A stretch of DNA of 35,450 nucleotides from a bacterium (GTDB lineage Bacteria > CG2-30-53-67). The stretch covers positions 1 through 35,450 of the forward strand of contig CAKKPE010000155.1 of the NCBI GenBank assembly GCA_919901565.1, read 5' to 3'. Below the pieces are notes generated by a model. It worked only from the letters and a program-made list of their open reading frames with translations, did not search any database and was not told the origin of the DNA. The stretch's first letter is position 1. Every line of letters starts with the position of its first letter. Made by a program: the position numbers and the translations under genes. Positions 1-35,450 of this stretch are shown in pieces.

Positions 1-411
1 AGACGCTATAAGTCAATAATATTATGCTGCATTAATTATGACGCTGTGTATAACAGCCTTGAGAGAGGGGAATCCCCCCTGATCAAGGAGTCTACCGGGA
101 TCTTTCTCCGGGATGTGTACGACCATACCATCCAGGTCATGGATACCATCGAGATATTCCGTGACATGACCTCCGGAATGCTCGACCTCTATCTGTCGAG
201 CATCAGCAATAAAATGAACGAGGTCATGAAGGTCTTGACCGTCATTGCGACCCTGTTCATTCCCACCACCTTTATCGTTGGTGTTTACGGAATGAATTTC
301 GAATACATGCCGGAACTGAAATGGCGTTATGGATATCTTATCATCTGGATGGTGATCATAGGAGTCACATCGGTCATGCTGTTCTATTTCAAAAAGAAAA
401 AATGGTATTGA
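1..411 (+). CDS. corA: CorA-type magnesium/cobalt transporter, C-terminal part (5' end outside window)
   Basis: The reading frame is open from base 1, so this is the 3' part of a gene beginning upstream; the GTG at 46 is internal. The product is an inner-membrane channel for Mg2+ and related divalent ions that works as a pentamer. The visible part holds the end of the long stalk helix (FLRDVYDHTIQVMDTIE, then MLDLYLSSISNKMNEVMKVL), the first membrane segment (VIATLFIPTTFIVGVYGMNF) with the signature YGMNF filter loop, a second membrane segment, and the basic tail KKKKWY typical of the family. Oddity: the first ~15 codons are AT-rich and lack the usual WPLRE-like stretch before the SLER motif, so the edge is either divergent or an altered junction. 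Family assignment is very secure. The end lies 28 bp from the convergent hydrolase gene. Confidence 0.93.
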   Translation, partial: RRYKSIILCCINYDAVYNSLERGESPLIKESTGIFLRDVYDHTIQVMDTIEIFRDMTSGMLDLYLSSISNKMNEVMKVLTVIATLFIPTTFIVGVYGMNFEYMPELKWRYGYLIIWMVIIGVTSVMLFYFKKKKWY

Positions 412-439
412 TTAACTGAGAAAAAATACCGTCCTCAAG

Positions 440-1264
440 TCATCGAATAATATTTTTAACGGGGTCAGGGCCAGGTGTAACGGGTTTCACGAAATTAAGG
501 ATGGTGTTCTCTATGGTGGTATAGTAGCCTCCGAAGTGGTGGCCGCTTGGCATGCGCAGAATGTGAACGCCGGCTCCCTTGAGCCCAGGACAGATTGATT
601 CACTTTCTTCCTCCTCGCCATAGACGCAGAGCACAGGACACCTGATGATGGACGCCTCGGGCGCCACATTCAGCGCACCGGCACGGCGCTCATCCCTGAT
701 CCAGTCCCCAACGTGGATATCTACATTGGCATAGTCCCCTGGCGCCAGCAGGGCAACCAGCCTGACATGGGCCTGGATGTCACTGGGCAGGCGGTTGACA
801 AGAAAGGGGAGCCAGGCAGCACCGAAGGAGTAGCCGACAAGCAGCACGTCCTGCTTGTTCCAGGCCTTCATGTAATACCTCACAACCTCACCCAGGTCAC
901 GCGAAACCTCGGATGGTTTGCGCGGTTTCCAGAAATACTTCAGGCAGTCGAAACCGATGGTTGATATCCCCATCTTCTGGAATGCATCTCCGAAGTCCCT
1001 GTCGAGATCGGCCCATCCACCGTCGCCGGAGAGGATGATCGCCAGAATATCGTTGTCCGTATCGGCAGCGGGCAGTTCAACCAGAGGAAGCCTCCCGATA
1101 TGGGCCTTGTTCTGATCAGGCGGCAATGCCACGGCCTGGAGATCAGGCGGGATCATCAGATGGACCCAGATCACGGCCCCCAGGTACGCCGAGAACTGAA
1201 TAACGATCAGGCTCCAGCGCGTCCTGACCAGCAGCAAGAGCGGAACAAGGAGGCTTGCAGCCAT
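440..1264 (-). CDS. AcvB/VirJ-family alpha/beta-hydrolase
   Basis: A 274-residue protein with an alpha/beta-hydrolase core. An N-terminal hydrophobic stretch (about residues 4-38) looks like a signal or membrane anchor and implies a periplasmic location. LSGDGGWADLDR at about 78-89 is the oxyanion/early motif typical of VirJ proteins, GYSFGA at 144-149 gives nucleophile Ser146, and SGHHFGG near 240-246 supplies the catalytic histidine. AcvB of Agrobacterium is reported to hydrolyse lysyl-phosphatidylglycerol; whether this short single-domain form does the same is unknown. The ATG directly follows the TAA of the upstream response regulator (TAAATG), with only a weak ribosome site, so translation is probably coupled to it. 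Family call is fairly firm from motifs; substrate is open. Confidence 0.8.
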   Translation of the reverse strand: MAASLLVPLLLLVRTRWSLIVIQFSAYLGAVIWVHLMIPPDLQAVALPPDQNKAHIGRLPLVELPAADTDNDILAIILSGDGGWADLDRDFGDAFQKMGISTIGFDCLKYFWKPRKPSEVSRDLGEVVRYYMKAWNKQDVLLVGYSFGAAWLPFLVNRLPSDIQAHVRLVALLAPGDYANVDIHVGDWIRDERRAGALNVAPEASIIRCPVLCVYGEEEESESICPGLKGAGVHILRMPSGHHFGGYYTTIENTILNFVKPVTPGPDPVKNIIR

Positions 1265-1648
1265 TTATGCTTCTTTATCCAGGGCCATGCGCACGGCATC
1301 GGCCAGTTCCTGCATGACAAAAGGTTTCTGGATGAATCCCTGAATGCCCTGGTCGATAAGGTTTTTGGCTTTTCCTTCCCGGCTGTACCCTGATGAGAGG
1401 AGGACTCGGACATGTGGGTTGATCTCTCGGAGCCTTTGGAAGGTCTCCTCTCCGCTCATTCCGGGCATGATGAAATCAAGGACAACAAGGTCAATATGGT
1501 ACTTGTTCTCCTCCAGGATTTTGCAGGCTTCAAGTCCGCTGGTGGCGGTCAGGACCTGGTATCCTAACGAAGTGAGAATCTTTTCCGAGAGACGGACGAG
1601 GGTTGGTTCGTCATCCACTACAAGAATGATTTCTTTTGCGTCTTGCAT
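1265..1648 (-). CDS. Single-domain response regulator (CheY-like receiver)
   Basis: A 127-residue stand-alone receiver domain. It has the acidic pair DDE at 12-14, phospho-acceptor Asp58 in VVLDFIMPGMSG, the Ser/Thr switch region LLSSG at about 83-87, and Lys108 in IQKPF. There is no output domain, so it must act by protein-protein contact or in a phosphorelay; no kinase gene is adjacent. The sequence resembles receivers often found with PAS-type histidine kinases (VLLSSGYSREG, GFIQKPF). It is the first gene of a two-gene unit and its stop codon abuts the start of the VirJ-like hydrolase. No strong ribosome site precedes the ATG. Confidence 0.9.
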   Translation of the reverse strand: MQDAKEIILVVDDEPTLVRLSEKILTSLGYQVLTATSGLEACKILEENKYHIDLVVLDFIMPGMSGEETFQRLREINPHVRVLLSSGYSREGKAKNLIDQGIQGFIQKPFVMQELADAVRMALDKEA

Positions 1649-1694
1649 AGTATTTTTCTTTTGTTAAGAATTCTTGGACATTATAAAATCAGTA

Positions 1695-1724
1695 AATCAC
1701 CCAGGCCTAAAGGCAGGGGTGATT
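1695..1724 (-). terminator. Hairpin terminator downstream of transaldolase
   Basis: Arms AATCACCC and GGGTGATT (8 bp) enclose a smaller GCC/GGC stem with a TAAA loop. On the minus strand the hairpin begins at the transaldolase stop codon and is followed by a T-rich stretch (ACTGATTTTATAA). This fits factor-independent termination of tal. Confidence 0.6.
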
Positions 1725-2368
1725 CACTTGGGTACCTTCTCCCAGTCCTTGAGGAATTGGGCAAGCCCCGAAGTGGTGAGAGGATGTTCCATGAGTTGTT
1801 TCATGACCTTGAGCGGGATGGTTGCAATGTCCGCACCGATCATGGCCGCTTCGAGGACGTGAAGGGGGTTTCGAACACTGGCCACAATGATTTCCGTCTC
1901 AAAGGCATAGTTCTGATAGATCGTATCGATCTGCTCAACCAGTTCCATTCCTACTTTGCTGATGTCGTCCAGCCTGCCAACAAAGGGGCTGACATAGGCG
2001 GCGCCGGCCTTGGCCGCGACCAGGGCCTGCGTCGGGGAGAAGACGAGCGTCACGTTGGTTTTGATCCCTTCAGTACTGAGAACCCTGACGGCCTGCATGC
2101 CCGATTGCGTCATGGGGATTTTGACCACGATATTAGGATGGATCTCGGAAAGGCTTCTTGCTTCCTTGAGCATTCCTTCGGTATCCGTGCTCACCACCTC
2201 GGCATTGATCGGGCCGTTGACGATGGTGCAAATTTCTTCAATGACATCCCTGAACGTCCTCCCGGTTTGGGAAACCAGAGAAGGGTTTGTGGTTACACCA
2301 TCAACCATCCCGATGGACATCCCTTCACGGATCTCCGATACATCGGCAGTGTCCATAAAAAATTTCAT
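1724..2368 (-). CDS. tal: Transaldolase / fructose-6-phosphate aldolase family (short TalC type)
   Basis: At 214 residues this matches the short single-domain transaldolase family (TalC/FSA), not the ~320-residue TalB class. These cytosolic TIM-barrel enzymes transfer a dihydroxyacetone unit between sugar phosphates in the non-oxidative pentose phosphate pathway, or split fructose-6-phosphate. Visible family marks are [13 protein letters not shown] at the N-terminus, [10 protein letters not shown] at 22-31, catalytic Lys83 in NIVVKIPMT, and [10 protein letters not shown], typical of the phosphate-binding side. ATG is preceded by GGGAGG four bases upstream. It is transcribed alone, with its own promoter and terminator. 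Sequence alone does not separate transaldolase from fructose-6-phosphate aldolase activity. Confidence 0.93.
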
Positions 2369-2476
2369 GGGGCCTCCCTGAAAAAAGGTTTAAATTTCAA
2401 ATGATTATCATGATATGCGTAAAAGGCGATGGATTTTCAGATCCCTTGCATCGGTTATTCTCTATAAAGATCCAAA

Positions 2477-2505
2477 ATTATAAGATTTCTGAGAGAAAAT
2501 GTAAA
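2477..2505 (-). promoter_or_regulatory. Sigma-70-type promoter for transaldolase
   Basis: Minus-strand TTTACA (2500-2505) and TATAAT (2477-2482) are separated by 17 bases, with one mismatch in the -35 box. It lies about 105 bases upstream of the tal start, leaving a fairly long untranslated leader. Confidence 0.65.
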
Positions 2506-2586
2506 GGATATTTTATTCCCCTCTTTCATGTTTAAGCTGAACCCCATGGAAATTGGACGTCAAAGTACTTCTCGCACTCATTCGCA

Positions 2587-2802
2587 GAATCAAAAATCAA
2601 AGATAAAAAATCAAAATGGCAAATCAAAATATAAAAACAGATTGGCCACCAAGACACAAAGGCACGAAGAATATTTTTCTATCCCTTCTATTCGCACGTT
2701 AATAAACTTGAGTCATAAAAAAGTTCATCTCAGAACCTGCATTGATATTCATTTTTTATTTATGCCCTGTCATTTTGATATTTGATTCTTTATTTTTGAT
2801 TC
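2587..2802. repeat. AT-rich dispersed inverted-repeat element, copy 1
   Basis: About 216 bp with imperfect terminal inverted repeats: a left arm (2587-2637, starting GAATCAAAAATCAAAG) and a right arm (2747-2802, ending TTATTTTTGATTC) that are near reverse complements. The left arm is very close to the reverse complement of the right arm of the element at 23400-23621, and the right arm matches that copy's left arm, including the shared block TTGATATTCATTTTTTATT. The two elements therefore belong to one family in opposite orientation. The centre contains CACCAAGACACAAAGGCAC, itself a repeat-like string, and no convincing gene. It accounts for most of the 470-bp gap between tal and the GlcF-like gene. 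Confidence 0.75.
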
Positions 2803-2838
2803 CCATGGCCGGTAAACTTTTTTTGCAAAAGGCCCCTT

Positions 2839-4161
2839 TTATTTTGATGATCCTTTATTGGAAGAATGGGATAGGGCCGCTAACCCGGGATCAGGAATCC
2901 GCAGGGCAAGATCCAATAGTTCACAGACGTGCATGACGCGGATTTTCAAACCCGCCCGTTCCAGCAAGTCCGTGAGATGGATGATGCATGAAGGACAGGC
3001 CGTGGCCACCACGTCGGCTCCTGTCTCCCGGATCCGTTCGGCTTTGTGCCGTCCGATCTTCAGTGAGAGATCGTAATGGCTCATGGAAAAGAGCCCCCCG
3101 CCGCCGCAGCAGCGGTCTGCGTCCCGCATCTCGATGAACTCCACGCCGGGAAGGTTTTTAAGGATGGTCCTGGGAGCCTCCCGCACGCCCATCCCACGGT
3201 TCAGATGGCAGGGATCGTGATATGTCACGCGCAGGGGAGACCGGATTTCTTCAGTGAACATCACATCGTTCAGGAGGTTCCGGGATATCAGGAATTCCTG
3301 AAGATCCACGACTTTTCCGGACAAGGGGTCCGCGTCCTTGTTTTGAAGGAATTTCGGGTAAAGTTCACGGAGCATGGATCCGCAGGTCGCACAGAGGGTG
3401 ACCACGGCATCCGGTCCTGCATCGCCGATGGCGGCAAGGTTGGTTTCCATGCTTTTTCGTGCTGTTTCGGCATCCCCCATGAAGAGCATGGGCGCCCCGC
3501 AGCAGGTCATCTCCTTGGGCACGATCACCTCAAATCCTGCCTGGTTCAGAATGCGGATGGCAGACTCACCCCAATGCGGGAAGAAGAGATCCACGGCACA
3601 TCCGTAGAACAGGACAACCCGTCCCCTGGGTTTCGATGACAGACGGTTTGCATGGTGACGTTTGCGGAAGAGCTTTCCGGCGGTTTGGGGGATACGCCTT
3701 GCTGTACCGTTCCGCATATAGGGGAGGAGAGGGTGGATGGGGCGTATCCTTGAAAGCGGAGTATAGAGCCTTCTTCCCATGATGTCGAGCAGGTGTGCAG
3801 AGGCCGTGAGCGCCCCGCTGTTTGAAAAGATCTGCCTGGAGATGAATTTTTCGTAAAAGGGGAGGCCCTTCTCCCGGCCCAGGACGTTCTTTGCAGCAAG
3901 GTTGGCCAGGTCTGCTGAAGACCCGGCAGGGCATTGCGCTGAACAGGCCTTGCAGCCGATACAGGATGAGACAATATCATTGAGGTGGTCGGTGAGTTCA
4001 AGTTCACCGGAAAGCACAGCGTTCAGCAGGGCCATCCTCCCCCGGGCGACCTGTACCTCATCCAGGGTTTCGGCATAGACAGGGCAGACGGACTGGCATG
4101 CTCCGCAGAGAATACACTTTTTAATTTCCTCTTCAAACTGTTTCAGGAGGTCTTTTGTCAA
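2839..4161 (-). CDS. GlcF/HdrD-like iron-sulfur protein (two 4Fe-4S clusters plus two CCG domains)
   Basis: 440 residues. Two ferredoxin-type 4Fe-4S motifs lie near the N-terminus (C16, C19, C22, C26 in CILCGACQSVCP; C67, C70, C73, C77 in CIGCKACSAQCP). Two cysteine-rich CCG domains follow: FYGCAVDLF...TCCGAP...LCATC and YHDPCHLNRG...RCCGGGG...ACPSC. This is the layout of the glycolate oxidase iron-sulfur subunit GlcF, and of HdrD-like and lactate-oxidase subunits; such proteins pass electrons between a flavoprotein dehydrogenase and a membrane carrier. No GlcD-type flavin subunit is present here, so the substrate is unknown. The start is TTG, as no ATG is in frame before residue 43 and an in-frame stop lies just upstream. 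It follows ccsA by 22 bp and probably shares the resB promoter. Confidence 0.85.
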   Translation of the reverse strand: MTKDLLKQFEEEIKKCILCGACQSVCPVYAETLDEVQVARGRMALLNAVLSGELELTDHLNDIVSSCIGCKACSAQCPAGSSADLANLAAKNVLGREKGLPFYEKFISRQIFSNSGALTASAHLLDIMGRRLYTPLSRIRPIHPLLPYMRNGTARRIPQTAGKLFRKRHHANRLSSKPRGRVVLFYGCAVDLFFPHWGESAIRILNQAGFEVIVPKEMTCCGAPMLFMGDAETARKSMETNLAAIGDAGPDAVVTLCATCGSMLRELYPKFLQNKDADPLSGKVVDLQEFLISRNLLNDVMFTEEIRSPLRVTYHDPCHLNRGMGVREAPRTILKNLPGVEFIEMRDADRCCGGGGLFSMSHYDLSLKIGRHKAERIRETGADVVATACPSCIIHLTDLLERAGLKIRVMHVCELLDLALRIPDPGLAALSHSSNKGSSK

Positions 4162-4183
4162 GAGCTGAGCCTATCCCTCCAGG

Positions 4184-5464
4184 CTATCCTCCAGCGTAAC
4201 TGTGAAGGCCGGATAGAACGATGTTTACACCGAGGAATGTGAACAGGACCACGACAAAACCGAGGATAGAGATGTACGCCGTCCTTCGTCCGTGCCATCC
4301 GATGGTAATGCGGGCGTGAAGGTAAAGGGCATAGACGATCCAGGTGATCAGGGACCACGTCTCCTTGGGGTCCCAGGACCAGTAGGTGCCCCAGGCATAG
4401 TTTGCCCATATGGCCCCGGTAATGATCACCATGGTCATTAATGGGAAGGCCACCATGATCGTTTTATAGGAGAGGTTGTCCAGAATCTTCTTGTCGGGAA
4501 GCGCATCCAGGAAGGTGCTGTAGCTGAGATGGATAATCAGATAGATCAGGGTTGCAACCCAGGAGATGAAGAGCATGGTCATTTCATAGGGATTGGCCTG
4601 CAGGCTCACTTCAGGGATTGTCCGTATCTTGGTGAGAAGCAGGAGAATGGATGCGCTCTGCAGAACGAATGAGGCAATCAGCGCCCCGAAAGAGAGACTG
4701 GAGAGTTTCTTGCTTTTTAAAATCAGGGATGCGGCATAGAGGGCCATGGTCAGCATATAAAGTAAAAAGACGATGCGGAAAAATTCGCCTACATAGGGGA
4801 TCGTGATCTCAACCGGGGTTTCGGTCCCGGGGACATAGACCGGGTAGAATTTGCCATGGTCTTCCGCCATCTGAGTCATCCTGTAGACGCCCTGGGTCAG
4901 GATGGACATCTTGCTTATAATCATGGAGAACCATCCGATGATGGAGACACTGAGGGCAAAAAACTCCATCTGGAGCTTATCCTTGATCAGATAGAGAATG
5001 CTGAATCCGAAGGCCACCACAAAGGAGGCATAGGCAACCGAGGAGACGGCCACATGGAAATGGAGCCATGCGCTCTGAAGGGCCGGGACAAGAGGCTCGA
5101 TTTCCTTGCTGTGGGAAAGGGAGGCCACACCCATGGCCGCAAGTGAAATCGGGATGACAAATGCACCGGCGATCTTGATCTTGTACTTGAATTCAATCAC
5201 CAGATAGACCAGGGCGATCCCCCATGCAAAAAAGAGGAGCGTTTCGTAAAGATTCGTAAAGGGGGGATGCGAAAGACCGGCATCAATCCATCTTAAGATC
5301 AATCCTGCGGTCAGAGCGGCCACGCCGATGGCTGTCGAACCGGTTGCCATATTTCCAATGATTGGTTTCCGTGCCCCGAGGTAGATTACATACAACACCG
5401 TTGCGATCAGAAAGGTGATCCCTGACACATTGAATGATGTCTGGCTCATTTCAAAGAGACCCAT
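4184..5464 (-). CDS. ccsA: Cytochrome c biogenesis protein CcsA/ResC (System II)
   Basis: A 426-residue polytopic inner-membrane protein. The tryptophan-rich WWD haem-handling motif is clear near the C-terminus (ANYAWGTYWSWDPKETWSL), flanked by conserved histidines in the families' usual positions (HFHVAVSSVAYASF before it, GLHSYAGG at the very end). CcsA exports or handles haem and, with ResB/CcsB, ligates it to CXXCH motifs of apocytochromes c in the periplasm. The start (MGLFEMSQ) has GGGAG a few bases upstream. It lies 11 bp downstream of resB, the normal System II gene pair. Databases often label this family 'CcsB', so naming varies. Confidence 0.93.
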   Translation of the reverse strand: MGLFEMSQTSFNVSGITFLIATVLYVIYLGARKPIIGNMATGSTAIGVAALTAGLILRWIDAGLSHPPFTNLYETLLFFAWGIALVYLVIEFKYKIKIAGAFVIPISLAAMGVASLSHSKEIEPLVPALQSAWLHFHVAVSSVAYASFVVAFGFSILYLIKDKLQMEFFALSVSIIGWFSMIISKMSILTQGVYRMTQMAEDHGKFYPVYVPGTETPVEITIPYVGEFFRIVFLLYMLTMALYAASLILKSKKLSSLSFGALIASFVLQSASILLLLTKIRTIPEVSLQANPYEMTMLFISWVATLIYLIIHLSYSTFLDALPDKKILDNLSYKTIMVAFPLMTMVIITGAIWANYAWGTYWSWDPKETWSLITWIVYALYLHARITIGWHGRRTAYISILGFVVVLFTFLGVNIVLSGLHSYAGG

Positions 5465-5475
5465 GGTTTTCTCCC

Positions 5476-7110
5476 TTAGTCCTTGAGAAGATTCTTCAGT
5501 TCATTGAATTTATGTTCAAAAGCCATTTGATTCTTATGCGTACTTCCTGCAAGCACAATCTCATCTCCGCTGATCCTGGCCCATATCCGCTGATGGGAGT
5601 GGAAGAAGGATATGAGCAACCCTACCACAAGGAGGCTGCATCCGATCCAGACCACTTCCACGCCGGGATCGTAGGCCACCTGGATTCCGGTATACTGGGA
5701 TCCCCAGTAGTCTTTGAAACGGATATCGAAATTGCCGGTTTTGATGCTGTATTCGGGATAGTTCGGGAACATCCAGCCGCTGAAAAGGATTTTTTCTCCT
5801 TCCGTGGCCGTGATATAAACAGCAGGGTTGATTAACTCATTGGACCGCTGCGTCACATGTCCATTGACAATCGTAAAATCAGGGACAAAGCTATTGACCA
5901 TAATTTCGGCGCCGGTTCCCTCGACAGAAAAAGACCCGTTGATCCGGGCACCATAATCCTGCGCGGGTACGCCGGGCAAAGAGACTGAGAGGACAACCAC
6001 TCCAGGTCTCCCGGTTTGTCCGTAACTGGACTGATAGAAATAGATATTGTCCACGATCAGAGGGCTGTTGACCTCGATGGTCTTTTTTTCGACCTCCCTG
6101 CCGTCACGGATAACCACCAGGTTGCTGGTATAGTCCTTGGGACGGCCCGTGTTTTCATAGTAGCTGATGGAGAAATCGTCACATCGAATGGCAAAGGGCA
6201 GGCTTTTGAAATTATTGTGTTCGTTAGTCATCCCTGCCTGATCCGCGTGGCCGCCTTTGGAAAAGAGGGATCGAAGAGCAGCCGGGACCGTATCGATCAG
6301 TTTATCCGACCGGAGGTACATCTGGTTTGTGGTCTCTCCTTCATTGATCTGCATATACCCCTTGAATCCAAAGAGGCTGCCGATGATGGCTCCAAGAAAG
6401 ATGATCACGATGCTTGCATGGGCAATATAAACACCGAACCGGCTCAGCAGCCACTGGTTCAGAAAGATGTGAACGGCCCCCTGGTGCTCCGTGCGCACAA
6501 CCTTGCCTCGGAAATTCAGAAGCACGATATAAGTTATCGGGACCAGAATGAAAGCCACGAACTCCAGAACGTTCATCGGGTATTTATATGCAAGAAAAGC
6601 AGCAAAACCAAGGGAGAGGATATCCACCAGAAGGATCCACGGCGGGATGCGCGTGTAACGCCTGAACTGCCGTTCGATCTGGTCCGGGGTATTCCCTTGA
6701 ATTCGGAGTGTCTCCACAAAGGGATATTTTTTTTCATCTCCCATATCAAGTACAGGCTTGATGTTTTTTGCAAATCGTACGACCCGGGGGAGCCTTTCGA
6801 TGGTGCAGACGATCAGGTTTAAAAGGAGAAGAAGAAGGATCGTCAGGAACCAGGGCGTATGGTACATGTCAAACAGGCCGAGAAAACGAAAGACCCGGAT
6901 TGTGGTTTCACTATATTCCTGGGCATATTTTGCGGGGTCGCCCCCCTGCTCAATGATGGTCCCTGCGATGGAAACAAGGCCCAAAAGGATGAAGAGGGAT
7001 ACGGTCAGCTTGATTGAATTAAATGAATAATAAATGCTGGAAAGTATACCCATGTCTTTCCCGGGTTGATTTTTCCCCTTGGATAGCGGATGAGCTTCAT
7101 TTTTTTCCAA
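5476..7110 (-). CDS. resB: Cytochrome c biogenesis protein ResB (CcsB)
   Basis: A 544-residue membrane protein with the ResB plan: paired N-terminal membrane helices (SIKLTVSLFILLGLVSIAGTII, then WFLTILLLLLLNLIVCTIERLPR), a further pair around FAAFLAYKYP and YIAHASIVIIFLGAIIGSLFGFKGYMQINEGE, a large periplasmic domain, and a final helix (VVWIGCSLLVVGLLISFFHSHQRIWARI). LNLIVCTIERLPR and HASIVIIFLGAIIGSLFGFKG are strongly ResB-like. It partners CcsA in System II haem attachment. The start is TTG with AGGAGA six bases upstream; the next candidate is ATG at 7053. It is first in the resB-ccsA-glcF-like unit behind a consensus promoter. Confidence 0.93.
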   Translation of the reverse strand: MEKNEAHPLSKGKNQPGKDMGILSSIYYSFNSIKLTVSLFILLGLVSIAGTIIEQGGDPAKYAQEYSETTIRVFRFLGLFDMYHTPWFLTILLLLLLNLIVCTIERLPRVVRFAKNIKPVLDMGDEKKYPFVETLRIQGNTPDQIERQFRRYTRIPPWILLVDILSLGFAAFLAYKYPMNVLEFVAFILVPITYIVLLNFRGKVVRTEHQGAVHIFLNQWLLSRFGVYIAHASIVIIFLGAIIGSLFGFKGYMQINEGETTNQMYLRSDKLIDTVPAALRSLFSKGGHADQAGMTNEHNNFKSLPFAIRCDDFSISYYENTGRPKDYTSNLVVIRDGREVEKKTIEVNSPLIVDNIYFYQSSYGQTGRPGVVVLSVSLPGVPAQDYGARINGSFSVEGTGAEIMVNSFVPDFTIVNGHVTQRSNELINPAVYITATEGEKILFSGWMFPNYPEYSIKTGNFDIRFKDYWGSQYTGIQVAYDPGVEVVWIGCSLLVVGLLISFFHSHQRIWARISGDEIVLAGSTHKNQMAFEHKFNELKNLLKD

Positions 7111-7139
7111 AACGATCTCCTTTAAAATATTCGGAAGTC

Positions 7140-7168
7140 ATTATATCTTTGCGGGGTGTCCATGTCAA
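7140..7168 (-). promoter_or_regulatory. Consensus sigma-70 promoter for resB operon
   Basis: Minus-strand TTGACA (7163-7168) and TATAAT (7140-7145) with exactly 17 bases between them; both boxes are perfect. It sits 30 bases upstream of the TTG start of resB, leaving a leader of roughly 20 bases. High constitutive expression is expected. Confidence 0.85.
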
Positions 7169-7211
7169 ACTTTTTTTAAGAACGGTATTATGTTTCTGAA
7201 ATGGATTTTTC

Positions 7212-7353
7212 TCAGACTTTCCTCTCTCGATGAGACCTCGCATGACTGGTTTGGTCAAGTCCCCTTCTCCCTGCCGAACCCCTGCACCTTGGTGACGGTA
7301 AGGCCTGGGAAACCGTGTATTTTATGTAGTGCATCCACGACCGAAAACGAGTT
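7212..7353 (-). pseudogene. Remnant of a second P-II family gene
   Basis: On the minus strand the frame 7353-7255 encodes NSFSVVDALHKI followed by HGFPGLTVTKVQGFGREKG and then stops. This matches the first beta-alpha-beta unit of P-II proteins (compare the intact neighbour's TSALQKVEGLRG and VSIVDIKGFGRRGDK). No start codon or usual N-terminal strand precedes it. After a run of four G (bases 7261-7264) the next frame continues LDQTSHARSHRERKV before a stop at 7212, so one extra base could have broken the gene. The second half of a P-II protein is absent. It lies on the same strand as the efflux operon, just beyond its last gene, so it may be a decayed operon member. It is too short for a definite claim, but the residue pattern is distinctive. 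Confidence 0.6.
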
Positions 7354-7401
7354 CTATGAAAGAAAAGGGTGAAAAAATGCAATGAGCATAATCACATTCT
7401 G

Positions 7402-7866
7402 TCACCTCCCTATCTCCGCCGCGTTCTGTCCGCAATCGAATACTCCATTGCCGGACTTGACGGCTTCATGATAAGCTACCCGAACGATGCTTCCCTTTGG
7501 GGGGATGGCGGTCAGGCGTGCTGTGAAAAACGATTCTCTTGCCCCTCTTCGCCGGATGATTCCAGGGTAGTAGCGAGTGCTGACCTGATCAACAATCTCG
7601 TTTCCAGGGTTGATCACCGAGATATCAACGTGTCCCCAGTTACCAATAGAACTATCACGGCGTTTTACATTTCCAGAGACCTCAAGCACATCCACATCCT
7701 GATAAACATAGGCTTTGGAGATAGTGATCATTTTGGATTGGACCATCACAAGGGAAACCGCTCCCTGTTCTACCAGATTGATCCGGTTGGCTGTGCATCC
7801 CGAGAAGAGAATCCATAAGGCAACGAGAATGAAGATTGACAGAATGGTTTGTTTTATTCTTTGCAT
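7402..7866 (-). CDS. Putative lipoprotein of unknown function
   Basis: 154 residues. A lipoprotein signal peptide is plain: basic start MQRIKQ, hydrophobic core TILSIFILVALWIL, lipobox LFSGC with Cys at about residue 24. The mature part (VLEVSGNVKRRD, GHVDISVINPGNEIVD, the basic segment YYPGIIRRRGARE, then FFTARLTAIPPKGSIVRVAYH) reads like a single beta-sandwich domain with an extracytoplasmic role. I do not recognise a named family. ATG follows GGAGAGACGTT. It lies 61 bp downstream of the P-II gene on the same strand with no obvious terminator between, so it may be the last gene of the metal-efflux operon; if so it could be a periplasmic accessory. That link is inference from position only. 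Confidence 0.75.
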   Translation of the reverse strand: MQRIKQTILSIFILVALWILFSGCTANRINLVEQGAVSLVMVQSKMITISKAYVYQDVDVLEVSGNVKRRDSSIGNWGHVDISVINPGNEIVDQVSTRYYPGIIRRRGARESFFTARLTAIPPKGSIVRVAYHEAVKSGNGVFDCGQNAAEIGR

Positions 7867-7927
7867 AACGTCTCTCCGCTATTTTTTCTCCTGTTAGGAA
7901 ACAGGGGTTCTTTCATGATGCAACCTT

Positions 7928-8257
7928 TCAGCCTATCTCGCCCTTGCTGATCTTGATTGCCTTTTCAACATCGAAAACATAAATCTTGCCGTCCCCGCGA
8001 AGCCCCGTATAAGCCTTCTTTTCAATGATGGAGATGATTTCATCCAGCAGATCATCCCGGCAGAATATCTCAAGTTTTGTATAAGGAGCAAAGTCCATCA
8101 GGTCGTCGGTGACCGGGTGAGGGGAGTCCTTGTCTCCCCTCCGTCCGAATCCTTTGATGTCTACAATGCTGACGCCTCGAAGCCCCTCCACCTTCTGCAG
8201 GGCCGAGGTCACTTCAGTCAGTTTGTGTGGTTTGATATACGCCGTAATCTCTTTCAT
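7928..8257 (-). CDS. P-II family protein linked to metal efflux (PII-NG-like)
   Basis: 109 residues with the complete P-II fold: N-terminal MKEITAYIKPHKLTEV, the VDIKGFGRRGDK turn entering the T-loop, TKLEIFCRDDLLDEIISII, and the B/C-loop block TGLRGDGKIYVFDVEKAIKI that binds nucleotide in GlnB/GlnK. The T-loop (about 37-58, DKDSPHPVTDDLMDFAPY) lacks the uridylylated tyrosine at position 51, so control by GlnD-type modification is unlikely. P-II proteins of this kind are known to be encoded next to heavy-metal RND pumps (the PII-NG subgroup); their ligand and target are not settled. The gene follows czcA by 14 bp with a strong AAAGGAGG site, so it is certainly in the efflux operon. A regulatory interaction with the pump is inferred. 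Confidence 0.88.
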   Translation of the reverse strand: MKEITAYIKPHKLTEVTSALQKVEGLRGVSIVDIKGFGRRGDKDSPHPVTDDLMDFAPYTKLEIFCRDDLLDEIISIIEKKAYTGLRGDGKIYVFDVEKAIKISKGEIG

Positions 8258-8271
8258 TTGAACCTCCTTTG

Positions 8272-11200
8272 TTATTTCATGACCACTTCTTCTTCAGGTT
8301 TAATGGCAAACCACTTATATAATGCCGGTATGACCAGCAGGGTCAGGATGGTAGAGGTCACAAGCCCGCCGATGACGACAGTCGCCAGGGGACGTTGCAC
8401 TTCACTGCCGATCCCATGTGAAAAAAGGAGCGGAATCATACCGAGCGATGCAGCCATGGCGGTCATAAGAACCGGCCGAAGTCTCAAGCACGCCCCTTGG
8501 GCCGAAGCCTGATCGACCGAAATTCCGTCCCGCATAAGCTGATTCAGGTACGTTACGAGAACGATGCCGTTCAAGAGGGCGATCCCGAAAAGAGCAATGA
8601 AACCAACGGATGCAGGAACCGAAAGATTCTGCCCGGAAATCCACAAGGCCACGACACCACCGACCAGGGCCAGGGGAATATTCAGGAAGATCAGAAGAGA
8701 GTTCTTCAACGAGTTGAAGCTTGAGAAAAGGAGCAAAAAGATGATGAACAAGGTGATCGGGACGACAACCGCCAGGCGTTTATTGGCCTCCTGTTGCAGG
8801 CGGAACTGACCGCCCCAGGTGACAAGATAACCGGGCGGCAGATCTACCTTCCGATCAATAGCCGCCTGCGCTTCCCCGACGAAGGAACCGATGTCGCGGT
8901 CCATCACGTTGCATTGGACCGTGATAAATCGCTGGTTCTTTTCCCGAGTGATCTGGCGCGGGCCAATCACTTCTTTGATCGTCGCCAGTTGGGCCAGCGG
9001 AACCTTGGTGCCGTTTGGGGCATTGATAAGGATTTGGCCGATGCTTTCAGGCGTGCTCCGGTATTCCGGCGCATACCGGACCAGTATCTCAAAACGGCGG
9101 ATACCCTCGAAGATTTCGCCGGCCACCTCGCCGCCCACGGCAGCACGGATCACCTCTTGGACATCGGATACATTAATGCCGTACCGGGCAATAGCCTGAC
9201 GGTCTACCCGGACGAGAAGCTGCGGCATTCCTGAGACCTGGTCGACCTGCACGTCTGCTGCGCCGCGGACCCCTTCGATCACGGCGGCGACTTCATCGGC
9301 CTTCTGCTTCAGGATATCCAGATCATCCCCGAATAGCTTGATCGCCAACTCGGACCGAACGCCTTCCAGCAGCTCATCCACAGTCATGGCGATAGGCTGG
9401 GTGAAATTCGTAAGCACACCAGGGATCTCACCGATCTCGCTGCGTATGGTCTCTTCCAGTTCCTCCTGGGAAGAGACACGCCACTCTTCCTTAGGTTTAA
9501 GCAGGATATAGATTTCAGCGCTGTTAACGGGGTCGGTATGCGCTCCGACTTCCCCCCGACCGATCCGGGTCACCACACCCGTGATTTCCTGAACTTTCAT
9601 GAGTCGTTTCTCCGCACGCAAGGTGACGCGTGTGCTCTCCGTCAGGGAGATGGACGGCGCCATGGTGAGACGCAGGACCAAGGTCCCTTCCTGCAGGGTC
9701 GGAGTGAATTCCGAACCCAGGCGTGGGAAGACTAACATGCCCACAAGAATCAGGGAAACGGCCAATCCAACGGCCAGATGACGATGCCCCACAAAGTACC
9801 TGACCAGCGGCTCATAAGACCTCTTCAGCCAACGGACCACAGCAATTTCATGGTCGTGATCCTCTTTCCCGGTAGACTTGGGTCTTCGCATCAATAAATG
9901 GGACAAGACCGGCGCAAGGAAGAGAGCAAAGATCAGGGAACCCAGCATGGCCATGGCCACGGTGTAGGCCAGTGGCCGGAAGGTCTTGCCTTCCACCCCC
10001 TGCAGAGTGAAGAGGGGGAGGAAAACAATAATAATGATCGACACGGCAAACAAGATAGGACGGGCCACCTCGGCACAGGCACGGGCCACAATCTGGATGA
10101 GCGGTGTTTCCGGCTCGGATTCACGCAGCATCCGGTCCACATTCTCCACCATCACGATGGTTCCGTCCACCATCATGCCGATGGCGATAGCGATTCCCCC
10201 GAAGGACATGAGGTTGGCCGAAATTCCAAAGATTCGCATTCCCAGCATGGCAAAGAGCACGGAAAAGGGGATGGCCAGCGTGACCACCAGGCTCGGACGA
10301 AAGGCTCCCATAAAGATGAAGAGAACAAGTGCCACAAAGACGATTCCTTCGACGAGTGCGTCCGTTACGGTCGCCACGCATGCTTCAACAAGCGTCTTCT
10401 GTTCATAATAGGGGACGATCCGGACGCCCTTGGGAAGGATCTTGTTGATCTCTTCAAGCTTTTTTTCAACCGCTCCGATGACCGTGGAGGAGTTGCTCCC
10501 AAAGAGCTTCACCACCATGCCCGCGACGACTTCTTCGACTCCGTTTCGTGTTTGAACACCGCGGCGCACGGCCCCGCCGATCTGTATATCCGCCAGTTGT
10601 TTCAGAAAGACCGGTGTTCCGTCTTCGGATTTGATCACGATGTTCTCAAGATCGTCAATGGAACTCGCAAGGCCCACGGAACGAACGATAAACTCCTCCG
10701 CGTCCTTCTCTATGAATTGGGCGCCCACATTCAGGTTGTTCGCCCGAACCTTCTCGATCACATCAGGGAGGGTCACATCAAAGCGCAGCAGGGCGTCAGG
10801 ATTCACCACGAGATGAAACTGTTTCTCCCAACCCCCGATGCCGAGGACTTCGGTGACTCCCGGCACGGTCTGCAGGTGGAACTTAATCAGCCAGTCCTGA
10901 ATGACCCGAAGTTCCTCCAAAGACCGCTCACCTGTTTCGTCCTCCAGGTAATAAAAGAGCACCAGGCCCATGCCCGTGGAGATCGGCCCCATCATGGGCT
11001 CGCCGAATCCTTCGGGAATTTGTTCACGGGCCTCCTGTAGCCGTTCGTTCACAAGCTGGCGGGCAAAGTAGATATCCACCCCGTCTTCGAAGTAGATGTT
11101 CACAACGGACAGGCCGAAGTTGGAAACAGAGCGAATATTTTGAATGTCCGGCAGTCCATTCATGGCAACTTCGACCGGGTAGGTGACATATTTTTCGACC

Positions 11201-11379
11201 TCCTCCGGCGCCAGACCCTCGGTAGTGGTAAAGACCTGGACCAGATTGGGGGAGACGTCCGGGAAGGCATCCACGGGAAGGCCGCGGTAGCTGTAGAAAC
11301 CCGCCGCCATCACCAGGACCCCCAACACCAACACAAGAAGACGGCTCTTGAGGGTAAATTGAATAATCTTCTCTATCAT
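8272..11379 (-). CDS. czcA: Heavy-metal RND efflux pump, inner-membrane component (CzcA/CusA family)
   Basis: 1035 residues, the normal length for HME-RND permeases. These proton-driven trimers take metal ions from the periplasm or inner membrane and pass them to the adaptor and outer-membrane channel. Visible marks include GLPVDAFPDVSPNLVQVFTTTEGLAPEEVEKYVTYP split over the N-terminal region, ISFQV-type porter segments, TM4 GGIAIAIGMMVDGTIVMVEN, and C-terminal RLRPVLMTAMAASLGMIPL and GSEVQRPLATVVIGGL. The periplasmic part (FTQPIAMTVDELLEGVRSEL, then IKLFGDDLDIL) is CzcA-like, whereas TM4 lacks the CzcA DFG motif and resembles the CusA/other HME form. Methionines expected for Cu/Ag transport in the porter domain are mostly absent (ARYGI where CusA has ARYGM). 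The ion is therefore undecided, with divalent metals (Zn, Co, Ni, Cd) somewhat favoured. Confidence 0.95.
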   Translation of the reverse strand: MIEKIIQFTLKSRLLVLVLGVLVMAAGFYSYRGLPVDAFPDVSPNLVQVFTTTEGLAPEEVEKYVTYPVEVAMNGLPDIQNIRSVSNFGLSVVNIYFEDGVDIYFARQLVNERLQEAREQIPEGFGEPMMGPISTGMGLVLFYYLEDETGERSLEELRVIQDWLIKFHLQTVPGVTEVLGIGGWEKQFHLVVNPDALLRFDVTLPDVIEKVRANNLNVGAQFIEKDAEEFIVRSVGLASSIDDLENIVIKSEDGTPVFLKQLADIQIGGAVRRGVQTRNGVEEVVAGMVVKLFGSNSSTVIGAVEKKLEEINKILPKGVRIVPYYEQKTLVEACVATVTDALVEGIVFVALVLFIFMGAFRPSLVVTLAIPFSVLFAMLGMRIFGISANLMSFGGIAIAIGMMVDGTIVMVENVDRMLRESEPETPLIQIVARACAEVARPILFAVSIIIIVFLPLFTLQGVEGKTFRPLAYTVAMAMLGSLIFALFLAPVLSHLLMRRPKSTGKEDHDHEIAVVRWLKRSYEPLVRYFVGHRHLAVGLAVSLILVGMLVFPRLGSEFTPTLQEGTLVLRLTMAPSISLTESTRVTLRAEKRLMKVQEITGVVTRIGRGEVGAHTDPVNSAEIYILLKPKEEWRVSSQEELEETIRSEIGEIPGVLTNFTQPIAMTVDELLEGVRSELAIKLFGDDLDILKQKADEVAAVIEGVRGAADVQVDQVSGMPQLLVRVDRQAIARYGINVSDVQEVIRAAVGGEVAGEIFEGIRRFEILVRYAPEYRSTPESIGQILINAPNGTKVPLAQLATIKEVIGPRQITREKNQRFITVQCNVMDRDIGSFVGEAQAAIDRKVDLPPGYLVTWGGQFRLQQEANKRLAVVVPITLFIIFLLLFSSFNSLKNSLLIFLNIPLALVGGVVALWISGQNLSVPASVGFIALFGIALLNGIVLVTYLNQLMRDGISVDQASAQGACLRLRPVLMTAMAASLGMIPLLFSHGIGSEVQRPLATVVIGGLVTSTILTLLVIPALYKWFAIKPEEEVVMK

Positions 11380-11475
11380 GCTCTGTACTCCTTTTATTCC
11401 TGCCTGTTATCAAAACCAGAAGGATTCTTGTCTTATTAAGAAAGGGGCAATGGCTGCTGCTGAAAAGAGCGTCTC

Positions 11476-12717
11476 TTAATGCTCGTCCCCCTCACCAAAT
11501 GCCTCTTTCCCGATTTCCGCTTTCAGTGTGAAGGCCCCTTTGCTGACGTAACGGTCTCCTTTTTCAAGACCGGAGAGGATTTCAATATTGACATCATTGC
11601 TTCTTCCCACTGAAACAGCTCGAGGCTCAAATCCTTCCTCGGTACGGACAAAGATGGAGGACTGATCCTCCATGGTCTGGAGGGCCGTCTTTGGAACAGC
11701 AACAGCGGCCTCCATTTCACTCACAACCACCTGGGCATTGACGAAGAGGCCCGGTTTCCAGCGACCGTCTTCGTTGGGTAAGACCACTCGCGCCGGGGCC
11801 GTTCGAGTCTTCTCCCCCACCATGGGTCCCAGGTAAGAGATCGTCCCTTCGGCATCCGGTAATCCCTGACCTGCAGAGATGATCGCCTTCTGGCCGATCT
11901 GCACAAAGGGAAGATCCTTCTGATAGATACTCAGGTTTACCCAGACCGTGTCCAGATCAGCGATCACAAAAGCCTCGGTCTCTTCATGCAGGACCTCTCC
12001 GATAGTAATATGTTTTTCGATGACCGTCCCGTCAAAGGGGGCACGGATCTCATAATAGGTGAAGTCCACGTCCGGCTGACTCGGCAATTTTTTTACGAAG
12101 GACTCCGAAAAACCGAGGGCATGGAGCTTCTGTTCTGCGGAGCGGAGCTCAATCCGGACCTCCGCCAGCTTCTGTTTGGCCTCCAGATATTCCTGCTCAG
12201 AGGTGATCTTTTTGGTCCACAACTCTTTCTCCCGTCTGAAGTTGGCCAAAGCCAGATCTTCCCTTTCCTTTGCCGCCAAATAGGCAGACTTGGCGTCAGC
12301 TAGTTCACGGCTCTCCAGCACGGCCATCACCTCTCCGGTCTGAACCTTTTCACCGAGGGTCTTCTTGACCTCACGGACAATGCCCGGCACTCGGGGAACC
12401 ACGTGGCCCAGCCTGTCGGCGTTGACGGTCACTTCACCCGGCAGACTGACATGGACCTTGATGCGGCCGGGACCGGCAGTCCGGACTTCGATGCCGAGCT
12501 CCTTCATCTCATCTTCGGTGAGTCGGGCCACCTTCCTATCACCGTCTTCTTCATTGTGGTCCTGATCCGTTTTTTCAGCATGATCGTCGTGATCGCTCTG
12601 TTTCTGATTTACATGTGCCTGCTCCGGCGTCTTATCTGTGGGTTGAAACTGTTTATATATCACCGCGGCCAGAACAACTCCGACCAGTACGATGGCAATG
12701 GTAAAGATTCGCTTCAT
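11476..12717 (-). CDS. czcB: Heavy-metal efflux periplasmic adaptor (CzcB/CusB family)
   Basis: 413 residues from the chosen ATG. An N-terminal anchor (RIFTIAIVLVGVVLAAVIY) is followed by a His/Asp-rich segment (DHDDHAEKTDQDHNEEDGD) likely to bind metal ions, a barrel-sandwich/lipoyl half (GHVVPRVPGIVREVKKTLGEKVQTGEVMAVLES), a helical hairpin (about 140-210, AKSAYLAAKEREDLALANFRR and after), and the beta-barrel and membrane-proximal domains (YYEIRAPFDGTVIEKHI, then KPGLFVNAQVVVSE). It bridges CzcA and the outer-membrane channel. An in-frame ATG five codons earlier (12732) overlaps the czcC stop by ATGA, but GGGAG sits correctly only for the ATG at 12717, so that start is preferred. The gap to czcA is 96 bp. 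Confidence 0.93.
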   Translation of the reverse strand: MKRIFTIAIVLVGVVLAAVIYKQFQPTDKTPEQAHVNQKQSDHDDHAEKTDQDHNEEDGDRKVARLTEDEMKELGIEVRTAGPGRIKVHVSLPGEVTVNADRLGHVVPRVPGIVREVKKTLGEKVQTGEVMAVLESRELADAKSAYLAAKEREDLALANFRREKELWTKKITSEQEYLEAKQKLAEVRIELRSAEQKLHALGFSESFVKKLPSQPDVDFTYYEIRAPFDGTVIEKHITIGEVLHEETEAFVIADLDTVWVNLSIYQKDLPFVQIGQKAIISAGQGLPDAEGTISYLGPMVGEKTRTAPARVVLPNEDGRWKPGLFVNAQVVVSEMEAAVAVPKTALQTMEDQSSIFVRTEEGFEPRAVSVGRSNDVNIEILSGLEKGDRYVSKGAFTLKAEIGKEAFGEGDEH

Positions 12718-12728
12718 TACGTCTCCCT

Positions 12729-14096
12729 TCATTCTTGTGATATTTCTTTGAAAACGGCATCAAGCCCGACCCCGGTCAGCCGATTCACCTGGGCCTTCGA
12801 CTTGTGATAGGACGCCAGTGATTCGATATATCGGCCTCTGGCCTCAAAAAAGGTTCGTTGGGCGTCGAGGACATCCAGATAACCGAATTTGCCCTGGCGG
12901 TAACCTTCACTTGCGCCGTCAAAGGCGGTTTGGGCTCCGGGCAGTACATCTTGCTGCAGGGCTTTTGCCTCAGCGTAGGCAATGGAGAGTTCCTGATAGG
13001 CTTCAGCTAGAGCGTTCAGCACGATCAGTTCTGCAGCCCGTTGTTCTTCCACTGCCTTGGACTGGCGCTGCCGCGCCTCCCGCACGCCTCCCGAATTACG
13101 ATCGAAGAGAGGCAGGGGAATGGAGAGCCCCATAACAAAGGCGTTGTTGTCCGTCTCTTTAAACCGGCGGATTCCCCCGCTCAAGGTCAGGTCGGGGATT
13201 CTTTCGGCCTTCTCCAGCTTCACCGTTTCCTGTCGTTGTTCCATTTCAACGGACCAACGGGCGATATCCGGGTTTTTGGAAATCGTATCCTCCAACTGCG
13301 CTGCCGACAGGATGGGAGCAATTCTTTCCAGCTCTCCATCAACCCTTTCAAAGAGCGGCGTTCCACTCCCCCAGAGAGCGGCAAGTTTCTTACGTGATGC
13401 ATCAAGCCTGCGCCTCGCCCGTTCCAGGTCGATAAGACTTGTGGAATAGGAGACCCCGGCCCTCGTCTCTTCCAATGGAGAGACTTTCCCGGCCTTGACC
13501 CGTTCCGAAATGGTGTTGAGGACCTGTTCGGAAAGGCCGGCCAATTCATCCATCAGAGAGAATCGTTCCTGGGCGGCCAGAACATCCACAAAAGCCTGGG
13601 TCGTCTCACTCAAGACATCGGCTCGTTTGGCCTCGTAATCCCATCCGGCCAGGTCCCGCTCTAAAGAGGCAACTTTTCTTCTCTTGGGGCGTTTACCCGC
13701 CAACTCGATCAACTGGCTGAGCTGGACCGTGGTCTCTGAAGAGTCAAAGTCCCGGAGCTCTTTTTCCCCTCCGAAGTTTTCCACTTCAACCCCGATCTCC
13801 GGATTGGGGAAAAGCCCTGACTGCAGTGCCCTGGCATCCTGTGCACGAACTTCCAGGGAGAATGCCTTGAGTTCAGGGTTTCTCAAAATAGCCAGAGAGA
13901 CGGCTTGTTCGAGAGTCACGATACCTGTGGGCTCTTCAGCCTCGGACTCCGCTCTTTCGGAAGAGTATTCCATAGTGTGCCCCTCTTCTGCAGAGGCAAA
14001 CCCGACCCCGGCCGTTACTGAAAGCGTGCCAGAGGAGACAGGAAATTCAAGTAATGCAAGAACTGCAATATACAACAAGAAGGATTTTACATACAC
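12729..14096 (-). CDS. czcC: Heavy-metal efflux outer-membrane channel (CzcC, TolC superfamily)
   Basis: 455 residues from the chosen start. A signal peptide (KSFLLYIAVLALLEFPVSSG) leads to two outer-membrane-factor repeats, with the typical opening VTLEQAVSLAILRNPELKAFSLEV, SGLFPNPEIGVEVENFGG, the second-repeat marker IPDLTLSGGIRRFKE...FVMGLSIPLPLFDRNSGGVREA, and the closing YRQGKFGYLDVLDAQRTFFEARGRYIESLASYHKSKAQVNRLTG region. It forms the exit duct for the RND pump. An ATG at 14150 also lies in frame, but GGAGG is placed seven bases before the GTG at 14096, whose product begins directly with the signal peptide, so GTG is chosen. Translation probably couples to czcB. Confidence 0.93.
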   Translation of the reverse strand: MYVKSFLLYIAVLALLEFPVSSGTLSVTAGVGFASAEEGHTMEYSSERAESEAEEPTGIVTLEQAVSLAILRNPELKAFSLEVRAQDARALQSGLFPNPEIGVEVENFGGEKELRDFDSSETTVQLSQLIELAGKRPKRRKVASLERDLAGWDYEAKRADVLSETTQAFVDVLAAQERFSLMDELAGLSEQVLNTISERVKAGKVSPLEETRAGVSYSTSLIDLERARRRLDASRKKLAALWGSGTPLFERVDGELERIAPILSAAQLEDTISKNPDIARWSVEMEQRQETVKLEKAERIPDLTLSGGIRRFKETDNNAFVMGLSIPLPLFDRNSGGVREARQRQSKAVEEQRAAELIVLNALAEAYQELSIAYAEAKALQQDVLPGAQTAFDGASEGYRQGKFGYLDVLDAQRTFFEARGRYIESLASYHKSKAQVNRLTGVGLDAVFKEISQE

Positions 14097-14183
14097 GGGA
14101 AAACCTCCATGATAGTCGTGTTTTAATTTTATTTCAAAAACAATGGGCAAAAAAAGTGCGATCTGAGGATTAGATTGAAGGGA

Positions 14184-14594
14184 TCAAACCAGGAGGACAA
14201 TCGTCTGCAGAGACGTTAACGTTGAAGTCAGCAAAGGCGGCCGTTGCGGGAAACGGCCGCCGGTCAGGATTTCCCCTTGAAAAACCCATGGGGCAGAGGA
14301 TGCCCTGTCAATCATATTCTTAATGACATGGGAATACTGGATGGATGAGATGTTCGGGTCTTTGGAGCTTGTTGAAATAGGGATATCCAGACAGACGTTA
14401 CAGGTTCTTGAAGTGTCAAGAACACAACTTGAAGGGAGGGATTCGGAACAGTGATTATTCAGTTCAATGCCGACATGGTCGTTTTCACTGATGCAGACAA
14501 CCATGCTGGACAAGATCCCCTGGCCTATAAGGCTATAAATCAAAAAAGGAATCAAAAAGATATAAAGAGTTCTGTTCTTAAATGTTTCGGGCAT
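14184..14594 (-). CDS. Small exported Cys/His protein heading the metal-efflux operon
   Basis: 136 residues, no named function recognised. An N-terminal hydrophobic helix (LYIFLIPFLIYSLIGQGILSSMVV, about 10-33) acts as a signal or anchor. It is followed by a cluster of possible metal ligands: C34, D39, H40, H48, C49, C57, C65 and C68, with the patterns VCISENDHVGIE and CNVCLDIPIS. I recall uncharacterised proteins with the same signal-CxxxDxHV...CxxCxDIP layout encoded upstream of czcCBA-type operons, so it is probably a conserved accessory and not chance coding. A periplasmic metal-binding or sensing role is inferred. The C-terminal third is Pro/Thr/Leu-rich without motifs. ATG at 14594 has only a weak ribosome site. 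It precedes czcC by 87 bp and is the first gene of the operon. Confidence 0.65.
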   Translation of the reverse strand: MPETFKNRTLYIFLIPFLIYSLIGQGILSSMVVCISENDHVGIELNNHCSESLPSSCVLDTSRTCNVCLDIPISTSSKDPNISSIQYSHVIKNMIDRASSAPWVFQGEILTGGRFPQRPPLLTSTLTSLQTIVLLV

Positions 14595-14620
14595 GACCGT
14601 TATCTTTCTAAAACAATAGT

Positions 14621-14637
14621 GGCACCTTAAGGTGTCC
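14621..14637. promoter_or_regulatory. Palindrome upstream of the metal-efflux operon (candidate operator)
   Basis: GGCACCTTAAGGTGTCC contains a perfect 12-bp palindrome CACCTTAAGGTG (14623-14634). It lies 29 bases upstream of the first ATG of the efflux operon and between it and divergent yjbQ. A TTGCAT/TACCAT pair with 17-bp spacing on the minus strand lies just upstream (about 14654-14682). The position suits a metal-responsive repressor or activator, but no regulator gene is in the window. Confidence 0.45.
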
Positions 14638-14702
14638 TAATTTTATTCAGGATGGATGGTAACATAGTTGCGGACTTCATGCAAGCTCAAAGAATGTTTT
14701 TA

Positions 14703-14716
14703 AGAACAGGTGTTCT
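14703..14716. promoter_or_regulatory. Perfect inverted repeat AGAACA-GG-TGTTCT upstream of yjbQ
   Basis: Six-base arms separated by GG, about 77 bases before the proposed yjbQ start. It could be a regulator binding site for yjbQ or the divergent efflux operon. No -35/-10 pair of good quality overlaps it. Confidence 0.3.
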
Positions 14717-14792
14717 GAAGAGAAGAGCTTTCAATGTTGTCACGTCTCATGGGATGTGTTATGATTCAGGCACTCAAGAAGGACAAGACAGA

Positions 14793-15191
14793 GTGTATGA
14801 AATCCTGACGATTCAGACCAAGAACCGGGTCGAAATGGTTGACATTACCCCGATGATTCAAAAGGTTTTAGACAAGTCGGGCGTAAAAGATGGTCTATGC
14901 GTCGTCTATGTCCCTCATACCACGGCTGCAGTAACCATCAATGAAAATGCTGATCCTGATGTGCAGCGGGATATCCTGCAGCATTTATCATCCCTGATCC
15001 CGGTGTCCGGAGAATACAGACACATGGAAGGAAACGCCGATGCACACATCAAGGCCAGCCTTGTCGGATCCTCTGAAACGGTCATTGTAGAGAAAGGAAG
15101 TTTGGTTTTAGGAACTTGGCAGTCAGTTTTCTTCTGTGAATTCGATGGTCCAAGGACCCGGAAATGCCATGTCAAGATCATTGAGGGATGA
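14793..15191 (+). CDS. yjbQ: YjbQ/UPF0047 family protein
   Basis: 132 residues from the preferred GTG at 14793, which matches the family's usual 130-140. The reading frame extends back to an ATG at 14652, but that extra 47-residue stretch has no family counterpart, and AAGGA lies nine bases before GTG. Conserved blocks are VDITPMIQKVLDKSG near the start, the active-site-like CVVYVPHTTAAVTINENADPDV, HIKASLVGSSETVIVEKGSLVLGTWQSVFFCEFDGPR, and the end motif RKCHVKI. Members form trimers; the E. coli protein has weak thiamin-phosphate synthase activity, but the physiological role is unsettled. It is divergent from the efflux operon and convergent with the ferredoxin gene, separated by a strong hairpin. 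Confidence 0.9.
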   Translation: MYEILTIQTKNRVEMVDITPMIQKVLDKSGVKDGLCVVYVPHTTAAVTINENADPDVQRDILQHLSSLIPVSGEYRHMEGNADAHIKASLVGSSETVIVEKGSLVLGTWQSVFFCEFDGPRTRKCHVKIIEG

Positions 15192-15219
15192 ATCCCCCCC
15201 CGGGGATACCGGGGGGGAT
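15192..15219. terminator. GC-rich hairpin between convergent yjbQ and ferredoxin genes
   Basis: Arms ATCCCCCCC(C)GG and CCGGGGGGGAT enclose the loop GGATA; the stem has at least 11 pairs with one bulged C. It sits immediately after the yjbQ stop and 18 bases before the ferredoxin stop. There is no clear T-run on either side, so it may act as a roadblock or 3'-end stabiliser for both transcripts. Confidence 0.55.
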
Positions 15220-15236
15220 CAGACAGATTAGTCAGG

Positions 15237-15404
15237 TTATTCAGTAGCTACTGCATCTGTGGGGCAGACTTCAGCACAGTTGCCGCAATCCGAACATTTA
15301 GCTGGGTCGATCACATAGAGATCGCCTTCAGAAATAGCCTCTTCAGGGCATTCTGCAAGACAGGTCCCGCATGCGACACATTCTTCAGTAATACGATGAG
15401 CCAT
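15237..15404 (-). CDS. Small 2[4Fe-4S] ferredoxin
   Basis: 55 residues from the ATG at 15404, preceded by GGAGGG; an upstream in-frame ATG at 15422 has no such site. Two clostridial-type motifs are complete: CVACGTCLAECPEEAI and CSDCGNCAEVCPTDAV. The spacing CxxCxxCxxxCP in both halves means two low-potential [4Fe-4S] clusters. It is a cytosolic electron carrier for oxidoreductases; the partner cannot be told from context. It is encoded next to the Nfu cluster-carrier gene on the same strand (102 bp apart), which suits a shared link to iron-sulfur metabolism, although whether they are co-transcribed is unclear. Confidence 0.95.
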   Translation of the reverse strand: MAHRITEECVACGTCLAECPEEAISEGDLYVIDPAKCSDCGNCAEVCPTDAVATE

Positions 15405-15506
15405 TTTATTCCCTCCTTCCATTATTATATGCTGTAAATGAGATTTTCCCGGTGATTCCCAAACGGTTTCTTGATGCGCCTTAGGAATACCGGAAGGTGT
15501 GATCCC

Positions 15507-15725
15507 TTAAACGGATTCCACGCTGACAATCCCAGGAACTTCTTTTTTAAGAACCTGTTCAATCCCGTTCTTTAATGTCATCTGGGACATGGGGCAGCCT
15601 CCGCATGCACCTGTAAGACGCACCTTGACCACGCCATTGACTACATCCACAAAGTCCACGTTCCCGCCATCCCGCTGAAGTGCGGGACGGATCTTATCCA
15701 GTGCTTTTTCGATCTGTTCTCTCAT
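15507..15725 (-). CDS. nfu: NifU C-terminal (Nfu) domain iron-sulfur carrier
   Basis: 72 residues from ATG 15725, which has GGAGG nine bases upstream; the ATG at 15752 lacks a site. It consists only of the Nfu domain: EKALDKIRPALQRDGGNVDFVDV, then VKVRLTGACGGCPMSQMTLKNGIEQVL. The CxxC pair in ACGGCP holds a bridging [4Fe-4S] cluster between two subunits, which is delivered to client proteins. Its own promoter lies upstream, with the -35 box inside the end of the preceding gene. Confidence 0.95.
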   Translation of the reverse strand: MREQIEKALDKIRPALQRDGGNVDFVDVVNGVVKVRLTGACGGCPMSQMTLKNGIEQVLKKEVPGIVSVESV

Positions 15726-15767
15726 GTTATCAATCCTCCTCAAAGAATCCAAGTTAATACCGAACTA

Positions 15768-15796
15768 AGTTTATTATATTATTATTGAATTGTCAA
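15768..15796 (-). promoter_or_regulatory. Sigma-70-type promoter for nfu
   Basis: Minus-strand TTGACA (15791-15796, perfect) and TAAACT (15768-15773) with a 17-base spacer. The -35 box lies within the last codons of the upstream gene (stop at 15782), so nfu can be transcribed independently of it. Confidence 0.65.
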
Positions 15797-16432
15797 GGGG
15801 CTATCCGGAAACAGGCTATCCGGAAACCTGTGAAAAGGGATCCCTTTGTAACTCACTCCATCCATGTGGGTAAAATCCATCTGGTCAAAGAGTTTCCCGG
15901 CAGAGAACATATCCGAAGCCATCTGGACAATCCCAAATTTTTTAAAATAAAGGCTTCGATTGACATCAAAGCGGTCAAACTCGGAAATCCCGTCCTTCAG
16001 AAGGATCTTTTCCGGTCCTGTGCGGTCTGTGATTCTCTGGCAACCCTGCCATGAGATGATCACAGATATACCTTGTATTTTTGGGAATGCAAGAAGGTAA
16101 GAGGAAAAACGCTGTGTATATAGAGATTTGATTATATTATAAGCCAGGATCTCGTCGATGGAATGCGGATCTTGCTGCATCATTTTTGAAAGCAGGCCTG
16201 GATGGATCTTCAAGGAAATGACGAGGTAATGGTTTTCCTGGTCCAGGTATGCCCCATGATAGAGGAAATTGTGAAAGGCATCCTGTAAAAATTTCTGGAT
16301 GGATTCCTCTACCTGATCCTCATAGGAATTGGCAGAAGCTGATTGAAAATCAAGGAAAGCAAGGCACAAGAAAAAGGAACTAAAAAATACTGCCCGGCTG
16401 ATTATGGACTGAGTTGTGTTTCTCATGCGCAT
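15782..16432 (-). CDS. Hypothetical exported protein
   Basis: 216 residues, family not recognised. An N-terminal signal peptide (MRMRNTTQSIISRAVFFSSFFLCLAFLDFQSASA, probable cleavage after SASA) directs it out of the cytoplasm. The mature part is mixed alpha/beta with no membrane segment: EDQVEESIQKFLQDAFHNFLYHGAYL, HYLVISLKIHPGLLSKMMQ, IDEILAYNIIKSLYTQRF and IQGISVIISWQGCQR, ending in a Pro/Phe/Asp-rich tail. One cysteine remains (GCQR). The start ATG directly follows the TAA of the upstream small HTH gene (TAAATG), so the pair is translationally coupled. No function is proposed. Confidence 0.75.
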   Translation of the reverse strand: MRMRNTTQSIISRAVFFSSFFLCLAFLDFQSASANSYEDQVEESIQKFLQDAFHNFLYHGAYLDQENHYLVISLKIHPGLLSKMMQQDPHSIDEILAYNIIKSLYTQRFSSYLLAFPKIQGISVIISWQGCQRITDRTGPEKILLKDGISEFDRFDVNRSLYFKKFGIVQMASDMFSAGKLFDQMDFTHMDGVSYKGIPFHRFPDSLFPDSPLTIQ

Positions 16433-16627
16433 TTATTCAAAACACCCTAACTGGCAGCGGCTGATCTTGATCCGGGCCCGGTTGCAGATCTCACCAACTT
16501 GTTGTCTGGAGACTTTCTGCTCTTTTGCGATCTCAAAAGCCTTTGCACAGGGGAGACGGCCATCTTCTAATTTATTCTTGATGACCGCTTCCAGTGCTTT
16601 TTCGCGTTCAGGGTCCAGAGTGTCCAT
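16433..16627 (-). CDS. Small helix-turn-helix-like protein ending in CQLGCF
   Basis: 64 residues from ATG 16627; the frame extends to a TTG at 16654 without a ribosome site. Content: DPEREKALEAVIKNKLEDGRLPCAKAFEIAKEQKVSRQQVGEICNRARIKISRCQLGCFE. The segment from about PCAKAFEIAKEQ through VSRQQVGEICNRARIKI has helix-turn-helix spacing. The terminal ISRCQLGCF motif, together with LPCAxAFxIA, is one I recall from small uncharacterised proteins common in Deltaproteobacteria; the three cysteines could bind metal or act as a thiol switch. It is probably DNA-binding, but its target is unknown. It abuts the exported hypothetical gene. Confidence 0.72.
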   Translation of the reverse strand: MDTLDPEREKALEAVIKNKLEDGRLPCAKAFEIAKEQKVSRQQVGEICNRARIKISRCQLGCFE

Positions 16628-16760
16628 GCGTTCCAGCCTGTACAAGTTTTTCAAAATCGGAAATATAACAAATCCTGGTATGCGATTGCAAGGAGATTCT
16701 CCGTGGACTCTGGAAAATGTATAAAAAGCCGTGGGAAAGATCTTTTTTATTCTGACTTAC

Positions 16761-16788
16761 TTGACAAAATTCTAAAAAATGGTAAACT
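16761..16788 (+). promoter_or_regulatory. Sigma-70-type promoter for the lipoprotein/OmpA pair
   Basis: TTGACA (16761-16766, perfect) and TAAACT (16783-16788) with a 16-base spacer. It lies 73 bases upstream of the ATG at 16862. The rest of 16628-16860 shows nothing gene-like. Confidence 0.65.
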
Positions 16789-16861
16789 CGTTCAAACATT
16801 TATTATTTTCAAAGAATTACAACCAATATTTAAACAGATTACTTGAAAGGGGGTGAAGAGG

Positions 16862-17140
16862 ATGAAACTGTTGATGGGAGCGTCAAGTCTTTTTTTGGTT
16901 GGTCTGTTCGTATCAGGATGCGCTGTTTATACGCCCAAAGACATCAAGTCTGTGGAGCAGATGATCAGTGAGGCTGCGTCTGCCGGTGCGGAAAAGAAGG
17001 CAGCCTATGAATATTACAGCGCAATAGAACATTTAAATGTCGCAAAAGATGAACTCTCGGAAGCGGATGACAAGAACGCCAAGGTCTTCGGTGAAAAGGC
17101 CCAGGCCATGGCTGAGAAGGCCCTGCAGAAATCTAAATAA
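16862..17140 (+). CDS. DUF4398-like lipoprotein
   Basis: 92 residues from ATG 16862; AAAGGGGGTGA is correctly placed for it, although a GTG three codons earlier is also in frame. Signal peptide MKLLMGASSLFLVGLFVSGC carries a lipobox (VSGC). The mature part is a single alpha-helical segment rich in Ala, Glu and Lys (VEQMISEAASAGAEKKAAYEYYSAIEHLNVAKDELSEADD...ALQKSK), with AYEYYSAIEHLNVAKDELSEAD close to the DUF4398/OmpA-associated helical repeat. It is probably an outer-membrane-anchored envelope protein acting with the OmpA-type lipoprotein encoded 11 bp downstream. An envelope-structure role is inferred from that partner. Confidence 0.82.
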   Translation: MKLLMGASSLFLVGLFVSGCAVYTPKDIKSVEQMISEAASAGAEKKAAYEYYSAIEHLNVAKDELSEADDKNAKVFGEKAQAMAEKALQKSK

Positions 17141-17151
17141 AGGAGGTGAGG

Positions 17152-17838
17152 ATGATGTCCGGTAAAAAAAGATACTTATTGTTGATATTGGGATTTTCTC
17201 TGATGCTTTTCGGCTGTACCTCAATGGCTGTAAAACAGGCCATTCAGGGTGATTATGACAATGCGCTCCGGATCTTTAATGCGCTTCCTGGCAACGCAAA
17301 GGAATGTGCTCCCCAGGAATATGCCAAAGCCGAAGCAACTCTGGCGCACATTGATGAAGAATTATCAGAAAAACACTGGTGGTTTGCCAGAAGGTATAAC
17401 GCTGTGGCCGATGAACAAGTTCGGGATACGGCATCGACCGTGAAACGGAAGTGCCCGGGAACCAAAACCCCGCCTCCTTCTCCGGCTGAACAGACTACGT
17501 TCATTCTTGAAGGGATTACCTTTGATTTTGATAAGTCTACCATAAGGCCTTCTTCAGAGCCAACCCTGAAAGAGGCCGGAACTGTGTTGCAGAAGTTTGA
17601 ATCGGTCAAGGTCAGGATCGAAGGACATACCGACCATATCGGCACTGACGCGTATAATCAGAACCTCTCCGAGAGAAGGGCCAAGGCAGTCAAAGACTAC
17701 CTGGTGAAAAACTTAGGAATTGATTCTGGGCGCATCAATACTGTAGGATTCGGGAAGAGCAAGCCCATTGCAGATAACAAAACGGAAGAAGGCCGTGCCC
17801 GGAACCGAAGAATCGAGTTTGTGGTCACAGCCCAATAG
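17152..17838 (+). CDS. OmpA-family lipoprotein (peptidoglycan-binding)
   Basis: 228 residues from ATG 17152 (ATG 17155 equally possible; AGGAGGTGA ends just upstream). Signal KKRYLLLILGFSLMLFGC ends in a lipobox. A TPR-like helical stretch follows (DYDNALRIFNALPGNAKECAPQEYAKAEATLAHIDEELSEKHWW), then a Pro-rich linker and a complete OmpA C-terminal domain: FDFDKSTIRPSSEPTLKEAGTVL, VRIEGHTDHIGTDAYNQNLSERRAKAVKDYL, NTVGFGKSKPIADNKTEEGRARNRRIEF. Asp and Arg of the peptidoglycan-binding site (TDHIGTDAYN, RNRRIE) are present. It tethers the outer membrane to the cell wall, as Pal does. It is co-transcribed with the small lipoprotein upstream. Confidence 0.92.
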   Translation: MMSGKKRYLLLILGFSLMLFGCTSMAVKQAIQGDYDNALRIFNALPGNAKECAPQEYAKAEATLAHIDEELSEKHWWFARRYNAVADEQVRDTASTVKRKCPGTKTPPPSPAEQTTFILEGITFDFDKSTIRPSSEPTLKEAGTVLQKFESVKVRIEGHTDHIGTDAYNQNLSERRAKAVKDYLVKNLGIDSGRINTVGFGKSKPIADNKTEEGRARNRRIEFVVTAQ

Positions 17839-17848
17839 ATGCTCAAAA

Positions 17849-17874
17849 CCGGAGGGGAGGAGACTCCCCTCCGG
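17849..17874. terminator. Bidirectional hairpin terminator
   Basis: CCGGAGGGGA and TCCCCTCCGG form a perfect 10-bp stem with loop GGAGAC. It lies 10 bases after the OmpA-type gene. On the minus strand it is followed by TTTT, serving the convergent gene at 17883-18374. Confidence 0.75.
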
Positions 17875-17882
17875 CACGGGTA

Positions 17883-18374
17883 CTATTTTTGAAGGACGAG
17901 GCTGACCTCACTGATCAGACTCGATAGTTTTCTGCCATCATGGGATATTTGATCTTCACCATGATCAGAAAAAGGGATGACTCCTTCATTTTGCTGATAG
18001 ACTACGTAAACACCCTTTGGCCCGCTGTTCAGGAATACAAGTGCATGTTCCCCCTTATTTAAAGCAGGTGAACCGGTTCTGACCTGTTTCATTCCGTTTA
18101 TACATCCACCCAGTGTCTCTATGGTCACCGTATCCCCTGAGCGGAAAAGGCCCTTGATATTTTTTTCTACAAGGAATTTTGTATGGGTCATGATATTCAG
18201 ACTGGTTTCAGCCCAATGGCACTGGGTTTCCATGACCTTCCCGAAGAGGATCACCTCAGAATTACTGCTGAGGGCATCGAGGTCAGCAGACCATGTAATG
18301 GATGAGCAGATCATGCATAAACATAAAAGAACCGGAAAAAGGGAGAGGCAGAAACGATTTGATCGGTATGTCAT
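17883..18374 (-). CDS. Hypothetical secreted protein
   Basis: 163 residues, family not recognised. The signal peptide is clear (RSNRFCLSLFPVLLCLCMICSSITWSA, cleavage after WSA). The mature ~135 residues look like a beta-rich domain: SEVILFGKVMETQCHWAETSLNIMTHTKFLVEKNIKGLFRSGDTVTIETLGG and GEHALVFLNSG, with two cysteines (QCHW, GGCING) that could form a disulfide. The phrase FGKVxExxxxW...TxTxFxVEKxIKGxxxxGDTVTIxTxGG resembles small OB-like or thermonuclease-type secreted domains, but I cannot name it. ATG has AAGGAG nine bases upstream. It is a single-gene unit with a strong promoter that carries a palindrome, so it is probably regulated. Confidence 0.75.
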   Translation of the reverse strand: MTYRSNRFCLSLFPVLLCLCMICSSITWSADLDALSSNSEVILFGKVMETQCHWAETSLNIMTHTKFLVEKNIKGLFRSGDTVTIETLGGCINGMKQVRTGSPALNKGEHALVFLNSGPKGVYVVYQQNEGVIPFSDHGEDQISHDGRKLSSLISEVSLVLQK

Positions 18375-18471
18375 GATGAAAATCTCCTTGCTGAACGGCT
18401 CATGAAACCTGTGATATCCGTCTACCGTAACCTCATATTCCCTTTTTCAAAGCGCTTTTAATCCTGATTTA

Positions 18472-18501
18472 ATTATAAGGCTGACTATGATATCATGTCA
18501 A
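18472..18501 (-). promoter_or_regulatory. Promoter with internal palindrome for the secreted hypothetical gene
   Basis: Minus-strand TTGACA (18496-18501) and TATAAT (18472-18477), both perfect, with an 18-base spacer. The spacer and -35 box hold a near-perfect 17-bp palindrome, GACATGATATCATAGTC (18483-18499, perfect core ATGATATCAT). A protein bound there would sit directly under RNA polymerase. The promoter is about 97 bases upstream of the ATG at 18374. Confidence 0.7.
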
Positions 18502-18607
18502 AACAAAATTTGATTTTTAAACTTTTAAAGCGCACAATAGTAACCTGGTCTTGAGATATGCGGAGACCTCTCTCATAAAAAGAAACCGCCCGATATGATA
18601 GATTCTG

Positions 18608-20206
18608 ATGTTGCGTAATTTTTACGAGAAACTTACATCCCTGAATGCCCTGTTGTCGTTGATTTCAGGGATATTCATGGCCCTTTCTTTCCCGAGAACG
18701 GAGTTATCCGCCCTTGCATTCTTTGCGCTCCTTCCGCTCTTGCATGCGCTGAATCGGCCGCAGAAGCGTTTATCGGCCCTGGGCTGCGGCTTGATTACAG
18801 GGTTTGTTTTTTCCATGGGGACGCTTTACTGGGTGACGTACACCATGGAGAACTACGGACACGTCCCGAAGATTCTGAGCCTTTTCATCCTGGTGCTCTT
18901 TTCACTTTATATTGCCTCTTATACCGGTCTTTTTGCCTATGGCGTAAGCTGGATGCATCGTGAAGGGATCCCCTTGCTGCTTGGTGCACCCTCACTCTGG
19001 GTAGCCTTGGAATATGCCCGCGGGTATTTGCTGACCGGTTTTCCATGGGCCCTGTTCGGTTATACTCAGTACAAGAACCTTCTGGTGATCCAGGTTGCCG
19101 ACATCACCGGAGTGTACGGGGTCAGCTTCCTTCTGGTCATGATCAACACCGTGTTTGCCGAGGTCCTCAGAAGTTTAAAGGATTCCTTTTCTGTCCGCGG
19201 GTTCTTCTCTCCTCTCTTGGTCCTTATGATTATTGTCGGGCTCACCGTCTCTTATGGCGCCTACAGGCTGCATGGGATTCATACAGCGGAACAACAATCC
19301 AGCATCAGGGTAGGGGTCGTGCAGGGGAATATCGAACAGGATCAGAAATGGGATCCGGCATCACGGGACAAAATCCTGGCCGTATATATGCGGCTGACGC
19401 GGCGTGCATCCAGAGAGAAACCTGATCTTATTATATGGCCGGAAGCCTCGGCCCCATTTTTTTTCATGACCGAGAAGGAATATCAGTCACAGTTTCTTGA
19501 ATTCATAGATGATTTGGGGATAGATGTCCTGTTTGGGAGTCCGGATTATACGGCGATGAACGGAGATAGCCGTTTCTATAACAGCGCCTTCCTTGTTTCT
19601 CCAGGGGCCAGACTGAAGGGGAGATACGACAAGATCCATCTTGTTCCGTTCGGAGAATACGTTCCGTTCCGAAAGGCGCTCTTCTTTATAAAACCCATTA
19701 CCGACCAAATCGGGGATATTACGCCTGGAAAAAAGATTTCCCTGATGCAGACCGGAAAAGGTCTCTGCGGAACACCGATCTGTTTCGAGGTTATCTTTCC
19801 TGATCTGGTAAGGAGGTTTGTGTTGGAAGGCGCGGACTTTATTGCCACCTTGACCAATGACGACTGGTTCGGGCGTTCTTCTGCCCCATACCAGCATTTC
19901 TCCATGGCGGTATTCCGGGCCGTGGAGAACCGGGTCCCTGTGGTCAGGTCCGCCAACAGCGGGATTTCCGGTGTGATTGCTCAGGACGGCAGAATAGTCA
20001 AACAGACCGATATCTTTGTGGAGGATGCCTTTACCGAGGATTTGACGCTGCTGAAGATGGACAGAACATTCTACACCCATTTTGGAGATTTATTTGCTTA
20101 CTTCTGTATTGCAGCGACAGTTCTTTCACTGTGTGTTCCGCTGGTCACAAGGAGCAGGGGAGGGAAGACGCCCCGGGCGATCAGACCCCAAGACAGTCGA
20201 GCTTGA
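18608..20206 (+). CDS. lnt: Apolipoprotein N-acyltransferase
   Basis: 532 residues. Lnt adds the third acyl chain to the N-terminal cysteine of lipoproteins in the inner membrane. About six N-terminal membrane segments (LNALLSLISGIFMALSFP to VLMIIVGLTVSYGAYRL, residues ~12-225) are followed by a nitrilase-type catalytic domain. The triad is visible: Glu in LIIWPEASAPFF, Lys in RYDKIHLVPFGEYVPF, and Cys in GTPICFEVIFPDLVRRF. Support motifs NDDWFG and HFSMAVFRAVENRVPVVRSANSGIS are typical, and a last membrane segment closes the protein. The ATG has no strong ribosome site, but beginning later would remove the first helix. The 3' end overlaps convergent bioD by 26 bp. Its substrates may include the three lipoproteins in this window. 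Confidence 0.95.
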   Translation: MLRNFYEKLTSLNALLSLISGIFMALSFPRTELSALAFFALLPLLHALNRPQKRLSALGCGLITGFVFSMGTLYWVTYTMENYGHVPKILSLFILVLFSLYIASYTGLFAYGVSWMHREGIPLLLGAPSLWVALEYARGYLLTGFPWALFGYTQYKNLLVIQVADITGVYGVSFLLVMINTVFAEVLRSLKDSFSVRGFFSPLLVLMIIVGLTVSYGAYRLHGIHTAEQQSSIRVGVVQGNIEQDQKWDPASRDKILAVYMRLTRRASREKPDLIIWPEASAPFFFMTEKEYQSQFLEFIDDLGIDVLFGSPDYTAMNGDSRFYNSAFLVSPGARLKGRYDKIHLVPFGEYVPFRKALFFIKPITDQIGDITPGKKISLMQTGKGLCGTPICFEVIFPDLVRRFVLEGADFIATLTNDDWFGRSSAPYQHFSMAVFRAVENRVPVVRSANSGISGVIAQDGRIVKQTDIFVEDAFTEDLTLLKMDRTFYTHFGDLFAYFCIAATVLSLCVPLVTRSRGGKTPRAIRPQDSRA

Positions 20207-20894
20207 TCAGCTGTGAGAAGAGTACCGCAGACTTTTCAATGAACTCCTCATCCAGAAGTGAGTCTTCAATGTAAGGCTTGCCGCCGAGGAAGGGAACACC
20301 GGAGAGGTTCTCAATGATGATCGGGCTCTTTTCCTCAGCAATCTTGATATCCTCATTCCGCCGGTTGATGATAAAGCCGAGAACATGAAGCCCTATGCTT
20401 TGTGCATATCGGATTGATAGAAGGGAATGATTGATGGTTCCCAGGTCAGGTCGGGCCACCAGGATGACAGGAAGTTCCAGGAGCTGGATAAGATCTGATA
20501 CCATGAATCGCCGGTAGATGGGGACCAGTAATCCCCCGGCCCCTTCGACCACCATGAATTCGTGCCTGTTTTGCAGCTGGAGATAACTATCCAGTATATA
20601 TTCTTCAATAATCTCTACGCCCTCCATCTCTGCCGCTTCACAGGGAGCCACTGCGGCCTTCAAGGCATAAGGGGTGATGAGATTCTTGATGTCCTTGGTG
20701 TGTGCAGCCTTAATCAGAAATTCCGAGTCTGTGGAGATGAGGCCCTTGGGGCCCATGGCACATCCGGTCTCAACGGGCTTCATGACACCCACGTCCACGC
20801 CTTTGTTTAAAAGGGTACGGGCAAGCGCTGCTGCGACGATGGTTTTTCCTACCCCAGTATCCGTTCCGGCAATGAATACACCTTTGTACCGCAT
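20181..20894 (-). CDS. bioD: Dethiobiotin synthetase
   Basis: 237 residues. The enzyme closes the ureido ring of 7,8-diaminopelargonate with CO2 and ATP in biotin synthesis. The P-loop is GTDTGVGKT (residues 10-18); VGVMKPVETGC is the substrate/Mg region; FMVVEGAGGLLVPI is the conserved VEGAGG motif; ILVARPDLGTINHSLLSIRYAQ gives the downstream nucleotide and dimer block (RPDLGTINH where many enzymes have xxxLGTINH). No other bio genes are near. It follows the large response-regulator gene by 19 bp on the same strand, so the two may share a transcript. Its 3' end overlaps lnt by 26 bp tail to tail. Confidence 0.95.
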   Translation of the reverse strand: MRYKGVFIAGTDTGVGKTIVAAALARTLLNKGVDVGVMKPVETGCAMGPKGLISTDSEFLIKAAHTKDIKNLITPYALKAAVAPCEAAEMEGVEIIEEYILDSYLQLQNRHEFMVVEGAGGLLVPIYRRFMVSDLIQLLELPVILVARPDLGTINHSLLSIRYAQSIGLHVLGFIINRRNEDIKIAEEKSPIIIENLSGVPFLGGKPYIEDSLLDEEFIEKSAVLFSQLIKLDCLGV

Positions 20895-20913
20895 ATGTGT
20901 GTGGGCCTATATT

Positions 20914-22287
20914 TCAGTGCTCTACTTTCTCCTGAAGCCTCTGGATCTCCTTCTGGATCAGCATTTCAGCCAGATCGGGGATGACCTCCCATGCTACACG
21001 TTCGATGATTTCAGATGCCATCTTGTTGACCATCTCGGAAAGCATTTTCCTTACGGATTCTTCGTCGACGGCTGATATAGGCCGGTTGACCACCTTGTCT
21101 TTAAGAGGTTTTTCTATAACAGGGTCAGAGCTTTTTTCAAGTTCACCTCCAAAGTCGGTCAGTTCCGGTGCCCATTCCGAGGTGGTTGCGCCCCATGTCG
21201 GATAGACGTCCTCAAAGGATTCCGCTGAATCCTCAGATGCATATACGGCTGAGAGACTCTCTACTTCTTGTGTTTTTACAAATGCGGGTTTTTTCTGCTC
21301 CTGCACCGCACTTAGTATTTCCTCTTCTGATAGGTCTTGTTGTGGTTCTGGAGTATAGGATGGCCCTGGGATTGTCATCTCCCTGGACATGAAGGAATCC
21401 ATATCCATTGGAGGGGCTTCAACCTGAAAAGGCGCTTCTTCCCGGACCTCGCTGATCTTCAGGATATCAGGGCCCTCAGCATACTCTTCGGGGATCTCGT
21501 AAAGCTGGACCTCTTCCTCTTCGATAAGTTCTTTGTCGATCTCCTGTGCTCCGGAAGAAGATGGATACTCACCAAATATGGACTGCTCCTCCGCAGGAGA
21601 TTCTTCTGCACCGGCATCGGTTGTTTTTATTTCTTCGGGTTCAGGAAACTCTTCAAAAGACTCAGGAGAGATCTCTCCTGCAAAATCTTCCTCTGGAGAC
21701 GGCACGGACGCTTCTGAAATGGGTTCTCCATAGGTTTGCTCTTTTGAAGTGAAATGCGAATCCATTGCCTCAGTCATGAATTCGTCAGTCAGTTCGAATT
21801 CGAAACCTTCCTCCTCCACCTTTTCAGGTTCTGACACAACGGCTTTTTTGGTGAATTCAGAAAGGGGGGCAACCTTCTCCTTGGCTGGAGAGGGCGCAGG
21901 ACCTTTGGCCGGTTCTGGTTTTTTCTCCAGGCAGACCCGGATCTTCCGGATCAGCTCTTCGGACTCGAAGGGTTTGATAATATGGTCGTCGGCTCCTACA
22001 AGCGTTCCCCGGGCCTGGTCAAAGGTTTCAAAGGTGCTGCAGAGCAGAAGAATCGGTACATGGGACAGGGATGGATTCCGCCTTATTTTTTCACAAAGCT
22101 CATAACCATTCAATTCCGGCATGACGATATCGGCAAGAATCAGATCGGGTTGGATCTCTTGGGCTTTCTGCAGGGCGGCAGCACCGTCAGAAACCATGGT
22201 CATGTCATAATCTTCATCGGCCAGTGTGAGTTCCACGACCTTCTGGATGGTCACACTGTCGTCCGCCAATAGAATTTTTTTACCCAT
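20914..22287 (-). CDS. Response regulator: REC domain, acidic Pro/Glu linker, C-terminal helical domain
   Basis: 457 residues. The receiver domain (1-~125) has DD at 9-10, phospho-acceptor Asp53 in LILADIVMPELNGYE, and Lys105 in HIIKPF. Residues ~126-405 form a low-complexity stretch very rich in Glu, Pro, Ser and Asp (for example EEDFAGEISPESFEEFPEPE), certainly disordered. The last ~49 residues are amphipathic helices: VRKMLSEMVNKMASEIIERVAWEVIPDLAEMLIQKEIQRLQEK. The (I/V)AWEVIPDLAExLIxKEIxRL ending recurs in deltaproteobacterial receivers as far as I recall, and the whole arrangement is similar in outline to PopZ (disordered acidic region before oligomerising helices). The output is likely protein assembly or localisation and not DNA binding; that is inference. 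GGGAGGGG precedes the ATG. bioD follows 19 bp downstream. Confidence 0.88.
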   Translation of the reverse strand: MGKKILLADDSVTIQKVVELTLADEDYDMTMVSDGAAALQKAQEIQPDLILADIVMPELNGYELCEKIRRNPSLSHVPILLLCSTFETFDQARGTLVGADDHIIKPFESEELIRKIRVCLEKKPEPAKGPAPSPAKEKVAPLSEFTKKAVVSEPEKVEEEGFEFELTDEFMTEAMDSHFTSKEQTYGEPISEASVPSPEEDFAGEISPESFEEFPEPEEIKTTDAGAEESPAEEQSIFGEYPSSSGAQEIDKELIEEEEVQLYEIPEEYAEGPDILKISEVREEAPFQVEAPPMDMDSFMSREMTIPGPSYTPEPQQDLSEEEILSAVQEQKKPAFVKTQEVESLSAVYASEDSAESFEDVYPTWGATTSEWAPELTDFGGELEKSSDPVIEKPLKDKVVNRPISAVDEESVRKMLSEMVNKMASEIIERVAWEVIPDLAEMLIQKEIQRLQEKVEH

Positions 22288-22370
22288 TGATGACCCCTCC
22301 CTGTGGAAAGGCAGTATTGCAAACCTGATGTTTATAGAGTTTAGAAAGCACAGCGATACCGGATGTTTCC

Positions 22371-22399
22371 ATCATAGTATAGATCCAAATGGATTGCAA
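22371..22399 (-). promoter_or_regulatory. Sigma-70-type promoter for the REC/linker protein
   Basis: Minus-strand TTGCAA (22394-22399) and TATGAT (22371-22376) with a 17-base spacer. The inverted repeat ATCCATTTGGAT lies in the spacer region. It is about 84 bases upstream of the ATG at 22287. Confidence 0.5.
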
Positions 22400-22476
22400 G
22401 GCTAAATTTCCCAAAAGTTTATATACGGCAATGGGTTAACGCACTTTTCAAGGTTTACGCTCAGGGAATGTGCCCC

Positions 22477-23322
22477 TTATCTCCTGACACGCTCCTGGAA
22501 TGCGGCCCGGATCTGTCGGGTTATGGGGCCGATATTCAGCTTTTTCCGCTCAATCCAGCCTGCCGGCATGATCTCGTAGGTTGTATTGGTCAGAAAGACC
22601 TCGTCTGCGGTCTCGAGATCCTCAGGCAGAAAGAGCCCTTGCTTGACGGGGATATCTTTTTCCATGGCAATTTCCAGGGCCACCTTTCTTGAGATCCCGT
22701 CGAGGATTCCGGAAGATAATGCCGGCGTAAAAAGGATCCGTTCCTTTACAAAGAATATATTGCTGACCGTTCCTTCGGTCAGGAATCCGTCATGATTCAG
22801 GAGGATCCCTTCATCGGCCCCGGCTCTTTTGGCCTCGATCTTTGCCAGGATATGGTTGAGGAAATTTGTTGACTTGATGTTTGGATCGATTGCTTCGGGG
22901 AGGATTTTTTTAACATGGACCAATGTGATCCTTATCCCGTCCTTATACATCTCTTCCGGGTAGCCGTTAAAGGGTCGTGTCAGCACAGTAATGGTGGGTT
23001 TTAAGCAGAGATCAGGATCGAGACCGGGAGGCCCAACCCCTCTGGAGACGGAAAGGCGCAGTACGGCGTCCTTGCATTCGTTGGCAGCCAGACATCTATT
23101 CAGGATCTTCGTGAGGGTAGGCCGGTCCCAGGGCATGGAGAGGCAGATCCTGCGGGCAGATTCAAACAGACGGTCGAGGTGGTCCATGATTCGAAAGATG
23201 CGGCCGGAGTAGGATCGAAGGGTTTCAAAGATGCCGTCCCCGTAAAGAAAACCATGGTCGAAGACCGAGATCCTGGCATTCTCTTCCGTGAAAAACTCTC
23301 CATTGATGAAAACCTTGGACAT
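22477..23322 (-). CDS. Class IV PLP-dependent aminotransferase (IlvE / D-amino acid transaminase / PabC family)
   Basis: 281 residues, the usual length for the fold-type IV family. Marks: FDHGFLYGDGIFETLRSYSG near the start, catalytic Lys150 in DPNIKSTNFLNHILAKIEAKRAGADEGILLN (the lysine forms the PLP Schiff base), Glu183 in GFLTEGTVSNIFFV (contacts the pyridine nitrogen), and LPEDLETADEVFLTNTTYEIMPAGWIE. The last block and the TNTTYEI ending resemble branched-chain or D-amino acid transaminases; 4-amino-4-deoxychorismate lyase (PabC) is a real alternative, and residues visible here do not decide. ATG follows GGGGTTCCT. It stands alone; its likely promoter overlaps the adjacent AT-rich repeat. 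Confidence 0.9.
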   Translation of the reverse strand: MSKVFINGEFFTEENARISVFDHGFLYGDGIFETLRSYSGRIFRIMDHLDRLFESARRICLSMPWDRPTLTKILNRCLAANECKDAVLRLSVSRGVGPPGLDPDLCLKPTITVLTRPFNGYPEEMYKDGIRITLVHVKKILPEAIDPNIKSTNFLNHILAKIEAKRAGADEGILLNHDGFLTEGTVSNIFFVKERILFTPALSSGILDGISRKVALEIAMEKDIPVKQGLFLPEDLETADEVFLTNTTYEIMPAGWIERKKLNIGPITRQIRAAFQERVRR

Positions 23323-23391
23323 AGGAACCCCATAACCGAAGGCGGCTTCTGCTGTGAAAGAAAGGTTCTTTCGTAAGAAATTTGTATGGCT

Positions 23392-23419
23392 ATTATATAA
23401 GTTAAAGATAAAAAATCAA
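23392..23419 (-). promoter_or_regulatory. Possible promoter for the aminotransferase, -35 box inside a repeat element
   Basis: Minus-strand TTGATT (23414-23419) and TATAAT (23392-23397) with a 16-base spacer, 70 bases upstream of the ATG. The -10 is perfect; the -35 is two mismatches from consensus and belongs to the arm of the AT-rich element. Confidence 0.4.
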
Positions 23420-23621
23420 AGATCAAAATGACAGAGAAAAAATAAAAAATGAATATCAATAAGGGTTCTGATGGGGAGCTTATGTCTTGAATGCAAGTCA
23501 GGCTTTGCACCAGTCTTAGCTTTCTGCTAAGCTCCAAGCTACGCCTCGGCACGAAAGAGGCTGCGCCATTTTTATATTTTGATTTGTCATTTTGATTTTT
23601 TATCTTTGATCTTTGATTCTT
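23400..23621. repeat. AT-rich dispersed inverted-repeat element, copy 2
   Basis: About 222 bp. The left arm (23400-23459, containing AATCAAAGATCAAAATGACA) and right arm (23568-23621, containing TGTCATTTTGATTTTTTATC) are near reverse complements. Both arms match the element at 2587-2802 in the opposite orientation. The inner ~105 bp differ from that copy apart from a short GGTTCTGA-TG block and a GGCACGAA string. An internal hairpin is formed by GAGCTTA...TAAGCTC-type segments around 23477-23533. No gene is visible inside. The rest of the intergenic gap to 23698 shows nothing further. Confidence 0.75.
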
Positions 23622-23698
23622 AAGGGGTGCAAGAGAACCTTTGATTCCCAATTTATGCGTAGCTCATCTTAAACACGAAAGAAACAAAAGAAAAGAGC

Positions 23699-24631
23699 TC
23701 AACCTCTGTAAATTTTATAATGACTACCTTCCATGCTTTTAACCTTCTTTTTGACCTGGGCGACCCTATGGCCGATCTCTGAAAGGTTCTGAAAGGAATT
23801 ATTCTCGTTTAACACCACAGCGATGGATATGCTCATGATGGAGAACTTCTTTTTTATTCCAGACCGGTCCACAGCCGTAAACCCGCCTTGTGCGAGATGT
23901 CTGGGCTGATAGTGGGAACGGATTTTATCATCGAACTCCCGGATGATCTTCTGACAGATGATTTCTGCACGATTAGGCTGGGTGATCACAAGAAAGTCGT
24001 CCCCGCCTATATGGCCGATGAAGTCGCCCTCGCCCCCTTCCAAAATCACGACGCCGGCTATGATCCGTCCTGTCATCTGGATCACCTTGTTGGCCGAATC
24101 GAATCCGTATGTATCCGCATAAGCCTTGAAGTCGTCCAGGTCCGGGTAGCAGATCGCAAAGGGCTCTCCCTGGTCGAGCCTTCTCAGGATCTCCCTCTCC
24201 ACAGCAGCATTGCCGGGCAGGTTGGTGGTTGGATTCCTGTCCGCTTCCCGGACCGTATGGCGGATCAACGCATGCACCCTGGCGACCAGTTCCCTGTTGT
24301 CAAAGGGTTTGCAGAGATAATCGTCGGCTCCGGCCTCGAGACCGTGCACCCTGTCTTCCACGTTGGTCATGGCGGAAAGCATCAGTATCGGGATCCTGGA
24401 GAGAAAGATGTTCTTCTTGATCTGTTCGCAGATTTCCAATCCGTTGATCTCAGGCATGTTGATATCCAGAATCAGCAGGTCGGGCGTCCCCTGTTCGATG
24501 ATTTTTAGGGCATCGATCCCGGAACGGGTGATGATGCAGTCGTATCCGGACCGGCTCAGGACAAAATGGACCAGTTGGAGGATGTGGTCTTCGTCATCTA
24601 CGGCCAGGACCCTGTATTTTTTTATAACCAT
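23699..24631 (-). CDS. Response regulator with degenerate GGDEF domain (GGDDF)
   Basis: 310 residues. An N-terminal receiver (1-~122) has DDE at 12-14, phospho-acceptor Asp56 in LLILDINMPEINGLE and Lys108 in YLCKPF. The C-terminal half is GGDEF-like: NPTTNLPGNAAVEREI, then YPDLDDFKAYADTYGFDSANKVI (metal-site and substrate region), and signature GHIGGDDFLVI with GGDDF at 209-213. The fourth signature position is Asp, not the usual Glu, and no RxxD inhibitory site precedes it. Cyclase activity is therefore doubtful; signal binding or scaffolding is possible. GGGAGAACCAC precedes the ATG. It lies 64 bp downstream of relA/spoT on the same strand and may be read through from that operon. Confidence 0.88.
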   Translation of the reverse strand: MVIKKYRVLAVDDEDHILQLVHFVLSRSGYDCIITRSGIDALKIIEQGTPDLLILDINMPEINGLEICEQIKKNIFLSRIPILMLSAMTNVEDRVHGLEAGADDYLCKPFDNRELVARVHALIRHTVREADRNPTTNLPGNAAVEREILRRLDQGEPFAICYPDLDDFKAYADTYGFDSANKVIQMTGRIIAGVVILEGGEGDFIGHIGGDDFLVITQPNRAEIICQKIIREFDDKIRSHYQPRHLAQGGFTAVDRSGIKKKFSIMSISIAVVLNENNSFQNLSEIGHRVAQVKKKVKSMEGSHYKIYRG

Positions 24632-24695
24632 GTGGTTCTCCCGCTTTTAAATAGCGATCCTGTACAGGAAAGAAATCCTGTTTTGCGCGGTGAGG

Positions 24696-26891
24696 TTACG
24701 ATTCCGTCATCCGTTTCACCTCGAGGACCTCCTTGACCTGGGAGATGGCATGAAGGATCCGGTCCAGATCCTGTCTGTTACGGATCTCCAGTTCGAAGAT
24801 GCAGATGGAACGGCCATCCTTCCTTGTACGGATATCCGCTGCACTGATATTGACGTTCTCGGAAGAGATCCTTGCACTGATATTGGCGAGGATCCCGGGG
24901 CGGTTGGTGGTCAGGACCGATATTCGGACCTGGTGGATTCTCTCTTCCTTGAGGTCCCACTCCACCTCCACGATACGCTCGGAATGAACTGCGCCGCCTC
25001 CGACATTGAAACAGTCCATCTTGTGGATGGATACCCCCTTGCCCCTTGTAATGAAACCGATGATTTCGTCACCGGGAACGGGGTTGCAGCATTTGGAGAA
25101 ATGAACCAGGATATCCCCGATACCATGGATCTTGATTCCGTCGATGTGTATTTTCCCGGTCTTCCTGGGTTTCACAGGGATGGGCTCGGGAGCTGCCTCA
25201 GGGAGTATACGGTTCAGGATCTGCTTTGCTGAGAGCTTGCCGAATCCCACTGCATTGATCATCTTTTCCAGTTGGGCAAAACCGAGATCAGAAGCCGCCT
25301 TCTGGATCTCGGCGGACTTCAGAACCCTGGATAGCACGAGGCCGTGTTTCCGGGCCTCTCTCTCCAGGATCTCGTGTCCAAGGGATAGGCTGCGATTCTG
25401 TTCTTCCTGTGTCAGGAAATGGCTGATCCGGTTCCTGGCTTTGGTTGTTTTTACAAGCTTCAGCCAGTCTTTGCTGGGAGTCTGGTTTTTTGAAGTGAGG
25501 ATTTCCACGGTATCGCCGGTTTTTAAGGCGGTTTTCAGGGAGACGATCCGGTTGTTGACCTTGGCGCCGGTGCAGTGGTTCCCGACATCGGAGTGAATGC
25601 TGTAGGCGAAGTCCAGCGGGGTGGAACCGCTGGAAAGTTCCTTGATGTCTCCGGTCGGAGTAAAAACATAGACCGATTCTTCGAAAAGGTCGGTCTTCAC
25701 ACTTTCCATGAACTCACGGGGGCTCTTCAGCTCCTGCTGCCATTCCAGGAGCTGCCTGAGCCAGGCGAACTTGTGCTCGGTTGAGATGGAAGTCTTGATC
25801 CCCTCCTTGTACTTCCAGTGCGCCGCAATACCCGCTTCGGCGATCCGGTGCATCTCCTGGGTCCTGATCTGGAATTCCACGTTCTGGCCGTCAGGGCCCA
25901 TGACCGTGGTGTGAAGGGACTGGTACATATTGGACTTGGGGACGCCGATATAATCCTTGAACCTGCCGGGGATCGGTTTCCACATGGAGTGGATCATGCC
26001 GAGAATGGCATAGCATCGGGTATTGGTGTCTGTGATGATCCTCAGTGCAATGAGATCGAAAAGATCATCAAAAGATAGACCGCGTTTCAGGATCTTCTGG
26101 TATATGCTGTAGAAATGCTTGTGACGCCCATCAATCTCACCGGGGATCCCCTGGGCGGCCATCTCCTTTTTGACCATGTCGGTTACTTTGTCGATATAGG
26201 CACTCCGCTCTTTCCTGTCCTGCGGCACGCGCTCTTCGAGTTCCTTGTATACGGATGGATGGAGTACCTTCAAACAGAGGTCTTCCATCTCACTCTTGAT
26301 CAGAGCGATACCCAGGCGGTTGGCAAGAGGCGCATAGATCTCCAGGGTCTCCTGGGCGATTTCGTTCTGTGTGGTTTCATCAAAACGGCCGATCCTCCTC
26401 ATCACCTGGAGGCGTTTGGCAAGGTTCAGCAAGACGACCCGGAGATCCTGGGCCATGGACAGGATCATCTTCCGGAAGTTTTCAGCCTGTTCTTCGATCC
26501 GTTTTTTGAACCGGATCTGGCTGGTGCGGGCCACGTTCTTCACCAGGCTGCCGACTTCATCCCCGAATTGTTCCCGGACCTGATCTGCGGTGCGGTATCC
26601 CTGAGCGGTGAGATTTTCCACCAGAGCCACAATGATGGTCTCTTCGTCTGCATGGAGTTCTGCAAGGATCTGTGCCGTCTCCAAGGCGTCTTCTATACTG
26701 ACAGCGTGTTTGTCCTCTTTGGTGACCGGGGTGCTCTCCTTCAGATACTCAAAGGCCTTGAGAATCCTTGCCGGGTCCAGTTCCGGATTGTTCCGGGCCA
26801 GCAAATCAAGCAGGGATTTCAGGGGATCCTTCTCTATGGGAATGGATGAGCCCCCTTGTGTTTTCAATGAATAGTCCGGTTTCATTCTCAT
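24696..26891 (-). CDS. relA: RelA/SpoT-family (p)ppGpp synthetase with degenerate hydrolase domain
   Basis: 731 residues, standard long-RSH plan. The N-terminal HD region (about 60-200) has lost its metal motif: where active enzymes read LLHDxxED, this one has VALVENLTAQ (88-97), the preceding conserved His is absent, and LADRLHNM is LAKRLQVM (157-164). Hydrolysis of (p)ppGpp is therefore improbable. The synthetase domain looks intact: SFDDLFDLIALRI, RFKDYIGVPKSNMYQSLHTTV, VEFQIRTQEMH, AEAGIAAHWKYKEG. It carries RFKD (310-313), the motif usual in bifunctional enzymes, not EFDD of monofunctional RelA. TGS (about 405-470), a CC/zinc-finger segment (FSKCCNPVPGDEIIGF) and an ACT domain follow. 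ATG overlaps the recG stop by four bases (ATGA); ATG at 26885 is an alternative. Confidence 0.93.
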   Translation of the reverse strand: MRMKPDYSLKTQGGSSIPIEKDPLKSLLDLLARNNPELDPARILKAFEYLKESTPVTKEDKHAVSIEDALETAQILAELHADEETIIVALVENLTAQGYRTADQVREQFGDEVGSLVKNVARTSQIRFKKRIEEQAENFRKMILSMAQDLRVVLLNLAKRLQVMRRIGRFDETTQNEIAQETLEIYAPLANRLGIALIKSEMEDLCLKVLHPSVYKELEERVPQDRKERSAYIDKVTDMVKKEMAAQGIPGEIDGRHKHFYSIYQKILKRGLSFDDLFDLIALRIITDTNTRCYAILGMIHSMWKPIPGRFKDYIGVPKSNMYQSLHTTVMGPDGQNVEFQIRTQEMHRIAEAGIAAHWKYKEGIKTSISTEHKFAWLRQLLEWQQELKSPREFMESVKTDLFEESVYVFTPTGDIKELSSGSTPLDFAYSIHSDVGNHCTGAKVNNRIVSLKTALKTGDTVEILTSKNQTPSKDWLKLVKTTKARNRISHFLTQEEQNRSLSLGHEILEREARKHGLVLSRVLKSAEIQKAASDLGFAQLEKMINAVGFGKLSAKQILNRILPEAAPEPIPVKPRKTGKIHIDGIKIHGIGDILVHFSKCCNPVPGDEIIGFITRGKGVSIHKMDCFNVGGGAVHSERIVEVEWDLKEERIHQVRISVLTTNRPGILANISARISSENVNISAADIRTRKDGRSICIFELEIRNRQDLDRILHAISQVKEVLEVKRMTES

Positions 26892-29059
26892 CCTACACGA
26901 ATCAGTTCAGACTTTTCTGCATATCGCCTCCGTATCTCGGAGATGAGACGTTGATTTTCAGGGTTTTGAAGCAGGGGATCCTGTCCGACCCGTGAGAACG
27001 CTTCTTTGCGGGCGGCTTCCAGTATCCGGATGTCCCGGATGATATTTCCCATCCTCAAGTCAGGCATGCCCGACTGCCTCTTGCCGAAAAACTCTCCGGG
27101 GCCCCGGATTGCAAGGTCTTCCTCTGCGATTTCAAAACCGTTCGAGGTCTTTTTCATAATGGAGAGCCTTCTTGACGCCTCTTCAGTCATCCGTCCGGAA
27201 GCAGCGAGGTAGCAGGTGGAAGGGTATCCGGCCCGTCCCACTCTTCCCCTGAGCTGGTGGAGTTGTGCAAGACCGAACCTCTCGGCATGTTCGATCAGCA
27301 TGACCGTGGCATTCGGGACGTCGATTCCAACCTCCACAACGGTCGTCGCGACCAGGATTTGAAGGGCTTTTTGTTTGAATGCCTCCATGATCTTCTCTTT
27401 TTCATCGGGCCGCATCCTGCCGTGAAGGAGACCGACGCTGCGATGAGGGAAGATCTCCCTGGCCAGGTGTTCCGACATCTCCTTGGCCGCGGCAAGGTCG
27501 CTTTTTTCCGTCTCCTCAATCAATGGATAGACGATGAAGGCCTGGCGCCCTTCCCGAATCTCCCGGTCTATGTGCCTATAGACTTTCTGCCTTTCTTTGC
27601 CCCGGATGATCTCTGTTTTTACAGGAGAACGGCCGGAAGGCATTTCGTCGATCACCGAGATATCCAGATCCCCGTATACCGTCAGCGAGAGGGAACGGGG
27701 GATCGGTGTTGCCGTCATGACCAGAAGATCCGGCACCCGTCCCTTTTGCATGAGGGTGGAACGCTGGATCACGCCGAACCGGTGCTGTTCATCGATGATG
27801 ACCAGTCCGAGTTTTTGAAAAGCCACTTCTTTCTGGATAAGGGCCTGGGTGCCCACCACCACATCAATCTCCCCCTGCCGGATCTTTTTCCTGAGCTTTT
27901 CTTTTTCCTTAACCCTGACAAGACGTGACAGGAGAGCGGTCTTTTTCCCGAGCATATCAAAAAAACCATGGAAATGAAAGTAAAGCTGTTCCGCCAGGAT
28001 CTCGGTAGGGGCCATGACCGCCACCTGGTACCCGTTTTCCATGGCAATCCCTGCCGTGACTGCCGCAACAACGGTCTTTCCGCACCCTACATCCCCCTGG
28101 AGAAGCCGGCTCATCTGTATGGGCCGGCCCATGTCGCGCTTGATCTCGCTGATCACCCGTTTTTGCGCAGAGGTCAAAGGGAAGGATAGGTTTTGAATCA
28201 GGTCCTTCTCAGCACTAGTATTGACCTGAAATGAAATTCCGCGGACCGCTTCGCTCCTCCCTTTCCGGTGCATGGCCAGGAGCATCTGCAGGAAGAGAAA
28301 TTCCTCGAAGATCATCCGCTTGTGATAACGGCTCCTGCCGGCATTCAGGACCTCCACCGTGACGTCCGTGCCGGGGAAGTGGAGGTTGAATACAGAGTCC
28401 CGGCGTTCAGGGAGATGGTACGTTGTAATGATTTCTTCAGGAAGACATTCCTCAACCTCACTCAGGTGGGATTCGAGGAGATGATAAAGGATGGTACGGA
28501 TACGGCGCTGTGTCAGGCCCGCAGTCGTATGGTAGATGGGTACGATCCGGTTGGTATGTATGGTCTCTTCGTCCCCCTCCATAAGGATCTCGTATTCCGG
28601 GTTCTCCATCTCGATGGCATGGTTGAATGGGCCCCGTTTCACTTTCCCGCTGAGGATCACTTTCTGGCCGGCCTGAAAAACCTTTTTCAGGTAGGCCTGG
28701 TTGAACCATTTGGCCGTGATCCATCCTGAGCGGTCCTCGATCAGAATCTGAAGGATGCGGAACCTTTTTCTGGGGGTGGTGGTGAGGTCCACGTTTTTTA
28801 CCACCCCCTGAACCGTGACAAAACCGTCTTCAGGCAGTTCTGCGATCTGATGGAGATTCCTGCGGTCTTCATACCGGTATGGAAAGGAAAAAAGCAGATC
28901 TTCCACGGTATGGATGTCGAGTTTGGCCAGCAGGGCGGCTATGCGGGCACCTACCCCTTTGACGTATCGGACAGGGTGGGAAAGGACGAAGTCGGGGGTG
29001 ACGGGATCTTTGGAGGTCAAAGAATGATCCAACTGTTCATGAATTTCGCTCATAGGCAT
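26888..29059 (-). CDS. recG: ATP-dependent DNA helicase RecG
   Basis: 723 residues. RecG reverses stalled replication forks and processes branched DNA. The N-terminal HPVRYVKGVGARIAALLAKL (helix-hairpin-helix-like) is followed by the wedge OB domain (GFVTVQGVVKNVDL, then ILIEDRSGWITAKWFNQAYLKKVF). Superfamily 2 motifs run in order: LLQGDVGCGKTVVAA (Walker A), APTEILAEQ, VVGTQALI, IIDEQHRFGV (DEQH), TATPIPRSL, SVGLLHGRM, VVEVGIDVPNATVM and QLHQLRGRVGRAGYPSTCYL. The C-terminal SIMKKTSNGFEIAEEDLAIRGPGEFFGKRQSG is diagnostic. GGGGAA precedes the ATG. Gene order DUF1858-recG-relA is compact (51 bp, then overlap). Confidence 0.97.
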   Translation of the reverse strand: MPMSEIHEQLDHSLTSKDPVTPDFVLSHPVRYVKGVGARIAALLAKLDIHTVEDLLFSFPYRYEDRRNLHQIAELPEDGFVTVQGVVKNVDLTTTPRKRFRILQILIEDRSGWITAKWFNQAYLKKVFQAGQKVILSGKVKRGPFNHAIEMENPEYEILMEGDEETIHTNRIVPIYHTTAGLTQRRIRTILYHLLESHLSEVEECLPEEIITTYHLPERRDSVFNLHFPGTDVTVEVLNAGRSRYHKRMIFEEFLFLQMLLAMHRKGRSEAVRGISFQVNTSAEKDLIQNLSFPLTSAQKRVISEIKRDMGRPIQMSRLLQGDVGCGKTVVAAVTAGIAMENGYQVAVMAPTEILAEQLYFHFHGFFDMLGKKTALLSRLVRVKEKEKLRKKIRQGEIDVVVGTQALIQKEVAFQKLGLVIIDEQHRFGVIQRSTLMQKGRVPDLLVMTATPIPRSLSLTVYGDLDISVIDEMPSGRSPVKTEIIRGKERQKVYRHIDREIREGRQAFIVYPLIEETEKSDLAAAKEMSEHLAREIFPHRSVGLLHGRMRPDEKEKIMEAFKQKALQILVATTVVEVGIDVPNATVMLIEHAERFGLAQLHQLRGRVGRAGYPSTCYLAASGRMTEEASRRLSIMKKTSNGFEIAEEDLAIRGPGEFFGKRQSGMPDLRMGNIIRDIRILEAARKEAFSRVGQDPLLQNPENQRLISEIRRRYAEKSELIRVG

Positions 29060-29110
29060 ATGGGTTCCCCATTCATCAATAAGCGTGAGGGGAAACCCTG
29101 CACAAAGAGT

Positions 29111-29314
29111 TTAAGAATATTTGAACAACTTGTTGAGTTCTTTGATTAATTCAGCCACATCCACTCCGTGCGCGATGGCGCCCTGTTCGATGGTCTCACC
29201 GGCAGCTCCCATGCAGCCGATACAGCCCATTTCGTATTTGGCAAGGACTTCGGCGGCCTTGGGATGGGCCTGAATGGCCTGGATGAAGGACATATCTTTG
29301 GTAATCTTCGGCAT
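29111..29314 (-). CDS. DUF1858 small redox-disulfide protein
   Basis: 67 residues: MPKITKDMSFIQAIQAHPKAAEVLAKYEMGCIGCMGAAGETIEQGAIAHGVDVAELIKELNKLF. It matches the DUF1858 domain, also called the hybrid-cluster-protein-associated redox disulfide domain, with its CxxC pair in GCIGC followed by the TIEQGAxAHGVD helix. Members are small cytosolic thiol proteins of unknown detailed role, frequent in anaerobes and proposed to act in nitric oxide or redox stress. CAGGAG is well placed before the ATG. It is the first gene of the minus-strand unit leading to recG and relA; the head-to-head neighbour is rpmB. Confidence 0.92.
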   Translation of the reverse strand: MPKITKDMSFIQAIQAHPKAAEVLAKYEMGCIGCMGAAGETIEQGAIAHGVDVAELIKELNKLFKYS

Positions 29315-29353
29315 AACATCTCCTGTAGGCTTATAGGTGGTGAAAAAATTATC

Positions 29354-29382
29354 TTGCGATCACCGCTGTTCTATGATAAATT
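29354..29382 (+). promoter_or_regulatory. Possible promoter for rpmB
   Basis: TTGCGA (29354-29359) and TAAATT (29377-29382) with a 17-base spacer, 46 bases before the rpmB start. Both boxes are two mismatches from consensus. Confidence 0.4.
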
Positions 29383-29428
29383 TTCCAATGTTTTTATCTG
29401 CTCATGAGTATATTAAAGGAGACATTCC

Positions 29429-29620
29429 ATGTCAAGGAAATGTGAGATATGCGGCAAAGGGCGACTGGTCGGCAACAATGTCAGCCATGCCAATAACAGG
29501 ACCAAAAAGGTTTCATATCCAAATATTCAGAGTGTAAGGGCCGCTCATAATGGAAGCGTCAGGAAGATGAACGTCTGCACCCGATGCATCCGTTCAGGGA
29601 AGATCAAGAAGGCATCCTGA
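29429..29620 (+). CDS. rpmB: 50S ribosomal protein L28
   Basis: 63 residues, normal for the zinc-binding bacterial L28. [38 protein letters not shown] is classic; the four zinc ligands are the two CxxC pairs (CEICG near the start and [12 protein letters not shown] at the end). It is part of the large ribosomal subunit near the E site. AAAGGAGA precedes the ATG at good spacing. It is transcribed away from the DUF1858-recG unit. Confidence 0.97.
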
Positions 29621-29656
29621 GACGGTGTATATCCGGTACAGGAGGGGTATTGAACA

Positions 29657-29679
29657 GGCCGTGTCCCGGCCATTCGGTT
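29657..29679 (+). terminator. Weak hairpin terminator after rpmB
   Basis: GGCCG and CGGCC form a 5-bp stem with loop TGTCC, followed after a few bases by TTTT. It lies 37 bases past the rpmB stop. Confidence 0.4.
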
Positions 29680-29933
29680 TTCTCAGGGATACGGAATAAA
29701 AGAAAATCCATATTTTCATGGCCTCTTTGACCTTCCTGTTTTTGTCGAGCACCAGTTTGGGATCAATGCCGCAGACATTCTCACCTCGGTATTCACAACA
29801 CCTTCTCCTATTATTTTTTCTTTATGAGTGGAAAAACAGAAAAAAAAAGAACTGGTTATTCTGCGGTTCCTGCAGAAAGCGCAAGGACCGCTCACCAGTT
29901 TAAATTTTGTTTTATTGAAAGAGGGTGCAAGAC
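29680..29933. other. Intergenic region before mtaB, no confident gene
   Basis: About 250 bp without a supported gene. Two in-frame stretches are mildly protein-like. On the minus strand, near 29700-29800, CEYRGENVCGIDPKLVLDKNRKVKEAMK reads without a stop but has no start. On the plus strand, near 29829-29900, KKELVILRFLQKAQGPLTS resembles the first helices of a winged-helix protein, also without start or continuation. Either could be a gene remnant; chance is equally possible. Confidence 0.3.
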
Positions 29934-31211
29934 GTGCGCTATACCATCCACACGTTTGGGTGCAAGGTGAATCAGGTGGATTCGGTTTTTATCGCGGAGG
30001 CCATCGAAGGGCTTGGATTCAAGGAGGCCGCCAGGGGGGAGACTGCGGATCTCTGCATTGTCAATACCTGCACCGTCACCGCAAGGAGCGATACCCAGTG
30101 CAGGCAGATGATCCGGAGGGCTGTCCGGGAGAATCCTGGCGCCCGTGTGGTCGTGACCGGGTGTTATGCGGAGATGGCTCCGGATGCGGTACGCTCCATC
30201 CCGGGTGTTGCCATGGTGATCGGGAACAGGGACAAGGGCCGGATCCATGAGATCCTTGCCAGGAGTCTCAGTCTCCGCTATGACACGGCTGCAAAGCCGC
30301 GGTACGGGGTTCACGGGGCAGGCGGGAGATCCAGGGCCTTTGTCATGGTGCAGGATGGCTGTGATGCCTTTTGTGCCTACTGCATTGTTCCCCATACCCG
30401 GGGGCTTTTGAAAAGCGCGGCACAGGAACAGGTTGTGGATCAGGTCAGTGCCCTGGCCGGGAAGGGTTTTCCGGAGATTGTGCTTTCGGGTATCCACCTC
30501 GGGGCCTACGGCGTGGACCGGCATGAGCACCGGGGACTTGCGAGGCTGCTACGCAGGCTGGTCCGGATTCCTGGAGACTTCCGCATACGGCTCTCTTCGC
30601 TCGAACCGGCTGAGGTGGACGATGAACTCATGGATCTGGTGACAGGGGAGGAGAAACTCTGCAATCATCTCCATATCCCCCTTCAGATCGGGGACGATGA
30701 GATCCTCAGGCGCATGAAGCGTCCCTATACCACAGCAGCGTTTTCCGATATGGTTTTCCGTCTCCGGGATCGGGACCCGGATATGGGGATCGGCACAGAC
30801 CTGATCGTGGGCCTTCCCGGGGAGACTGAAAGGTCTTTTGATCAGGCCTGCCAATGGATCGCAGACCTTCCGCTGACCCATTTCCACATCTTCCCCTATT
30901 CACGGCGGCCGGGGACCGAGGCCTATGCCATGGATGGGCAGGTGGGTGGGAAAGACAAAAAGGAACGGGCCGCCCGGCTCAGGGAGATATGCCGCTCAAT
31001 GCAGGTCGAATTCATGAGCGGGATGAAAGGCAAAACCCTGAGATCTGTCCTGACTTCCAAACCGGGCCCCACAAACAAGACCCTGAGCGTGCTGACCGGC
31101 AATTACCTTGCCGGCAATCTTATGGATATGGGTGAATCCCCCTCGGGAATCTTTTCAGTAAAGGTTTCGGGCCTTTCTGACGATAAGTTATTAGTTCATA
31201 TGGTGGGGTAA
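29934..31211 (+). CDS. mtaB: tRNA (N6-threonylcarbamoyladenosine-37) methylthiotransferase MtaB
   Basis: 425 residues from GTG 29934 (an in-frame GTG at 29925 has no room for its ribosome site; GAGGG fits the later one). This radical-SAM enzyme adds a methylthio group to t6A37 of tRNAs reading ANN codons. The N-terminal UPF0004 domain carries three cluster cysteines (TFGCKVNQVD, VNTCTVTARSD, VTGCYAEM). The radical-SAM motif is CDAFCAYC in VQDGCDAFCAYCIVPHTRG. IGTDLIVGLPGETE and FHIFPYSRRPGTEA follow, and a short TRAM-like end closes the protein. TFGCKVNQVDS, NTCTVTxRSD and PxxRGxxKS-like spacing indicate MtaB (YqeV) and not MiaB or RimO. Confidence 0.93.
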   Translation: MRYTIHTFGCKVNQVDSVFIAEAIEGLGFKEAARGETADLCIVNTCTVTARSDTQCRQMIRRAVRENPGARVVVTGCYAEMAPDAVRSIPGVAMVIGNRDKGRIHEILARSLSLRYDTAAKPRYGVHGAGGRSRAFVMVQDGCDAFCAYCIVPHTRGLLKSAAQEQVVDQVSALAGKGFPEIVLSGIHLGAYGVDRHEHRGLARLLRRLVRIPGDFRIRLSSLEPAEVDDELMDLVTGEEKLCNHLHIPLQIGDDEILRRMKRPYTTAAFSDMVFRLRDRDPDMGIGTDLIVGLPGETERSFDQACQWIADLPLTHFHIFPYSRRPGTEAYAMDGQVGGKDKKERAARLREICRSMQVEFMSGMKGKTLRSVLTSKPGPTNKTLSVLTGNYLAGNLMDMGESPSGIFSVKVSGLSDDKLLVHMVG

Positions 31212-31221
31212 AAGGTCTGAT

Positions 31222-31677
31222 ATGATTCGTAAAGTTTTATTTATCCTTATTTATTCATGCATTCCATGGATATGGACCCGTCCGGCCTTAGCCGTTCAGG
31301 AACATGGAGGGGCCGAGGGACTTTATTCCCATCAGATGGCCCACCTGGTCTTTTTTTCGGCCATGATTTATTTATGTATCCGGCTCGTCCGTTCTGGAGA
31401 ATCCGTCCGCAAAGGGTGGCGGTGGATCTTTTTCTCCGCTCTCCTGTTTGCCTGCTGGAATGCCGATACTTTTTTTGTACATCAATACCGCGAGGTTATC
31501 GATCCACAAACCTTTTCCGGCAACTTTTTCGACCAGCCATGGACATTTAACGCACACTCGGTTCCCGATCTCCTCTATTATCTGGGGACTTATGACCACA
31601 TCCTCTCCTTTTCGGCATTGTTATTGTTTTTCATAGGGATCCGTGGGTTGATCAAAGTGCAGAGGGAGAGGCCATGA
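31222..31677 (+). CDS. Histidine-rich membrane protein coupled to a sensor kinase
   Basis: 151 residues, family not recognised. A signal peptide or first helix (VLFILIYSCIPWIWTRPALA) is followed by HGGAEGLYSHQMAHLVFFSAMIYLCIRLV, then KGWRWIFFSALLFACWNADTFFVHQY, and a last helix ILSFSALLLFFIGIRGLI, giving about three mature membrane helices. Histidines H28, H37, H41, H87, H112 and H126 lie at or near membrane boundaries (HQMAH especially), a pattern seen in haem- or metal-binding membrane proteins. AAAGG lies before the ATG. The stop overlaps the kinase start by ATGA, so the two proteins are made together. It is probably the sensing partner of that kinase; this is inference from coupling. Confidence 0.78.
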   Translation: MIRKVLFILIYSCIPWIWTRPALAVQEHGGAEGLYSHQMAHLVFFSAMIYLCIRLVRSGESVRKGWRWIFFSALLFACWNADTFFVHQYREVIDPQTFSGNFFDQPWTFNAHSVPDLLYYLGTYDHILSFSALLLFFIGIRGLIKVQRERP

Positions 31678-33227
31678 ATTTCACGCTCCCCATGTGGCCC
31701 GTCTATCTGGTGGACATTTCCGGATCCGCACTCTCTATCTTCCTTGCATTCGGGGCGGTCTTCATGTCCCGGAAGCTATCCCGCAGGGACCCGGTCAATG
31801 CCATCTGGACCTATCTCCTGTGGATCTCCATCGCCTTTGGGATCTTCACCGTGTTCCGTTCGGTGAGCCATCTGCTCAAATTCTACCTGGTCATATTCGG
31901 GTACAAGTCCGTATGGCAGGCCCTCTCTCCTTTTGCCGGGGCCGTGGAATCCATAACCCTGGTATTTGTGGCCACACTGACCTTCTACTATGAACGGGTC
32001 AAGAAGAGCTATCGGTCTCTTATCCGGGAGAGGGACCTGTTCCAGGATGCCAAGGAGGAGATTGGTCTTCTAAACACAAATCTCGGCAGGGAGATGGACC
32101 GGATGCGGGAGTCGGAGTGCAAGCTGGAGAATGCGCATGCGGAAATCTCTAAACTGATCGACCAGGTCCGATCCGGCGGGGATCTTTCCATACGGTATAG
32201 AAATCCCAATCTGACCCAATGCTGGGAGCTCAAGGACTGTGTTTACGAGAACTGCCCCGCCTATAAGTCAGACCAGCTCCGCTGCTGGCACCTCGGCAAG
32301 GTCTACTGCTGCAGGATCAAGGCTGGAAAGTCCGGAAGGGAGTGCAATTGTGAAGCGTGCGAAATCTATATCTCAGCCCATAAAGACCCCCTGACGAGGT
32401 TTGGAGAGCGGTTCAACGATATGATGCATTTCCTGGAGAACAAGCAGAAAGAACTTGAGGGAGCCAACAGGGATCTCCAGGAGATGGACAAGAAAAAGAG
32501 CAAGTTTCTGGACATTGTGGCCCATGACCTCCGGACACCCCTGACCTCCATCCTTGCCTATGCAGACCTCCTTCTCAGGTACAAGTCCGAATCTGCTGAG
32601 ACCAGGGATGAATTTCTGCGCACCATCATTTTTGAAAGCAGGCGTCTCGGCGACCTGATCAACGACTACCTGGACATTTCCAAGATTGAGGCGGGGCTCA
32701 TGGAGTATCAGTTGGAGCCCCTAAACTTCAGAGAGGTGATTGATCATGTGATAGCGGTCTATAGCGGAATCTGCATGCAGAAGGGGATCCAGATCCATAA
32801 AAACAGTCTTGCCCAGGACCTCCCTATCTTAGGTGACAAGAGACGGCTGGCGCAGGTCATGAGCAACCTGATGAGTAACGCCTCCAAGTTCACCCCGGCC
32901 CAAGGGAAGATCAGTATAACGGCCGGTTTGGATTCGAACGGGGAGGCGATCCACATCTCGGTTTCGGATACCGGACCGGGGATTCCGGAGACCCATCTTG
33001 AAGAGATCTTCAAGAAGTTCACCCAGCTTCATGACGGGGACCTGCATGCCGTCGGAGGGACCGGCATCGGCCTCTCCATCTGCAAGGAGATCGTGGAATT
33101 CCACGATGGAAAGATCTGGGCCGAACACAGCAAGGAAGGCGGGGCCAGCTTTCATCTGGTTCTCCCGGTTCAGGGACCTGAACGTTCCGGCAGGCTTTTG
33201 GAGTCGAAGAGCGCCTCAGAGGGATAA
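31674..33227 (+). CDS. Membrane sensor histidine kinase with cysteine-rich domain
   Basis: 517 residues. Three N-terminal membrane helices (about 10-32, 44-75, 86-106) are followed by a coiled coil (108-166) and a cysteine-rich domain (183-230: C183, C189, C194, C204, C212, C213, C224, C226, C229; pattern CWELKDCVYENCPAY...CW...CCRIK...CNCEACEIY). The same CWExKxCxxxxCPAY...CxxCExY layout occurs in several deltaproteobacterial signalling proteins and may hold a metal, an iron-sulfur cluster or redox thiols. A second helix (240-275) leads to the DHp domain with His284 in VAHDLRTPLTS. The ATPase domain has LMSNASKF (N box), DTGPGIPE (G1), FKKF (F) and GGTGIGLSIC (G2), so the kinase should be active. 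No response regulator is adjacent. Confidence 0.92.
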   Translation: MNFTLPMWPVYLVDISGSALSIFLAFGAVFMSRKLSRRDPVNAIWTYLLWISIAFGIFTVFRSVSHLLKFYLVIFGYKSVWQALSPFAGAVESITLVFVATLTFYYERVKKSYRSLIRERDLFQDAKEEIGLLNTNLGREMDRMRESECKLENAHAEISKLIDQVRSGGDLSIRYRNPNLTQCWELKDCVYENCPAYKSDQLRCWHLGKVYCCRIKAGKSGRECNCEACEIYISAHKDPLTRFGERFNDMMHFLENKQKELEGANRDLQEMDKKKSKFLDIVAHDLRTPLTSILAYADLLLRYKSESAETRDEFLRTIIFESRRLGDLINDYLDISKIEAGLMEYQLEPLNFREVIDHVIAVYSGICMQKGIQIHKNSLAQDLPILGDKRRLAQVMSNLMSNASKFTPAQGKISITAGLDSNGEAIHISVSDTGPGIPETHLEEIFKKFTQLHDGDLHAVGGTGIGLSICKEIVEFHDGKIWAEHSKEGGASFHLVLPVQGPERSGRLLESKSASEG

Positions 33228-33306
33228 AGGGACCGTATTGTTGGATCGTCCGCACTCATTTCCCCCTTTTCAGTTCTTAAACTAATAATCCCTGATTAAA
33301 TTCTTT

Positions 33307-33336
33307 TTGACAATTGATAAAAGTATAGACTATCAT
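33307..33336 (+). promoter_or_regulatory. Possible promoter for lepA
   Basis: TTGACA (33307-33312, perfect) and TATCAT (33331-33336) with an 18-base spacer, 43 bases upstream of the lepA start. The 150-bp gap after the kinase gene holds nothing else. Confidence 0.5.
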
Positions 33337-33379
33337 ACAAAATTTGGTATAAGTTTATCAGGATCGTGGAACAGGGGTT

Positions 33380-35188
33380 ATGACAAAAAGAGAACTGATA
33401 CGGAACTTTTCCATTATTGCCCATATCGATCACGGGAAATCCACGCTCGCCGACCGGATCATGGATCTGACCGGGGCACTGACTGACCGGGAGAAGATGA
33501 GCCAGTTCCTGGACCAGATGGATATCGAACGGGAGCGGGGGATTACCATCAAGGCCCAGACCGTCCGCCTCCGGTACCTGGCCCTGGACGGGAAGGAGTA
33601 CTGCCTGAATCTGATCGATACCCCCGGCCATGTGGACTTCAACTATGAGGTGTCGCGCAGCCTGGCCGCCTGTGAGGGAGCCCTTCTGGTGGTGGATGCG
33701 GCCCAGGGGGTTGAGGCCCAGACCGTGGGAAATGTCTATCTCGCCATCGACCACAATCTCGAGATCATTCCGGTGATCAACAAGATTGACCTTCCCAATG
33801 CGGATGTAGAGAAGACCAGAGAAGAGATTGAGGACGTCATCGGACTGGACACGTCTCACACGCTTGCCGTAAGCGCCAAGCAGGGAACAGGGGTCAGGGA
33901 TGTCCTGGAGTCGATTGTCCGCCTGGTCCCCTCTCCTCAGGGCGATCCTGATGCGCCTCTGAAAGCGCTTCTCTTTGATTCCTGGTTCGACCCCTATATG
34001 GGCACGGTTTCCCTGGTCCGGGTCATTGACGGGGTGATCCGCAAAGGCATGCGCATCAGGCTGATGTTCACAGGCAAGGACTACGAGGTACAGCAGGTCG
34101 GTGTCTTTACCCCGCACCCCACCGTCATGGAAGCTCTTTCCGTGGGTGAGGTCGGTTTCTTCATGGCCGGGATCAAGAATGTCCAGGATACCCGTATCGG
34201 AGATACGGTTACTGAATCGGGAAATCCGACCCGGAACGCTCTGCCCGGGTTCAAACAGGTCAAGCCCATGGTTTTTGCGGGGCTCTACCCTGTGGACAGC
34301 AACCACTACAAGGAATTGCAGGACGCGATGGAGAAGCTCCGTCTCAATGATTCATCATTTTCCTATGATAAGGAGACCTCCAATGCACTGGGTTTCGGAT
34401 TCCGGTGCGGTTTTCTCGGGCTGCTCCACATGGAGATCATCCAGGAACGGCTCGAACGGGAATTTTCCATCCCCCTGATCAGCACCTCTCCCACAGTGGT
34501 CTATAAGGTTCTGGTCCAGTCCGGGGAAGAGCTGATGATCGAGAATCCGTCCAAGCTTCCGCCGGTTCAGAAGATCGAGAAGATCTCTGAGCCGCTGATT
34601 CTGGCCACCATCATGGTCCCGGCCGAGCACATGGGTTCGGTGATCAACCTGGCGCAGGAGCGGAGGGGCATACAGAAGAAGATCGACTACCATGGCACGA
34701 ACAGGGTGACCATCCAGTATGAGCTTCCGCTCAATGAAATTGTCGTGGATTTTTACGACCGTCTCAAGTCCACGAGCCGGGGCTATGCATCCATGGATTA
34801 CGAATTCGCCGGGTACCGGGAGGCGGCTATGGTCCGGCTGGATATCCTGATCAATGGCGAAGTGGTGGACGCCCTTTCCCTGATCGTACACAAGGATCGT
34901 GCGTATTACAAAGGGAGAAAACTTGCCGGGAAGCTCAAGAAGATCATTCACCGCCAGATGTTCGAAGTGGTGATCCAGGCGTCCGTGGGGAACAAGGTCA
35001 TCGCCCGGGAAAGTATTTCAGCGTTGAGAAAGAACGTGACGGCCAAGTGTTACGGCGGGGACATAACCCGGAAAAGAAAGCTGCTGGAAAAGCAGAAAGA
35101 GGGGAAGAAGCGGATGAAAAGCGTCGGGAGCGTAGAGATCCCGCAGGAGGCCTTCATGTCGGTCTTAAGCATGGACGATGAAGGGTGA
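33380..35188 (+). CDS. lepA: Elongation factor 4 (LepA) GTPase
   Basis: 602 residues, full length. LepA is a ribosome-associated GTPase affecting initiation, back-translocation and ribosome assembly under stress. GTPase motifs: G1 [10 protein letters not shown]2 ERERGITI, G3 DTPGHVDF, G4 NKIDLP and G5 VSAKQGTG. Domain II ([21 protein letters not shown]), the [31 protein letters not shown] segment, [25 protein letters not shown], and the unique C-terminal domain ([63 protein letters not shown]) are all present. CAGGGG precedes the ATG. It is transcribed in the same direction as the kinase pair. Confidence 0.98.
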
Positions 35189-35269
35189 TGTAATTGGGAT
35201 GTAATTGGGCCTTGCTTTTTAAGATAAAAAAACTTAGGATCTTCTCCAGAAAAGCGGGGAAAAACATGA

Positions 35270-35450
35270 GGGTCCAAGGGGTCAAGGATTCAAGGGGTCA
35301 AGTGAAATGCCAAGACACGATTAAAATGACGGGTAAAGAAGCACTGGATCTCTTGATCTCTTGACCCCTGGAGCCCTGGAACCCTGGAGCCCTTGAACCC
35401 TGGAGCCCTTGAACCCTTGAACCCTTGAACCCTTGAACCCTTGAACCCTT
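35270..35450. repeat. Inverted 8-bp tandem-repeat array (runs off the window end)
   Basis: From 35366 to the last base the sequence is an uninterrupted 8-bp tandem array, about 10.6 units of CCCTGGAG, CCCTGGAA or CCCTTGAA; the last five full units from 35406 are identical CCCTTGAA. At 35270-35302 there are about four units in reverse complement (GGGTCAAG, GATTCAAG type). The two arms face each other over a ~60-bp core that includes CCAAGACACG. Transcribed, the arms could pair. The true length is unknown because it continues past 35450. It lies 80 bp after lepA, where no gene is seen. Confidence 0.85.

Follow-up and report, generated by a model that had tools for sequence, protein, structure and literature searches.

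A small exported Cys/His protein at the head of heavy-metal RND efflux operons is a candidate nascent-chain metal sensor

The window analyzed here, a whole stretch of 35,450 nucleotides of bacterial DNA, contains a run of minus-strand genes headed by a small gene, referred to here as the leader gene (14184..14594; ATG at 14594, TGA at 14186-14184), which encodes a 136-residue Cys/His protein predicted to be exported. This open reading frame is exactly the one described in an earlier sequence-only reading of the DNA, and its extent is supported by family alignments. Downstream of it on the same strand lie a czcC-like outer-membrane factor (12729..14096; OEP PF02321, 3e-50), a czcB-like periplasmic adaptor (11476..12732; HlyD_D23 PF16576, 5e-47; TIGR00999, 4e-67), a czcA-like heavy-metal RND pump (8272..11379; CusA/CzcA TIGR00914, 1141 bits against a cut-off of 701) and, directly after czcA, a PII-like protein in a PII-NG type context (7928..8257; PF00543, 6e-19). 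A CusA/CzcA-family pump together with an adaptor and an outer-membrane factor (OMF) identifies the genes downstream of the leader as an HME-RND efflux operon. Since the UPF0047 neighbor on the other side is divergent, the run begins with the leader, in agreement with the earlier proposal.

The leader and czcC-like genes are separated by a pyrimidine-rich intergenic region of 87 nt (14097..14183, minus strand); across 42 loci, the median distance from leader to next gene is 130 nt. For the czcC-like gene, the most likely start is the GTG at 14096, which follows a Shine-Dalgarno sequence (SD), GGAGG (14104..14108, minus strand; predicted probability of being paired 0.92), at a distance of 7 nt, and we preferred this start over a longer TTG open reading frame. 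A sigma70-like site, TTGAAA-17-TATCAT, lies between the two genes (14109-14137, minus strand); about 1.5 such sites are expected by chance, and it may be a chance occurrence or an internal promoter. At the other end of the operon, the position of the PII gene after czcA is syntenic in many related loci and resembles the PII-NG-czcABC arrangement of Geobacter sulfurreducens (PMC7726332). Two genes after czcA lies a small lipoprotein-like open reading frame (7402-7866, minus strand) that belongs to no Pfam family and has relatives in the same relative place at L037/L100 (47%), L079 (31%) and the Defluviicoccus locus L116 (29%); it may be a further accessory, also unnamed, of pumps of this type. 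The source genome contains two more CzcA paralogues, at G000:C80:604-3219 and G000:C130:8527-10920 (49% and 36% identity), and one leader gene was found in it.

The N-terminal 30 residues of the leader protein (14505..14594, minus strand) form a predicted hydrophobic export signal, with a maximum 12-residue Kyte-Doolittle mean of 2.61 in the segment preceding C34. Across the family the N-terminal hydropathy is similarly high (mean 2.49), and the hydrophobic part stops just before C34, which suggests that this first ligand would sit near the mature N-terminus after signal cleavage. Because the segment is strongly hydrophobic and no lipobox precedes C34, a Sec signal peptide is its natural reading. 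Lipoprotein anchoring was rejected, there being no small residue ahead of C34. Of the earlier description of the protein as "secreted or anchored", the predicted signal peptide upholds the first half, while anchoring finds no support beyond an ordinary signal peptide. The AlphaFold2 model contains a helix at residues 5-24 and no confident fold (pLDDT 47), and it is uninformative given its shallow alignment of 11 sequences.

We found that the leader protein and its family members had no sequence match in Pfam, NCBIfam or PDB, and that positions 13000-15500 of the source contig had no match in Rfam. A literature search found no experimental work on the family. Within the source phylum, genome searches identified relatives in 3 of 8 genomes; further relatives came from 39 of 85 Poribacteria genomes and from 28 of 386 genomes of a broad sample, one hit among the latter being later discounted as spurious; Sumerlaeota and Verrucomicrobiales (Verrucomicrobiota) contigs also carry leader relatives. 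A profile hit at L072/L097, a 74-aa frame containing a stop, was discounted as spurious. A divergent member, annotated as a "hypothetical protein", was reached through a CzcA search on a plasmid of the alphaproteobacterium Defluviicoccus vanus, and a tblastn search of plasmids with a Poribacteria member gave no match. Since Poribacteria are over-represented among the members, statistics were also computed without them.

The ligand block spans residues 34-72 (14379..14495, minus strand) and reads C34 x5 H40 x3 E44 x4 C49 ... C65 xx C68 x D70 I P, within a family consensus of VLCxGxDGHVxxE...C...CGxCxDIP. Comparison of 62 members shows C34 (62/62), C49 (60/62), C68 (61/61) and D70 (61/61) to be invariant or nearly so, together with a Glu near position 44 (61/62), while a His near position 40 occurs in 52 of 62 members. 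C65, and with it the CxxC motif formed with C68, is present in 50 of 61 members and absent from the two nearest relatives of the source protein. The seven potential ligands listed in the sequence-only reading (C34, H40, H48, C49, C57, C65 and C68) are all present, and only part of the set is conserved: H48 and C57 occur in the source sequence alone and were rejected as functional ligands.

The association with RND pumps is nearly uniform. Leader profiles, used on their own, retrieved 42 loci after exclusion of one spurious hit; in 41 of them the next gene on the same strand encodes an RND outer-membrane factor or adaptor, and 24 of 26 held-out loci have an OMF match. The earlier statement that similar unnamed proteins lie beside other czcCBA operons was correct, and the idea of a metal-related accessory family survived the check set for it, namely whether the ligands would prove unconserved or the homologues lie away from RND pumps. 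The single exception (L092) has two leader copies in a metal island (9544-12987) with no RND genes; ArsR regulators and a heavy-metal P-type ATPase are nearby, and one copy lies upstream of a DUF3347 protein. The pumps beside leaders share about 38-89% identity with the source CzcA. In the source phylum, three genomes have the orthologous pump (85-100% identity), and they are the very three that bear the leader, so that the protein can be called "fixed", as had been claimed, for this pump type in this phylum, and not for RND operons at large. In some leader loci an ArsR-type regulator lies just upstream. In some operons, other small exported His- or Cys-rich open reading frames, non-homologous to the leader, occupy its place upstream of CzcC-like genes; two of them have CutF-like endings, SRAPP (L141:802-1329, plus strand) and RAPRPP (L145:3-281, reverse-complement coordinates). 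These observations suggest that leaders of different origin are exchanged or interchangeable at this place in the operon.

Between the ligand block and the C-terminus the family keeps length and not sequence. In the source protein this spacer covers residues 73-128 (14211..14378, minus strand), and the distance from C68 to the C-terminus is 68 residues. Among 30 non-Poribacteria members from several phyla, this distance is 68.4 +/- 2.5 residues (middle half 67-70), while linker identity between members is 8.1%, compared to 7.1% for shuffled sequences. The last eight residues share 41% pairwise identity, against about 8% in the linker, and follow the pattern [LI][RQ][ST]xxLL[IV]-stop; in the source protein they read LQTIVLLV (14187..14210, minus strand), a candidate arrest or termination-pausing element. 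Spacing anchors were taken from a profile of the N-terminal block only, with which new genomes were then searched as a held-out set. The 25 new members gave a distance from C68 to the end of 67.5 +/- 2.95 residues (24 within 63-71, one at 57) and mostly share the type of ending at the stop, with the held-out phylum often having LRI, not LLI. The stretch from C34 to C68 ranges from 34 to 60 in the 30 non-Poribacteria members and is about as constant as the linker in the held-out set (39-48); for this reason our argument relies on the combination of constant length and random sequence, not on a contrast with the loop.

The 3' end of the leader gene also shows codon bias. Its final codons follow the pattern CTYCTNATY-stop-(T)CC: at the last three positions Leu is encoded by CTN in 111 of 114 cases, compared to 436 of 584 in the preceding part (p 7e-10; p 0.0016 for non-Poribacteria), and Ile codons in the tail avoid ATA. 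The resulting CUCCU is complementary to the Shine-Dalgarno sequence. By partition-function folding, the SD of the gene after the leader has a predicted probability of being paired of 0.91 (38 loci) versus 0.60 for 77 other SDs at the same loci (p 8e-13), and of pairing with the leader 3' end of 0.49 versus 0.07 (p 2e-10), by rank tests that ignore relatedness among loci, with start codons picked by one rule for tests and controls alike. We added dinucleotide shuffles because the other SDs are unmatched in composition, and the effect against shuffles is smaller (0.91 versus 0.80, p 4e-6; held-out loci 0.80 versus 0.72, p 0.019). At the source locus, the minimum free energy structure pairs CCUCC within codons 133-135 (14192..14196, minus strand) with GGAGG (14108-14104) at a probability of about 0.44, and sequestration is not above dinucleotide shuffles (0.86 versus 0.86); pyrimidine-rich composition therefore explains much of the sequestration at this locus and part of it across the family. 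With synonymous recoding, SD pairing fell modestly, from 0.913 to 0.864; pairing with the 3' end of the leader fell as well, but not significantly (p 0.077). The CUCCU element is not universal, given the LRI tails of the held-out phylum, and the conserved Ser/Thr six residues from the end is encoded by both ACN and TCN codons. Judged from these two features, the C-terminal protein motif is not just a by-product of the RNA.

This architecture resembles that of proven metal-sensing leaders. CutF, of the cutFOG operon of Rhodobacter capsulatus, is exported, and its binding of Cu delays translation, which opens a stem-loop over the SD of the next gene (mBio 2023, PMC9973294). Like CutF, the leader family consists of small Cys proteins, predicted to be exported, encoded by the first gene of a metal operon, with a C-terminal motif and a short intergenic region, and CutF-like genes, too, often lie upstream of OEP/RND genes. 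In CutF this region shields the ribosome-binding site of the next gene; for the leader such shielding is predicted across the family, but at the source locus it is no higher than in shuffles. CutF has a CxxxC motif, a proline-rich C-terminus and 45 residues between the metal motif and the C-terminal motif, whereas the motif of the leader family is C-x5-H-x3-E...C...CxxCxD, with no PP at the terminus and a distance of about 68 residues to the stop. In CruR of Bordetella pertussis, a DUF2946 protein, the conserved CxxC-to-RAPP spacing varies by no more than one or two residues, and lengthening the spacer by five strongly reduces the copper response (mBio 2022, PMC9426467). CruR and the leader family share an upstream open reading frame, a CxxC, a spacer of conserved length and a C-terminal motif, which in CruR is the arrest motif. 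CruR heads copper operons and is characterized by a RAPP arrest motif, 45-residue spacing, Rho-dependent termination and action independent of its signal peptide; the leader family differs in its non-proline, stop-anchored motif and longer spacer. The CxxC/CxxxC metal motif of the CutF-CruR group is present in the leader as C65-x2-C68, while the 45-residue spacing is absent (about 60 residues from C68 to the start of the last-8 motif, 68 to the C-terminus). Neither the source protein nor any of 18 members matched DUF2946 (Pfam PF11162) at E<=10. By profile, terminal motif and spacing, the leader protein is not a member of the DUF2946/CutF/CruR family, and the likeness is one of architecture.

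Small exported upstream open reading frames with conserved C-termini also include SecM, ApdA, ApdP, NSP-stop, NAP-stop and DGMK-stop, and some Sec/YidC arrest peptides act at the stop codon (Nat Commun 2024, PMC10987492). In the portions of that paper considered here these peptides regulate sec/yidC genes and are not described as metal sensors, and the leader C-terminal sequence has no counterpart among the arrest motifs shown there. For finding arrest peptides among upstream open reading frames of sec/yidC genes, four criteria have been published (PMC10987492): small size and uncharacterized status, an export signal, a conserved C-terminus and a spacer over 30 residues. All four describe the leader family as well. 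We found no RAPP-like or other known arrest motif in the family; PP occurs in the last 15 residues of 3 of 62 members and is absent from the source protein. The new observations are the stretch of fixed length and random sequence from the last Cys to the stop-anchored motif, the codon bias of the tail and the predicted sequestration of the downstream ribosome-binding site; both length and sequestration were seen again in held-out members.

Fixed-length random spacing to a stop-anchored motif, together with predicted sequestration of the downstream ribosome-binding site, suggests that the leader is read during its translation. We hypothesize that the leader protein is an exported nascent-chain metal sensor that controls translation of the pump genes by a logic like that of CutF and CruR, which we consider the probable function. 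At rest, the ribosome-binding site of czcC would be base-paired, partly with the leader's own 3' end, and czcC would be poorly translated. The leader protein, bearing its hydrophobic signal, would be exported during synthesis, and with the ribosome at the last codons or stop, the C34/H40/C49/C65/C68 site would lie about 68 residues from the peptidyl-transferase center. Given that nascent chains enter the SecYEG channel about 45 residues from this center, a 68-residue tether would place the metal site clear of the translocon, just outside it. Metal bound at the site may alter the tension on the emerging polypeptide, or the way it folds, and with it how long the ribosome lingers at the C-terminal motif. 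While paused at the end of the leader, the ribosome would cover the anti-Shine-Dalgarno codons and free czcC for translation, and periplasmic metal would thereby tune pump synthesis. Stalling may act in either direction, turning expression on with metal as for CutF or off as for CruR, and the class of the pump suggests that the metal is a divalent cation or copper. Of the roles offered by the sequence-only reading, "scavenger, sensor or gate", the fixed spacing, stop-anchored motif and SD sequestration favor the sensor, although one that is probably not a finished periplasmic protein. Points against a leader model are that the motif is no known arrest motif, the intergenic sigma70-like site, and the ArsR-type regulators upstream in some loci. 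The lack of excess sequestration over shuffles at the source locus, the modest effect of recoding, the LRI tails and the near-constant C34-C68 stretch of the held-out set also count against it.

The main rival is a pump modulator: the finished protein would remain in the periplasm, bind metal and adjust how actively the assembled CzcCBA pump works. The pattern for this is CzcI of Cupriavidus metallidurans (NCBIfam NF045614), reported to quench the activity of CzcCBA towards zinc and cobalt (PMC10127602). CzcI and the leader are both small exported Cys/His proteins encoded immediately upstream of czcC (czcI-czcC-czcB-czcA), with a motif of the C...H...CGxC type, and the conserved C-terminal motif could have the adaptor or pump as its partner. 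Nevertheless, homology to CzcI was rejected (hhalign probability 0.9%, no match to the NCBIfam CzcI models), and the C-terminus of CzcI is without the [LI][RQ][ST]xxLLI motif. A soluble effector also leaves the fixed-length random linker, the codon bias of the tail and sequestration of the czcC site unexplained, and the partner pumps diverge widely while the leader shows no sign of a conserved docking surface beyond its two motifs. We consider such a modulator unlikely.

Two further explanations seem to us considerably less probable than a modulator of this kind. Translation of the leader could simply open the czcC site while the nascent chain senses no metal, in which case the protein would have a separate role or its ligands would be vestigial; the predicted sequestration of the SD, including its pairing with the leader 3' end, and the short intergenic distance fit such coupling, but near-invariant ligands at a constant distance from the stop are unexplained by it, and we hold it to be improbable. 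Marginally less probable still is a periplasmic chaperone or scavenger that hands metal to CzcB or CzcA in a CusF-like role. Conserved Cys/His/Glu ligands, an export signal and a place in an RND pump operon are what such a protein would have, yet no folded domain is predicted (from a shallow alignment) and no relative has a known structure, the gene always lies beside the OMF or adaptor heading the pump genes and is never interspersed among them, and the fixed spacing to a stop-anchored tail is unaccounted for.

Heavy-metal RND operons are usually viewed as three-part pumps under transcriptional control. From the leader family it would seem that, in many phyla beyond the well-studied Proteobacteria, pump synthesis is additionally controlled at translation, by a half-made reader of periplasmic metal. 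We tentatively propose, with somewhat less than even confidence, that it represents a novel group of metal-sensing arrest leaders with no sequence relationship to DUF2946, in which a non-proline pause at the leader's own stop, a 68-residue tether reaching past the translocon and an anti-Shine-Dalgarno element in or beside the last codons control heavy-metal RND pumps in many phyla. If true, the CutF/CruR principle would have a second, unrelated lineage, and the C-terminal motif would be a candidate proline-free arrest motif working at the stop codon. The tether of fixed length and random sequence makes a sharp prediction and provides a search signature for other ligand-sensing leaders, and a class of "hypothetical proteins" heading these pump operons gains a name.
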